64,000 nt of DNA from Comamonadaceae bacterium OTU4NAUVB1 (GTDB lineage: Bacteria; Pseudomonadota; Gammaproteobacteria; Burkholderiales; Burkholderiaceae_C), in contig CP099605.1 in assembly GCA_024372625.1 (NCBI GenBank), positions 2,728,001-2,792,000 on the forward strand, in the 5' to 3' direction. The notes under the pieces were generated by a model. It made no database searches, had not been told where the DNA came from, and saw only the letters and a program-made list of their open reading frames with translations. This document shows, piece after piece, positions 1 to 64,000 of this stretch. The position numbers were made by a program, and so were the translations under genes. Every line of letters begins with the position of its first letter. Position 1 is the first letter of the stretch.

Positions 1-3000
1 TCTACACGCCCGCCACCGACGGCGTGACGACCTCCGCCGCCAACCTGGCCGACGAGCGCTGGTACGCCACGATGCTCAACCTGCCCGACGGCCGCCCGGT
101 GGTGCTCGGAGGCATGAACCCCTATGCCGAGGGCATGCAGGACAACCCGGCCCAGTCGGTCGCCCAGGGTCTGGCGTCGATGACGCCGGAAGTGTTGGAG
201 AACGGCGCTTGGCGTTCCCTGTTCGGCGCCTACAGCCGGGACGCCTTCGGCCCGGACTACCTGCGCGCCTCCTACCCGCGCGCCTGGGTGGCGCCGGACG
301 GCCGCGTCTTCGGCGTCTCGGCCGAGACCATGTGGTACCTCGACCCCGCCGGCAACGGCACGCTGTCGGTGGCCGGCCGCTTCAAGGAGGCGCCCAACGC
401 GACCACGCGGCCCAACGTCGGCGCGACCAACACCGCCGTCATGTACGCGCCGGGCCGCATCCTGGTGGTCGGCGGCAACGGCTCGTTCAACGGCGACGGC
501 CTGCCCGCGAGCGCCGGGGCGACGATGATCGACATCAGCGGCGGCGCGCCCCGGCTCGCGGAACAGCCGGCGATGAAGACCGCGCGCCGCTTCCCCAACG
601 CGATCGTGCTGCCGACCGGCCGCGTGCTGATCACCGGCGGCACGCGGCAGGGCAACGAGAACGGCGTCAACGCGGTCTATGCCGCCGAGACCTGGGACCC
701 GGCCTCGGGCACCTGGAGCACCGGAGCGAACGCGGCCATCTTTCGCGGCTACCACTCCTTCAGCGTGCTGATGCCCAACGGCACGGTGCTCTCCACCGGC
801 GGCGGCGCCCCCGGCCCGGTGACCAACCGCAACGCCGAGGCCTATTACCCGCCCTACCTGTTCCGCACGGTCAACGGCGCCGCGCAGCTCGCGCCGCGCC
901 CGGTCATGGCGGCCCTGAGCGGGCTGACCTACGCCAACGGCGACGCCCTGCAGGTCGACATGGCCGGCGCCGGCGCCATCGCGCAGATGGTGCTGGTGGG
1001 CCTGAGCGCCGGCACGCACTCGTTCAACCCGGGCCAGCGCCGCATCCCGCTCGCGTTCTCCCAGGACACCTACCGCCTGACCACCACCGTGCCCGACAGG
1101 AACACCGTGCCGCCGGGCTACTACCAGCTGGTGGCGATCGACGCGGCGGGCGTGCCCTCGCGCGGCACCATCGTCGCCATCGGCGCCAACACCAGCGCAC
1201 CGCCGGTGGCCACCACGCCCTACAACCCGCCGGACCTGTCGGCCACCGTCAACGCACCGGTCATCGTGGCCGGCGGCACGGCCAGCTATGGCGTCTCGGC
1301 GGTCGCCGGCACCACCTACAGCTGGGACTTCGGCGACGGCTCCGCCGCCACCGCCTTCGCCACGGCCGCCACCGCCACCCACGTCTACGCCCAGCCGGGG
1401 GTCTACGCCGTCGTGCTGACGGCCCGGGCGGCCGACGGCTCGCTGGGGCGCCGCAGCTTCGTCCAGGCCGTGGGCGCGACGCCGACGGCGCGCAGGCCCA
1501 ACGCATCGGGCGCCACGGCGCTGGAGGCCCGCGCCAACGCCTCGGCGCGCCTGTGGATCGCCAACCCGGACAACGACTCGGTCGCCGTCGTCGACACCGC
1601 CACCAACGCCCGCGTGGCGGAGATCGCCGTGGGCGCCTCGCCGCGCAGCGTCGCGGTGGCGCCGGACGGCCGCGTCTGGGTCGTCAACAAGGCCTCGGCG
1701 AGCATCAGCATCGTCAACCCGGCCACGCTGGCGGTCGTGCAGACCGTGGCTCTGGCGCGTGCCTCGCAGCCGCACGGGCTGGTCTTCGCGCCCGGCGGCG
1801 GTGCCGCCTTCGTGGTGCTGGAGGCGCTCGGCCAGCTCCAGCGGCTCGACGCCGCCAGCGGCGCCGTGCAGGCGACCGCGGCCGTCGGCGCCAATCCCCG
1901 CCACCTGTCGATCGGCGCCGACGCGGCGACCGTGCTGGTCTCGCGCTTCGTCACCGCGCCGCTCGCGGGCGAAGGCACGGCGACGGTCAACACCGCCCTC
2001 GGCGGCGCCGAGGTGCTGGCGATCGACGCGTCGACGCTGGCGGTGACCCGCACCGTCGTGCTGCGCCACAGCGACAAGACCGACACCGAGATCCAGGGCG
2101 CCGGCCTCCCCAACTACCTGGGCGCGGCCACGATCTCGCCGGACGGCAGGTCGGCGTGGGTGCCCTCCAAGCAGGACAACGTCAAGCGCGGCACCCTGCG
2201 CAGCGGCCAGGGCCTGGACTTCCAGAACACCGTGCGCGCCATCTCCTCGCGCATCGAGCTGGCCACGCTCGCGGAGGATTACGCCCGGCGCGTGGACCAC
2301 GACAACGCGAGCCTCGGCTCGGCGGCGGCCTTCCACCCGTCGGGGGCCTACCTCTTCGTGGCGCTGGAGACCAGCCGCCAGGTGGCGGTGGTGGACGCGG
2401 CCGGCGGTCGCGAGCTGTTCAGGGCCGACGTGGGTCGCGCGCCGCAGGCCCTGTCGGTGTCGGCGGACGGCCGGACGCTGTACGTGCAGAACTTCATGGA
2501 CCGCAGCGTGAGCGTGCTGGACCTCGCCCCGCTGGCGGTCAACGGCGAACTGCGCCTGCCACCGATCGCCACCACCACGACGGTGGCCGCCGAGCGGCTC
2601 GCCGCGCAGGTGCTCGCGGGCAAGCAGCTGTTCTACGACGCGCGCGACCCGCGCCTGGCGCGCGACAGCTACATGAGCTGCGCGAGCTGCCACAGCGACG
2701 CGGGCCACGACGGGCGCACCTGGGACTTCACGGGCTTCGGCGAGGGCCTGCGCAACACCATCGCGCTCAAGGGCCGCGCGGGCGTGGGCCACGGCTTCAC
2801 CCACTGGAGCGCCAACGGCGACGAGGTCCAGGACTTCGAGAAGCAGATCCGCGACTTCGCGGGCGGCACCGGCCTGATGACGGACGCCCAGTTCGCCACC
2901 GGCACCCGCGCCCAGCCGCTGGGCGACCGCAAGGCCGGCGTGAGCACCGACCTCGACGCGCTGGCGGCCTACCTCGGCTCGCTCGACGCCTTCGCGCCCA

Positions 3001-4556
3001 GTCCGCTGCGCAACGCCGACGCCTCGCTGACCACGCCCGCGCAGGCGGGCAAGGCGGTCTTCGCGGCGGCCAACTGCGCGAGCTGCCACGCCGGGGCGCC
3101 CTTCACGCTCAGCGCCGACGCCAGCGCGCTGCGCAACGTCGGCACCCTGCGCACGAGCAGCGGCCAGCGCCTGGGCGCCAACCTCGCGGGCATCGACGTG
3201 CCCACGCTGCGCGACGTGTGGGCCACCGCCCCCTACCTGCACGACGGCAGCGCGCCGACGCTCGCGGCGGCCGTGCAGGCCCACGCGGGCACCAACCTGG
3301 GCGCGGGCGATCTGACCAGCCTGGTGGCGTACCTGCAGCAGATCGGCGGCGAGGAGACGGCCGCGCCCACCGCCGGCGGCACGGGCGGCGGCACGGGCAG
3401 CACCGGCGGCACGGGTGGCACGGGTGGCGGTACGGGCGGCACCGGGGGCACGACCGCCCCGGCCGCCGTGCCGCCGTCCACGGCCACGGCCTGCGCCGCC
3501 GAGGGCGGGACGTGCGCGCTGCCCGCGGGCGCCACCGCCACCGTCTGGTACGGCGCCAACGCCCAGTGGGCGGTCAGGACCGCCGTCGCCGGCACCATCG
3601 CCTGCACCAACGCCGTCTTCGGCGATCCGGCACCCGGCACGGTCAAGGGCTGCCGCTACGCGCTCGACGCGACGGTGAAGGCGACGACCAACCTGGCGCC
3701 GTCGGCCACGCTGGCGACCTCCTACGTCTCGCCCTGGGAGAGCCTGGCGGCGATGGCCAACACGGTCGCGCCGGCCAACTCGGCCGACCGCACCGGCGGC
3801 GCCTACGGCAACTGGCAGGGCGAGGCCAACTATGGACGCACCGACTGGGTCAGCTTCACCTGGACCACCCCCAAGGCGCTGAGCGCGCTGGAGGTCTACT
3901 GGTGGAACGACGGCGCGGGCATCGGCACGCCGACGGCCGCCAGCGTCGAGTACTGGAGCGGCACCGCCTGGCTGCCCCTGGGTGCCGTGGGCACCGCGCT
4001 CGACACCTTCAACCGCGCGACGCTGGGCGTGACGACCACCCGGCTGCGCGTGGCCATGAGGAGCGCCCGGGCCACCGGCATCCTGGAGGCGCGCGTGCTC
4101 GGCGCCGAGGCACCGGCACCGACCAACATCGCCGCGACGGCCACGCTGGCGACCTCCTACGTCTCGCCCTGGGAGAGCCTGGCGGCGGTGACCGACGCGC
4201 TCGTGCCGGCCAACTCGGCCGACCGCACCGGCGGCGCCTACGGCAACTGGCAGGGCGAGGCGCTCTACAACCGCACCGACTGGGTCAGCTTCACCTGGAC
4301 CGCGCCCAAGTCGCTGAGCGCGCTGGAGGTCTACTGGTGGAACGACGGCGCGGGCATCGCCACGCCGACGGCGGCGACGGCGGAGTTCTGGGACGGCAAG
4401 GCCTGGCAGCCACTGCCGGCCCCGGGCATGGCGCTCAACGCCTTCAACCGCGTCGATTTCCAGGTCACCGCCACCGCCGTTCGCGTGGCCATGAAGAGCG
4501 CCAGGGCCACCGGCATCCTGGAGGCGCGCATCCTGGGCGGCGACGCGCCGCGATGA
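1..4556 (+). CDS. Kelch copper-radical-oxidase-like / PKD / YVTN / diheme cytochrome fusion protein (5' end outside window)
   Basis: The frame is open to the left edge, so the N-terminus is missing. Numbered from the GTG at 24, about 1510 residues are visible. Kelch-like repeats of a galactose/glyoxal oxidase occupy about 1-300, and a DUF1929 domain about 290-390. Candidate copper ligands are present: Tyr14 (RWYAT), Tyr243-His244 (GYHS) and His332 (THSFN). The partner Cys of the radical cofactor would lie upstream. A PKD domain follows (about 400-485, WDFGDG at 434), then YVTN propeller repeats (about 506-850). A diheme cytochrome c-peroxidase-like region has CASCH at 886 and 1018 and a PYLHDG motif. 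A Gly/Thr linker (about 1115-1145) leads to two near-identical discoidin-like modules of about 145 residues. The protein is presumably exported for heme attachment. I infer alcohol or aldehyde oxidation coupled to electron or peroxide handling; the substrate is unknown. Confidence 0.75.
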   Translation, partial: YTPATDGVTTSAANLADERWYATMLNLPDGRPVVLGGMNPYAEGMQDNPAQSVAQGLASMTPEVLENGAWRSLFGAYSRDAFGPDYLRASYPRAWVAPDGRVFGVSAETMWYLDPAGNGTLSVAGRFKEAPNATTRPNVGATNTAVMYAPGRILVVGGNGSFNGDGLPASAGATMIDISGGAPRLAEQPAMKTARRFPNAIVLPTGRVLITGGTRQGNENGVNAVYAAETWDPASGTWSTGANAAIFRGYHSFSVLMPNGTVLSTGGGAPGPVTNRNAEAYYPPYLFRTVNGAAQLAPRPVMAALSGLTYANGDALQVDMAGAGAIAQMVLVGLSAGTHSFNPGQRRIPLAFSQDTYRLTTTVPDRNTVPPGYYQLVAIDAAGVPSRGTIVAIGANTSAPPVATTPYNPPDLSATVNAPVIVAGGTASYGVSAVAGTTYSWDFGDGSAATAFATAATATHVYAQPGVYAVVLTARAADGSLGRRSFVQAVGATPTARRPNASGATALEARANASARLWIANPDNDSVAVVDTATNARVAEIAVGASPRSVAVAPDGRVWVVNKASASISIVNPATLAVVQTVALARASQPHGLVFAPGGGAAFVVLEALGQLQRLDAASGAVQATAAVGANPRHLSIGADAATVLVSRFVTAPLAGEGTATVNTALGGAEVLAIDASTLAVTRTVVLRHSDKTDTEIQGAGLPNYLGAATISPDGRSAWVPSKQDNVKRGTLRSGQGLDFQNTVRAISSRIELATLAEDYARRVDHDNASLGSAAAFHPSGAYLFVALETSRQVAVVDAAGGRELFRADVGRAPQALSVSADGRTLYVQNFMDRSVSVLDLAPLAVNGELRLPPIATTTTVAAERLAAQVLAGKQLFYDARDPRLARDSYMSCASCHSDAGHDGRTWDFTGFGEGLRNTIALKGRAGVGHGFTHWSANGDEVQDFEKQIRDFAGGTGLMTDAQFATGTRAQPLGDRKAGVSTDLDALAAYLGSLDAFAPSPLRNADASLTTPAQAGKAVFAAANCASCHAGAPFTLSADASALRNVGTLRTSSGQRLGANLAGIDVPTLRDVWATAPYLHDGSAPTLAAAVQAHAGTNLGAGDLTSLVAYLQQIGGEETAAPTAGGTGGGTGSTGGTGGTGGGTGGTGGTTAPAAVPPSTATACAAEGGTCALPAGATATVWYGANAQWAVRTAVAGTIACTNAVFGDPAPGTVKGCRYALDATVKATTNLAPSATLATSYVSPWESLAAMANTVAPANSADRTGGAYGNWQGEANYGRTDWVSFTWTTPKALSALEVYWWNDGAGIGTPTAASVEYWSGTAWLPLGAVGTALDTFNRATLGVTTTRLRVAMRSARATGILEARVLGAEAPAPTNIAATATLATSYVSPWESLAAVTDALVPANSADRTGGAYGNWQGEALYNRTDWVSFTWTAPKSLSALEVYWWNDGAGIATPTAATAEFWDGKAWQPLPAPGMALNAFNRVDFQVTATAVRVAMKSARATGILEARILGGDAPR
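3373..3453 (+). repeat. Gly/Thr-rich low-complexity linker
   Basis: GGC/ACG/GGT codons repeat irregularly and encode a flexible Gly-Gly-Thr linker between the diheme region and the C-terminal modules of the large exported protein. Confidence 0.7.
3687..4553 (+). repeat. Tandem 435-bp intragenic duplication (two copies)
   Basis: Copy 1 is 3687-4121 and copy 2 is 4122-4553, a shift of 435 bases (145 codons). Long stretches are identical at DNA level, for example around 3711 and 4146 and around 3880 and 4315. Each copy encodes a discoidin-like (F5/8 type C) module of the kind appended to secreted bacterial carbohydrate-active proteins, with conserved SPWES, DRTGGAYGNWQ and YWWNDGAG motifs. This is a recent in-frame domain duplication. 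Confidence 0.8.
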
Positions 4557-4577
4557 CGCATCGGGCGCGACCGCGCC

Positions 4578-5105
4578 TCAGTTCGGCTCGGCGGCGCGGT
4601 CGGGGGACGATCCGCTGCGCACCACGCGCTGGTCGCGGTCGAGCACGACGGTGAAGACCATCGGCGTGTTCGGCGGCTGCACCCATCGCCATTCCCATTC
4701 GCTCTCGCGCTTGAGCGCGTAGGGCATGACCCTCGCGGGCTTGCCCAGCAGCTTGCGCACGTCCTCCATCGCCATGCCGGGGCGCACGCGGGCGAAGTTC
4801 TCGGGCGTGAGCACCTGGCGCAGCGCGCTCATGCGGCCGTCCGCGCCGATGGTGATCATGTAGTTCTTCTGGCCCTGCGGCTGGCGGTTGTATTCGAGCA
4901 CCCGGCCGCCCGGCACGCCCGGGGCGTCCCAGACGTTCTCGGGCTGGCCGAAGCGCGTGCGCACGTCCGCCTCGGTGGAGACGCCCTCCTCGAGCTGTTC
5001 GATGCGCTGCGGATCGCACCCCGACAGCGTCAGCACGGCCGACCCCGCCACCGCCAGTGCCGCCAGCGAAGTCGCCAGCCGGTTCCCACCGAAGCGTGTT
5101 GACAT
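4578..5105 (-). CDS. BamE/SmpA-domain lipoprotein
   Basis: A 175-residue protein with a lipoprotein signal: a hydrophobic stretch ending in the lipobox LSGC, with Cys at about residue 29. The mature part looks like a double SmpA/OmlA (BamE-like) fold. An early DVRTRFGQPE motif and a later MEDVRKLLGKPARV motif match the family's repeated small-protein pattern. BamE proper is a shorter accessory lipoprotein of the outer-membrane beta-barrel assembly machine, so this longer paralogue may have another envelope role. It diverges from the DUF3460-scpA genes across a 38-base gap. Placement in the outer membrane is inferred. Confidence 0.8.
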   Translation of the reverse strand: MSTRFGGNRLATSLAALAVAGSAVLTLSGCDPQRIEQLEEGVSTEADVRTRFGQPENVWDAPGVPGGRVLEYNRQPQGQKNYMITIGADGRMSALRQVLTPENFARVRPGMAMEDVRKLLGKPARVMPYALKRESEWEWRWVQPPNTPMVFTVVLDRDQRVVRSGSSPDRAAEPN

Positions 5106-5116
5106 GCCGTCCCCCG

Positions 5117-5122
5117 TAAAAT
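5117..5122 (+). promoter_or_regulatory. Candidate -10 box upstream of DUF3460-scpA
   Basis: TAAAAT lies 22 bases before the DUF3460 ATG. An AAAGGG ribosome-binding sequence stands between them. No clear -35 box is visible. Confidence 0.4.
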
Positions 5123-5143
5123 CGATGCAAAGGGTTTCAGTCT

Positions 5144-5353
5144 ATGTCCATCTTCAATCGTCCCCACTACACCTCCGAGTTCACGCAGTTCATCGACGAA
5201 CTCAAGCAGAAGCGGCCGCACCTCGAGGCCGACCAGCGTACCGGCCGCGCGCTGCTGTGGGACAAACAGCCCGTCGACCTCGGCGTCCTGAAGGACGACC
5301 TGGACGCGAAGGTGCCCCAGCAGCCCTACGTCTACCAGACGCAGGCGAAGTAG
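5144..5353 (+). CDS. DUF3460 family protein
   Basis: A 69-residue soluble protein starting MSIFNRPHYTSEFTQF. I recognise it as DUF3460, a small family found in Betaproteobacteria and usually placed directly before scpA. It is short and charged, with no membrane segment. Its stop is four bases before the scpA start, so the two are almost certainly co-transcribed. The function is unknown; position suggests a link with chromosome segregation, but nothing in the sequence proves it. Confidence 0.85.
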   Translation: MSIFNRPHYTSEFTQFIDELKQKRPHLEADQRTGRALLWDKQPVDLGVLKDDLDAKVPQQPYVYQTQAK

Positions 5354-5357
5354 GCCG

Positions 5358-6218
5358 GTGCACGCCTTGCCGGCCGTCGCGCCGGACGGCGCGGACCTCT
5401 CTTCTTCCCTCCGAGCCGCCCCGCACGAGGACATCGATCCGATCGCGCTGGCGCGCCTCTACGGCGAGCCGCTCTTCTCGCTGCCCAACGACCTCTACAT
5501 CCCGCCCGAGGCGCTGCAGGTCTTCCTCGACGCCTTCGAAGGCCCGCTGGACCTGCTGCTCTACCTGATCCGCAAGCAGAACTTCAACATCCTCGACATC
5601 CCGATGGCGGGGCTGACCCGGCAATACCTCGCCTACGTCGACCAGGTGCGGCGCACGCACCTCGAACTCGCCGCCGAGTACCTGCTGATGGCGGCGATGC
5701 TCATCGAGATCAAGTCGCGCATGCTGCTGCCCCCCAAGCGCGTGGCCGACGGCGAGGAAGCCGAGGACCCGCGCGCCGAACTCGTTCGGCGCCTGCTGGA
5801 ATACGAGCAGGCCAAGCGCCAGGCCGCCGCCCTGGGGGCCACGCCGACGCTCGGGCGCGACCACTGGGCCGCCCAGGCGCACGTCGAGCAGTCGCGCGCG
5901 CCACGCTTTCCCGACGTCGATCCGACCGACCTGCGCAACGCCTGGGCCGACGTCCTGCGGCGCGCGAAGCTGGTGCAGCACCACACGATCTCGCGCGAGG
6001 CCCTGAGCGTGCGCGAGCACATGAGCATCGTGCTGCGCCATCTGCAGGGGCGGCGCTTCGTCGAGTTCGAGCGGCTGTTCGACGTCACGCGCGGCGTGCC
6101 GGTGCTGGTGGTGACCTTCATCGCGATGCTGGAACTCGCCAAGGAGACGCTGATCGACATCACGCAGGCCGAGGCCTTCGCGCCGATCTACGTGCGGCTG
6201 GCCTATGTCCCCACCTGA
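5358..6218 (+). CDS. scpA: Segregation and condensation protein A
   Basis: A 286-residue kleisin of the SMC-ScpA-ScpB condensin, which compacts and segregates the chromosome. The ScpA hallmark FEGPLDLLLYLIRKQ stands at about residues 56-70. The following AAEYLLMAAMLIEIKSRMLLP helix region is the usual N-terminal SMC-neck binding part. The start is a GTG four bases after DUF3460. The first 40 residues are less conserved, so a slightly later start cannot be excluded. scpB and smc are not in the window. Confidence 0.93.
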   Translation: MHALPAVAPDGADLSSSLRAAPHEDIDPIALARLYGEPLFSLPNDLYIPPEALQVFLDAFEGPLDLLLYLIRKQNFNILDIPMAGLTRQYLAYVDQVRRTHLELAAEYLLMAAMLIEIKSRMLLPPKRVADGEEAEDPRAELVRRLLEYEQAKRQAAALGATPTLGRDHWAAQAHVEQSRAPRFPDVDPTDLRNAWADVLRRAKLVQHHTISREALSVREHMSIVLRHLQGRRFVEFERLFDVTRGVPVLVVTFIAMLELAKETLIDITQAEAFAPIYVRLAYVPT

Positions 6219-6299
6219 GGCCTCCCATCCCGGCGCCCGCCAGCGCCCGATGCCGGCCGCGCGCACGGCGCCACCGATCGACCCTTCATCGAGTCCCCC

Positions 6300-6944
6300 A
6301 TGAGCTACAGCGTCAAGGAAATCTTCTACACCCTGCAGGGCGAAGGCGGTCAGGCCGGCATGCCGGCCGTGTTCTGCCGCTTCGCCGGCTGCAACCTCTG
6401 GAGCGGGCGCGAGGCCGATCGCGAGCGCGCCGTCTGCCGGTTCTGCGACACCGACTTCGTGGGCACCGACGGCACGCTCGGGGGCAAGTTCCCCGACGCG
6501 GACCGGCTGGCCGACACCATCGCCGCGCAGTGGCCGGCCGACGACGGCGCGACCGGCGCGCGCCTGACGGTGCTGACCGGTGGCGAGCCGCTGCTGCAGG
6601 TCGATGCCGCGCTGGTGGACGCCCTGCACGCGCGCGGCTTCCGCATCGCGGTGGAGAGCAACGGCACCGTCGTCGCTCCCGAGGGCATCGACTGGCTGTG
6701 CATCAGCCCCAAGGCCGGCGCGCCGTGGGTGCAGCGCAGCGGGCAGGAACTCAAGGTGGTGTGGCCGCAGCCCGGACTCGACCTGGAACGCCTGCGCGCC
6801 GACAGCGAATTCGAGCACCGCTTCCTGCAGCCCATGGACGGCCCGGCGCAGGCCGAGAACATCGCCCTGTGCATCGACACCTGCCTGCGCCACCCGTCCT
6901 GGCGCCTGAGCCTGCAGACCCACAAGCTGACCGGCATCCGCTGA
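6300..6944 (+). CDS. queE: 7-carboxy-7-deazaguanine synthase
   Basis: A 214-residue radical SAM enzyme that converts 6-carboxytetrahydropterin to 7-carboxy-7-deazaguanine, the ring-forming step of queuosine biosynthesis. The cluster cysteines are C31, C46 and C49. They are spaced C-x14-C-x2-C, the widened spacing typical of many QueE enzymes instead of the canonical CxxxCxxC. TLQGEGG near the N-terminus, the GGEPLLQ glycine motif and the CISPKAGAPW segment also match. The queD gene follows 53 bases later, giving two consecutive pathway steps. Confidence 0.95.
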   Translation: MSYSVKEIFYTLQGEGGQAGMPAVFCRFAGCNLWSGREADRERAVCRFCDTDFVGTDGTLGGKFPDADRLADTIAAQWPADDGATGARLTVLTGGEPLLQVDAALVDALHARGFRIAVESNGTVVAPEGIDWLCISPKAGAPWVQRSGQELKVVWPQPGLDLERLRADSEFEHRFLQPMDGPAQAENIALCIDTCLRHPSWRLSLQTHKLTGIR

Positions 6945-6997
6945 CCCGCGGGCCGCTTCCTTCCGGGCGCCCGCTCGCCCTCCGTTTCATCGACGCC

Positions 6998-7372
6998 ATG
7001 TCCTTCCCGCAATTCACCCTCAGCCAACGCTTCTTCTTCGACGCCGCCCATACCCTCCAGCGCGAGATCGAGACCGAGGGCAGCCGCCGCATCCACGGCC
7101 ACACCTACCGTGCCGAGGTCGCCGTGCGCGGCCCGCGCGACGCAGTCACCGGCATGGTCATCGACCTGGGCCACCTGCGCGCGCGCTGCGACGCCCTGCG
7201 CGAGCGGCTCGACCACCATCTGCTCGACGACGTGCCCGGCCTCGGCCCCGCCACGCTGGAGAACCTGTGCGTGTTCATCGCCACCGCCCTGGCCGACCTG
7301 CGCCCGGCGGTCAGCAGCGTGCGCGTCTGGCGCGAGTCCTCGGGCGACGCCTGCGTGCTCGAACTGTCCTGA
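6998..7372 (+). CDS. queD: 6-carboxytetrahydropterin synthase-family protein (atypical active site)
   Basis: A 124-residue member of the PTPS/QueD family, which makes 6-carboxytetrahydropterin from dihydroneopterin triphosphate for queuosine. The zinc ligands His18, His33 and His35 (DAAH and HGHTY) are present, as are LDHH and a later Glu in WRESSGD. The catalytic Cys normally four residues before the HGH histidine is Ser29 here (EGSRRIHGH). I start at the ATG at 6998 because the homologous N-terminus begins there. Adjacent queE supports a queuosine role, but the Cys replacement leaves the exact reaction open. Confidence 0.88.
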   Translation: MSFPQFTLSQRFFFDAAHTLQREIETEGSRRIHGHTYRAEVAVRGPRDAVTGMVIDLGHLRARCDALRERLDHHLLDDVPGLGPATLENLCVFIATALADLRPAVSSVRVWRESSGDACVLELS

Positions 7373-7415
7373 ATCCCCGTCCCCAACCGCATCGAACGAA
7401 AGCAAAAGGTCCGCC

Positions 7416-7778
7416 ATGCCCCACCTGATCATCGAATACACCAGCAACCTGCCCGACTTCCCGGAGGCCCGGGTGCTCGACGAACTCAACACCGCCGTCA
7501 CGGCCAGCCCGGAGATCCTGAGCGAGTCCGACCTGAAGACGCGCTTCGTCCCGGTCTCGCGTTTCGCCATCGGCACCGCGCCCGCCGATCGCGCCTTCGT
7601 CCACGCCCAGCTGCGTCTGCTGTCGGGGCGCGATGCGCCAACCAAGCAGGACCTGACCGGCCGCATCGCCGACGTGCTGCGCCGGCTCGCGCCGCGTCCC
7701 GCGGGCGTGCTGGTCCAACTGAGCGTGGAGATCGTCGACATGGACCGGCCGTCCTACGTCAAGGAAAAGCTCTCGTAG
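7416..7778 (+). CDS. 5-carboxymethyl-2-hydroxymuconate isomerase-like tautomerase
   Basis: A 120-residue protein beginning MPHLIIEYTSNL. It resembles CHMI (HpaF), the tautomerase-superfamily isomerase of homoprotocatechuate degradation. Removal of Met would expose Pro1, the catalytic base of this superfamily. The C-terminal VEIVDMDRPSYVKEKL segment is also typical. No other homoprotocatechuate gene is nearby, so the family is clear but pathway membership is not. An upstream GAAAGCAAAAGG purine stretch could serve as ribosome-binding site. Confidence 0.85.
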   Translation: MPHLIIEYTSNLPDFPEARVLDELNTAVTASPEILSESDLKTRFVPVSRFAIGTAPADRAFVHAQLRLLSGRDAPTKQDLTGRIADVLRRLAPRPAGVLVQLSVEIVDMDRPSYVKEKLS

Positions 7779-7826
7779 CACGCGTGCCGTCGACCCGAAG
7801 CGACGAGTCGAGTGCGCGCCGGATCC

Positions 7827-8843
7827 TCAGGGCTCGACGCCCGGCCCGCGTCCCATCAGCTCGACCACCGCCTCGGCCGGCCGCATGCGGCCGTCGAGCA
7901 GCGCGACCACGCTGCGGGCGATCGGCATGTCGATGCCCAGGTAGGCCGCGCGCTGCACGACGGTGCGCGCGCAGTGGACCCCCTCGGCCACGTGGCCGAG
8001 CGACGCCACCGCCTGCGCCAGCGTCTGGCCCTGGGCCAGCAGCAGGCCGACCTTGCGATTGCGCGACAGGTCGCCGGTCGACGTCAGCACCAGGTCGCCC
8101 AGTCCGGACAGGCCCATGAACGTCTCGGCCCGCGCGCCCAGCGCCAGGCCGAAGCGCGTCATCTCGGCCAGTCCGCGCGTGACGAGCGCCGCGCGCGCGT
8201 TGAGACCGAGCGACAGGCCATCGCACAACCCCGTCGCGATGGCCAGCACGTTCTTCAATGCGCCGCCCACCTCCACGCCGACGATGTCGTCGTTCGCGTA
8301 GACGCGCAGCCGGGGGCCGTGGAAGGCATCGACCAGCGCCTGGCGCACGTCCGCGTGGGCGCTCGCGGCGACCAGCGCGGTGGGCTGTCCGCGCGCGACC
8401 TCCTGGGCGAAGCTCGGTCCGCTCAGGGCTCCGGCGCGAAGGCGCGGCGCGACCTGTGCCTGGACCTCGTGCGGCAACAGGCCGTGGCTTTCCTCCCGGG
8501 CGTCATCCGCGCCGTCGCGGGAGGCCGGTTCGATGCCCTTGCTCAGCCAGGCGAGCGGCGCGTCGAGGTCGCGCAAGGCCGTGAGCTGTGCGCGTAACGC
8601 GGCCATCGGCGTCGCGACGATGACGAGGTCGGCCGCGCGTGCCGGCGGCGCGGCGTCGCCGCCGACGATGCGCAATGCCGAGGGCAGTGCGATGCCGGGC
8701 AGGTAGCGGAGGTTGTCGCGCGTGGCCGCCATGGCGGCGGCCTGGGCCGCGTCGCGCGCCCAGAGCGTCACGTCGTGCCGTCCGGCGGCACCGACCGCCA
8801 TGGCCGTGCCCCAGGCACCGGCGCCGAGGATGCAGATCTTCAC
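7827..8843 (-). CDS. gpsA: NAD(P)+-dependent glycerol-3-phosphate dehydrogenase
   Basis: A 338-residue enzyme that reduces dihydroxyacetone phosphate to sn-glycerol 3-phosphate for phospholipid synthesis in the cytoplasm. The Rossmann motif [10 protein letters not shown] is at the N-terminus. The [12 protein letters not shown] segment, with its catalytic Lys region, and SGLGDLVLT follow. I choose the GTG at 8843 because the conserved protein begins VKICILGAG; a longer frame upstream has no family similarity. It is the last gene of the rhodanese-grxC-secB-gpsA order common in Betaproteobacteria. Confidence 0.95.
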
Positions 8844-8907
8844 GGACGAACGCGCCGTCGTGCGTCCCGCCGCCGGGCGGCGAGGCATGGCGGCGCGACG
8901 GGTGCGG

Positions 8908-9366
8908 TCACTGCGTCAGGACGGACGACGGTTGGCCGGCGGCCTGCGCCTGCTGCTGTTCGAACATGGCCTGGAAGTTGATCTCGGCCAGGTGGACCGG
9001 CGGGAAGCCGCCGCGTTGGATCAGGTCGGCCACGTTGCCACGCAGGTAGGGATAGACGATCTGCGGGCAGGCGATGCCCAGGATCGGGCTCATCTGGTCT
9101 TCCGGCAGGTTGCGGATCTCGAAGATGCCGGCCTGCTTGGCCTCGACCAGGAAGACCGTCTTGTCGCCGATCTTGGTCTGCACGGTGGCCGAGACGGTCA
9201 CTTCGAAGACGCCTTCGGCCACGGGCTGGGCATCGACGCCGAGCTGGATGTCGACGGTCGGCTGTTCCTGCTCCAGCAGGATGCCGGGCGAGTTGGGCTG
9301 CTCCAGCGACACGTCCTTCAGGTAGACGCGCTGAATCTGGAACACGGGATCGGGAGTGTCGGCCAT
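8908..9366 (-). CDS. secB: Protein-export chaperone SecB
   Basis: A 152-residue cytoplasmic chaperone, a tetramer that holds preproteins unfolded and delivers them to SecA. Family motifs are [19 protein letters not shown] near the start and the [17 protein letters not shown] and [13 protein letters not shown] blocks. The C-terminal tail is Gln/Ala rich. Start at [10 protein letters not shown]; an in-frame GTG-type extension of 14 residues upstream looks non-native. It lies between grxC and gpsA. Confidence 0.96.
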
Positions 9367-9507
9367 GGCTGAGCTTTCGAAGTCGAATGGAAGGCCTGCG
9401 GCGAGCACGGAAGTCCCGCGATCGCAGGCCGGATGGGGAAGGAGCCGGCGATTATGGCCTGTGCCATCGCCGGCTACGGCGTGCCCGGAGGCACGCGCGC
9501 TTCAGGG

Positions 9508-9768
9508 TCAGGCGCCCTGCAGCAGAGGCACGAGGCCGCCGCGGCCGTCGAGCGCGATCAGGTCGTCGCAGCCGCCGACATGGGTCTCTCCGATGAAGAT
9601 CTGCGGCACCGTGCGGCGCTTCGTCGACGCCATCATGGCGACACGTGCCTGCGGGTCGCTGTCGATGCGGATCTCCTCGATCTGCTCGACGCCCTTGGAC
9701 TTGAGGATCTGCTTGGCGCGAATGCAATAGGGGCAGACGGCCGTCGTGTACATCTTGACGGTTTGCAT
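9508..9768 (-). CDS. grxC: Glutaredoxin 3
   Basis: An 86-residue dithiol glutaredoxin that reduces disulfides or mixed disulfides with glutathione. The CPYC active site is at residues 12-15. The later TVPQIFIGETHVGGCDDL segment holds the cis-Pro and the glutathione-binding Gly-Gly. Length is normal for GrxC. It sits between the membrane rhodanese and secB on the same strand. Confidence 0.95.
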   Translation of the reverse strand: MQTVKMYTTAVCPYCIRAKQILKSKGVEQIEEIRIDSDPQARVAMMASTKRRTVPQIFIGETHVGGCDDLIALDGRGGLVPLLQGA

Positions 9769-9853
9769 GAGGAAGGAGTGGTCGGGTTGAGGATGCCGTC
9801 AGCGTCCAGGTGGACGCCGGGCGACGGCGCGGAGAGCGGTCGGGCCGTCCGGC

Positions 9854-10261
9854 TCAGGCCTTCTCGATGGGCAGGTTAGCCTCTTTCCACGCCTTGAGCC
9901 CGCCCGCCACGACTTGGGCCTGCTCGTAGCCGAGCTTCTTGGCCGTCGCCAGCGCGCGCTGCGCACGCGTGCCGCTGGCGCACATCAACAGCAGCGGAAC
10001 GGATTTGTTCTTGACCGCGCCGGTCAGTTTCTGCTCGAGCTGGCCGAAGGGCACGTTGCGCGCGCCGGTGGCGTGCCCCGCGGCGAATTCGTCGGGTTCG
10101 CGCACGTCCACCATGACCGCGCGCTCGCGGTTGATCAGCTGCACCGCGCCCTGGGCCGTGAGCGATCCGCCGCGCGCGCCGTTGATCAGCGGCCAGGCCA
10201 GCAGGCCCCCCGAGCTCAGCGCGATCAGGATCAGCATCCAGTTGTCGACGATGAATTTCAC
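9854..10261 (-). CDS. Membrane-anchored rhodanese-like sulfurtransferase
   Basis: A 135-residue protein: one N-terminal membrane segment (about residues 6-24) followed by a single rhodanese domain. [20 protein letters not shown] is the domain's first signature. The predicted persulfide-carrying cysteine is in the loop MCASGTRA. I use the GTG at 10261 ([10 protein letters not shown]) because no ATG begins the conserved part. This gene usually stands upstream of grxC-secB in Betaproteobacteria. The acceptor of its sulfur is unknown. It is divergent from gpmA. Confidence 0.85.
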
Positions 10262-10269
10262 GATGTTCC

Positions 10270-10297
10270 TTGAATGGCAAACCGCCGATTTTAGAAT
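10270..10297 (+). promoter_or_regulatory. Sigma-70-type promoter of gpmA
   Basis: TTGAAT at 10270-10275 and TAGAAT at 10292-10297 are separated by 16 bases, about 45 bases before the gpmA ATG. It is one of the best matches to the housekeeping consensus that I see in the window. Confidence 0.6.
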
Positions 10298-10343
10298 GCT
10301 GCCTTTCGCAGTCCGCTCCCCCCCGCACTCAAAGGCCTCCCTC

Positions 10344-11087
10344 ATGCACAAGCTGGTACTGATCCGCCACGGCGAATCGACCTGGAATCTCGAGAATCGC
10401 TTCACCGGCTGGACCGACGTCGACCTGACGCCCACCGGCGTCGAGCAGGCCAAGCAGGCCGGCCGGCTGCTCAAGGCGGAGGGCTACGATTTCGACGTCG
10501 CCTACACCAGCGTGCTCAAGCGCGCCACCCGCACGCTCTGGCACACGCTCGACGAACTCGACCGCACCTGGCTGCCGGTGGTGCATTCCTGGCGCCTCAA
10601 CGAACGCCATTACGGCGGGCTGCAGGGCCTGAACAAGGGCGAGACGGCCAAGAAGTACGGCGACGAGCAGGTGCTGGTGTGGCGCCGCAGCTACGACACG
10701 CCGCCGCCGCCCCTCGATGCCGCCGACCCGCGCAGCGAGCGCGGCGACCTCCGCTACGCCAAGCTGGCTCCGGAACAGATTCCACTGACCGAATGCCTGA
10801 AGGACACCGTCGCGCGCGTGCTGCCGTTCTGGAACGAGTCGATGGCGCCGGCGATCCGCAGCGGACGCCGCCTGGTGGTCGCGGCGCACGGCAACTCGAT
10901 CCGCGCCCTGGTCAAGTACCTCGACGGCATCTCCGACAGCGAGATCGTCGGGCTGAACATCCCCAACGGCATCCCGCTGGTCTACGAGCTGGACGAGCAG
11001 CTCAAGCCGTTGCGTCACTACTACCTGGGCGATGCCGAGGCCGTGGCGAAGGCCGCCGCCGCCGTCGCATCCCAGGGCAAGGCCTGA
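10344..11087 (+). CDS. gpmA: 2,3-bisphosphoglycerate-dependent phosphoglycerate mutase
   Basis: A 247-residue glycolytic enzyme that interconverts 3- and 2-phosphoglycerate through a phosphohistidine. The LIRHGES motif gives the phosphorylated His9. [22 protein letters not shown] and [11 protein letters not shown] (second His) are all in place. Length and start match the family. It is followed by ctpA and is divergent from the rhodanese-grxC-secB-gpsA set. Confidence 0.97.
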
Positions 11088-11104
11088 CGAGCGCGTAACC
11101 GGAC

Positions 11105-11131
11105 GGCGCGCCAGGGGAACCGTGGCGCGCC
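11105..11131 (+). terminator. Hairpin after gpmA
   Basis: A perfect 9-base inverted repeat, GGCGCGCCA/TGGCGCGCC, with a 9-base loop stands 17 bases after the gpmA stop. It has no T-run, so termination is uncertain. Confidence 0.35.
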
Positions 11132-11154
11132 GATCGCTTCCAAGCAGCGGGCTG

Positions 11155-11160
11155 TATATT
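11155..11160 (+). promoter_or_regulatory. Candidate -10 box of ctpA
   Basis: TATATT preceded directly by TG, 27 bases before the ctpA ATG. An AAGGA ribosome-binding site lies between them. No good -35 is seen. Confidence 0.4.
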
Positions 11161-11187
11161 GATCCGACAGCCGACAAGGAATCACAC

Positions 11188-12633
11188 ATGGGCCAGAAAC
11201 TGAAAATCACCGGCTGGGTCGCCGCCGGCGCCGTTGCCGGTGTGTTGACCACCGTCTCGCTGCAGACCGTCGCGCGCGGCTCGCTCGCGCCGCTGCCCCT
11301 GGAGGAGCTGCAGCAGCTCGCAGCGGTCTTCGGCATGGTCAAGAGCGACTATGTCGAGACCGTCGACGAGAAGAAGCTCATCTCCGACGCCATCGCCGGC
11401 ATGGTCGCCGGACTCGACCCGCATTCCCAGTATTTCGACAAGAAGTCCTTCAAGGAATTCCGTGAAGGCACGTCCGGCCGCTTTGTCGGCGTGGGCATCG
11501 AGATCGCCCAGGAAGACGGCCTGATCAAGGTGGTCTCTCCCATCGAGGGTTCGCCCGCGTTCCGTGCCGGCCTCAAGCCCAACGACATGATCACCCGCAT
11601 CGACGACACGGCCGTGCGTGGCCTGTCGCTCAACGATGCCGTCAAGAAGATGCGCGGCGACGCCAATACCAAGGTGCTGCTGACGGTCTTCCGCAAGGAC
11701 GAGAACCGCAGCTTCCCGGTCACGATCACGCGCGAGGAGATCCGCACGCAGTCCGTGCGCGGCAAGGTCGTGGAGCCGGGCTATGCCTGGATCCGCCTGT
11801 CGCAGTTCCAGGAGCGCACGGTCGACGATTTCGTCAAGAAGGTCGACGAGATCTACAAGCAGGACCCCAACCTGAAGGGTCTGGTGCTCGACCTGCGCAA
11901 CGACCCGGGTGGCCTGCTCGACGCCGCCGTGGCGATCTCCACGGCCTTCTTGCCCGCCAACGCCGTGGTGGTGTCGACCGACGGCCAGCTCACCGAGAGC
12001 AAGGCGGTCTACAAGGCGGCGCCCGAGTTCTATCAGCGCCGTCCCACCGACAGCGACGCCCTGCGCAACCTGCCCGCCGCGCTCAAGACGGTGCCGCTCG
12101 TGGTCCTGGTCAACGAGGGTTCGGCCTCGGCCAGCGAGATCGTCGCCGGCGCGCTCCAGGACCACAAGCGCGCCACCATCATCGGCAGCCAGACCTTCGG
12201 CAAGGGCTCGGTCCAGACCGTGCGCCCGCTGGGTCCGGACACGGGCCTGAAGATCACCACGGCACGCTACTACACGCCCAACGGCACGTCGATCCAGGCC
12301 AAGGGCATCGTGCCCAACGTGCTGGTCGACGAAACCGCCGAGGGCAGCCCCTACGCCGCCCTGCGCATGCGCGAGGCCGACCTCGAGAAGCATCTGGCCA
12401 GCGGTCAGGGCCCCGAGCAGAAGGATCCCGAGCGCGAGAAGGCCCGCGACGAGGCACGCAAGCGCCTTGAGGAGGAAGCCAAGAAGCCGCCGCAGGATCG
12501 CAAGACCCCCGAGTTCGGCAGCGCCGACGACTTTCCGCTGCGTCAGGCGCTCAACAACCTCAAGGGCGTGCCCGTGGTCGCCAGCAAGACCCAGGTCGTG
12601 GTCGAGAACAAGGAAGAGAAGAAGGAGAACTGA
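11188..12633 (+). CDS. ctpA: C-terminal processing peptidase (S41 family)
   Basis: A 481-residue serine protease with an N-terminal signal or membrane anchor (about residues 7-30), acting in the periplasm on the C-termini of envelope proteins. A PDZ domain covers about residues 85-190 (GRFVGVGIEI to RKDENR). The S41 core carries the Ser-Lys dyad: Ser314 in NEGSASASE and Lys339 in TFGKGSVQ, 25 apart as in Prc/CtpA. The C-terminal about 90 residues are highly charged (Glu/Lys/Arg) and probably extended. The start has a good AAGGA site. Known partners are lipoprotein adaptors and peptidoglycan hydrolases in other species; none is adjacent here. Confidence 0.93.
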   Translation: MGQKLKITGWVAAGAVAGVLTTVSLQTVARGSLAPLPLEELQQLAAVFGMVKSDYVETVDEKKLISDAIAGMVAGLDPHSQYFDKKSFKEFREGTSGRFVGVGIEIAQEDGLIKVVSPIEGSPAFRAGLKPNDMITRIDDTAVRGLSLNDAVKKMRGDANTKVLLTVFRKDENRSFPVTITREEIRTQSVRGKVVEPGYAWIRLSQFQERTVDDFVKKVDEIYKQDPNLKGLVLDLRNDPGGLLDAAVAISTAFLPANAVVVSTDGQLTESKAVYKAAPEFYQRRPTDSDALRNLPAALKTVPLVVLVNEGSASASEIVAGALQDHKRATIIGSQTFGKGSVQTVRPLGPDTGLKITTARYYTPNGTSIQAKGIVPNVLVDETAEGSPYAALRMREADLEKHLASGQGPEQKDPEREKARDEARKRLEEEAKKPPQDRKTPEFGSADDFPLRQALNNLKGVPVVASKTQVVVENKEEKKEN

Positions 12634-12684
12634 TCGGGATGGGCCGTTGACGGCCCTTCCCGTTCGGTCCATCCGAGGCCCTGC

Positions 12685-13452
12685 ATGGACGACGCCGCGC
12701 TGCTGCGTTATTCGCGGCACATCCTGCTCGAGGAGTTCGGCATCGACGGCCAGTCCCGCCTCGATGACGCACATGCCCTGGTCGTCGGCGTGGGCGGTCT
12801 GGGATCTCCCGTGTGCCTGTACCTCGCCGCGGCGGGCATCGGGCACATCACGCTGGTGGACGACGACACCGTCGACCTCACCAACCTGCCCCGCCAGATC
12901 GCTCACGGGACGGCCCAGGTGGGCCGGTCGAAGGTCGAATCCGCCGCGCTGGCGATGCACGCGCTCAATCCTGGCATCGTCCTCACGACCCACGAGCAGC
13001 GGGTCGACCGCGTCTGGTTGGACCGAGCGGTGACCGGTGTCGACGTCGTGGTCGATTGCAGCGACAACTTCGCCACCCGTCACGAGGTCAATCGCGCCTG
13101 CGTGCGCGCCAGCGTGCCACTGGTATCGGGCGCGGCCATCCGCTTCGACGGCCAACTGAGCGTTTACGATCCGAGGGACCCGCTGTCACCGTGCTATGCC
13201 TGTGTCTTTCCGCCCGATTCGACCTTCGAGGAGACGCGTTGCGCCGTCCTGGGCGCTTTTTCGACGGTCGTCGGCACCATCGGCACCCTGCAGGCCAACG
13301 AGGTGATCAAGCTGCTGGCGGGCATCGGTCCCTCGCTGGCGGGACGCCTCCTGGTTTTCGACGGCCGGAACGTGACCTTCGATCATTTCGGCCTCGCACG
13401 CGATCCGGAGTGCCCGACGTGCGGTCACCGATCGCCGGTTTTCACCAGCTGA
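12685..13452 (+). CDS. moeB: ThiF/MoeB/HesA-family adenylyltransferase
   Basis: A 255-residue E1-like enzyme that adenylates the C-terminus of a ubiquitin-fold sulfur carrier (MoaD or ThiS). The nucleotide-binding GVGGLGSP is at about residues 34-41. The zinc cysteines form two pairs, CYAC and CPTC. DDDTVDLTNLPRQ and SDNFATRHEVN are family signatures. Its place after ctpA is common in Betaproteobacteria. No molybdopterin or thiamine gene is adjacent, so MoeB against ThiF cannot be settled from context. It converges with the AsmA gene, with six bases between stops. Confidence 0.85.
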   Translation: MDDAALLRYSRHILLEEFGIDGQSRLDDAHALVVGVGGLGSPVCLYLAAAGIGHITLVDDDTVDLTNLPRQIAHGTAQVGRSKVESAALAMHALNPGIVLTTHEQRVDRVWLDRAVTGVDVVVDCSDNFATRHEVNRACVRASVPLVSGAAIRFDGQLSVYDPRDPLSPCYACVFPPDSTFEETRCAVLGAFSTVVGTIGTLQANEVIKLLAGIGPSLAGRLLVFDGRNVTFDHFGLARDPECPTCGHRSPVFTS

Positions 13453-13458
13453 ATCCGC

Positions 13459-15471
13459 CTACTGTTTCGCGGCCTTGCCCTTGGCGGCCCCTTGCTTGGC
13501 AGCCGCGGACTGCGGCGTGCGTGCCTCGCTGAGTACCTCCTGGCAGTCGGCGTTCTGTCCCGGGCCCGTTTCCACCGTCGCGGCCAGCGCAAGCAGCGGA
13601 TTGATGGCGCCCAGTGCCAGCGCCGCCAGCCCTCGCGCCACGAGCGGTGTCGCCTCGACGCCCGCCGTGGGCGATTCGAGCGTTCCGCCGATCACCAGCG
13701 GCGTTCGCAGCGACAGGATGCTCATGTCCTTGGGCTGCGGCTTGATGACGAAATCGATCGTCTCCTTGGCCAGATTGAGGTTGCCCTCGGCATTGAAGAC
13801 GGTGTCGGTGGTATCGAAGACCAGGCTGCGCCCCGCCATCACGCCCTTGTCGACATCGAACGCCACGGCCGCGCAGCGCAGCACGACGTTCCGATCGCCA
13901 CGGATGAAGAACTTGACGATCTCCGCGCCGTCGAGGCCCATGAATTCGAGCAGCAGGTTGCTGAATTCGCCCCGTCCCGTCATGGCGGCGACATCGCCCG
14001 ATGCGTTGCCGAGCCAGGACGCGACCGAATTTCCACGCCCCGACAGGTTGATCCGGCCGTCGAGCCGTCCGAGGCTGGTGCGCATCGTCTCCACCTTCGG
14101 AATCAGCCGGTTGATCTGCACGGCGTTGACCTGGAGCGACGCGCGGATGTCCGCCGGATTCTGGGCGGCATCGATGCGGATCGCACCGGCCACCTTGCCG
14201 CCGGCCAGGCCGAGATCGAGGGGATCGAGGGTCAGCAGACCATCCTTGAGCAGGACGTGCACGCTGCCGCGATCGAGCGGCACATCGCGGACATTGCGAA
14301 TGCGATCGGCGGTGTACTTCACATCGGCATTGACGGCGCGCAGGCGCGCGAAATCGAGTGTGGAGTTCGGGAGCACCCTGCCCGGGGCCGCGCGCGCGGT
14401 CTGCTTCGACGCCGTGGCCTGGACACCCTCGATCGCCTTGGCGGAACGTTCCGTGGGCGCCAAGCCGATCAACGGCCCCAGGTCGTCCATGTCCATGACC
14501 TTGGAGTGCAGCGCCCCACGCAGTTGCGGCACCTTCTGCGCCTGATCGAAATCCATCGACCCCTCGATGTCGGAAAGCCCCAACTTGCCCTGGAGGCCCT
14601 GGACCTTCCAGGACATGCCGTCCTTCACGATGCGACCGCTCACCGCATAGGGCGAAGTGTCCGGCAACGCCACGCCCAGCAGAGCGAACAACTCTCCAAG
14701 ACTTTGTCCGCGCAACGCGAAATCGGCACGGATGCCGTCGAATCCTTCCAGCGCGGCGACCGTCCCGGTCGCCTTCAACCGGGTCTGGCCGGCGGCGGCG
14801 TCGATCTCCAGCGGAAACGGTGGGGACGCCGCAGAGGATTTCGTCAACTGCAGCACGTTGCCGGTGCGTCCCTGGGCCGTCAGCGGCTGGTTCTTGTAGG
14901 TTCCCTTGACGCGGTAATCCAGCGGCATGTCGCCCCGGGCATTGTCGAAATCCACATCGGCATGCAGGTCCACGCCCAAGTGCCTGGCCAGGAAATCCAC
15001 CGAGCCCTTGTCGACCTGCACCTGGCCGATTTCCGGCGTGTTCTTTTCTTCCGACGTGTCCTTGCCGAAAGCCCAGGTCCGCCGACCGTCGGCTTCCATC
15101 TGGAGGCCCACCGCGGGCGATGACAGCACGATTCGCGGCAGCACGATGCGACTGGCCAGCAGCGGCCAGATGCGGATGTCGACCTCGGCCCGCTCCGCCC
15201 GCACGAGGTAGGGATCGCGGGCCCATTCCGGATTGGCGAACTCGACGCCATCGAGCCGCACGGTCGCCGTGCGCAGGCCCAAACTCACGTCGAGGCGACG
15301 GGTGATTTCGAATTTGCGCCCCGTCTTCTCGCTCACATAGCGGTTGACCGGGCCACGCAGCATGTCCCAAGGGAAGAAGACAACGACCACGACCAGAACC
15401 AGCACCAGCGATGCGAGTGCGAGACCAATGCGTTTGAGGAGGACTTTTCGCGATGTGTGTGTGTTTTGCAT
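13459..15471 (-). CDS. AsmA family protein
   Basis: About 670 residues with one N-terminal membrane helix (very Leu/Val rich, about residues 13-36), then a long beta-rich periplasmic region. The N-terminal AsmA part has RLDVSLGLRTATVRLDGVEFANP. The C-terminal AsmA_2-like part has FSNLLLEFMGLDGAEIVKFF and ends with a Gly/Ala/Lys-rich tail. AsmA-like proteins resemble the bridge-like lipid-transfer family and act between inner and outer membranes; no substrate is indicated here. I prefer the ATG at 15471, preceded by AGGATGAACGACTC; an ATG at 15498 would add nine residues. Confidence 0.85.
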   Translation of the reverse strand: MQNTHTSRKVLLKRIGLALASLVLVLVVVVVFFPWDMLRGPVNRYVSEKTGRKFEITRRLDVSLGLRTATVRLDGVEFANPEWARDPYLVRAERAEVDIRIWPLLASRIVLPRIVLSSPAVGLQMEADGRRTWAFGKDTSEEKNTPEIGQVQVDKGSVDFLARHLGVDLHADVDFDNARGDMPLDYRVKGTYKNQPLTAQGRTGNVLQLTKSSAASPPFPLEIDAAAGQTRLKATGTVAALEGFDGIRADFALRGQSLGELFALLGVALPDTSPYAVSGRIVKDGMSWKVQGLQGKLGLSDIEGSMDFDQAQKVPQLRGALHSKVMDMDDLGPLIGLAPTERSAKAIEGVQATASKQTARAAPGRVLPNSTLDFARLRAVNADVKYTADRIRNVRDVPLDRGSVHVLLKDGLLTLDPLDLGLAGGKVAGAIRIDAAQNPADIRASLQVNAVQINRLIPKVETMRTSLGRLDGRINLSGRGNSVASWLGNASGDVAAMTGRGEFSNLLLEFMGLDGAEIVKFFIRGDRNVVLRCAAVAFDVDKGVMAGRSLVFDTTDTVFNAEGNLNLAKETIDFVIKPQPKDMSILSLRTPLVIGGTLESPTAGVEATPLVARGLAALALGAINPLLALAATVETGPGQNADCQEVLSEARTPQSAAAKQGAAKGKAAKQ

Positions 15472-15739
15472 GAGTCGTTCATCCTGCCATGGCGACATCG
15501 AGGCGGATCAGCAAGTCGCTAATGCGCACCATCGGAGTTCGTGGATTGCGACCCGGTCGTCTGGCAGCCTCATGACCTGTGCGAGGTGACCTACGAAACA
15601 CTCGGGTGGAAACCCGGTAAGCGCGCTCCTACGACCTCAAACCTTGAAGACTTGCAGGATTTCTCGCTTCGGCTTCTAGGATGATTTTCATTCCAGGTTT
15701 GTATGCCGAGGTCGGCTGCACGACAAGGGTGTCTCCGAC

Positions 15740-16138
15740 ATGGACTCCAGATTGAAAACTTTCATCGTCGAAGACAACGCCACGATCCGCGAAAACCTCG
15801 TCGACACGCTGGAAGAGTTGACGTGCATCGTCACGGTCGGCTACGCGGAGGCGGAAGACGAAGCCAGGAACTGGCTGGGTCACAACACCGGGAACTGGGA
15901 ACTCGCGATCGTTGATCTGTTCCTGAAGCAGGGCAGCGGGTTGGGCGTCCTGCAGGGGTGCGCGGAACGCCTGCCGCATCAGAAGATGATCGTTCTGAGC
16001 AACTACGCCACCATCGATATCCGAAAGCGCTGCATGCAGCTCGGTGCCGACGCGGTTTTCGACAAATCCAACGAGATCGATGCATTGATCGATTTCTGCG
16101 TGGCGCAGGTTTCGGCACGGCCCACCGGCCTGTCATGA
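15740..16138 (+). CDS. Stand-alone response-regulator receiver
   Basis: A 132-residue CheY-like receiver with no output domain. The acidic pair is E11-D12 and the phosphoacceptor is Asp59 (AIVDLFL). A conserved Lys follows in FDKSNE. It lies 134 bases from the tail of a NarL-type regulator that is encoded on the opposite strand and diverges from a CHASE3 kinase. It may be a second phosphate acceptor or a phosphate sink for that kinase, but this is inferred from position only. The G+C content looks lower than in the core genes around it. Confidence 0.85.
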   Translation: MDSRLKTFIVEDNATIRENLVDTLEELTCIVTVGYAEAEDEARNWLGHNTGNWELAIVDLFLKQGSGLGVLQGCAERLPHQKMIVLSNYATIDIRKRCMQLGADAVFDKSNEIDALIDFCVAQVSARPTGLS

Positions 16139-16272
16139 ATCCTTCGACCGTTCAAGGAATCGGCACGACCGACGTCGGACACACACTGTTTCCAAAATGA
16201 CGAAGGCACGATACCCTCGAGAGTGCATCGCGCCTTCCGGTCGTCAACCGCTTCCTGCGGTCGTCCAGCGAA

Positions 16273-16908
16273 TCAGTCGATCAGCTTGTTCTTCAACGCG
16301 TAGTAGGTCAGGTCGCTGTTGGAGGAAAGATTCATCTTTTCCATCAGACGCGTGCGGTAAGTGCTCACCGTCTTCACCGACAGCGACAGCGTCTTGGCGA
16401 TGTCGCCCGCCGTTTCGCCCTTCGCGAGCTTCAGGAACACCTGGAACTCACGCTCGGAGAGTTGTTCGTGGGGCGCTGCGTCGTCCTTGCGATCGAGTTG
16501 GCGCGCAAGCAGCTCGGCCACCGCGGGAGTGATGTAGCGCCGGCCCAGCGAGATCGTACGGATCGCGTTGACGATCTCGATCGGATCGCATTCCTTGTTC
16601 AGGTAACCACTGGCGCCCTGCCGGATGAGGTTCATGGCGTAGTGCTCCTCCGGATAGCCGCTGAGGATCAAGATCCCCACGTCCGGGGCCTTGGCGCGAA
16701 TCATGGCCAAGGCGTCGATGCCGCTCTGGCCGGGCATCGACAGGTCCATGACGAGCACATCGAGCTCCGTGGTGCGCACCAGTTCGATGGCCTCGCGTCC
16801 CGTGCCTGCCTCACCGACCACCCTGAGGTCGACATGCTCCGAGAAAAACTGGCGCAAACCGGAGCGCACGATGGCGTGGTCGTCCACAATTCCGATCTTG
16901 ATCATCAT
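16273..16908 (-). CDS. NarL/FixJ-type response regulator
   Basis: A 211-residue transcription factor. The receiver (residues 1-120) has acidic residues D9-D10 and phosphoacceptor Asp55 (VMDLSMPG). The LuxR-type helix-turn-helix (about residues 145-205) has LSEREFQVFLKLAKGETAGDIA and LSVKTVSTYRTRL. It resembles the GacA/UvrY group but regulator targets cannot be told from sequence. It is divergent from the CHASE3 histidine kinase at 17013, with 104 bases between starts, so the two probably form one two-component system sharing a control region. Confidence 0.92.
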   Translation of the reverse strand: MMIKIGIVDDHAIVRSGLRQFFSEHVDLRVVGEAGTGREAIELVRTTELDVLVMDLSMPGQSGIDALAMIRAKAPDVGILILSGYPEEHYAMNLIRQGASGYLNKECDPIEIVNAIRTISLGRRYITPAVAELLARQLDRKDDAAPHEQLSEREFQVFLKLAKGETAGDIAKTLSLSVKTVSTYRTRLMEKMNLSSNSDLTYYALKNKLID

Positions 16909-17012
16909 TTACCTTATTCGTTGTCCTGCGCGGCTGAGCGTCGCAATATGCTGATTGTTGGTCGGCTTCGATTATTCCCGAATTTGGATCGCTGGCATCT
17001 CGCGGAAACCTC

Positions 17013-18350
17013 ATGCGTTGGATAGCTTTCTCGAAGATGGCCCTGGGACTCACGCTCGCCACGCTGGCGGCGGTGGCCGTGGTGGGCATCAACGAGGTCG
17101 GTTACCTGCGTTCCGGTCAGGCTCTGGAGACCGTGCGCAACGCACAGAAGGTGCGCACGACACTGTTGCGGCTCATGCAGAACGTCCTGGATGCCGAAAC
17201 GGGTCAGCGTGGCTACCTGTTGACTGGCGAGGCGAGCTATCGCGAACCCTACGACACCGCCGTGACACAGGTGGGAGGCCGTCTGGAGGAACTGCGACGG
17301 CTCTACGCGGATCGGCCGGACGATGCGCGCCGGTTCGAAGTCCTCACGCACCATGTGGCTCGCAAGCTCGCGGAGATGGAAACGAGTGTCCGGCTGCGTC
17401 GCGACGGCGACGAGCAGGCGTGGAAGTTCGTCATGACCACCGACATCGGTCGCGAGGAGATGACGGCCATCCGCGGCCAGACCGAGTTGCTCATCGGCCT
17501 GAGCAACGAAGCCCTGCGGCAGGGCCAGACGCAGATCGAGAAGGCGTTGAGGTTCGGACGACTGGGGATCGTGGCGATCGTCGCCACCGCGTGGGTCGCC
17601 TTCTGGCTGTACCTGCGGCAGACCCACGCCATGCGTTCCATCGGCGAGCGTCAGCAGGAAATTCTTCAGGGCGAACGCAACGCGCTTGAAACGCAGGTGC
17701 AGGAGCGCACGGCGAATCTGAAGGAACTGGCCACCCACCTGCAGGAAGTGCGCGAAACCGAACGAGGCTATCTGGCGCGCGAACTGCACGACGAACTCGG
17801 CTCGCTGCTCACGGCCGCCAAACTCGACGTGGCGCGCCTGAAGTCGCGGCTCGCCGATGCGCCCGATGCGATGCAGCGCCTGCAGCACCTGACCGAACTG
17901 CTCAACAGCGGCATCGCGCTCAAACGGCGCATCATCGAGGACCTGCGTCCATCGTCGCTGTCCAACCTGGGGCTCGTCGCGTCCCTGGAAATCCTGGGCC
18001 GAGAATTCGCCGACCAGTCGGGCCTGCAGGTCGAGATGGTGCTCGAACCGGTCGACACCGACGAATCCCGGCAGCTGACCATCTACCGCATGGTGCAGGA
18101 AAGCCTGACGAACATCGGCAAGTACGCCAAGGCGACCGAAGTGACGGTCACGATGATGAACCAAGGCAGCCATGCCACCATCGAAGTGGCGGACAACGGC
18201 AGCGGCTTCGACACGCTCCATGTCCGAGCTTCCACACATGGATTGGCCGGGATGCGTCATCGCGTCGAGGCTGCTCAAGGCGAACTGGTGGTGGAATCGA
18301 CGCCGGGCAGTGGCACCCGGCTGACCGCAACGCTGCCGCTTCGTCCCTGA
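17013..18350 (+). CDS. CHASE3-domain sensor histidine kinase (HisKA_3 type)
   Basis: A 445-residue inner-membrane kinase. Membrane helix 1 is about residues 8-28. A periplasmic CHASE3 domain has the AETGQRGYLLTGE motif at about 61-73. Helix 2 is about residues 187-207. A coiled coil leads to the dimerisation domain with phosphoacceptor His259 (ARELHDELGS). The ATPase part has DNGSGFD and GLAGMRHRV near the end. The HisKA_3 class pairs with NarL-type regulators, matching the divergent neighbour. The signal is unknown. The yqjD-like stress genes start 203 bases downstream on the same strand. Confidence 0.93.
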   Translation: MRWIAFSKMALGLTLATLAAVAVVGINEVGYLRSGQALETVRNAQKVRTTLLRLMQNVLDAETGQRGYLLTGEASYREPYDTAVTQVGGRLEELRRLYADRPDDARRFEVLTHHVARKLAEMETSVRLRRDGDEQAWKFVMTTDIGREEMTAIRGQTELLIGLSNEALRQGQTQIEKALRFGRLGIVAIVATAWVAFWLYLRQTHAMRSIGERQQEILQGERNALETQVQERTANLKELATHLQEVRETERGYLARELHDELGSLLTAAKLDVARLKSRLADAPDAMQRLQHLTELLNSGIALKRRIIEDLRPSSLSNLGLVASLEILGREFADQSGLQVEMVLEPVDTDESRQLTIYRMVQESLTNIGKYAKATEVTVTMMNQGSHATIEVADNGSGFDTLHVRASTHGLAGMRHRVEAAQGELVVESTPGSGTRLTATLPLRP

Positions 18351-18552
18351 ATCGGCTTTGCCCGGTTTTTTGGAGCCGCACAACCGATACGTTGCTATCC
18401 TACGGCCCAAATCCCCTGCTACTGACAGGAGATTTACTTCGAGGCGGTAGATTACCAATCTGTCTTTATTTCATGTATTTGAAGCGCTGAAAATGCTTCA
18501 TCGACAGAAATTTGGCCGGCACATCCAATGGAACCAAGGAAAGGATTTCTTC

Positions 18553-18924
18553 ATGAACACCAAGTCAGCTTCGCAATTTGCCGATGACGCCAGCAAGACC
18601 GCCAACGACGCCGTCGAAACCACCCGCTCGTACGCACAGAATGCGGTCAACGCAGCGGGCGAAAAGGTCCGCGATCTGCGTCGCGAAGCGGAACCGGCGG
18701 TCGAGCAGATCGCTGCGCGTGTTCAGCAGGCCGTCCAACGCGGCCTCGAAGCGGCTTCGACCACGAGCGCACGTGCACAGCGTCGCTTCGAACAGGCTGC
18801 CGACGTGACCGGCCGGTACATCTCCGATCAGCCCGTGCGTTCCGTCCTGATCGCTGCTGCAGCGGGCGCAGCCATCACGGCACTGATCGTCCTTGCCAGC
18901 CGAAGCGGTCGCGACGAGTACTGA
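18553..18924 (+). CDS. ElaB/YqjD-type DUF883 membrane-anchored protein
   Basis: A 123-residue protein: a long charged helix rich in Ala/Glu/Arg, then one C-terminal membrane segment (about residues 97-117) and a short RSGRDEY tail. This is the layout of the ElaB/YqjD/YgaM family, in which E. coli YqjD is an inner-membrane, ribosome-binding protein of stationary phase. The start has a good AAGGA site. The next two genes look like YqjE and YqjK, so the E. coli yqjDEK order is preserved. Confidence 0.82.
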   Translation: MNTKSASQFADDASKTANDAVETTRSYAQNAVNAAGEKVRDLRREAEPAVEQIAARVQQAVQRGLEAASTTSARAQRRFEQAADVTGRYISDQPVRSVLIAAAAGAAITALIVLASRSGRDEY

Positions 18925-19024
18925 TCGCCAGATCGATGAAGCCTTGCTTCGGTCGCATGTAATGCGCGCTGAGCAGGGCTTCAGCTGAATTCATTCCGAT
19001 TTTCGTCTGCGGGCGGCTGATTCA

Positions 19025-19405
19025 ATGTTCCATCCTATCTACTCCACCTTGTTGGGGCATCCTGAACTTATCGCCGACCACGTGGCGAACTATGGTGCCC
19101 TGATCAAGGCAGAAGCGCTGGAAGCCAAGCGCAACGTCATCAAGAAAGCCATTGCGGGCGCTGTCGCAGTGGTTGCAGGGCTGTTGGGACTCGTGTTCGC
19201 AGGTGTCGCCGTCATGCTGGGCGGTGTCAATGGTTCCTTTCATTGGGTGCTGTTGCTGGTTCCTGGCTTGACCCTGCTCGTCGCAGCGATCGCAGCCACC
19301 GTTGCCCTGCGTCCCTCTACTTTTCATGGATTCCAGGACCTGCGTGCCCAGTTGGATGCAGATCTGCATGCCTTGCACGTTGCTGGAGCGCGCGATGGCC
19401 ATTGA
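19025..19405 (+). CDS. YqjE-like holin-superfamily membrane protein
   Basis: A 126-residue protein with two hydrophobic segments (about residues 42-66 and 72-95) separated by a short turn, typical of the putative phage-holin/YqjE family. The N-terminal HVANYGALIKAEALEAKRN helix is amphipathic. The function is unknown. It follows the DUF883 protein by 100 bases and overlaps the next gene by 11 bases. Stress or osmotic regulation is known for the E. coli counterparts, not shown here. Confidence 0.75.
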   Translation: MFHPIYSTLLGHPELIADHVANYGALIKAEALEAKRNVIKKAIAGAVAVVAGLLGLVFAGVAVMLGGVNGSFHWVLLLVPGLTLLVAAIAATVALRPSTFHGFQDLRAQLDADLHALHVAGARDGH

Positions 19406-19880
19406 TCACTCGAGTCTCACACCTCAGCAACGCTTGGCGATTTCGCGGCGTGCGCTCTTCAATCAGATCGGTGAAGTCGCCGAGCAGGATGCGAAGCCTG
19501 CACGAACTGCGAACACATCGTCGATTCCACCTCGCGCGACACCGTCCGCAGGTCCGAGGACCAAGCGCGGCCTGTTGAGCGGCCTGCCTTGGCTGGGAGT
19601 GGCACAGAGCTTCGGTGCGCGTTGGTGGCGTCGCCACCCGGCAAACGCCGTGGTTCAATTGGCCCAGCCCCTGCTCCAGCGCTATGCAAAAAAGCAGCCG
19701 GGCAAGTTGATCGCATATGCCGCAGGCACCGGTGCGCTTCTGGTGATCATCAAGCCCTGGCGTCTGCTGTCGTTCACCGCTTTGGTGGCCGCCGTGCTCA
19801 AGACTTCCGATGTGGCCGACATGGTCACGACGCTGATGCATGGCCAATTGAACGACGATCTGAGCGACGACGGACGCTGA
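19395..19880 (+). CDS. Hypothetical protein, third gene of the yqjDE-like cluster (YqjK-like position)
   Basis: A 161-residue protein with a charged N-terminal half (LTPQQRLAISRRALFNQI) and a weak hydrophobic stretch at about residues 108-135 (LIAYAAGTGALLVIIKPW). The ATG at 19395 overlaps the end of the YqjE-like gene by 11 bases, which suggests translational coupling. It occupies the position of E. coli yqjK, but I see only loose similarity. A strong terminator lies 75 bases after the stop, closing the operon. Confidence 0.7.
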   Translation: MAIDHSSLTPQQRLAISRRALFNQIGEVAEQDAKPARTANTSSIPPRATPSAGPRTKRGLLSGLPWLGVAQSFGARWWRRHPANAVVQLAQPLLQRYAKKQPGKLIAYAAGTGALLVIIKPWRLLSFTALVAAVLKTSDVADMVTTLMHGQLNDDLSDDGR

Positions 19881-19954
19881 CATCGACGGCAGCCCTATCG
19901 ATGGGCGTCGTCGCGACCCACGTCGGACCTATTTGATCCACACTGGTCGGAAAT

Positions 19955-19984
19955 AAAAAAGCCTGGCCGAAGCCAGGCTTTTTT
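19955..19984. terminator. Bidirectional rho-independent terminator
   Basis: A 13-base stem (AAAAAAGCCTGGC / GCCAGGCTTTTTT, tetraloop CGAA), so a U-run follows the stem on either strand. It lies between the convergent yqjK-like gene and the CsbD gene and can end both transcripts. Confidence 0.9.
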
Positions 19985-19997
19985 GCGCTTTATTCGA

Positions 19998-20195
19998 TCA
20001 AAGCTTGTCGGCGCCGGACTTCACCGCGTCCTTGGCCTTTTCCTTGGTATCGCCATAAGTGCTCTGCACCTTGCCGGCTGCTTGATCCACGTTGCCCTTG
20101 GCTTCAAGCTCGTCGTTGCCGGTCACACGACCCGCGACTTCCTTGATCTTTCCCTTGACTTGATCAACGCGTCCTTCGACTTGGTCTTTGTTCAT
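19998..20195 (-). CDS. CsbD family stress protein
   Basis: A 65-residue hydrophilic protein, MNKDQVEGRVDQVKGKIKEV at the start, with the family's repeated GK/VKGK pattern and the GN(x)ELEAKGN core. CsbD proteins (YjbJ in E. coli) are abundant general-stress proteins, probably partly disordered, of unknown biochemical role. The ATG is preceded by GAAAAGGAAAAGCC, a strong ribosome-binding region consistent with high expression. A shared terminator follows the stop. Confidence 0.9.
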   Translation of the reverse strand: MNKDQVEGRVDQVKGKIKEVAGRVTGNDELEAKGNVDQAAGKVQSTYGDTKEKAKDAVKSGADKL

Positions 20196-20343
20196 GGCTT
20201 TTCCTTTTCGTGGATGGGTTTCATGGCGTTATGGCCACGAATTCAATCTAGGGCGATGCGCATGCCCAGGACGTTGGTGGTTCTCCCGAGCGTTTGTAGG
20301 ACGTCAAGAATTCCGGCCAGCACGCCCCAAGATGATTCGGCCT

Positions 20344-20766
20344 TCAGCCTCGAACGCCCACGGCCGCGGTCGCCATCAATTCCTTCAACAATGCCAGGGA
20401 CACCGCTCCGGACGCCGAATAAGGATCGAGTTCCGCCCGTTCCGAAAAACGCATCAGGGTCGAAGCGTGGACACGGCTGAGGTGGACCTGTCCCATCGTC
20501 CATCCTCCGAAACACCGTTCGACGATTTCCTCGAAATACAGCAACTCGACGTCCTTGTGCCTCGGGTCCTTCTGGATGTGTCCATAGAGGTCGTTGACGG
20601 CGGTGCGACTGCCTTCGATGCCCTGGAGGAACACCCCGTTGCCATAGCACAGGATGCCGGTGATGCCGCAAGCCGTGTTGTGGACACGGGCCTGGGCGAG
20701 GATCGTGTCGATCGACTGGGGACTGTCGTCGACGGCGCGGCTGGCGTACAGGAGACGGACGAGCAT
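20344..20766 (-). CDS. BLUF-domain blue-light photoreceptor
   Basis: A 140-residue protein with a complete BLUF domain (FAD-based blue-light sensing) and no output domain. The photocycle residues are all visible: Tyr7 (LLYAS), Asn30, Gln48 (FLQGIEG) and Trp89 with Met91 (GGWTMG). The short C-terminal part (about residues 95-140) is helical, as in short BLUF proteins such as PixD that signal by binding partners. Its start lies nine bases after the folE stop on the same strand, so it is the last gene of the nudB-EEP-folE-BLUF unit. The partner is unknown. Confidence 0.92.
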   Translation of the reverse strand: MLVRLLYASRAVDDSPQSIDTILAQARVHNTACGITGILCYGNGVFLQGIEGSRTAVNDLYGHIQKDPRHKDVELLYFEEIVERCFGGWTMGQVHLSRVHASTLMRFSERAELDPYSASGAVSLALLKELMATAAVGVRG

Positions 20767-20775
20767 GGGTGGCTT

Positions 20776-21510
20776 TCAGCGTTGGCGTGGCAGAAGCGAA
20801 AGGAATTCACGACGCAGGTTGGGATCCTTCAGGAACACGCCGCGCATGACGGAATTGATCATCTTGCTGTCCATCTCCTTCACACCCCGCCACGCCATGC
20901 AGAAATGCTCCGCTTCCATGACGAGCGCCAGGCCATCGGGTTGCGTCTTCTGCTGGATCAGGTCGGCAAGCTGAACCACCGCTTCCTCCTGGATCTGGGG
21001 CCTTCCCATGATCCATTCCGCCAGACGGGCGTATTTCGAGAGACCGATGACATTGGTGTGCTCGTTGGGCATGACGCCGATCCACAGCTTTCCGATGATC
21101 GGGCAGAAGTGATGGGAGCAGGCACTGCGCACCGTGATGGGGCCCACGATCATCAACTCGTTGAGGTGTTCGGCGTTGGGGAACTCGGTGAGCTTGGGAG
21201 GCGGCACGTAGCGCCCCTGGAATACCTCATTGAGGTACATCTTGGCCACCCGGCGCGCAGTGTTGTCGGTGTTGTGGTCGTTGGTGATGTCGATCACCAG
21301 GCTCTCCAGCACGCCTTTCATCTTGACCTCGACCTCGTCGAGCAACGCCTCCAAGTCGCCAGGCTGAAGGAACTCGGCGATGTTGTCGTTGGCGTTGAAG
21401 CGCCGCCGCGCCGCCCTCAGGCGTTCACGGATCTTGACTGAGACCGGCGTGCCTTCTTCTTCTTGCGTGCTTGCTGCGGTGCCTGGAGAGGCATCGATCG
21501 TCCTTGACAT
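20776..21510 (-). CDS. folE: GTP cyclohydrolase I
   Basis: A 244-residue enzyme that converts GTP to 7,8-dihydroneopterin triphosphate, the first step of folate (and of queuosine) synthesis. CSHHFCPIIGKLWIGVMPN holds a zinc Cys and the catalytic histidines; EHFCMAWRGV gives the second zinc Cys region. The N-terminal about 30 residues are an extra Thr/Glu-rich tail. I start at the ATG at 21510; a TTG six bases upstream is also possible. It lies between the EEP-family gene and the BLUF gene with 9-12 base gaps. Its product feeds nudB upstream and, for queuosine, queD/queE at 6.3-7.4 kb. Confidence 0.96.
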   Translation of the reverse strand: MSRTIDASPGTAASTQEEEGTPVSVKIRERLRAARRRFNANDNIAEFLQPGDLEALLDEVEVKMKGVLESLVIDITNDHNTDNTARRVAKMYLNEVFQGRYVPPPKLTEFPNAEHLNELMIVGPITVRSACSHHFCPIIGKLWIGVMPNEHTNVIGLSKYARLAEWIMGRPQIQEEAVVQLADLIQQKTQPDGLALVMEAEHFCMAWRGVKEMDSKMINSVMRGVFLKDPNLRREFLSLLPRQR

Positions 21511-21522
21511 GTACAAATCCTA

Positions 21523-22320
21523 TCAGCGGGTGAACTCGCGTTCACCCTCGGCGAAATGCGAGAGCGTGGGGAGGGAGAATTCGGTGATCAACGGCAGGTG
21601 GTCCGACATGCGCGCCCAGACCGGGCCGCGCGGGACGCTGCAGGACACCGGCACCACCCGGCGAGCGTAGATGAAGTCGAGCTGCGTCACCGGCAGGCGC
21701 GACGGGTAGGTGAGCGTGGGCGGACCGCGCAGGTCGCTGGAATCTCGCATGTCCATCGCGTTCATCGCGTGGCGCATGCGCGCCCCCCAGTCGTTGAAGT
21801 CGCCCGCCACGATGACCGCCTCGTCGGGCGGTATCTCGCGCTCGATGAACTCGCGCAGCCGGCTCACCTGCCGCACGCGACTGCCCTTGATGAGGCCCAG
21901 GTGGACCACGATGGCGTGGACCGGGACACTGTCGACGTCGATCAGCACATGCAGGAGACCCCGCTGTTCGAAGCGGTGATCGGAGATGTCCTGATGCCCC
22001 GTGCGCACCACGGGCCACCGTGTGAGCAGCGCGTTGCCGTGCTCGCCATGGCGCGTGACCGCGTTGGTCTCGTAGACCGCCGTATAGCCTTCAGGGGCCA
22101 GGAAGTCGGCCTGCGGCTGTTCGGGCCAGCGGGCGAAGCGCCGGGCCCCCATGCGGTTCATCTTGCGCACTTCCTGGAGGCACACGATGTCGGCATCGAG
22201 CTGTTCGATCGCGTGGCCGAGGTTGTGGATTTCCAGGCGGCGCGCCGGGCCGATGCCTTGGACGCCCTTGTGGATGTTGTAGGTCGCCACCCGCAGAAGG
22301 GGGGCCGTCGTGGCATTCAT
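21523..22320 (-). CDS. Endonuclease/exonuclease/phosphatase (EEP) family protein
   Basis: A 265-residue cytoplasmic metallohydrolase with the EEP fold. Motifs are ATYNIHKG, VCLQEV (metal-binding Glu), VAGDFNDW (Asp/Asn) and a C-terminal SDHLPL (catalytic Asp-His). The substrate may be DNA, RNA or a phosphoester; nothing in the sequence decides it. Its ATG overlaps the nudB stop (ATGA), and it is followed by folE after 12 bases. Position raises the question whether it dephosphorylates a pterin intermediate. Confidence 0.88.
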   Translation of the reverse strand: MNATTAPLLRVATYNIHKGVQGIGPARRLEIHNLGHAIEQLDADIVCLQEVRKMNRMGARRFARWPEQPQADFLAPEGYTAVYETNAVTRHGEHGNALLTRWPVVRTGHQDISDHRFEQRGLLHVLIDVDSVPVHAIVVHLGLIKGSRVRQVSRLREFIEREIPPDEAVIVAGDFNDWGARMRHAMNAMDMRDSSDLRGPPTLTYPSRLPVTQLDFIYARRVVPVSCSVPRGPVWARMSDHLPLITEFSLPTLSHFAEGEREFTR

Positions 22321-22778
22321 GGCGCGAATTGTGGCAGCAGCAGGATGGCTTCGGCGTTGGAAGGCGAAAAGCAGCGGTCGGCCGCCTCGCGGTGCGGAAG
22401 CCACTGCCACGCCGTGTGCTCGCGCGGGGCGAGGACCGGCTCGATGCGGTGCGGCAGACACAGACCGAACAGGTGCTCGGTGTTGCGCGTCACGCCGGGA
22501 GCGTAGCGACGGCGCCATTGCGGATAGATGTCGTAGACGTTGCGCAGGCGCCAGTCGACCAGCCGCGCCTCGAACGCGCTGCCGCGTCCGCAGTCGATGC
22601 CGGTCTCTTCGCCGACCTCGCGTGCGGCCGTCAACGCGAGCGGCTCGTCCTCCCTGTCCTTGCTGCCGGTGACGGACTGCCAGAAATCGGGCGCGTCGGC
22701 ACGGCGGATGAGCAGCACGTCAAGGTCGGGCGTGTACATCACGACCAGCACGGATTCGGGGATCTTGAAGGGTCGCAT
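22317..22778 (-). CDS. nudB: Dihydroneopterin triphosphate pyrophosphatase
   Basis: A 153-residue Nudix hydrolase. The Nudix box runs GSKDREDEPLALTAAREVGEETGI at about residues 39-62, with all catalytic acidic residues. The N-terminal RPFKIPESVLVVMYT is the usual NudB beginning, which fixes the ATG at 22778. NudB removes pyrophosphate from the folE product, the second step of folate synthesis. Co-transcription with folE two genes downstream supports this over a general Nudix role. Confidence 0.92.
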   Translation of the reverse strand: MRPFKIPESVLVVMYTPDLDVLLIRRADAPDFWQSVTGSKDREDEPLALTAAREVGEETGIDCGRGSAFEARLVDWRLRNVYDIYPQWRRRYAPGVTRNTEHLFGLCLPHRIEPVLAPREHTAWQWLPHREAADRCFSPSNAEAILLLPQFAP

Positions 22779-23100
22779 GGTCTGGAAGGGGTCGTGAAAC
22801 GGTGGGAACGCACGGTAGCGCACCTCCGATAGGGTTTTCCCTTAGGAAACACATGCTCGCTTGTAAAATCCAGTCCCTGCGCACCGATCGCGTGGTCAGC
22901 TCCGACCCCGTGGGTCGCGAATTCCGGGGAGAGGCAACCAGCACCTGCCATCCGCCATACGAAGTTCCCGCGTCACGCCACCGTCCGGGGCGTGCACGCA
23001 TTACCGATGCCGGCGACAGGACGCTATCCCCTCCGAAGTCCGAGTCTTCAATCCCGTCGTGTCGTTGCCGTACCCGTATCCGTATCCGTATTCCGAAAAG
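22779..23100. other. Intergenic region between nudB and mqo (322 bp)
   Basis: This holds the divergent control region of the nudB operon and mqo. Visible items are an imperfect inverted repeat GTTTTCC-CTTA-GGAAAC (22834-22850), a -10-like TAAAAT at 22864-22869, and four CCGTAY hexamers next to mqo. An open frame from 22802 into mqo looks non-coding. Confidence 0.5.
23068..23091 (+). repeat. Short tandem hexamer CCGTAC/CCGTAT x4
   Basis: One CCGTAC and three CCGTAT units in a row end nine bases before the first mqo ATG. They occupy the place where a ribosome-binding site would be expected. Confidence 0.75.
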
Positions 23101-24792
23101 ATGAATCTGATGATGTTCAAGAAAACGCATTCCGCCCTGGTGGGCGTGGCCCTGTCGCTGGCACTCGCCGGCGCGCAGGCGGCCGAACCCAGGAAGGTCG
23201 ATGTGCTGCTGATCGGCGGCGGCATCATGAGCTCGACGCTGGGCGTCATGCTCGGCGAACTCGAGCCTGGCTGGTCGATGGAAATGGTCGAGCGCCTCGA
23301 CGGCGTCGCCAAGGAGAGTTCGAACGGCTGGAACAACGCCGGCACCGGGCATTCGGCGCTGGCCGAACTCAACTACACGCCGGAGAAGGACGGCAAGGTG
23401 GAAATCGTCAAAGCCATCGAGATCAACGAGGCATTCCAGGTCTCGCGGCAGTTCTGGGCCTCGCAGGTGAAGCGCGACGTGCTGAAGAACCCCCGCTCGT
23501 TCATCAATTCGACGCCTCACATGAGCTTCGTCTGGGGCGACGAGAACATCGCCTTCCTGAAGCGACGCCACGCGGCGCTGCAGGCCAGCCCGCTGTTCCG
23601 TGGGATGCAGTATTCCGAAGACCCGGCGCAGATCGGCAAATGGGTGCCCTTGATGATGGAAGGCCGCGACGCGACGCAGAAGGTCGCCGCGACCTGGACG
23701 CCCATCGGCACGGACGTGAACTTCGGCGAGATCACGCGCCAGTTCGTCGGGCATCTGCAGACGCGGTCGAATTTCTCGCTCAAGCTCTCCAGCGAGGTCC
23801 AGGACATCACGCGCAATGCCGACGGCACCTGGCGCATCGGCTACAAGAATCTGAAGGACGGCAGCACCACGCAAACCGACGCCAGATTCGTCTTCGTCGG
23901 CGCGGGCGGCGGTGCTCTGCACCTGTTGCAGAAGTCGGGCATCCCCGAGGCCAAGGACTACGCAGGCTTTCCGGTGGGCGGCTCGTTCCTGGTGACGGAG
24001 AATCCGGCGATCGTGGAACGGCACCTCGCCAAGGCCTATGGCAAGGCGTCGGTGGGATCGCCGCCGATGTCGGTGCCGCACCTCGACACGCGCATCCTCG
24101 ACGGCAAGCGCGTCATCCTCTTCGGTCCCTTCGCCACCTTCTCGACCAAGTTCCTCAAGGAAGGCTCCTACCTCGACCTGCTCACCAGCACGACACCGCA
24201 CAACGTCTGGCCGATGGTGAAGGTGGGCGTGGCGGAATACTCGCTCGTCGAGTACCTGGCCGGCCAGGTGATGCTGTCGGACGACGACCGGCTGAAGGCA
24301 CTGCGCGAGTACCTCCCGAACGCAAAGAAGGAGGACTGGCGCCTCTGGCAGGCGGGCCAGCGCGTGCAGATCATCAAGCGCGACAAGGCCAGGGGTGGCG
24401 TGCTGAAGCTCGGCACCGAGATCGTCAGTTCGCAGGACGGCACCCTGGCCGGCCTGCTGGGTGCCTCGCCCGGCGCTTCCACCGCGGCGCCGATCATGCT
24501 GGACCTGATGAAGCAGGTCTTCAAGGACAAGCTGGCCACGCCCGCCTGGCAGTCCCGCATCCGCGAGATGGTGCCCAGCTACGGCACGGCGCTCAACGCC
24601 AGCGCGGAGAAGGTCCAGCAGGAATGGACGTCGACCAGCCAGGTCCTGCAACTGGCACCGCCGCCGACGCTGGATGCCATGACGACGTCGCCGGCACCGG
24701 TTTCGGCGCCCGCCACGTCGGCCCGTCCCTCACCGAGCGGCCAGCCGGCCACGCGTCAGCCTTCGAAGGCGTCGACCGACATGGCCCTCTGA
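23101..24792 (+). CDS. mqo: Malate:quinone oxidoreductase with N-terminal signal-like sequence
   Basis: About 563 residues. Mqo is an FAD enzyme that oxidises malate to oxaloacetate and passes electrons to the quinone pool. The FAD-binding [13 protein letters not shown] is at about residues 38-50. [24 protein letters not shown] and the late [11 protein letters not shown] are Mqo signatures. Ahead of it stands a Lys-Lys, hydrophobic, AQA-A stretch (about residues 7-30) like a Sec signal peptide, unusual for a cytoplasmic-face protein. The C-terminal about 50 residues are a Pro/Ala/Ser/Thr tail not needed by the family. Start choices are 23101, 23110 and 23113. Confidence 0.92.
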
Positions 24793-24812
24793 GGTCCACG
24801 CGCTCTTGAAGG

Positions 24813-24841
24813 AATAAAAAAGGGGCACCCACCGGTGCCCC
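24813..24841 (-). terminator. Terminator of aspS (possibly shared with mqo)
   Basis: An 8-base stem GGGGCACC/GGTGCCCC (24822-24829 and 24834-24841). On the minus strand it is followed by a T-rich run ending at 24813, so it ends the aspS transcript. The plus strand has only a weak T-run. Confidence 0.8.
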
Positions 24842-24881
24842 TTCGTTCTTGGCGGCGCGACGTTCGTCACGCAACGTTCGT

Positions 24882-26687
24882 TCAGGCCTTGGCTTCGACG
24901 TTGCGCAGGCGGATGTGCAGTTCGCGCAGCTGCTTCTCGTCGACCGGGCTGGGCGCCTGCGTCAGCAGGTCCTGCGCGCGCTGGGTCTTGGGGAAGGCGA
25001 TGACGTCGCGGATCGAATCGGCGCCGGTCATCAGCATCACCAGGCGGTCCAGGCCGATGGCGATGCCACCGTGGGGCGGCGCGCCGTACTGCAGCGCGTC
25101 GAGCAGGAAGCCGAACTTGAGCTGCGCGTCCTCGGCACTGATCTTGAGTGCGCGGAACACCTTGCTCTGCACGTCCTCGCGATGGATCCGCACCGAACCG
25201 CCGCCCATCTCGATGCCGTTGAGCACCATGTCGTAGGCCTTGGCGATGCATTTCTCGGGCGCGGTGTCCATCAGGTTCTCGTGACCGTCCTTCGGCGCGG
25301 TGAACGGGTGGTGCACGGCGGACCAGCGCTGGCCTTCCTCGTCGTACTCGAACATCGGGAAATCGACCACCCACAGCGGGGCCCAGCGATCGTCGAACAG
25401 TCCACTGCGGCGGCCGAACACGCTGTGACCGATCTTCACGCGCAGCGCGCCGATGGCGTCGTTGACGACCTTCTCCTTGTCGGCGCCAAAGAACAGGATG
25501 TCGCCGTTGGACGCCCCGGTGCGCGCGATGATCTCGGCCAGGGCGGCGTCGTCGAGGTTCTTGACGATCGGGCTCTGCAGGCCGTCACGGCCGGCCGCGG
25601 TGTCGTTGACCTTGATGTAGGCCAGGCCCTTGGCGCCATAGATCTTCACGAACTCCTGGTAGGCGTCGATCTCGCCGCGCGACAGGCCGCCCTCGCCGCC
25701 GCCGCCGGGCACGCGCAGGGCGACGACGCGACCGCCCTTCATCGTCGCGGCGTTCGAGAAGACCTTGAACTCGACATGCTTCATCAACTCGGTGAGTTCG
25801 GTGAATTCGAGCTTGACGCGCAGGTCCGGCTTGTCCGAGCCGTACCTGAACATCGCGTCGCCGTACGTCATCGTCGGGAACACCGGCAGGTCGATGCCCG
25901 CGGCGTTGCGAAAGACGTTGCGGATCATCCCTTCGAACATCTCGCGGATCTCCTCCTCGGCCATGAACGAGGTCTCGATGTCGATCTGCGTGAATTCGGG
26001 CTGGCGGTCGGCGCGCAGGTCCTCGTCGCGGAAGCACTTGACGATCTGGTAGTAGCGGTCGTAGCCCGCCACCATCAGCAACTGCTTGAACAGCTGGGGC
26101 GACTGGGGCAGCGCGAAGAAGCTGCCGTCGTGCACGCGGCTGGGCACCAGATAGTCGCGCGCGCCCTCGGGCGTGGACTTGCCCAGCATCGGCGTCTCGA
26201 TGTCGATGAAGCCGTTGGCGTCGAGGAACTTGCGCGCCTCCATCGTGACCTTGTAGCGCAGCATCATGTTGCGCTGCATGGCCGGGCGGCGCAGGTCGAG
26301 CACGCGGTGCGTGAGGCGCGTGGTCTCGCTCAGGTTGTCGTCGTCGAGCAGGAACGGCGGCGTGACCGACGGGTTGAGCACCTTCAGGTCGTGGCACAGC
26401 ACCTCGATCTTGCCGCTCTTGAGGTTCTCGTTGGTGGTGCCCTCGGGACGCGCGCGCACCAGGCCCGTGACCTGGACGCAGAACTCGTTGCGCAGCCCTT
26501 CGGCCACCGCGAAGGTGGCGGCCCGGTCGGGATCGCACACCACCTGCACGTAGCCTTCGCGGTCGCGCACGTCGATGAAGATGACGCCGCCATGGTCGCG
26601 GCGACGGTTGACCCAGCCGCAGAGGGTCACGGTCTGGCCCATCAGGGCCTCGGTCACGAGACCGCAATAGTGGGAACGCATGGTCAT
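24882..26687 (-). CDS. aspS: Aspartate--tRNA ligase
   Basis: A 601-residue class II synthetase charging tRNA-Asp (possibly also tRNA-Asn). The N-terminal OB fold has [19 protein letters not shown]. Motif 2 contains [16 protein letters not shown]. Motif 3 is [11 protein letters not shown] near the C-terminus. The GAD insertion lies between, at about residues 290-420. I choose the ATG at 26687 ([10 protein letters not shown]), the usual start; upstream residues are unlike the family. It is the last gene of the fmdB-DUF502-aspS unit. Confidence 0.97.
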
Positions 26688-26727
26688 GGAATCGATTCCG
26701 GCGCCGGGGGGCGCAATGTGTCTGTGA

Positions 26728-27351
26728 CTAGGAATGGGTCGCGAGGGTCGCGGGGCCGCCGGGGACGACCACACCCATCGAGACGATGTACTTGAGCGCG
26801 TCGTCCACGCTCATCTTCAGTTCGATGCACTCGCTGCGCTTGAGCATGACGAAATAGCCGCCGGTCGGGTTGGGCGTGGTGGGCACGTAGACGCCCAGAT
26901 AGTCACCGCCGCCGAGCCGCTCGCGCACTTCGCTGCCCGGCGTCCCGGTGACGAAGGCGATGGTCCAGGAACCCTCCCGCGGCCACTGGATCAGCACCGC
27001 CGTGCGAAAGGCGTTGCCGTTCTCGGAGAACAGCGTGTCCGACACCTGCTTGACGCTGGAATAGATCGAGCGCACGACCGGGATGCGCCGCACCAGGGCA
27101 TCGCCCCAGCCCAGCAGGCGCTTGCCGACGAAGTTGCTGGCGACCGCGCCGACCACCAGGAGGATGGCCAGCGTGAGCAGCACGCCCAGGCCACGCACCC
27201 GATGGGCGTTGAGCCAATCGGTCCACTCGGTGGGCAGCAGCCACAGCGTCTGGTCCAGCGTGCCGATGATCCAGTTGAGAACGCCCAGCGTGATGACCAA
27301 CGGCACGATGACCAGCAGGCCCGAAAGCAGCCATTTGCGCAGCGCGTGCAT
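26728..27351 (-). CDS. DUF502 family membrane protein
   Basis: A 207-residue inner-membrane protein of the DUF502 family, with two membrane helices at about residues 8-30 and 57-78. The conserved [15 protein letters not shown] and [14 protein letters not shown] motifs follow in a soluble domain. The function is unknown. The gene sits 12 bases after an FmdB-type zinc ribbon gene and 40 bases before aspS; the same order is common in Betaproteobacteria. Confidence 0.9.
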
Positions 27352-27363
27352 GCAGACCGCCCC

Positions 27364-27726
27364 TCAGTCGCTCTTGGGCTTGGGCGCGGGCGCGGGGGCC
27401 GGTGCCGGCGCGGAGCCGGCGGCAGGCGCCGGGGCGGCGGCGGGCGGGTTGCCGCCGCCGGCGGACTCGGCCGGCGCGGCGGCCGCCTTGCCGGTGTCGC
27501 CCTCGCTCTTGGCGGCACCCGCATCGGCGGGTTTCTTGCCGCCGCCTTCTCGGAAGTCGGTCACGTACCAGCCGGAACCCTTGAGTTGGAAGCCCGCAGC
27601 GGTGACCTGCTTCTCGAACGCGCTCGCACCGCACGCCGGACACACCGTCAGCGGGGCATCGGACATTTTCTGCAAGGCGTCCTTGGCGAAGCCGCAGGCG
27701 CTGCATTTGTAGGCGTAGATGGGCAT
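27364..27726 (-). CDS. FmdB-family zinc ribbon protein
   Basis: A 120-residue protein. The N-terminal about 60 residues form the FmdB zinc ribbon, with CSAC and CPAC pairs at about residues 8-11 and 29-32, then FEKQVTAAGFQLKGSGWYVTDF. The C-terminal half is a low-complexity Ala/Pro/Gly tail ending in repeated PAPAP and KPKSD. FmdB was once proposed as a regulator, but its role is unproven. It is the first gene before DUF502 and aspS; a TATAAT box lies 49 bases upstream. Confidence 0.88.
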   Translation of the reverse strand: MPIYAYKCSACGFAKDALQKMSDAPLTVCPACGASAFEKQVTAAGFQLKGSGWYVTDFREGGGKKPADAGAAKSEGDTGKAAAAPAESAGGGNPPAAAPAPAAGSAPAPAPAPAPKPKSD

Positions 27727-27774
27727 GGGATGGGGTGGGAAAAGGCGGCACGGCCGCCGCTCGCAAAGCCCGCG

Positions 27775-27780
27775 ATTATA
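27775..27780 (-). promoter_or_regulatory. Candidate -10 box of fmdB-DUF502-aspS
   Basis: Reading on the minus strand, TATAAT stands 49 bases before the fmdB ATG, in the 127-base gap after the symporter gene. No clear -35 is visible. Confidence 0.45.
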
Positions 27781-27853
27781 GGTCGTCGGGTGCGCCGTCC
27801 GACCCGCCCCGGGAGGGGCCGGCGGGCACCCCGGCCGCAGCGCCGCAGGCGCG

Positions 27854-29302
27854 TCAACCCGCCTCGGTCGCGAGCGGGCGGTGCGGCGTGCGCACGTTGG
27901 CCAGCCATTGCGGTGCGAGCGATCCAGCCCCCATTCCCGCGAACGCGGCCAGCACGCCCGCGAGCTGGGCCGGGAACGACTCGCCCCAGGGCAGTGCCAG
28001 GAACGCCAGCCAGACCCCGATGCCCAGCAGCACGGCGGCCACGGCGCCCTGGGTGGTCGCCCGTTGCCAGTAGAGCCCGCACACCAGCGGCACGAAGGCG
28101 CCCACCAGCGGCACCTGGTAGGCCCCGGAGACCAGTTCGTAGATCGGCGTGCCCTGCATGCGGATCGCATAGGCCAGCACGGCGGCGCTGAACACCAGCA
28201 CGGTGACGCGCATGGTGCGCAGGTTCTCGCGGTCGGTGCCGCCCGGGCGGAACTGGCGCCAGATGTTCTCCGTGAAGGTGACGCTCGGCGCCAGCAGCGT
28301 CGCCGAAGCGGTCGACTTGATGGCCGAGAGCAGCGCGCCGAAGAACAGCACCTGCATCGCGAAGGGCATCTTCTCCAGCACCAGCGTGGGCAGCACCTTC
28401 TGCGGATCCTCCTGAAGCAGGGCCTGGGCCTGCTCCGGCATGATGATCAGCGCGCTGGCCACCAGGAACATGGGCACGAAGGCGAACAGGATGTACGCCA
28501 CCCCGCCGATGACCGGACCGCGCGTGGCCGCGCGCAGGTCGTTGGCGGACATCACGCGCTGGAACACGTCCTGCTGCGGGATCGAGCCCAGCATGATGGT
28601 GATGGCGGCGGCGAAGAAGAACAGGATGTCGCGCAGCGTGGGCTCCGGCCAGAAGCGGAACAGGTCGCGGCTGATCGCGAATGCCACCACCTTGTCGGCG
28701 CCACCGGCCATCTGACCGGCGAACACCGCGATTACCCCCAGACCCACGACCAGGATGATCATCTGGATGAAATCGGTCACCGCCACCGACCACATGCCGC
28801 CGAACAGCGTGTAGGCCAGGATCGAGACGACGCCGATCACCATGCCCACGGGAATCGGGATGGCACCGGCCGACAGCACGTTGAACACCAGCCCGAGTGC
28901 CGTGACCTGCGCCGACACCCAGCCCAGGTAGCTCACCATGATGATGAGCGAGCACGCCACCTCCACCGTGCGGCCGTAGCGCTCGCGGTAGTAGTCGCTG
29001 ATGGTCAGCAGCGTCATCCGGTAGAGCTTGCCGGCGAAGAACAGTCCGACCAGGATCAGGCACGTGCCGGCGCCGAACGGGTCCTCGATCACGCCCCGCA
29101 GGCCACCGTCGATGAACTTCGCCGGAATGCCGAGCACGGTCTCGGAGCCGAACCACGTCGCGAAGGTGGTCGTCACGATCATGAACAAGGGCAGATGGCG
29201 TCCGGCGATGGCGAAATCGGCCGTGTTGTCGACCCGCCGGGCCGCCACCAAGCCGATGGCGATCGTGAACAGCAGGTAGACGGCGACCAGGGTCAGCAGC
29301 AA
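27854..29302 (-). CDS. Sodium:solute symporter (SSS family)
   Basis: A 482-residue inner-membrane transporter with about 12-13 hydrophobic segments. SSS features include NTADFAIAGRHLP near the start, ATWFGSETVLGIPAKF, and the core SAIKSTASATLLAPS. The substrate is unknown (the family carries proline, pantothenate, acetate and others). Translation probably begins at a TTG (29302), because GGAGAAG lies eight bases before it and the protein's first membrane helix begins there. It follows ubiB by 51 bases. Confidence 0.88.
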   Translation of the reverse strand: MLLTLVAVYLLFTIAIGLVAARRVDNTADFAIAGRHLPLFMIVTTTFATWFGSETVLGIPAKFIDGGLRGVIEDPFGAGTCLILVGLFFAGKLYRMTLLTISDYYRERYGRTVEVACSLIIMVSYLGWVSAQVTALGLVFNVLSAGAIPIPVGMVIGVVSILAYTLFGGMWSVAVTDFIQMIILVVGLGVIAVFAGQMAGGADKVVAFAISRDLFRFWPEPTLRDILFFFAAAITIMLGSIPQQDVFQRVMSANDLRAATRGPVIGGVAYILFAFVPMFLVASALIIMPEQAQALLQEDPQKVLPTLVLEKMPFAMQVLFFGALLSAIKSTASATLLAPSVTFTENIWRQFRPGGTDRENLRTMRVTVLVFSAAVLAYAIRMQGTPIYELVSGAYQVPLVGAFVPLVCGLYWQRATTQGAVAAVLLGIGVWLAFLALPWGESFPAQLAGVLAAFAGMGAGSLAPQWLANVRTPHRPLATEAG

Positions 29303-29353
29303 GGGGACTTCTCCGGGACAGGCAGGGTGAAGGCAGGGTGGAGGCGGAAGCGT

Positions 29354-30919
29354 CTACAGGACCTTCACGCGCAGCAGCAGCTGCATCGCGAGCAGCCCCA
29401 ACGCAAAACCCACGCCACCATAGATCACCCCCTGCAGCAGGCCGATGGTCTTCTTCTGCGCTTGCAGCAGTTCGAGCAACTCACGGCGGTGGTCGTCGGG
29501 GCGGTGCTCCAGGTACTCGTGCAGCAGGCGGGGCAGCTGGGGCAGCAGCTTGGCGTAGCGCGGCGCCTCCTCCCGCAGTTGGGCGAACAGCCGTTTCGGC
29601 CCGATCTGGTCGAGCATCCACTTTTCCAGGAACGGCTTGGCCGTCGCCCAGAGGTCGAGTTCGGGATCGAGTTGTCGGCCGAGCCCCTCGATGTTGAGCA
29701 GGGTCTTCTGCAGCAGCACGAGTTGGGGCTGGATCTCGACGTGGAAGCGGCGCGAGGTCTGGAACAGGCGCATGAGCACCATGCCCAGCGAGATCTCCTT
29801 GAGCGGCCGGTCGAAATACGGCTCGCACACGGTCCGGATGGCCGCCTCGAGTTCGTCGATGCGCGTGCCCTCGGGCACCCAGCCGCTTTCCAGGTGAAGT
29901 TCGGCGACCCGCTTGTAGTCGCGGCGGAAGAAGGCGACGAAATTCTGCGCCAGGTATTCCTTGTCCGTCTCGGTCAGCGTGCCGACGATGCCGAAGTCCA
30001 GCGAGATGTAGCGGCCGAAAGTGGCCTCCTCCAGGCTCACCTGGATGTTGCCGGGATGCATGTCGGCATGGAAGAAACCGTCGCGGAAGACCTGCGTGAA
30101 GAAGATCGTGACGCCGTCGCGCGCCAGCTTGGGAATGTCGACGCCGGCCGCGCGCAGGCGGTCGAGCTGCGCGATGGGCACGCCGTTCATGCGCTCCATC
30201 ACCATGACCTCCGGGTGGCAGAAGTCCCAGATCATCTCGGGAATGAGCACCAGATCGAGTTCGGCCATGTTGCGCCGCAGCTGGGCGGCGTTGGCGGCCT
30301 CGCGCACCAGATCGAGCTCGTCGTGCAGGTACTTGTTGAATTCGGCCACCACCTCGCGCGGTTTGAGGCGCTTGCCGTCGGCCGACAGGCTCTCCACCCA
30401 GCCGGCCATCATGGCCATCAACGCCAGGTCCTTCTCCATCACGCGGCGCATGCCCGGGCGCAGCACCTTCACGGCGACATCGCGCACGCGGCCCTTGGCG
30501 TTGCGGATGGTCGCGAAATGCACCTGGGCGATCGAAGCGCTCGCGACCGGCGTCTCGTCGAAACGCTCGAAGACCTCGGCCACCGGCCGCTTGAAGGCGC
30601 GTTCGATGGTGGCGATGGCGACGGACGACGGAAACGGCGCCACGCGATCCTGCAGCCAGGCGAGCTCGTCGGCGATGTCCGGTGGCAGGAGGTCACGCCG
30701 CGTCGAGAGCACCTGACCGAATTTCACGAAGATGGGACCGAGCCGCTCCAGCGCCTCGCGCAGACGCTGGCCACGCGGCGCGTCCAGCCGCCGTCCGATC
30801 GAGAGCACGCGCGCCACGACTCCCAGCCATGGTTTCTGGAAGCTCGTGAGCACCAGCTCGTCGAGCCCGTAGCGCAGTGCGATCCAGACGATGTACAGAC
30901 CGCGTGAGAAGCGATTCAT
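29354..30919 (-). CDS. ubiB: UbiB-family protein kinase-like protein of ubiquinone synthesis
   Basis: A 521-residue ABC1/ADCK-type atypical kinase needed for aerobic ubiquinone synthesis at the inner membrane. The [14 protein letters not shown] motif (KxGQ) is at about residues 66-80. SIAQVHFA, the ADMHPGNI catalytic-loop motif and the LDFGIVG metal motif follow. Two C-terminal membrane helices (about residues 480-520) anchor it. The ATG overlaps the ubiJ stop (ATGA), so the two are coupled as in the E. coli ubiE-ubiJ-ubiB order. Confidence 0.95.
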
Positions 30920-31488
30920 TCGTTGCTCGCGCTCCCGGAGGCCCCACCCGGACGCCCCGCGGCGCCCGTCGCCTTGCCGACGAACTGGCGCAATGCCGCG
31001 GCCACGCGGCGCGCCACGTTGCCGATGGTGTGCGCGGGCACGTCGCCGATCACGCGCGCGAGGTCGTCCTCGACGTCCCAGCGCACATGGTCGACCAGCC
31101 AGTTGACCTCGGCGGCGAGCTGCACGTCGCCGACGATGCGCACCGACGGCTTGTCGCCGCGCAGCGTCGCGCCGGCCAGCTTCAGGGGCGAGGTCTCGGT
31201 GACGATCAGGGTGAGTTCGGGGATGGCGCCCTCGGGCGCCAAGTCGAGCAGGCCGGCGGGCGTCGCCACCAGTTGCAGGGTGACGAAACGCCATTCGAAG
31301 CGCACCACGCGGCCCTTCTGGCGCACCAGTCGCTGCTGGGCCTCCGGTTCCTGCTGCAGGACGTGGTTGAGGAACAGCACGGCGTGCTGCTGGACCTCGT
31401 GGACCGCCCAGACGGGCGGCCGCAGGCGGCTGCCGACACGATCGAGGAGGCCGTCGAGAAAAGAAAAAGGGGACGATGGTGTAGCCAT
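30916..31488 (-). CDS. ubiJ: SCP2-domain ubiquinone biosynthesis accessory factor UbiJ
   Basis: A 190-residue protein with an N-terminal SCP2 sterol-carrier-like domain (about residues 20-110). A C-terminal Arg/Ala region follows ([13 protein letters not shown]). UbiJ binds the hydrophobic intermediates in the Ubi complex. Identification rests on the SCP2-like fold and on the position between ubiE and ubiB. The ATG at 31488 is six bases after a GATAAT box, so the message may be leaderless from that promoter. Confidence 0.85.
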
Positions 31489-31494
31489 GTCCCC

Positions 31495-31500
31495 ATTATC
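31495..31500 (-). promoter_or_regulatory. Candidate -10 box directly before ubiJ
   Basis: On the minus strand GATAAT is followed by GGGGAC and then the ubiJ ATG. Initiation at the usual distance would leave little or no leader. Confidence 0.4.
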
Positions 31501-31555
31501 CCGCCCGCATGCGCACCGGTCGTCGGCCGGTGCGCCGCGATGGCACCGTCTCAGG

Positions 31556-32620
31556 TCATTGCAATGCCTGCACGCCCGCCACCAGCCAGCCGCCCGCGCC
31601 ATTGGTGGGCTTGGTCATGTTCCAGACCTCGCGGAACGGGCTCGGGCCAGCCGCCGCGTCCTCGCGGATCATGCCGGAGAACTCGACACTCGCCAGGTAG
31701 ACGTCGGGCAACTCCTCGATGCCCAGCAGCTTGGCGTCAAGCATCACGACCTCGGTCTTGTTGGGCTGGCCACCGGTGTGCGTCTCGCGTTCGGCCAGCT
31801 GCGACTGGATCTCGCCGAGCATGCCGTCGGTCATCATGGAGCGCAGGTTGCCGACGTCGGCACGGTCCCAGGCATCCTGCAGCGTCACGAAATTGCGCTT
31901 CGCGGCGGTCAGGAAGCCGTCGGTGTCGAAATCGGCCGGAACGCCCCACGACTGCGCACCGCCCAGGGCCGAACCGATCATGCTGCCGCCGGCCGCACCG
32001 ACCGCACCGGCGCCGGCCGCGTTGGCCATCGACGAGATGCCCGACGCGGCACCGGGACGCTGCGCGTTGGCATCGAAGGACGTGGCGCCCGTCTCCCAGG
32101 GCCGTGCCGAGGCGTCGTTGCCCACCTTGGCGGGGCTGTACTGCGTGGGCGTCGGTGCGTCCGCGGGGCTGTTGCCGGCACCCTGGAACGCGAAGTCGCC
32201 GTTGCGCTGGCCACCGCCGTTGCCGGCGCGCGAGCGGGCCGCGAAGAAACGCCACGCCATGAAACCGGCCATGACCACCAGCAGGATCAGCAGGATGTTG
32301 CCGAAGCCGGCACCCAGGCCCAGCGAATGCGCGAGCCACGCCAGGCCCAGACCCGCGGCCAGGCCGCCGAGCATGCCGCCCCAGTTGCGCTTGGGCGCGG
32401 CGGCGGCGGGCGCGGCGGCACCAGGACGGGCGGCCGCGTTGTTGGCGTTCTGCGCCGGGGCGCCCGGCGTCGTCGGCGAGGCCGGTGGCGACGCCTCGCG
32501 CTGCGTCACGTTGTTCGACTGGCGGCCCATCGACTGCCCGCCCCCCATGCGCTTTGCATCGGCCTGGGCGCTCACGAGCACCATGGCGCACACCAGGCAC
32601 GCGGTCCAGAAGTTCTTCAT
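31556..32620 (-). CDS. Tim44-like domain membrane protein
   Basis: A 354-residue protein with a signal peptide (about residues 1-22, SAQADA), then a low-complexity Ala/Pro/Asn stretch. One or two Gly-rich hydrophobic segments lie at about residues 83-125. The C-terminal Tim44-like domain starts at about residue 225 (FLTAAKRNFVTLQDAWDRADVG) and runs to the end. Mitochondrial Tim44 tethers the import motor to the membrane. The role of bacterial relatives is not settled. It stands between ubiE and ubiJ on the same strand. Confidence 0.88.
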   Translation of the reverse strand: MKNFWTACLVCAMVLVSAQADAKRMGGGQSMGRQSNNVTQREASPPASPTTPGAPAQNANNAAARPGAAAPAAAAPKRNWGGMLGGLAAGLGLAWLAHSLGLGAGFGNILLILLVVMAGFMAWRFFAARSRAGNGGGQRNGDFAFQGAGNSPADAPTPTQYSPAKVGNDASARPWETGATSFDANAQRPGAASGISSMANAAGAGAVGAAGGSMIGSALGGAQSWGVPADFDTDGFLTAAKRNFVTLQDAWDRADVGNLRSMMTDGMLGEIQSQLAERETHTGGQPNKTEVVMLDAKLLGIEELPDVYLASVEFSGMIREDAAAGPSPFREVWNMTKPTNGAGGWLVAGVQALQ

Positions 32621-32663
32621 TTCATCGTCTCCTCAACGGGGTGATCCCGGAAAAATTCAGCGT

Positions 32664-33395
32664 TCAACACTTGATTCCAACATGCAGGGCGACGATGCCG
32701 CCGGTCATGTTGTGATAGTCCACATGGCCGAAACCGCCCTCCTTCATGAGGGCCTTGAGCTCTTCCTGCGACGGGTGCATCCGGATGGATTCCGCCAGGT
32801 AGCGATAGCTGGCGTCATCGCCCGCCACCGCCTTGCCCAGGCGTGGCAGCACCTTGAAGGAATACCAGTCGTAGGCCTTGCGCAACGGCTGCGCGACCTT
32901 GGAGAACTCCAGCACCAGCAGCTTGCCGCGCGGCTTGAGCACGCGGTTCATCTCCTTGAGCGCCAGGTCCTTGTGCGTCATGTTGCGCAGGCCGAAGGCG
33001 ACCGTGACGACGTCGAAGTGGTCGTCGGGAAACGGCAGCTTCTCGGCATCGCAGACCATCGTCGGCAGGCTCACGCCGGCGTCGAGCAGACGCTCGCGGC
33101 CGGTGCGCAGCATGGCCTCGTTGATGTCGGTGTGCACGACCTCGCCGGTGGTACCCACCTTCTTCGAGAAGGCCAACGCCAGGTCGCCCGTGCCGCCCGC
33201 GATGTCCAGCACGCGCGAGCCCTCGCCGACGTTGGCGACCATCACGGTGTAGGCCTTCCAGGCGCGATGCATGCCGACCGACATCAGGTCGTTCATGAGG
33301 TCGTAGCGCGTGGCGACCGAGTCGAACACGCCCCGCACGCGACGCGCCTTGTCGCGTTCGTCGACGTTCTCGAAACCGAAATGGGTGGTGCTCAT
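32664..33395 (-). CDS. ubiE: Demethylmenaquinone/ubiquinone C-methyltransferase
   Basis: A 243-residue SAM-dependent methyltransferase making the C-methylation step of ubiquinone (and menaquinone if present). The SAM motif I is [44 protein letters not shown] and the final [14 protein letters not shown] are family signatures. I use the ATG at 33395 (MSTTHFGF); an ATG nine bases upstream would add MAS. ubiJ and ubiB follow after one intervening gene. Confidence 0.96.
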
Positions 33396-33476
33396 GCTTG
33401 CCATATTAGGGCGGAAGCACTCACCTCAAGCCGACGACCCCGCAAGGACGGCGGACATTGGCGGGGGACGCGATCC

Positions 33477-33899
33477 TCAGTGGCTGCCGCAGGCGTGACC
33501 GCCACCGCCGCCCGACACGGCCATGGGCGCGTCGCGGTCCACGCCGGCGGCCGACAGGCGCTGTTCGTAGCGCGCCCACAGCGCCTCCTGCTGAGCGCCG
33601 AGCTCGTAGAGCAGCGTCCATGTGAAGATGCCGCTTTCATGGCCGTCGGTGAAGACCGGCTTGACCGCGTAATTGCCCACGGGCTCCAGCGCCAGCAGGC
33701 CGACGTCGCGTTTGCCGGTCTGCAACACCTCCTGGCCGGGGCCGTGGCCCTGGACTTCGGCCGATGGCGAGTACACGCGCATCAGTTCGAACGGGATGCG
33801 GAAGTTCGCACCGTCGGAAAAACCCACCTCCAGCACGCGCGACTGGCCGTGGACGGTGATCGATTGGGGCGTCGGTGCGCCGATGTGCAGGCCTGCCAT
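33477..33899 (-). CDS. DUF971 domain protein
   Basis: A 140-residue protein of the DUF971 (GBBH-like N-terminal) family. The SRVLEVGFSDGANFRIPFELMRVYSPSAEV core is at about residues 19-48. PVFTDGHESGIFTWTLLYELG follows. The C-terminus ends in a Gly-rich stretch with HACGSH, which might bind metal. The function is unknown; related domains are found near iron-sulfur proteins. The start lies 12 bases after a run of 14 C on this strand (33911-33924). Confidence 0.82.
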   Translation of the reverse strand: MAGLHIGAPTPQSITVHGQSRVLEVGFSDGANFRIPFELMRVYSPSAEVQGHGPGQEVLQTGKRDVGLLALEPVGNYAVKPVFTDGHESGIFTWTLLYELGAQQEALWARYEQRLSAAGVDRDAPMAVSGGGGGHACGSH

Positions 33900-33910
33900 G
33901 GGAATGTCCT

Positions 33911-33924
33911 GGGGGGGGGGGGGG
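33911..33924 (+). repeat. Homopolymeric G(14) tract
   Basis: Fourteen G on the plus strand, in the 30-base gap between the HIT gene's end and the DUF971 start. Such a tract is slippage-prone. It is not inside a coding sequence. Confidence 0.9.
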
Positions 33925-33929
33925 TGGTT

Positions 33930-34400
33930 TCAGTCGGTGCCGATGGCGCTCAGGCGCTCGGCGAGCGTCCGCTCGAGCACCGGCAGCAGCGCGGCGACGG
34001 CGGCCTCGCGCGCGGTGTCGCGGGAACGCCGGGCCTCGGCCCAGACCGGCGCGGGAAAATGGCTGTCGCCCTCGAAGCGCGCGATCACGTGCCAGTGCAG
34101 GTGCGGCACCATGTTGCCCAACGCGGCCAAGTTGACCTTGGCCGGTGCCAGATGCTCGATCAGGACGCGCTCGACCGTCGCCACGGCGTCCATGCAGCGC
34201 GCGCGTCCGGTCGCGTCGAGGTCGGAGAACTCGGCCACGTGGTCGTGCCAGACCACGCGGTAGAACGCCGGGAAGCCGGCCTCGTCCGCATGGACGACGC
34301 GGAAGTCGGCCGCATCGAACACGATGCGCCCGCCCGCCGCGTCGCACAGCGGGCAGCCCGCCCGGCGCGCGGTTGGCAGCGGCGTCGACACGTCGCTCAC
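33930..34400 (-). CDS. HIT-family nucleotide hydrolase/transferase
   Basis: A 156-residue protein with the histidine-triad motif [10 protein letters not shown] near residue 105 and an N-terminal CPLC pair that may bind zinc. HIT proteins hydrolyse or transfer nucleotide phosphoramidates and dinucleotides; the substrate is unknown here. The start is a GTG overlapping the stop of the large FAD/FeS oxidoreductase by four bases (GTGA), so it is translationally coupled to it. Confidence 0.88.
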
Positions 34401-37400
34401 ACCAGCACCCGCTCGATGCCGCCGGCATTGGCCGCAGCGACGTAGGCCGGCAGCCACTGCTCGCCCAGGATCTTGCGCGCCATCTCGACGACGATGTAGT
34501 CGGCCTCGAGCAGGCCGTTGTCCAGGTCGCCGCCATAGCGCGACAGCCCCTGCAGGCAGCTCGGGCAGCTGGTCAGGATCTTCACGTCGCCCCGTGCCGG
34601 CGCCTTGCCCGACGCCCGCAGCGCGGCCTCGCCCTTCTTCAGTTCCTCCTCCTTGCGAAAGCGGATCTGCGTGGCGATGTCCGGCCGCGTGACGCCCAGC
34701 GTGCCGGACTCGCCGCAGCAGCGGTCGTTCTTCTGCACGCCGTCGCCCACCAGCGCCTTGACGGTCTTCATCGGGTCCTGCAGCTTCATCGGGCTGTGGC
34801 AGGGGTCGTGGTAGAGGTAGCCGCCACCGCCGGCGTCGCCCAGCGTGATGCCCTTCTCCAGCAGGTATTCGTGGATGTCGATGATCCGGCAACCGGGGAA
34901 GATCTTGTCGAACTGGTAGCCCTGGAGTTGGTCGTAGCAGGTGCCGCAGCTCACCACCACCGTCTTGATGTCGAGGTAGTTGAGGGTGTTGGCCACGCGG
35001 TGGAAGAGCACGCGGTTGTCGGTGATCATCTTCTCGGCCTTGTCGAACTGGCCGCTGCCGCGCTGGGGGTAGCCGCAGCAGAGGTAGCCCGGCGGCAGCA
35101 CGGTCTGCACGCCGGCATGCCAGAGCATCGCCTGCGTGGCCAGGCCGACCTGCGAGAACAGCCGCTCCGAGCCGCAGCCGGGAAAATAGAACACGGCCTC
35201 GGTCTCCGACGTGGTGGCCTTCGGGTTCCGGATGATCGGGACGTAGTCGGCATCCTCGATGTCCAGCAGCGCGCGCGCGGTCTGCTTGGGCAGGCCGCCG
35301 GGCATCTTCTTGTTGATGAAGTGGATCACCTGCTCCTTGACCGGCGCCGGCCCGAGCGTGGCCGGCGGCAGGGCCGTCTGCTTCTTCGCGGGCAGCCGGA
35401 AGAAGTCGTGGGCCAGGCGCTGCGCCTTGAAGCCGATGTCCACCATGCCCACGCGCATCGCCTTGATGGTGGCCGGGTTGGTGGCGTTGAGGAACATCAT
35501 GGCCGCGGCGTTGCCGGGACGGAAGCTCTTCTGCCCCATCTTGCGCAGCAGGTTGCGCATGTTCATCGAGACGTCGCCGAAATCGATCTTCACCGGGCAG
35601 GGCGTGAGGCACTTGTGGCAGACCGTGCAATGGTCGGCCACGTCCTCGAACTCCTCCCAGTGCTTCAGGCTCACGCCGCGTCGCGTCTGCTCCTCGTAGA
35701 GAAAGGCCTCGACCAGCAGCGAGGTCGCCAGGATCTTGTTGCGCGGGCTGTAGAGCAGGTTGGCGCGGGGCACGTGGGTCGCGCACACCGGCTTGCACTT
35801 GCCGCAGCGCAGGCAGTCCTTGACCGAATCGGCGATGGCGCCGATGTCGCTCTGCTGCATGATCAGCGACTCGTGGCCCATCAGGCCGAAGCTCGGGGTG
35901 TAGGCGTTGGTGAGGTCGGCGTGCAGTTCCTGCGGCGCCGGGCCCGGCGAGCGCAGCAGCTTGCCCTTGTTGAAGCGTCCTTCCGGATCGATGCGCCGCT
36001 TGTATTCGGTGAACGGACGCAGCTCCTCGTCGGAGAGGAATTCGAGCTTGGTGATGCCGATGCCGTGCTCCCCGGAGATCACGCCGTCCAGGCTGCGCGC
36101 CAGCGCCATGATGCGCACCACCGCGGCGTGGGCGGTCTGCAGCATCTCGTAGTTGTCGCTGTTCACCGGCAGGTTGGTGTGGACGTTGCCGTCGCCCGCG
36201 TGCATGTGCAATGCCACCCACACGCGGCCCTTGAGCACGCGCTGGTGGATGGCGGCGCACTCGGCCAGGATCGGCGCGAACTCCTCGCCCGTGAAGATCT
36301 GCTGCAGCGGCGCACGCAGCTGCGTCTTCCAGCTCGCACGCAGCGAGTGGTCCTGCAGCTGCGCGAATAGCGCGTCGATGTCGCGCAGCCACGAAGCCCA
36401 CGTCGCGCGCACCTCGCGCACCAGCGCCACGGCCTGCGCCACGCGCGCCTCCAGCAGTTCCACCGCCGGGATGTCGTTGGCGTCGTCGGTCTTCCCCAGG
36501 GGCAGGTTGCCGCGCGTGAGGAACTCCTCCAGCGCGTCGGCGAAGGCGATCTTGTTGCCCAGCGACAGCTCGATGTTGATGCGCTCGATGCCGTCGGTGT
36601 ACTCGGCCATGCGCGGCAGCGGGATCACCACGTCCTCGTTGATCTTGAAGGCGTTGGTGTGGCGGCTGATGGCCGCCGTGCGCTTGCGGTCGAGCCAGAA
36701 CTTCTTGCGTGCCTCGGGGCTGATGGCGACGAAGCCCTCGCCGCTGCGCGAGTTGGCGATGCGCACCACCTCCGAGGTGGCGCGCGCCACGGCGTCGGCG
36801 TCGTCGCCGGCGATGTCGCCGAACAGCACCATCTTGGGCAGGCCGCCATGCTTCTTCGACTTGGTGGCGTAGCCCACCGCCTTGAGGTAGCGGTCGTCCA
36901 GGTGCTCCAGGCCGGCGAGCAGCACGCCCGAGCGCTTCTGCTCGGCGAACATGAAATCCTTGATCTCGACGATGCTGGGCACCGCGTCCCTGGCGTTGCC
37001 GAAGAACTCCAGGCACACCGTGCGCGTGTGCGAGGGCATGCGGTGGACGATCCAGCGGCAGCTGGTGATCAGACCGTCGCAGCCCTCCTTCTGGATGCCC
37101 GGCAGGCCCGAGAGGAACTTGTCCGTCACGTCCTTGCCCAGGCCCTCCTTGCGGAAGGTCCGCCCGGGGATCTCCAGGCGCTCGGCGCGCAGCTCGGTCG
37201 TGCCATCGGCGGCGAAGTACTGCAGGTCGAAGACGGCCGACTCGGCATCGTGGATCTTGCCCAGGTTGTGGCCGATGCGCGTGACCTCCAGCCATTCGGC
37301 CTGCGGCGTCACCATGCGCCAGGAGGCCAGGTTGTCCAGCGCCGTGCCCCACAGCACGGCCTTCTTGCCGCCGGCGTTCATCGCCACGTTGCCGCCCACG

Positions 37401-38275
37401 CAGGAGGCCTCGGCGGAGGTCGGGTCGACCGCGAACACGTAGCCCGCGCGCTCGGCCGCGTCGGCCACGCGCTGCGTGACCACGCCGGCGCCGGTCCAGA
37501 TGGTCGGCACGGGATCGGCCAGACCCGGCAGCGCGACCAGCTCGACCTCGGTCATCGCCTCCAGCTTCTCGGTGTTGATGACCGCGCTGTTCCAGGTCAG
37601 CGGGATCGCACCGCCGGTGTAGCCGGTGCCGCCCCCGCGCGGGATGATCGTCAGGCCCAGCTCGATGCAGCCCTTGACCAGCAGGGCCATCTCTGCCTCG
37701 GTGTCCGGGCACAGCACGACGAAGGGGTACTCCACGCGCCAGTCGGTCGCGTCGGTCACGTGCGCCACGCGCGAGAGGCCGTCGAACTTGACGTTGTCCC
37801 TGGCCGTGAGCCTGCGGAAGACGCGCGTGGCCTTGCGCCGCAGCGCGGCGACGTCTCGGAACATGGCGTCGAAGGCCGCGATGGCCCCCGCCACCAGCGC
37901 CGACAGCTCGCCCACCAGCGCGTCGCGCTGCGCGTCGACGTCGGGCGTGCGCCGCTTGCCGACCTCGCCCAGGCGGTGCGCGAGCGCTTCGACCAGCTGG
38001 CCACGCCGGCGCGGGTTGTCCAGCAGGTCGTCGATCAGGTAGGGGTTGCGCTGCACGACCCAGATGTCGCCCAGCACCTCGTAGAGCATGCGCGCCGAGC
38101 GGCCCGTGCGGCGCTCGTCGCGCAGTGACTGCAGCAGCGTCCAGCCGCGCTCGCCCAGCAGGCGGATCACGATCTCGCGGTCGGAGAAGCTCGTGTAGTT
38201 GTAGGGGATCTCGCGGAGTCGCGCGGGCTCTGCGGCCTGTGACAACAACGCCGTCAGCGCGGTGGGTGCATTCAT
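34397..38275 (-). CDS. DUF3683-type FAD-linked oxidase / FeS oxidoreductase (large fusion)
   Basis: A 1292-residue cytoplasmic or membrane-peripheral protein. An N-terminal DUF3683 region (about residues 1-175) precedes the FAD-binding PCMH domain with [14 protein letters not shown] (about residues 205-225). The FAD-oxidase C domain follows with [10 protein letters not shown] and GEHGIGITK. Two 4Fe-4S motifs come next, [11 protein letters not shown] (about 820) and [11 protein letters not shown] (about 883). Two CCG-type heterodisulfide-reductase-like modules end it, with CCGYPQ (about 1067) and CCGESG (about 1185). It looks like GlcD/DLD-type oxidase plus GlcF-like electron carrier in one chain. 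I infer a 2-hydroxyacid (possibly D-lactate) as substrate. The HIT gene overlaps its stop. Confidence 0.9.
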
Positions 38276-38385
38276 CGGGGAATTTGCCTCGGCCGGGCGC
38301 TGCGCACCCGCTTGCCGGGCCGGGGATTTTAGGTCAGCGCGCTCTTCGCGACCCGGGCGGGGTCAACCCGGCCGCCCCTCGCCCC

Positions 38386-39615
38386 TCAGAACAGCACGCG
38401 GCTGCGGATCGTTCCCGGCACCGCCGCGAGCTTTTCCAGCGCCAGGTCCGAGGACGCCGCGTCGATGTCGATCACGACGTAGCCGACCTTCTCGTTGGTC
38501 TGCAGGTACTGCGAGGCGATGTTGATGTGGTTCTCGGAGAAGATGCGGTTGATCTCCGACAGCACGCCCGGCACGTTGCGGTGGATGTGCAGCAGCCGGT
38601 GCTTGCCGGGGTGCGCCGGCAGCGCCACCTCGGGAAAGTTGACCGACGAGATCGACGTGCCGTTGTCGCTGTACTTCACCAGCTTCTCGGCCACCTCGCC
38701 GCCGATGTTGGCCTGCGCCTCCATCGTCGAGCCGCCCACGTGCGGCGTCAGGATCACGTTGTCCAGCCCGCGCAGGGGCGAGACGAACTCCTCGCTGTTG
38801 CTGCCCGGCTCGACCGGGAACACGTCGATCGCCGCGCCCCAGAGCTTCTTCGCCTTCAGCGCCGCGGCGAGCGCGTCGATGTCCACCACCGTCCCGCGCG
38901 CCGCGTTGATCAGGATGCCGCCGGGCTTCATGGCGGCGATCTCGTCGGGGCCGATCATCCACTGCGTCGAGGGCAGCTCCGGCACGTGCAGCGTCACGAT
39001 GTCGCTCTGCGCGAGCAGGTCGTGCAGGCGTTGCACCTGGCGCGCGTTGCCCAGCGGCAGCTTGTTGACCACGTCGTAGAACGCCACGTGCATGCCCAGC
39101 GACTCGGCCAGCACCGACAGTTGCGTGCCGATCGAGCCGTAGCCCACGATGCCCAGCGTCTTGCCGCGCGCCTCGTGCGAATTGATCGCCGACTTCAGCC
39201 AGCCGCCGCGGTGCGCCAGCGCGTTCTTCTCCGGCACGCCGCGCAGCAGCAGGATCGCCTCGGCCAGCACCAGTTCGGCCACCGAGCGGGTGTTGGAATA
39301 CGGCGCGTTGAACACCGCCACGCCGCGCTCGCGCGCCGCGTTCAGGTCGACCTGGTTGGTGCCGATGCAGAAGCACCCCACGGCCACCAGCTTGGGCGCC
39401 GCGGCGAGCACGTCGGCCGTCAGCTGGCTCTGCGAGCGGATGCCCAGGAAATGCACGTCGGCGAGGCGGGCCTTGAGTTCCTCGCCCTGCAACGCCTTGG
39501 GCAGGGTCTCGATCTGCGTGTAGCCCGCGCCCCGCAGCACTTCCACCGCCGAGGGATGGATGCCCTCGAGCAACAGGAACCGGATCTTGCTTTTGTCGAG
39601 TGAGGTCTTGGTCAT
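38386..39615 (-). CDS. serA: D-3-phosphoglycerate dehydrogenase
   Basis: A 409-residue NAD-dependent enzyme, the first step of serine synthesis. The Rossmann motif GIVGYGSIGTQL is at about residues 156-167. The catalytic Arg/Glu/His set lies in NAARGT, DVFPVEP and ILTPHVGGST. A C-terminal ACT domain (about residues 335-409, HIHRNVPGVLSEIN) allows feedback control by serine, as in E. coli SerA, whose length it matches. Starts at MTKTSLDKS. It is divergent from ugpB across 284 bases. Confidence 0.95.
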   Translation of the reverse strand: MTKTSLDKSKIRFLLLEGIHPSAVEVLRGAGYTQIETLPKALQGEELKARLADVHFLGIRSQSQLTADVLAAAPKLVAVGCFCIGTNQVDLNAARERGVAVFNAPYSNTRSVAELVLAEAILLLRGVPEKNALAHRGGWLKSAINSHEARGKTLGIVGYGSIGTQLSVLAESLGMHVAFYDVVNKLPLGNARQVQRLHDLLAQSDIVTLHVPELPSTQWMIGPDEIAAMKPGGILINAARGTVVDIDALAAALKAKKLWGAAIDVFPVEPGSNSEEFVSPLRGLDNVILTPHVGGSTMEAQANIGGEVAEKLVKYSDNGTSISSVNFPEVALPAHPGKHRLLHIHRNVPGVLSEINRIFSENHINIASQYLQTNEKVGYVVIDIDAASSDLALEKLAAVPGTIRSRVLF

Positions 39616-39899
39616 GGCGCGTGCCGCGAGAAGGCGGCCGGTACGCCCCGGCGCGGACCCGGTCGGGTCCGGTGCGGGGCCAGCGTGAGGCTGGAGGAAA
39701 AGGAGGGCGATGCTAGCATGGTGCATTGCAGCAAGCCGGACGCGTTCGCCGTGGCGCCAGGAGGGTTTCCCCCCTTGGAGAAAGCGCCGTCCGGCGGCAA
39801 AACCCCGAGGTCGCCGTCGTGTCACGAGCACGGCCTAGCATGCGCGCCTTTCGCGTCCCCGGCGCCCATCCGCGCCCTTTCCTCCAGGAGTCCTCCCTC

Positions 39900-41213
39900 A
39901 TGCGATTCAAGAAGCTCGCCCTGTGCACCGCACTGGCGGCCACCACCCTCGCCGGCACCGCGCAGGCCCAGACCGAAATCCAGTGGTGGCATTCGATGAC
40001 CGCCGTCAACAACGAATGGGTCAACGACCTGGCCAAGCAGTTCAACGAAAGCCAGAAGGACTACCGGATCGTCCCGACGTACAAGGGCCAGTACGAGGAA
40101 TCCATGACCGCCGCCGTCGCCGCGTTCCGCGCCGGCAACGCCCCGGACATCCTGCAGGTCTTCGAGGTCGGCACCGCCACCATGATGGCCAGCAAGGGCG
40201 CGATCGTGCCGGTGGGCAAGGTCATGAAGGACGCGGGCGAGAAGTTCGATGCGGCCGCCTACATCCCCGCCGTCGCCGGCTACTACACGGCACCCAACGG
40301 CCAGATGCTGAGCTTCCCGTTCAACAGCTCGACCACGGTCTTCTACTTCAACAAGGACGCCTTCAAGGCTGCCGGCCTGCCTACCGACAAGGCGCCCTCG
40401 ACCTGGCCGGAAGTGGTCTCCGCCGCCGCCAAGCTCAAGGCCAGCGGCCACAAGTGCCCGTTCACGACGGCGTGGCAGAACTGGACCCAGATCGAGAGCT
40501 TCTCGGCTTGGCACAACGTCGAGTTCGCCACCCGGAGCAACGGCCTGGCCGGCCTCGACGCGCGCCTGAAGGTCGACTCGCCCCTGCACCTGCGCCACGT
40601 CGAGAACCTCGCGAGCATGGTCAAGCAGGGCCTGTTCATCTACAAGGGCCGCTCCAACATCCCCGAGGCCTCGTTCGTCTCGGGCGAGTGCGCCATGATC
40701 AACACGTCCTCGGGCTTCTACGGCAACGTCGCCAAGAACGCCAAGTTCGGCTACGGCGTCGCGCCCCTGCCCTACTACCCGGACGTGCCCGGCGCCCCGC
40801 AGAACACCGTGATCGGCGGCGCCAGCCTGTGGGTGATGTCGGGCAAGACGCCCGAGAAGTACAAGGGCATCGCCAAGTTCTTCAGCTTCGTCTCGACGCC
40901 CGAAGTCCAGTCGGCCAGCCACAAGCGCACCGGCTACCTGCCGGTCACCACCGCCGCCTACAAGCTGACCGAGGACTCGGGCTTCTACAAGCAGAACCCC
41001 GGCACCGACGTGGCCGTCACGCAGATGATCCGCAAGGTCACCGACAAGAGCCGCGGCATCCGCCTGGGCAACTACGTGCAGATCCGCGCCATCGAGGACG
41101 AGGAACTCGAACAGGTCTGGAACGGCAAGAAGACCGCCAAGGAGGCGCTCGACGCCATCGTCAAGCGCAGCAACGAGCAGCTCGAACGCTTCCAGAAGGC
41201 CAACAAGGGCTGA
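39900..41213 (+). CDS. ugpB: sn-Glycerol-3-phosphate ABC transporter substrate-binding protein
   Basis: A 437-residue periplasmic binding protein with a Sec signal peptide (cleavage after about residue 23, AQA-Q). IQWWHSMT, FNSSTTVFYFNKDAFKAAG and the FTTAWQNWTQIESFSAWHN segment match UgpB. The binding protein is encoded first in ugpB-A-E-C-Q, as in E. coli. A CCAGGAGTC ribosome-binding site lies before the ATG. The 284-base upstream gap shared with serA presumably carries the promoter; an ATGCTAGCAT palindrome stands at 39710-39719, and no Pho box is obvious to me. Confidence 0.94.
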   Translation: MRFKKLALCTALAATTLAGTAQAQTEIQWWHSMTAVNNEWVNDLAKQFNESQKDYRIVPTYKGQYEESMTAAVAAFRAGNAPDILQVFEVGTATMMASKGAIVPVGKVMKDAGEKFDAAAYIPAVAGYYTAPNGQMLSFPFNSSTTVFYFNKDAFKAAGLPTDKAPSTWPEVVSAAAKLKASGHKCPFTTAWQNWTQIESFSAWHNVEFATRSNGLAGLDARLKVDSPLHLRHVENLASMVKQGLFIYKGRSNIPEASFVSGECAMINTSSGFYGNVAKNAKFGYGVAPLPYYPDVPGAPQNTVIGGASLWVMSGKTPEKYKGIAKFFSFVSTPEVQSASHKRTGYLPVTTAAYKLTEDSGFYKQNPGTDVAVTQMIRKVTDKSRGIRLGNYVQIRAIEDEELEQVWNGKKTAKEALDAIVKRSNEQLERFQKANKG

Positions 41214-41251
41214 GTCCCGCGCACCGCGACCGCGCGCCGGTCGCTAGACTC

Positions 41252-41289
41252 GCCCGCCTCGGCTCCTCGCATGGAGCAGGCGGGCTTTT
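41252..41289 (+). terminator. Strong hairpin plus T-run between ugpB and ugpA
   Basis: An 8-base outer stem GCCCGCCT/AGGCGGGC and a 5-base inner stem GCTCC/GGAGC with a small bulge are followed by TTTT. It lies inside the operon and may act as a partial terminator or 3' stabiliser that gives more UgpB than permease. Confidence 0.7.
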
Positions 41290-41304
41290 CATTTCAGGGT
41301 TTTC

Positions 41305-42186
41305 ATGGACAAGCGTGTCTTCTTCCGCTCCGGCTGGCTGCCGTGGGCGCTGCTGGCGCCGCAGATGCTGGTCATCGGGGTCTTCTTCTTCTGGCCGGCC
41401 GGCCAGGCGCTCTACCAGTCGCTGCAGCAGCAGGACCCGTTCGGCACTTCGATCGAGTACGTCGGACTGGACAATTTCCGCCAGCTGTTCGCCGACCCGG
41501 GCTATGTCGAATCGTTCAAGACCACGGCGCTGTTCTCGGTGCTGGTCGCGGGCATCGGCATCGCGGTGTCGCTGCTGCTGGCCGTCTTCGCCGACCGCAT
41601 CACGCGCGGGGGCACCTTCTACAAGACCATGCTGATCCTGCCCTACGCCGTGGCCCCGGCCGTGGCGGCGGTGCTGTGGGTGTTCATGTTCTCGCCCTCG
41701 CTGGGGGTGGTGGCCTATGCGCTGGGCCACCTGGGCATCGACTGGAACCACCTGCTGAATTCCGGCCACGCCATGACGCTGATCGTGATGGCGGCGATCT
41801 GGAAGCAGCTCTCCTACAACTTCCTGTTCTTCCTCGCCGGCCTGCAGTCGATCCCGCGCTCGCTCATCGAGGCGGCCGCCATCGACGGCGCGCGGCCGTG
41901 GCGCCGCTTCTGGACGGTGCAGTTCCCGCTGCTCTCGCCCACGACCTTCTTCCTGCTGGTCATCAACATCGTCTACGCCTTCTTCGACACCTTCGCGATC
42001 GTCGATGCCGCCACGCACGGCGGCCCGGGCACGGACACGGCGATCCTGGTCTACAAGGTCTACTACGACGGCTTCAAGGCCATGGACCTGGGCGGCTCGG
42101 CCGCGCAGTCGGTGGTGCTGATGGCGATCGTCGTGGTGCTCACCGTCATCCAGTTCCGCTACGTCGAGAAGAAAGTGAATTACTGA
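41305..42186 (+). CDS. ugpA: Glycerol-3-phosphate ABC transporter permease UgpA
   Basis: A 293-residue inner-membrane subunit with six membrane helices. The MalF/UgpA-type EAA loop is EAAAIDGARPWRRFWTVQFPLL (about residues 192-213), which contacts the UgpC ATPase. It begins MDKRVFFRS, 91 bases after ugpB and just after the intercistronic hairpin. One base separates its stop from the ugpE start. Confidence 0.94.
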   Translation: MDKRVFFRSGWLPWALLAPQMLVIGVFFFWPAGQALYQSLQQQDPFGTSIEYVGLDNFRQLFADPGYVESFKTTALFSVLVAGIGIAVSLLLAVFADRITRGGTFYKTMLILPYAVAPAVAAVLWVFMFSPSLGVVAYALGHLGIDWNHLLNSGHAMTLIVMAAIWKQLSYNFLFFLAGLQSIPRSLIEAAAIDGARPWRRFWTVQFPLLSPTTFFLLVINIVYAFFDTFAIVDAATHGGPGTDTAILVYKVYYDGFKAMDLGGSAAQSVVLMAIVVVLTVIQFRYVEKKVNY

Positions 42187-42187
42187 C

Positions 42188-43039
42188 ATGGTCGAGAAAC
42201 GCGGAACCCAGGGCATCCTCGCGCACGTCATCGTGATGCTGGGGGTGCTGATCGTCGCCTTCCCGCTCTACCTGGCCTTCGTGGCCTCCACGCACACGGC
42301 GCAGGACATCGTGCAGGCGCCCATGCCGCTGCTGCCGGGTTCGAACCTGCGCGAGAGCTACATGGCGGCGCTGTTCGGGCGCGAGAACGCCGGCGGCTCC
42401 AACGCGCCGGTGGCGCACATGATGTGGGTGAGCCTGGTGACGGCCCTGGTCATCGCCATCGGCAAGATCACGATCTCGCTGCTGTCGGCCTTCGCCATCG
42501 TGTACTTCCGCTTCCCGTTCAGGAAGACCGTGTTCTGGGCCATCTTCGTGACGCTGATGCTGCCGGTGGAGGTGCGCATCCTGCCGACCTACGAGGTGCT
42601 GGCCAACCTGCACATGCTCAACACCTACGCCGGACTGACGGTGCCGCTGATCGCCTCGGCCACGGCGACGTTCCTGCTGCGCCAGTTCTTCATGACGGTG
42701 CCCGAGGAGCTGACCGAGGCCTCGCGCATGGACGGCGCGAGCCCGATGCGCTTCTTCTTCGACGTGCTGCTGCCGCTGTCGAAGACCTCGATCGCGGCGC
42801 TGTTCGTGATCCAGTTCATCTACGGCTGGAACCAGTACCTGTGGCCGCTGATCGCCACCACCGGCGAGGACATGTACCCGGTGGTGGTGGGCATCAAGCG
42901 GATGATCGCCGGGGGCGACGGCCAGAACGAATGGAACGTCGTGATGGCCACGGCCATCCTGGCGATGCTGCCGCCCGCGATCGTCGTGGTCGCGATGCAG
43001 AAGTGGTTCGTCAAGGGCCTGGTGGATACGGAGAAATAA
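42188..43039 (+). CDS. ugpE: Glycerol-3-phosphate ABC transporter permease UgpE
   Basis: A 283-residue inner-membrane subunit, MalG/UgpE type, with six helices. The EAA loop [21 protein letters not shown] is at about residues 178-198. It forms the transport channel with UgpA. The ATG lies directly after the ugpA stop. The ugpC start is seven bases downstream. Confidence 0.94.
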
Positions 43040-43046
43040 ACAAACC

Positions 43047-44054
<1,008 letters not shown>

Positions 44055-44091
44055 ACGAGCGACGCGTCGCACCCGGTCCAGGATCATCGCC

Positions 44092-44904
44092 ATGACCTCC
44101 GCCATGACCTCCATCCCGCCCGCCGCCCCGACCGTCGCTCCCGGTGCGCCGGCACCCGCCGTCCCCCGGGCCGACTGGCCCTATCCGCGCTGGATCGCCC
44201 ACCGCGGCGCCGGCCGCCTCGCGCCGGAGAACACGCTGGCGGCCTTCCGCCTCGGGGCCGCCCACGGCTATCGCATGTTCGAGTGCGACGTCAAGCTCAG
44301 CGCCGACGGCGTGCCTTTCCTGCTGCACGACGCCACGCTCGAACGCACCACCGACGGCCGGGGCACGGCCGGCGACCTCGACTGGGCCCGGCTGTCGCGG
44401 CTCGACGCCGGCGGCTGGCATTCGCGCGCCCACGCCGGCGAGCCGCTGGCACGGCTGGAGAACGTCGCGCGCTTCTGCCTGCGCAACGGCCATCACCTGA
44501 ACATCGAGATCAAGCCCACGCCCGGCACCGAACGCCGCACCGGCGAGGTGGTGGCGCAGGAGGCCGCGCGCCTGTGGGCCGGCCAGCCGGTGCCGCCGTT
44601 GCTGACCTCGTTCCAGCCCCTGGCGCTCGAGGGCGCGCGTCACGGCGCCGAGCACCTGCCGCGCGGGCTGCTGCTCGACGCGCTGCCCGAGGGCTGGCTC
44701 GAGGAAGCCCTGCGCCTGGACTGCGTCGCCGTCGTGTGCAACCAGGCGCTCTGGAGCGAGGCCACGGTGGCGCGCGCGCGTGACGCCGGCCTGCGCACCC
44801 TGAGCTACACCGTGAACGACGACTGGGCGGCGCAGCGGCTGATCGCGCTCGGCACGGACGGCGTCATCACCGACCGCATCGACCTCTTCGCTGCGGCAAG
44901 CTAG
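44092..44904 (+). CDS. ugpQ: Cytoplasmic glycerophosphodiester phosphodiesterase
   Basis: A 270-residue GDPD-family hydrolase that cuts glycerophosphodiesters to glycerol 3-phosphate and an alcohol. IAHRGAGRLAPENTLAAF has the catalytic His and Glu. FECDVKLSADGVPFLLHD and IEIKPTPG hold metal and catalytic residues. No signal peptide is apparent, so it would act on substrates brought in by Ugp. It is the last gene of the operon, 37 bases after ugpC. The extra N-terminal Pro/Ala stretch makes the exact start uncertain. Confidence 0.93.
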   Translation: MTSAMTSIPPAAPTVAPGAPAPAVPRADWPYPRWIAHRGAGRLAPENTLAAFRLGAAHGYRMFECDVKLSADGVPFLLHDATLERTTDGRGTAGDLDWARLSRLDAGGWHSRAHAGEPLARLENVARFCLRNGHHLNIEIKPTPGTERRTGEVVAQEAARLWAGQPVPPLLTSFQPLALEGARHGAEHLPRGLLLDALPEGWLEEALRLDCVAVVCNQALWSEATVARARDAGLRTLSYTVNDDWAAQRLIALGTDGVITDRIDLFAAAS

Positions 44905-44943
44905 CGCGTTTTGCATCCGTGGCCCCGCGCGGCCTTGTCATCG

Positions 44944-47505
44944 ATGAGAACGACCTCCGGACCTTCCGCCTTCCTCGCCCTTCTCCTTGTCTGGCTGACG
45001 CTCGCCCTGGGCGCGCCGGCCGCCGCGCAGCAGCCCGCGACGGCCCAGACCTCCCAGCCGGCGGCGACGGCCGGCGAGGCCGCCCCGGTCGAGCCCGAGG
45101 TCACCGTGCCCGCGCTGCGCAAGCGCCTCGACCAGCTGCCGGAGAACGTCGACGACAACGCGGACGTGCCGCGCCTGATCGGCGAGACACAGGACATCGT
45201 CGCGCAGGCGCAGCGCTTCGTCGCCTCGCGCGACGGGCAGCTCGCCGACCTGAACGCGCGCCTGGGCGAACTCGGCGCCGCGCCGGCGGCCGGCGCGACC
45301 GAGGCGTCCGACATCACGCGCCAGCGCGCGACGCTGGAGAAGGAACGCAACGCGCTCGACGCCGACATCCGCCTGGCCCGCCTGGTCGCCGTCGATGCCC
45401 AGCAGCGCACCGCCGACCTGCAGGCGCGGCGCCGCGCGCTGTTCGAGGCACGCATCCTGGAGCGCGTGGAGTCGCCGCTGGGCGCGGCCTTCTGGCGGCG
45501 CATCGGTGCGGCGTGGCCCACCGACCAGGCGCGCCTGCGCGGGCTCGGCAACGACCTGCGCGGCGGGCTCGCCAGCGCCTGGCGCGAGGACGGTCTCGGC
45601 CTGTTCCTGGCGTCCCTCGCCGGCGCGCTCCTGCTGGTCGTGCTGGGCAGCTGGGCCGCCGAGCACGCCCTGATCAAGCTGGCGGTGCGGGTCTTCCCGG
45701 TCGGACGGCTGCGGCGCTCGCTGCTGGCCGTCGCCACCGTGCTGTCGACCACCGCCATCACCGCGCTGGGCACCGAATGGGCCTGGCAGGCGCTGCTGCG
45801 CCAGGGCGACTGGTCGGCCGTCGCCCAGGGCCTGGGCGATTCGGCGGCCCGGCTCGCCGCCTTCGTCGGCTTCGTCGTCGGCCTGGGCCGGGCGCTGCTG
45901 GCCAACCACCGCACCAGTTGGCGCCTGCCGCCCATGTCCGACGCCATCGCCTCGCGCCTGGCGCCGCTGCCCTGGGTGATCGCCGGGGTCTCGACGCTGA
46001 TCTGGGCGGTCACGCAGGTCAACACCGCCGTCCAGGCGAGCCTGGCGGCGGTCGTGGCCACGCACGCGCTCACCGCGCTCGCGCTGGCCGCGCTGTCGAC
46101 CTGGATGCTGCTGCGCTTGCGGACCTCCAGCGTCGTCGACGCGGCGGGCGGCACGGCGGCCGTGGCCGCTGCGTCAAATGCATCGAGCCGGTCCGGCGCG
46201 CCGGAGGCGAAGCCCGCCGCACGCACCGACGACGATGCCCCGCCGACCGAACACGAGGCGGTGGCCGCGGGCCGGCCCCTGTGGGTGGGCATCGTCACCG
46301 GCGTCATGACGGCGGTGACGATCGCGATCTGCGTGCTGGTGGCGCTGGGCTTCGTCTCGCTGGCGAGCTTCGTGGCCAGTCAGCTGACCTGGACGGGGAT
46401 CGTCGCCGCCGCGGCCTACCTGCTGTTCAAGTTCGCCGACGACCTGTTCATGGCGCTGCTGTCCTCGCGCGGGAGCACCGGCCAGCGGCTGCACAAGAGC
46501 TTCAACATCGCGCCGCACACGCTCGACCAGGCGGCCGTGGTGCTGTCGGCGGTCAGTCGCGTCACGTTGTTCTTCTACCTGGTGATCGCCCTGCTGGCGC
46601 CGCTGGGCACCACGCCCGACGAGCTGTTCCAGCGCAGCGGCGCCGTCGGCGCGAGCCTGAAGGTCGGCCAGTTCGAACTCGTGCCCGGCGCGCTGCTGGG
46701 GGCCTTCGCGGTGCTGGTGGGCGGCTTCGTCGCCATGCGCGTGGCCCGGCGCTGGCTCGACGACAGCTACCTGCCGACCACCACCCTGGAGCCGGGCATG
46801 CGCAGCTCGCTGCTCACGCTGCTGGGCTACGTGGGCGGGGCGGTGGTCATCGGCTCGGCGCTGTCGGCGCTGGGCCTGGGCATCGAGCGCATCGCCTGGG
46901 TGGCCAGCGCGCTGTCGGTGGGCATCGGCTTCGGCCTGCAGGCGATCGTGCAGAACTTCATCTCCGGGCTGATCCTGCTGGCCGAGCGGCCGGTGAAGGT
47001 CGGCGACTGGGTGGTGCTGGGCAACGCCGAGGGCGACGTGCGCCGCATCAACGTGCGCGCCACCGAAATCCAGCTGGGCGACCGCTCCACCCTGATCGTG
47101 CCCAACTCGGAATTCATCACCAAGACGGTCCGCAACATGACGCTGGTCAACGCCGAGGGCCGGGTGCTGATCCGCCTGCCGATGCCGCTGACCACCGACG
47201 CCAACCTCGCCCGCGAGGTGCTGCTCGCGGCCTGCACCGGACACGCCGGGGTGCTGAAGACGCCGGAGCCTTCGGTCTCGCTCGACGGCATCGAGGGCGG
47301 ATTCCTGATCTTCCAGGTGATCGCCTACGTCGCCAGCCCGCGCCTGGCCGGCGGCGTGCGCAGCGAGCTGCTCTTCACGATGCTCGACGAGCTGCGCCGG
47401 CGCGACCTGCCGCTCGCGGCCTACGCCGCGGCGGCGGCGCCGACGCCGGTGGCGCCGCAGTCGGCATCCAGCCCGTTGCCGCCGCCCTCGGCCCCGGCGG
47501 GCTGA
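44944..47505 (+). CDS. Large MscS-family mechanosensitive channel (DUF3772)
   Basis: An 853-residue inner-membrane protein. A signal peptide (about residues 1-28) is followed by a periplasmic DUF3772 region (about residues 55-205). About ten membrane helices come next, interrupted by an Ala/Ser/Asp-rich cytoplasmic stretch (about 405-435). The MscS pore and beta domain lie at about residues 640-790, with GIGFGLQAIVQNFISGL and ERPVKVGDWV. It resembles the DUF3772-MscS group (YbdG/YjeP-like large channels) rather than small MscS, and would protect against hypo-osmotic shock. It starts 39 bases after ugpQ. Confidence 0.9.
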   Translation: MRTTSGPSAFLALLLVWLTLALGAPAAAQQPATAQTSQPAATAGEAAPVEPEVTVPALRKRLDQLPENVDDNADVPRLIGETQDIVAQAQRFVASRDGQLADLNARLGELGAAPAAGATEASDITRQRATLEKERNALDADIRLARLVAVDAQQRTADLQARRRALFEARILERVESPLGAAFWRRIGAAWPTDQARLRGLGNDLRGGLASAWREDGLGLFLASLAGALLLVVLGSWAAEHALIKLAVRVFPVGRLRRSLLAVATVLSTTAITALGTEWAWQALLRQGDWSAVAQGLGDSAARLAAFVGFVVGLGRALLANHRTSWRLPPMSDAIASRLAPLPWVIAGVSTLIWAVTQVNTAVQASLAAVVATHALTALALAALSTWMLLRLRTSSVVDAAGGTAAVAAASNASSRSGAPEAKPAARTDDDAPPTEHEAVAAGRPLWVGIVTGVMTAVTIAICVLVALGFVSLASFVASQLTWTGIVAAAAYLLFKFADDLFMALLSSRGSTGQRLHKSFNIAPHTLDQAAVVLSAVSRVTLFFYLVIALLAPLGTTPDELFQRSGAVGASLKVGQFELVPGALLGAFAVLVGGFVAMRVARRWLDDSYLPTTTLEPGMRSSLLTLLGYVGGAVVIGSALSALGLGIERIAWVASALSVGIGFGLQAIVQNFISGLILLAERPVKVGDWVVLGNAEGDVRRINVRATEIQLGDRSTLIVPNSEFITKTVRNMTLVNAEGRVLIRLPMPLTTDANLAREVLLAACTGHAGVLKTPEPSVSLDGIEGGFLIFQVIAYVASPRLAGGVRSELLFTMLDELRRRDLPLAAYAAAAAPTPVAPQSASSPLPPPSAPAG

Positions 47506-47529
47506 AGGCGCCGTGGCCCTGTCGCGGTG

Positions 47530-47808
47530 CTATTTCCAGGACCGCGAGAGCGCCCATTGCGCGCTGGCGCCCACCCCCACCAGTGCGACGTAGCTGGCCA
47601 TCCGGCCGTCGCGTCCGAAGACCCACAACCCGATCGCCAGCACCGCCACCCCGGCGACGGCGTTGAGCCCCACCTGGACCCAGAACCCGGGCGCGCCGGC
47701 GTCGCGGGGCAGCATCCAGCGCGCGGCCAGGGCCAGCGCGAGCGCCAGGAACAGGGCCGGGGCGACGAAGTTCAGCAGCGAGAGGGAAAGGAGGTGGGCG
47801 ACGGACAT
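47530..47808 (-). CDS. Small hypothetical membrane protein
   Basis: A 92-residue protein with three hydrophobic segments (about residues 5-27, 36-58 and 66-86) and few charges. [14 protein letters not shown] is the most likely start. I do not recognise a family. It converges with the MscS-type gene and is divergent from hemA. The reading frame is consistent with coding (GC-rich third positions), but the gene is short and could be an over-call. Confidence 0.55.
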
Positions 47809-47899
47809 GGGACGGGCCGCTCGGGCCTCGAAATGGTGCATTCCGCAGCCCCGGCGCGGGGCATGCGCGGCGTCCGGCGGACGGGACGACGACAAATTT

Positions 47900-47905
47900 T
47901 ATAAT
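47900..47905 (+). promoter_or_regulatory. Consensus -10 box directly before hemA
   Basis: A perfect TATAAT followed by CGGGGACT and then the hemA ATG. A start at the usual 6-8 bases would give a leader of 0-2 bases. There is no Shine-Dalgarno sequence between box and ATG. Confidence 0.55.
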
Positions 47906-47913
47906 CGGGGACT

Positions 47914-49203
47914 ATGTCAGTCTGGGCCCTCGGCTTGAACCACACGACCGCGCCGCTCGATCTGCGCGGTCGTTTCGCGTTCGCCGTCGATCAGATCCCC
48001 CCGACCCTGAACAGCCTGCGCGAGTCCTTCGCCTCGGGCCGTCATCCGGACGTCGAGGCCGCCATCATCTCGACGTGCAATCGCACCGAGATCTACTGGG
48101 TGTCGGACCACCAGGCCGCGCTCGACCACACCGTCGGCTGGCTGGCCGACAGCGGCGGCGTCAGCCGCGACGTGCTGCGCTCGCACACCTACACCCTGCA
48201 CGACGACGCCGTCGCCCGCCACGCCTTCCGCGTCGCCAGCGGGCTCGATTCCATGGTGCTGGGCGAGGCGCAGATCCTCGGCCAGATGAAGGACGCCGTG
48301 CGCGCCGCCGAGACCGCCGGCGCCCTGGGCAGCACGCTCAACCAGCTCTTCCAACGCTCCTTCGCCGTCGCCAAGGAAGTGCGCACCGCCACCGAGATCG
48401 GCGCGCACTCCATCAGCATGGCCGCCGCCGCCGTGCGCCTGGCCGGCCAGTTGTTCGAGGACCTGCGCGAGACGCGCGTGCTGTTCGTCGGCGCGGGCGA
48501 GATGATCGAGCTGGCCGCGACGCACTTCGCCGCCCGCCAGCCCAAGTCGATCACCATCGCCAACCGCACGGCCGAGCGCGGCGAGCGGCTCGCCGCGCGC
48601 TTCGGCGGCCAGGCGATGCGGCTGGCCGACCTGCCCGCGCGGCTGGCCGACTTCGACATCGTGGTGAGCTGCACCGCCAGCACGCTGCCGCTGATCGGCC
48701 TGGGCGCGGTCGAGCGCGCGCTGCGCCAGCGACGGCACCGCCCGATGTTCATGGTCGACCTGGCGGTGCCGCGCGACATCGAGCCGGAGGTCAAGGACCT
48801 GGAGGACGTCTACCTCTACACCGTGGACGACCTCGCCGCCGTGGTGCAGCAGGGCCAGGCCAGCCGGCAGGCGGCGGTGGCCCAGGCCGAGGTCATCATC
48901 GACGCGGGTGTCGAGAGCTTCATGCAGTGGCTCGGCCAGCGCGGCACGGTGCCCCTGATCCGCCAGCTCAATGCCCAGGCCGAGGAATGGCGGACGCTCG
49001 AGCTGGCGCGCGCGCGCAAGCTCCTGACCCGGGGCGAACCGGTCGAGGCCGTGCTCGAGGCGCTGGCGCGCGGGCTGACCCAGAAGATGCTGCACGGCGC
49101 CATGGCCGAACTCAACGCCGGCGACGCCGAGGCGCGCGAGCGCACCGCGCAGACCGTCTCGCGCCTGTTCCTGCGCGGCGACGCCACGCGCAAAGAGCGT
49201 TAG
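47914..49203 (+). CDS. hemA: Glutamyl-tRNA reductase
   Basis: A 429-residue enzyme that reduces glutamyl-tRNA to glutamate-1-semialdehyde, the first step of C5-type heme synthesis. [17 protein letters not shown] starts the catalytic domain. The catalytic Cys is in [23 protein letters not shown] and the NADPH motif [10 protein letters not shown] follow, with a C-terminal dimerisation domain. It precedes prfA-prmC as in many Proteobacteria. Confidence 0.96.
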
Positions 49204-49352
49204 CGACACGGTCCCGCCGCCTTGGCGTCCCCGCCGAGGCGCCAAGGCGGCCGGCGCGGCGGCACCGCCGTCCGCCCCGTCGCTTCAAGGCGTCGCGTCG
49301 CCACCGAAACTTCCTCGTCCCCGTCTTCCCGCCCCGTCCTCCGAGGTCCGCC

Positions 49353-50441
49353 GTGAAACCCTTCCTCCGTCACCAGCTCGAGCGCTACGTCCAGCGCCTG
49401 GGCGAACTCGACTTCCTGCTCTCGCGCGAGGACATCATGGCCGACATGGCGCAGTACCGCGCCATCTCGCGCGAGCATGCCGAGGTCACCCAGATCGCCG
49501 GGCGCCACGCCCGCTTCGTGCAGCGCGAGGCCGACCTGGCCGGGGCGCGCGAGATGCTGGCCGACCCCGAGATGGCCGAGATGGCCCGCGAGGAGATCGC
49601 CGAGGCCGAGGCCGACCTGGTCCGGATCGAGGACGACCTGCAGCGCCTGCTGCTGCCCAAGGACCCGGACGACGCGCGCAACGCCTTCCTGGAGATCCGC
49701 GCGGGCACCGGCGGTGACGAATCGGCGCTCTTCGCGGGCGATCTGCTGCGGATGTACACGCGCCACTGCGAGCGCGCCGGCTGGCGCTGCGAAGTCGTCA
49801 GCGAAAGCCCGAGCGAACTCGGCGGCTTCAAGGAGGTGGTGATCCGCGTCGTCGGCGACGGCGTCTTCGGCCAGCTGCGCTTCGAGTCCGGCGGCCATCG
49901 CGTGCAGCGCGTGCCGGCCACCGAGACGCAGGGGCGCATCCACACCAGCGCCTGCACCGTGGCCGCGCTGGCCGAGCCCGACGAGGCGCTCGCGGTGCAG
50001 ATCAACCCGGCCGACCTGCGCATCGACACCTACCGCGCGAGCGGCGCCGGCGGCCAGCACATCAACAAGACCGATTCGGCCGTGCGCATCACGCACCTCC
50101 CCACGGGCATCGTGGCCGAGTGCCAGGACGACCGCAGCCAGCACCGCAACAAGGCCAAGGCGCTGCAGGTGCTGTCCGCGCGCATCCAGGAGAAGGACCG
50201 CAGCGAACGCGCCGCCAAGGACGCCGCCCTGCGCAAGGGCCTGGTGGGCAGCGGCGACCGCAGCGACCGTATCCGCACCTACAACTTCCCGCAGGGCCGG
50301 CTCACCGACCACCGCATCAACCTCACGCTCTACAAGCTGCAGACCATCATGGAAGGCGACCTGGGCGACGTGCTGGCCGCGCTGCGCGCCGCGCGCGAGG
50401 CCGAGCAGCTGGCCGAGCTCGAATCGAGCCTGCCGGCATGA
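49353..50441 (+). CDS. prfA: Peptide chain release factor 1
   Basis: A 362-residue class I release factor reading UAA and UAG. The anticodon-like PAT is at residues 188-190 and the catalytic GGQ at 233-235, the same numbers as in E. coli RF1. The GTG at 49353 starts the conserved [12 protein letters not shown]. Its stop overlaps the prmC ATG (ATGA), so release factor and its methyltransferase are co-translated. Confidence 0.97.
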
Positions 50442-51379
50442 GCGCCCCGACGCTCGCGCAGGCCCTGCGCGACGCCGCGCGCGCGGGCCTCGGCCGGCTC
50501 GACGCCCAGCTGCTGCTGCTGCACGCCCTCGGGCGGCCCGTCCACGACCGCGCCTGGCTGTTCGCCCACGACGACGACGCATTGCCCGAGCCGGCGCGCG
50601 CGCGCTTCGAGGACCACGTCGCGCGCCGCGCCGCCGGCGAGCCGGTGGCCTACCTGCTGGGCGAGAAGGAATTCCATGGCCTCGCGTTGCGGGTCGATGC
50701 CCGCGTGCTGGTGCCGCGCCCGGACACGGAGGCGCTGGTGGAATGGGCGCTGGCGCTGCTGGACGCGCCGGCGGTGGCGGTGGCGGCGGGCGACGCCCCC
50801 CGGCATGGATCGTCCGGACCTTCGGTGCTCGACCTGGGGACCGGCAGCGGCGCCATCGCCCTGGCATTGCAGCGGGCCCGGCCCGGCGCCCGGGTCGACG
50901 CCGTCGACGCGAGCGCCGACGCGCTGGCGGTGGCGCGCGACAACGCGGTGCGCCTGGGCCTGCCCGTGCGCTTCGCGCAGGGCGACTGGCTCGACGGCGC
51001 TCCCGCCGCCGCCTACGACCTGATCGTCTCCAACCCGCCCTACATCGCCATCGGCGACCCGCACCTGCCGGCGCTGGCGCACGAGCCGGCAGCGGCGCTG
51101 GTGGCGGGCGCCGACGGCCTCGACGATCTGCGCCGCATCGTGGCGTCGGCCCCCGCCCGCCTGCGCGACGGTGGCTGGCTGCTGCTCGAGCATGGTCACG
51201 ACCAGGCCGGCGCGGTGCGCGCGCTGCTGGCGGCGCGGGGCTTCACGCACGTCGCGAGCCGCCGGGACCTCGCCGGCATCGAACGCTGTTCCGGAGGCCG
51301 GCGCGCCGGGCCGCCCGGGCGGTCCGCCGACGAGGACTTGGGCCGCGCGACGGGCAGCGCCGGCGCCACGGTGAAATAA
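50438..51379 (+). CDS. prmC: Release factor glutamine methyltransferase
   Basis: A 313-residue SAM-dependent methyltransferase that methylates the GGQ glutamine of release factors 1 and 2. The SAM motif is [15 protein letters not shown]. The catalytic NPPY is at residues 199-202. The N-terminal helical substrate-binding domain is normal. The last about 28 residues after IERCSGG are a Gly/Arg/Ala-rich tail beyond the usual end. It overlaps prfA by four bases. Confidence 0.95.
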
Positions 51380-51415
51380 TCCCCGCAGTCCATTCTTCCC
51401 TTCAGGAGCCCTCCC

Positions 51416-51745
51416 ATGCCCGATTCCCAGCAACGCATCGACGACCTCGTCAAGACCAACGACATCGTGCTCTTCATGAAGGGCAACGCCAGCTTCCCGA
51501 TGTGCGGCTTCTCCGGCCGCGCCATCCAGATCCTCAAGGCCATCGGCGTCGACACCAAGTCGCTCAAGACGGTCAACGTCCTGGACGACGCCGAGATCCG
51601 CCAGGGCATCAAGGAATACAGCAACTGGCCCACGATCCCGCAGCTCTACGTCAAGGGCGAGTTCATCGGCGGCTCGGACATCATGATGGAGATGTACGAG
51701 TCGGGCGAGCTGCAGCAGGTCGTCGTCGGCGGCGGCGCGGCCTGA
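51416..51745 (+). CDS. grxD: Monothiol glutaredoxin, Grx4 type
   Basis: A 109-residue CGFS glutaredoxin that binds and transfers [2Fe-2S] clusters, often with BolA. The CGFS motif begins at Cys30 ([10 protein letters not shown]). [19 protein letters not shown] holds the cis-Pro and glutathione-binding residues. It follows prmC by 36 bases; an AGGAGCC ribosome-binding site precedes the ATG. Confidence 0.96.
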
Positions 51746-51784
51746 GCGGCCGCCCGGCGCCGGCCGGGCCCGCGGCATCCCCCC

Positions 51785-51825
51785 GTGCCCGGCCGGGCCC
51801 CGCGGACGTTCCGGGGGCCGGGCAC
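51785..51825 (+). terminator. GC-rich hairpin between grxD and the CNNM transporter gene
   Basis: A perfect 10-base inverted repeat GTGCCCGGCC/GGCCGGGCAC with a 21-base loop, 40 bases after grxD. There is no T-run, so it is only a possible terminator. Confidence 0.35.
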
Positions 51826-51848
51826 GCGCCGGCCCCTTTCCTTCTCCC

Positions 51849-53135
51849 ATGAGCCTGATCCAGAGCCTGCTGCTCATCGCGGCGCTGATCGTCACGAGCG
51901 CCTTCTTCTCGCTCGCGGAGATCACGCTCGCGGCCTCGCGCCGCCTGCGGCTGCGCCAGATGGCCGACGAGGGCGACGCGCGCGCCGAGCGCGTGCTGCG
52001 CGTGCAGGAGCAGCCCGGGCACTACTTCACCGTCGTGCAGATCGGCCTGAACGCGGTCGCCATCCTCGGCGGCGTGGTCGGCGAAGGCGCCCTGAGCCCG
52101 TACTTCGCGCGCCTCTTCGCGCTGTGGCTGAGTCCCGAGACCGCCGCCGGCGCGGCCTTCGCGGCCTCCTTCGTCACCATCATCTCGGTCTTCCTGGTGT
52201 TCGCCGACCTGTTCCCCAAGCGCCTGGGCATGAGCGAGCCGGAGCGGCTGGCGGTGCGCATGGTGGGACCGATGCAGGTGCTCATCACCACCTTCAAGCC
52301 GCTGGTGTGGCTGTTCACGCGCAGCACCGACGGCCTCTTCAAGCTGATGGGACTGCCGCTGCACCGCGTCGAGCAGATCACCTCGGCCGACATCCTCGCC
52401 ATGACCGAGGCCGGTGCGCGCGCGGGCGTGCTGGCGCTGCGCGAGCAGCAGGTGATCGCCAACGTCTTCGAACTCGACACGCGGCTGGTCAGCAGCGTCA
52501 TGACGCCGCGCGAACGCGTCGCCTGGTTCTTCGACGACGACCCGGAGTCGGTGCTGCGCGCGCGCATCGTGGCCGAGCCCTTTTCCGCCTACCCGGTGTG
52601 CGACGGCGACATCGACCACGTGCTGGGCTACGTGGATGCCAAGGACATGTTCCAGCGCGTGCTCAGTGGCCAGCCGCTCGCGCTGGACCAGGGGGTGCCA
52701 TTGCACAAGGCGCTGGTGGTGCCCGACCGGCTGTCGCTCACCGAGGTGCTGGAGCAGTTCCGCCAGGCCCGCGAGGATTTCGCCATCGTCGTCAACGAAT
52801 ACAGCCTGGTGGTGGGCGTGATCACCCTGAACGACGTCATGAGCACCGTGATGGGCGACCTGGTCGGCCCGCAGGACGAGGAGCCGCAGATCGTGCGGCG
52901 CGACGAGCGCTCCTGGCTGATCGACGGCGTGACGCCGATCCAGGACGTGCTGCGCGCGCTGGAGATCGACGCCCTGCCCCACCCCGACGAGTACGAGACC
53001 CTCGCGGGCTTCCTGATGACGATGCTGCGCCGCGTGCCCAAGCGCACCGACAGCGTGACCTGCGCCGGCCACACCTTCGAGGTGATGGACGTCGACAGCC
53101 ATCGGATCGATCAGGTCATGGCGACCCGGCTCTGA
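51849..53135 (+). CDS. CNNM/CorC-family membrane transporter, PaeA (YtfL)-like
   Basis: A 428-residue inner-membrane protein. A DUF21 domain (about residues 1-190) has several helices and starts [26 protein letters not shown]. Two CBS domains (about 205-330) and a C-terminal CorC_HlyC domain follow. The N-terminal part, including the [22 protein letters not shown] block, closely resembles E. coli PaeA (YtfL), reported as a polyamine exporter. Other family members move Mg2+ or Co2+, so the substrate is not certain. Confidence 0.88.
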
Positions 53136-53141
53136 CGGGCC

Positions 53142-53789
53142 TCAGGCGTCGGCGCGGTCCTTGAATTGCCAGAGGCGCTGATTGGCGAAGACGGCATCGG
53201 GGTACGGCGCGCGGCCACGGCTGCCGTTGTAGCGCCCGAGCGTGAGGAAGAGATCGCCGCGCTCGCGGTCGAGGTAGTGGCGCAGGATGACGCAGCCGAA
53301 GCGCAGGTTGGTCTGCATGTGGAAGAGCTTGGCCGGGTCGGCGTCGCCGATCACGCGGGTCCAGAACGGCATGACCTGCATGTAGCCGCGCGCGCCGGCG
53401 CTGGAGACGGCGAACTTGCGGAAGTTGCTCTCGACCTGCACCAGCCCCAGCACCAGGCTCACGTCGAGCCCGGAACGCTTGGCCTCGTACCAGGCGGTCT
53501 GCAGGAATTCGATCCGCGTCGCCGCGTCGGGCAGCTTCTTCTTCAGGCGCTCGCTCATCTCGCCGAGCCAGCGCAAATGCGCGAGCCGTGCCTCGGTGCT
53601 GGCGAACTCGGGCACCGGCGGCGCGTTGTTGCGGACCGCCGAACTCAGCGCCGTGCGCACCGAGTCGATCAGCGGCTCCTCGATCTGCGCACCGGCCCGG
53701 GCCTGCCGCGGCAGCGCCGCCAGCCACGGCGCCAGGACCGCGCCGGCCGCGCCGCCGAGGCACTGGCGCCGCGACGGCCCCGGGCTCAT
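53142..53789 (-). CDS. Lytic transglycosylase (SLT domain)
   Basis: A 215-residue exported peptidoglycan lyase. A signal peptide has RRQCLG ... [16 protein letters not shown] (about residues 7-33; twin Arg is present but the pattern is weak). The SLT domain has [25 protein letters not shown] with the catalytic Glu, and the GRYNGSRG motif. The ATG overlaps the proS stop by four bases, an odd partnership of a cell-wall enzyme with a tRNA synthetase that I have seen as a stable order in relatives. Confidence 0.9.
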
Positions 53790-55534
53790 TTCGCGCCGAG
53801 CCGCTTCTCGATGAAGCTGGCGATCGCGGCGACCGGCACCTTGGTCGCGGCGGTGTCGCGGCGGCCCTGGTACTCGACCTCGCCCTCCTTCAGCCCCCGG
53901 TCGGAGAGCACCACGCGATGCGGCACGCCAATGAGTTCCCAGTCGGCGAACATCGCGCCCGGGCGCTCGCCCCGGTCGTCGAGCAGGACGTCGACACCGG
54001 CCGCGCGCAGTTGCTCGTAGAGCGATTCGGCCGCGGCCTTGACCTCGGCGCTGCGGTCCATGCCGATCGGGCAGACCACCACCGTGAACGGCGCGATGGC
54101 GTCGGGCCAGACGATGCCGCGCTCGTCGTGGTTCTGTTCGATGGCGGCCGCCGGCAACCGGGTGATGCCGATGCCGTAGCAACCCATCTCCAGGAACTGC
54201 GGCTTGCCGCCCTCGTCGAGAAAGGTGGCGCCCATCGGCTTGCTGTACTTGGTGCCCAGGTAGAACACGTGGCCCACCTCAATGCCGCGTTCGATGGCCA
54301 GCACCCCCAGGCCGTCCGGCGAGGCGTCGCCGGCGACCACGTTGCGCAGGTCGGCCACGAGGTCGGGCTCGGGCAGGTCCCGGCCCCAGTTGACGCCGGT
54401 GACGTGGACGTCGGGTTCGTTGGCGCCGCAGACCCAGTCGGCCATGACGGCGACCTCGCGGTCGGCCACCACCTTCACCGGCCGGACCAGGTCCAGCGGG
54501 CCGAGGTAACCGGGCCGGCAACCGAAATGGTCCTCGATCTCCGCCGTCGTCGCGAAGCGGAAACCCTGGTCGAGACCGGGCAGCTTGCCGACCTTGATCT
54601 CGTTCATGTCGTGGTCGCCGCGCAGCAGCAGCAGCCAGACCTGCGCGCCCGCCGCGTTGCCGGCGGCGTCGAGCCTGTCGGTGGCGAGCACCAGCGACTT
54701 CACGGTGGCCGCGAGCGGCACACCCAGCAGTTCGGCGACGTCGGCGCAGGTGCTCTTGCCCGGCGTCGGCGTCTTCGAGCGCGGCTGCGTCGCCGCGCCG
54801 CGCGGCCCGGTGGGCGCCAGCGCCTCGGCCTTCTCCATGTTGGCGGCGTAGTCGCTGTCCGGGCAATAGACGATGGCGTCCTCGCCGGTCGCGGCGATGA
54901 CCTGGAACTCCTCGCTCAGGTCGCCGCCGATGGCGCCGCTGTCGGCCGCCACGGCGCGGTAGCGCAGTCCGAAGCGGTCGAAGATGCGGCGGTAGGCCTG
55001 CGCCATGACCTGATAGCTGGCCTTGGCGGCGTCCGGACTGCGGTCGAAGCTGTAGGCGTCCTTCATGATGAATTCGCGCCCGCGCATCAGGCCGAAGCGC
55101 GGCCGGCGCTCGTCGCGGAACTTGGTCTGGATCTGGTAGAAATTCCTCGGCAACTGCTTGTAGCTGCGGAATTCCTGGCGCGCGATGTCGGTGACGACCT
55201 CCTCGCTGGTGGGCTGCACGACGAAGTCACGGTCGTGGCGGTCCTTGATGCGCAGCAGTTCCGGACCCATGGCCTCGAAGCGGCCGGTCTCCTGCCACAG
55301 CTCGGCCGGCTGGATCACCGGCATGGTGAGCTCGACGGCGCCGGCGCGGTCCATCTCCTCGCGCACGATGGCCTCCACCTTGCGGATCACGCGCAGGCCC
55401 ATGGGCATGTACGTGTAGACGCCCGCGCCGAGCTTCTTGATCATGCCGGCGCGCATCATGAGGCGATGGCTCGCGACCTCGGCGTCGGCCGGTGCTTCCT
55501 TCAGGGTGGAGACAAAGAAACGGGAAGCTTTCAT
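53786..55534 (-). CDS. proS: Proline--tRNA ligase
   Basis: A 582-residue class II synthetase of the bacterial type with a YbaK-like editing insertion (about residues 225-400). Motif 1/2 regions include [18 protein letters not shown] at the start and [26 protein letters not shown]. The anticodon-binding domain is C-terminal. The ATG at 55534 begins [15 protein letters not shown], the usual start. It is divergent from rppH and coupled to the transglycosylase gene. Confidence 0.97.
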
Positions 55535-55725
55535 CGATCGCGTTCGGAAAAAGAGGAGGGAGGAAAGCGTCGCGACGGGGATTCCGGGACCTGCGACCGG
55601 GCGGCGGAGACCCGACCTTCCCGGACCGCACCGATGGCACGACGGTGGGTTCACTGCCGACGAGACAGGCCACGAATGTGGCCCGGCATGCATAATCAAA
55701 GCAGTTTAAAAATTGGGGTTTGATT

Positions 55726-56406
55726 ATGCTCGACCGTGACGGCTTCAGGCCCAACGTCGGCATCATCCTGCTCAACCAGAGAAACCAGGTTTTCTGGGGC
55801 AAACGCATCCGAACCCACTCCTGGCAGTTTCCGCAAGGCGGCATCGACCGTGGCGAGAGTCCCGAACAGGCCATGTTCCGGGAACTGCATGAAGAGGTGG
55901 GGCTCCATCCGGAGCACGTGCGGATCATGGCCCGTACCCGCGACTGGTTGCGCTACGAGGTGCCGGATCGCTTCATCCGACGCGACGCACGTGGCCACTA
56001 CAAGGGCCAGAAGCAGATCTGGTATCTGCTGCAGCTGGTCGGCCACGACTGGGATTTGAACCTGCGCGCCACCGACCATCCGGAATTCGACGCCTGGCGC
56101 TGGCACGACTACTGGGTGCCGCTCGACGTCGTGGTGGAGTTCAAGCGCGGTGTCTACGAGATGGCATTGACCGAGCTGTCGCGCTACCTGCCCCGCCAGG
56201 ATTTCCGCAACCGCTTCATGCGCGTCAATCCGCGTGGACGCGAGTTAGACCGGTTCGCGCCCGCGAACGGTCTGGACCCGCATTTCGACCTGCCTCCGGG
56301 CGCCACCTTCGACCCGGATCCCAATGCCAGCATTCCACATCCCGCCAACGATCCGCCACCCCTCGCCGCGTCCGCCGATGCGTTCGGCACGCCCGACGAC
56401 CGCTAG
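55726..56406 (+). CDS. rppH: RNA pyrophosphohydrolase
   Basis: A 226-residue Nudix enzyme that removes pyrophosphate from 5'-triphosphate RNA and starts RNase E decay. The N-terminal [17 protein letters not shown] is diagnostic. The Nudix box runs [23 protein letters not shown]. The last about 60 residues are a Pro/Asp/Ala-rich tail longer than in E. coli RppH. The ATG at 55726 is preferred over a TTG two codons upstream. A CATAAT -10-like box is at 55691. The end overlaps the next gene. Confidence 0.94.
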
Positions 56407-56905
56407 GACCCGTCGCCTCGCGACGACCCTGCTGGCCATCGGCCTGGCTTGCGCGGCCGGTGGTGCTACGGCACAGCTCTTCGGCAACACCGACTGGCAG
56501 GAAAGTCCGGCCCCGCCGCCGCCCGCCTTCGATGTCGACCGGCTGGTGCCGATCGGCATGCCGGGCTACATGACGCTCGAGTTCGGCGTCGATCCCGCGA
56601 CGATCGTCGTCACGCCCGACGGCGTCGTGCGCTACGTGGTCGTGGCACGCAATCCGGCGGGCGGCGCGGTCAACGCGTTCTACGAAGGCGTGCGCTGCGC
56701 CACGGAGCAGATGAAGGGCTATGCGCGTTCGAGCGGCGGCGGCTGGGAGGCGGTGGCCGACCCGCAATGGAAATCCTTCCGCGCGATGAATTCGAGCTAC
56801 ACCCGGGCGCTCGCCCAGCAGGCGTTGTGCCGGGGCGGGGTGCCGCGCAGTTCGGTGGCACTCATGATCGGTCGCCTGAAGAACCCGGTCCGAGAGACGG
56901 ACTGA
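56378..56905 (+). CDS. CNP1-like family exported protein
   Basis: A 175-residue protein with a signal peptide (about residues 1-34, ending [10 protein letters not shown]). The mature part has [10 protein letters not shown] and [17 protein letters not shown], typical of the CNP1-like family found after rppH in Betaproteobacteria. The function is unknown. The ATG at 56378 overlaps the rppH end by 29 bases in another frame; an earlier ATG at 56324 would give an 18-residue longer leader and a larger overlap. Confidence 0.8.
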
Positions 56906-56938
56906 TCGGGCGCGCCGCGGCACGCGCGTCGGCCTCGC

Positions 56939-59166
<2,228 letters not shown>

Positions 59167-59206
59167 CTACAAATGAGGTGCCGCACGGCGCGCGGCGAAA
59201 AACGAA

Positions 59207-59229
59207 GAAGCCCCGACCAGCGGGGCTTC
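59207..59229 (-). terminator. Terminator after rplU-rpmA
   Basis: A perfect 9-base stem GAAGCCCCG/CGGGGCTTC with a 5-base loop. On the minus strand TTCGTTTTT follows. It separates rplU-rpmA from obgE-proB. Confidence 0.85.
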
Positions 59230-59250
59230 GATCCGATCTGGACGACGCGC

Positions 59251-59520
59251 TCAGGCTTGTGCAGCCGCCGGCGTCACGCTGATCGTGTGCTTGTTCAGCG
59301 AACCCTTGAAGCCGAAGGACACATGGCCCTCGACCAGGGCGAACAGCGTGTGGTCCTTGCCCACGCCGACGTTCGCGCCGGGGTGGAACTGGGTGCCGCG
59401 CTGGCGCACGATGATCGAGCCCGCGCTGATCAGTTCGCCGCCGAACGCCTTCACGCCGAGCATCTTGGGCTTGGAATCGCGCCCGTTTCGCGTTGAGCCG
59501 CCGCCTTTTTTCTGTGCCAT
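59251..59520 (-). CDS. rpmA: 50S ribosomal protein L27
   Basis: An 89-residue ribosomal protein at the peptidyl-transferase centre. It starts [22 protein letters not shown], the standard L27 N-terminus. [28 protein letters not shown] is the core. It follows rplU by 15 bases; a terminator follows. Confidence 0.98.
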
Positions 59521-59535
59521 GGTGTGAGCTCCTGC

Positions 59536-59847
59536 TTAACCGGCGATCGCGCCGATTTGCAGTTCGGTGAACTGCTGGCGATGGCCTTGACGTTTCTGAT
59601 AATGCTTGCGACGGCGCATCTTGAAGATGTGCACCTTGTCGTGCAAGCCGTGGGACAGCACCGTGGCTGTGACCGTTGCGCCGGACACCAGGGGCGTGCC
59701 GATCTTGATGTCCGAGCCGTTGCCGACTGCGAGGATCTGATCGATCACGATTTCCTGGCCTACGTCCGCAGCAATCTGTTCTACTTTAATTTTTTCGCCG
59801 GCGGCAACGCGATACTGCTTGCCTCCGGTTTTTATGACCGCGTACAT
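59536..59847 (-). CDS. rplU: 50S ribosomal protein L21
   Basis: A 103-residue ribosomal protein beginning [40 protein letters not shown] is the basic C-terminal motif. It is the first gene of the rplU-rpmA operon, with a TAGAAT box about 50 bases upstream, and is divergent from ispB. Confidence 0.98.
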
Positions 59848-59897
59848 GTTGACCTCTTGGGGGAAATGGTTCCGCGGCGAATTCCGCAGAGCCCAAG

Positions 59898-59903
59898 ATT
59901 CTA
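59898..59903 (-). promoter_or_regulatory. Candidate -10 box of rplU-rpmA
   Basis: TAGAAT on the minus strand, 50 bases before the rplU ATG. The -35 region is not clear. Confidence 0.45.
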
Positions 59904-59967
59904 GCATGTGATGGGTCCCGCCGGCTTGCGCCCGGTCCGCTCCGGGAGCCGGACGCATCGCGCTCTT

Positions 59968-59973
59968 TATAAT
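59968..59973 (+). promoter_or_regulatory. Consensus -10 box of ispB
   Basis: A perfect TATAAT, 60 bases before the TTG at 60034. It rules out the ATG at 59911 as start if it is used. Confidence 0.5.
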
Positions 59974-60033
59974 CGACGCGTTCTGGCCGTTCGCGCCGGC
60001 ATCCCTCCTTCGCCGTACCCAGGCGCCCTCGTT

Positions 60034-61026
60034 TTGCCAGTTTCCGATACCGACAACTCCTCCACCGCCGCCATCCTCGGCCTCATCGCCGACGACATGG
60101 GGCAGGTCGATCGCGTGATCTCCGAACGGCTCGACACCGGCGTGCCCCTGGTCAGCGAGGTGTCGCGCTACATCATCTCGGCCGGCGGCAAGCGTCTGCG
60201 TCCGGCGCTGCTGCTGCTCATGAGCGGCGCGCTGGGCTACATCGGCGCGCAGCGCTTCAACATCGCGGCGGTGGTGGAATTCATCCATACGGCCTCGCTG
60301 CTGCACGACGATGTCGTCGACGAATCGACGCTGCGCCGCGGCCGGCCGACCGCCAACGAATCCTTCGGCAACCCCGCCAGCGTGCTGGTGGGCGACTTCC
60401 TGCATTCGCGCGCCTTTCAGATGATGGTCGACTGCAACGACATGCGCGTGATGCAGATCCTGGCGGATGCGACCAACGTCATCGCCGAGGGCGAGGTGCT
60501 GCAGCTCATGAACATGCACGACGCCTCGCTCGACGAGGAGGCCTACCTGCGCGTGATCCGCTCCAAGACGGCGAAGCTGTTCGAGGCCAGCACCCGCGTG
60601 GCCGCCGTGCTGGCCAAGGCGTCGCCCGAGATCGAGGAAGCCTGCGGCACCTACGGCCAGGCGCTGGGCACGGCCTTCCAGGTGATCGACGACGTGCTCG
60701 ACTATGCCGGCGACGCGAGCGAGACCGGCAAGAACCTCGGGGACGACCTGCGCGAGGGCAAGACCACCCTGCCGCTCATCCTCGCCATGCAGCGCGCCGA
60801 CGCCGAGGAGGGCGGGCTCATCCGCAAGGCGATCGAGGCCGGCGACGCCACGCAACTCGAGCGCATCGTCGAGATCGTGCGTGCCACCGGCGCGCTCGAT
60901 GCCACGCGCGCGGCCGCCGCGGCCGAGGCGCAGCGCGCGATCGACGCGTTGACCGGACTGCCCAGGAATTCGTACACGCAAGGTTTGCTACAATTGGCGG
61001 CTCAGCTGCTTGAGCGCCGCGCCTGA
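60034..61026 (+). CDS. ispB: Octaprenyl diphosphate synthase (polyprenyl synthetase)
   Basis: A 330-residue trans-prenyltransferase making the ubiquinone side chain. The first Asp-rich motif is HDDVVDE and the second is [20 protein letters not shown] is the substrate Lys/Arg region. I choose the TTG at 60034 (LPVSDTDN) because the conserved protein starts soon after it. A -10 box at 59968 excludes earlier starts. It supplies the same quinone pathway as ubiE/J/B. Confidence 0.93.
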
Positions 61027-61075
61027 TCGGTCTTCCGTTGCGGAAGCGCGATGCGGCCCTCTCGCGAGACACCAT

Positions 61076-61152
61076 CGGGGTGTAGCTTAGCCTGGTAGAG
61101 CGCTACGTTCGGGACGTAGAGGCCGGAGGTTCGAATCCTCTCACCCCGACCA
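61076..61152 (+). tRNA. tRNA-Pro (anticodon CGG)
   Basis: A 77-nt cloverleaf with acceptor stem CGGGGTG/CACCCCG and encoded CCA end. The anticodon loop TTCGGGA is at 61108-61114 with anticodon CGG at 61110-61112, reading CCG. TTCGAAT is the T loop. It follows ispB and precedes a strong terminator. Confidence 0.96.
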
Positions 61153-61160
61153 AGAAATCG

Positions 61161-61193
61161 AAAAGCCCAAGTGGATCGCACTTGGGCTTTTTT
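61161..61193. terminator. Bidirectional terminator after tRNA-Pro and the CheA-like gene
   Basis: A 13-base stem AAAAGCCCAAGTG/CACTTGGGCTTTT with a 5-base loop and a T6 run (61188-61193) on the plus strand; the minus strand also ends in TTTT. It can end both convergent transcripts. Confidence 0.9.
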
Positions 61194-61205
61194 CGTTTCA
61201 GGACC

Positions 61206-64000
<2,795 letters not shown>

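Follow-up and report, generated by a model that had tools for sequence, protein, structure and literature searches.

Maturation of the copper-radical oxidase GlxA of Streptomyces lividans at low copper needs both Sco and DtpA, a heme peroxidase that GlxA-derived H2O2 converts to compound I (PMC4736821, in excerpt). In the available part of that paper, DtpA neither boosts GlxA over HRP nor binds it strongly, the authors favor oxidation of Sco-bound Cu(I), and Gox genes lie beside sco in certain Burkholderia. In Colletotrichum, the peroxidase of a neighboring gene activates an alcohol oxidase, and EPR supports a one-electron oxidation (PMC9770985, in excerpt). Peroxidase systems restore activity to glyoxal oxidases that have lost their radical, HRP working best with a mediator (PMC10928124). 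Hydrazine synthase carries a third heme-linking Cys at gamma-I, and fused beta-gamma homologs of this enzyme are prevalent in environmental bacteria; the available part of the source mentions no oxidase head on them (PMC12758564). A title cited in PMC11267884 documents a fusion of a CE3 domain with an AA5 alcohol oxidase of Burkholderia. Full-text searches of a library of openly licensed papers listed none that describes a diheme module joined to a copper-radical oxidase, and the words 'fusion' and 'propeller' are absent from the available part of a paper on the BthA network (PMC6405878).

The gene described here joins such components on one chain. It lies at the start of a 64,000-nucleotide stretch of contig CP099605.1 (positions 2,728,001 to 2,792,000 of the forward strand) of Comamonadaceae bacterium OTU4NAUVB1, hereafter the window. 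Upstream DNA shows that the open frame within the window covers residues 199-1715 of a longer gene, the 5' part of which is cut off by the window edge. The whole gene (G000:C3:2727409-2732556) encodes 1715 aa from a chosen ATG at G000:C3:2727409 (L003 11409). The signal peptide that an earlier note on this DNA had proposed to look for upstream is of the lipoprotein type, with a lipobox ending in LSAC47 (Cys47), and the product is therefore expected to be an exported lipoprotein. From N to C terminus, a kelch-type copper-radical oxidase (CRO) head with a GO-like early set domain is followed by a PKD domain, a YVTN/YncE propeller, a diheme domain, a Gly/Thr linker, a short four-Cys stretch, and two repeats (Table 1). 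A Pfam search, run on a 1849-aa version of the frame that starts 134 codons 5' of the chosen ATG, matched GO-like_E_set (PF09118, 59.3 bits against a cut-off of 25), Glyoxal_oxid_N (PF07250, 43.9 against 37.5), PKD (41.3 against 23.5), RoxA-like_Cyt-c (34.1 against 26.7), the YNCE propeller (33.2 against 27.1), and CCP_MauG (PF03150, 32.4 against 25.6). These matches bear out the copper-radical head, PKD domain, and YVTN propeller that the earlier note had read from the window alone. That note knew of no described system with the exact domain order, and the full-text searches of openly licensed papers listed no account of it.

As far as the excerpts cited above describe these systems, the locus resembles the S. 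lividans GlxA-DtpA-Sco set in that a heme protein and a copper chaperone of the Sco type are linked to a bacterial copper-radical oxidase; there, however, the heme partner is a separate DyP protein, whereas here a c-type diheme domain is fused through a PKD domain and a propeller. Fungal AA5_2 alcohol oxidases and their tandem peroxidases (Colletotrichum, Magnaporthe) likewise pair a heme peroxidase with a copper-radical oxidase, but as two secreted proteins from head-to-head genes, with a class II peroxidase, no propeller, and no SCO1 reported in the available part of PMC9770985. Hydrazine synthase beta/gamma (PDB 5c2v), which provides the closest solved relatives by family profile, also has a propeller followed by a CCP/MauG-type diheme domain. 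Unlike hydrazine synthase, the fusion chain bears an oxidase head and no alpha subunit, lacks a third heme-linking Cys, and scores far below the family cut-offs. The PF03150 fold and two CXXCH motifs are shared with bacterial diheme peroxidases, MauG, MbnH, and BthA, and there is a candidate for an inter-heme Trp, but the expected axial residue here is His, as against Met in bCCP and Tyr in MauG and BthA, and a propeller and oxidase head are attached (PMC6405878, in excerpt). The Burkholderia AA5-CE3 protein, to judge from the cited title, is likewise a bacterial AA5 joined to an enzyme-type domain, although its partner is a carbohydrate esterase fold and not a heme module.

Table 1 Features of the oxidase-diheme fusion gene in the window (positions in nucleotides from the first letter of the window)
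Feature	Position	Strand	Basis
Fusion gene, part within the window	3..4556	+	Open frame, upstream sequence and start
Copper-radical oxidase head, residues 199-591; rest, including Cys174, upstream of the window	3..1181	+	Pfam, PDB alignments, conservation
Head ligand Tyr219	63-65	+	Alignment to galactose oxidases
Head ligands Tyr448-His449	750-755	+	Alignment to galactose oxidases
Head ligand His537	1017-1019	+	Alignment to galactose oxidases
PKD domain, about residues 615-690	1251..1478	+	PF00801/PF18911
YVTN/YncE-type propeller, about residues 712-1045	1542..2543	+	PF21783, TIGR02276, hydrazine_beta, profile match 5c2v_B; edges by eye
Diheme domain, about residues 1060-1318	2586..3362	+	PF03150, profile matches, conservation
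Two CXXCH motifs of the diheme domain	2679-2693 and 3075-3089	+	Sequence
His1132-Trp1133 of the diheme domain	2802-2807	+	Conservation
His1292 of the diheme domain	3282-3284	+	Conservation
Gly/Thr-rich linker and short stretch with four Cys	3363..3677	+	Sequence
Two tandem repeats	3678..4553 (3678-4109 and 4110-4553)	+	74% mutual identity, weakly like galactose-binding modules

The gene belongs to a broad family and is not a curiosity. A protein search gave 2358 matches at E<=1e-3 among 8000 candidates scored, a count of homologs and not of whole fusions. Of the 120 homologs listed, 119 were aligned, and all 119 keep both halves; two are without the Cys174 stretch and one or two are without part of the second heme motif. 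Among the matches listed, the closest named homologs are from Variovorax (81-89% identity), which makes kinship of this genome with that genus likely. A scan of GTDB species contigs confirmed at least 572 of 586 matching stretches. The best 80 of these confirmed stretches (at least 572), together with the two of this genome, form the set of 82 loci used below, which consequently favors close relatives; counts over 72 full-length loci leave out the 10 of the 82 in which the whole core is not covered in one frame. The titles of the 80 loci include Burkholderiales, Methylophilales, Pseudomonadales, Steroidobacter, Methylobacter, Panacagrimonas, and Verrucomicrobiota. One bin each bears the title Chloroflexi, Polyangiaceae, and Planctomycetota, with the Planctomycetota locus broken into two frames; since many loci come from metagenome bins, mis-binning may account for these odd taxa (Myxococcota, Chloroflexota, Planctomycetota). 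Of 397 genomes from the phylum and 300 from the order, at least 2 in each sample have both halves in one frame, this genome being in both samples; these are lower bounds because only the best two candidates per genome were scored. The full fusion was found in none of 36 other genomes of the same genus, with at most nine candidates scored per genome. The fusion is thus patchy within the phylum and order. It constitutes a widespread family, mostly of Burkholderiales and other Proteobacteria, with differing carbohydrate-binding tails. This genome encodes a second fusion, CRO2 (L004, G000:C5:186826-192039), with a galactose-oxidase-type head; the heads of the two proteins are 34% identical and their PKD-propeller-diheme parts 60%. 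An isolated chimera or assembly artifact was rejected, as the same order recurs in CRO2 and in 70 other full-length loci.

Judged by its residues, the window head has the parts of an AA5 copper-radical oxidase. HMMER alignments place Cys174 (within QDSFCSA, upstream of the window), Tyr219, Tyr448-His449, and His537 on the Cys, Tyr, Tyr-His, and His of galactose oxidases, which we take to be the known copper-site residues. The last four are the Tyr14, Tyr243, His244, and His332 proposed in the earlier note, and the Cys partner of the radical Tyr that it had proposed to seek upstream is present, for which reason a truncated or dead copper site was rejected. Each of the five residues is found in 72/72 full-length loci, window gene and paralog included. 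In a 121-row alignment (the 119 listed homologs, the fusion protein, and its paralog), Cys174 is present in 119 rows, with two gaps, and the other four in all 121. The invariance of the copper ligands and of both CXXCH motifs in the 72 loci indicates that the fusion is not due to chance. A profile of the head matches galactose oxidase structures in the PDB with a best E of 7.5e-64. At the position of GGSWSGG in galactose oxidase, the Trp of which is presumably the second-shell Trp, the window head reads GGMNPYAEG and the CRO2 head GGSWAGG. The window protein scores 139.7 bits against the GlxA model NF052501 (an NCBIfam equivalog), which does not reach the cut-off of 800.

The two CXXCH motifs of the diheme domain, at residues 1091 and 1223, are likewise present in 72/72 full-length loci; in the 121-row alignment the first occurs in 121 rows and the second in 119-120. 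Against the PDB, a 22-row profile built from the diheme domain ranked hydrazine synthase gamma first (5c2v_C, 2.9e-21, 79.4 bits), narrowly ahead of the peroxidase 3o5c (3.5e-20, 75.9 bits). A profile of the whole propeller-diheme half (35 rows) matched the surface layer protein 1l0q best, via the propeller, followed by 5c2v_C (4.7e-21), 3o5c (3.4e-20), and hydrazine synthase beta (5c2v_B, 1e-18). In single-sequence searches, 3o5c was slightly ahead of 5c2v_C for the window protein (6.1e-11 vs 2.8e-10) and also ranked first for CRO2. The NCBIfam model of the hydrazine synthase beta-gamma fusion was matched at 3.8e-22, and there were also matches to TIGR02276 and hydrazine_beta; the hydrazine synthase scores of 78.2, 52.5, and 51.2 bits mark a clear similarity but reach none of the respective cut-offs (1250, 560, and 625). 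These comparisons place the half near both peroxidases and hydrazine synthase beta-gamma, with a small apparent lean to the latter by family profile.

In profile alignments, His1292 (72/72 loci) stands at the position of a Met of 3o5c and 1iqc that we take to be an axial heme ligand. Given a His in place of this Met, the second heme is expected to be bis-His, as in hydrazine synthase gamma-II, and the substitution suggests a low-potential heme, unlike those of canonical peroxidases. The first heme may be open, since no His is invariant in the loop that follows the first CXXCH (His1100 occurs in 40/72 full-length loci). Candidate residues of the active site and for the inter-heme Trp are His1132, which is invariant, and Trp1133, present in 71/72 full-length loci. 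The only Cys of the diheme domain are the four of the two CXXCH motifs, and nothing corresponds to the third heme-linking Cys found at gamma-I. In the propeller, the 121-row alignment contains a long, strongly conserved stretch around residues 892-966. The diheme peroxidase-like unit of the earlier note therefore stands as regards the CCP_MauG match and the two CXXCH motifs, but the profile leans to hydrazine synthase gamma, and membership among plain bacterial cytochrome c peroxidases is rejected because of the axial His. The half belongs to the CCP/MauG superfamily without being a canonical peroxidase.

The two C-terminal repeats are 74% identical to each other, which agrees with the two modules of the earlier note, but their proposed discoidin nature was not retained. 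Pfam at E<=1 returned no credible family for the repeats (one spurious sub-threshold match for a longer piece, none for a single repeat), and their sole PDB match, to a beta-galactosidase, was weak (E=2e-4), so that discoidin-like remains a tentative label. Among the listed homologs the tails vary and include AbfB, ricin-type lectin, PA14, LamG, F5/8 type C, and Ig-like domains.

A SCO1/SenC gene (PF02630, 7.1e-23) ends ~170 bp before the fusion ATG in this genome, on the same strand; NCBIfam at E<=0.01 gave no family for it. When scored by tblastn match (E<=1e-6), SCO1 adjoins the fusion in 58 of the 82 loci, at a median distance of 108 bp (57 within 700 bp, the largest 1173 bp) and on the same strand in 57 of the 58. 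None of the 82 loci has a second SCO1 within up to about 8 kb on each side. The copper-binding motif CxxxCP is present in 55 of the 58 SCO1 genes; L012 and L016 are without it, and the translation of L079 is in the wrong frame. SCO1 accompanies 24/25 window-type, 24/27 galactose-oxidase-type, 5/18 short-type, and 0/2 Verrucomicrobia heads, leaving 13 of the 18 short-head loci and both Verrucomicrobia loci without it. Among the loci that lack SCO1, the contig ends at the 3' side of the gene in L053 and L054, two of the three of galactose-oxidase type, and in L027 and L064, two of the 13 with short heads; the sole such window-type locus (L026) has 153 bp at this side. A gene for a small one-CXXCH protein, the Pfam cytochrome matches of which are below cut-off, lies beside 24/27 galactose-oxidase-type fusions and in 25/82 loci overall. 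It was found beside 0/25 window-type and 0/18 short-head fusions, and hence not beside the window gene.

Nine loci with an oxidase-free propeller-diheme half, of which L119-L121 were so counted by having no oxidase match, carry neither SCO1 (0/9) nor the small cytochrome (0/9). The difference in SCO1 adjacency from the fusions (53/72 vs 0/9) gives a Fisher p=2.6e-5 over rows that are not independent, the nine controls in particular because seven come from the genus of the window genome. Among 16 loci of standalone oxidases, SCO1 is present in four and the small cytochrome in three of these four. The six standalone oxidases nearest to the fusion heads (>=50% identity) comprise the four with SCO1, one with a match below cut-off (L102), and one with none (L117), and SCO1 was found in 0/10 of the more distant loci. 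In L113-L115, all from the same genus as the window genome, the small cytochrome gene is directly downstream of the standalone oxidase and is followed by SCO1. The fusion locus L118 has no SCO1. Clustering of neighboring genes gave only scattered groups besides the SCO1/cytochrome group. Taken together, these counts associate SCO1 with this group of oxidase heads more than with the heme half, the pattern that a copper supplier should show. The adjacent SCO1 and the conservation of the fusion, both outside the window coordinates, are the stronger clues to the nature of this gene.

The propeller-diheme half also occurs on non-oxidase heads and is therefore not dedicated to oxidases. In L095, from the same genus, Pfam identifies a head of LVIVD repeats, Big_5, LamG, and PKD, then the propeller-diheme half, and then a ricin-type lectin; L096, L100, and L101 of this genus have the same layout by reading, and L097 has LVIVD, Big_5, and PKD without the lectin. 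L098 is a standalone propeller-diheme protein of 797 aa in a genome that encodes separate oxidases. In a tree of 82 halves, the seven rows labeled LVIVD (for L119 and L121 this label is an assumption) form one clade with support of 100, apart from the rest, and the head labels require 8 changes vs 43.7 when shuffled. L098 falls on a long branch inside the oxidase-fused rows, which makes head loss possible there. The half is a module, yet its pairing with oxidase heads seems to be ancient and lasting, apart from a few switches from one head type to another.

From the observed parts, their conservation, and the gene order, we infer routes for copper transfer, the reaction with peroxide, and the direction of electron flow, as well as a class of substrate. 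The function suggested in the earlier note, oxidation of a surface substrate coupled to peroxide disposal or outward electron transfer, is supported in part, by the complete copper-radical site, the diheme unit on the same chain, and the lipoprotein signal. Our preferred reading, held tentatively and at a likelihood just short of even, is that the fused diheme module activates the radical in cis and disposes of peroxide, with SCO1 loading the copper. SCO1 would help to load copper into the head. The head would release H2O2 as it oxidizes glycans or small molecules, kept close to the variable tail, at their primary alcohol or aldehyde groups. The H2O2 would react at the putatively open first heme, oxidizing equivalents would return to the Cu/Tyr site, making or keeping the radical, and the heme half would remove excess peroxide. 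By analogy, the fusion would be an in-cis counterpart of Streptomyces GlxA, DtpA, and Sco and of the fungal oxidase-peroxidase pair. This reading is supported by the complete and invariant copper site, the CXXCH motifs in 72/72 loci, the SCO1 adjacency, the age of the fusion, and these precedents; it is weakened by the axial His, the non-oxidase heads, the loci without SCO1, and the DtpA/HRP results. An unlikely variant is a self-priming oxidase, in which the hydrazine-synthase-like propeller-diheme unit would take H2O2 from the head, possibly via a tunnel, and oxidize Cu/Tyr-Cys by one electron, the enzyme thereby building and maintaining its own radical.

Less likely than in-cis activation is an electron outlet in which the hemes would exchange electrons with the copper site and hand them on to a partner cytochrome and the head would act partly as a surface dehydrogenase, making little H2O2. 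The small one-CXXCH gene beside most galactose-oxidase-type fusions and the downstream cytochrome genes of the standalone oxidases L113-L115 are consistent with such a partner, and the second heme, expected to be bis-His, is similar in this to gamma-II, the heme through which electrons enter hydrazine synthase (PMC12607021, in excerpt). However, this gene is found next to none of the window-type or short-head fusions, its product scores under the Pfam cut-offs, and known copper-radical oxidases use O2. A modular surface protein in which head, heme module, and tail share an anchor and a substrate surface without exchanging peroxide or electrons is rather improbable. The portability of the propeller-diheme half (on LVIVD/Big_5/LamG heads in L095 and L097, standalone in L098), the greater divergence of the heads than of the remaining parts between the window fusion and CRO2, and the widely different tails would suit such a protein, but attachment to oxidase heads is a conserved feature with a clustered distribution over the tree, and all redox ligands are invariant. 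Very improbable is a two-site channel enzyme, with the propeller between the sites, a tunnel carrying H2O2 or aldehyde from copper to heme, and the head in the position of the alpha subunit: one profile matches both hydrazine synthase gamma and beta, the beta-gamma fusion model is also matched, a tunnel joins the two active hemes of hydrazine synthase with a beta loop approaching it (PMC12607021, in excerpt), and the conserved propeller stretch is a candidate match to that loop, but a PKD domain separates the head from the propeller, the diheme domain lacks the extra heme-linking Cys seen at gamma-I, and 78.2 bits stand against a hydrazine synthase cut-off of 1250.

How copper-radical oxidases mature and maintain their radical outside the cell is unsettled, and the bacterial members have been little studied. 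A natural fusion of such an oxidase to a heme module, encoded beside a likely copper chaperone, makes copper loading, peroxide production, and heme oxidation measurable in one construct and separable by mutation. By putting the common hydrazine-synthase-like beta-gamma module in the company of an oxidase, the fusion also helps in asking what the role of that module is.

The genome of the window fusion encodes a second fusion, at whose locus (L004) the gene order is fusion, small one-CXXCH protein gene and SCO1, a putative copper supplier; the SCO1 match lies ~675 bp downstream. L113, L114 and L115, loci from the window's genus, encode standalone copper-radical oxidases of the galactose-oxidase type, with a small one-CXXCH protein gene directly downstream and then SCO1.

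Features at the two fusion loci
Feature	Position	Strand	Remark
Second fusion, galactose-oxidase-type	G000:C5:186826-192039 = L004:6827-12040		
Small one-CXXCH protein gene	L004:12033-12545		Overlaps end of second fusion
BamE-domain gene (PF04355)	window 4578-5105	-	Pfam match; convergent to window fusion

The BamE-domain protein carries a lipobox-like LSGC, and its tie to the adjoining fusion is not evident. At L095, L096, L097, L100 and L101, an LVIVD-repeat head, without an oxidase, precedes the same propeller-diheme half as in the fusion, and most of these proteins have a ricin-type lectin tail.
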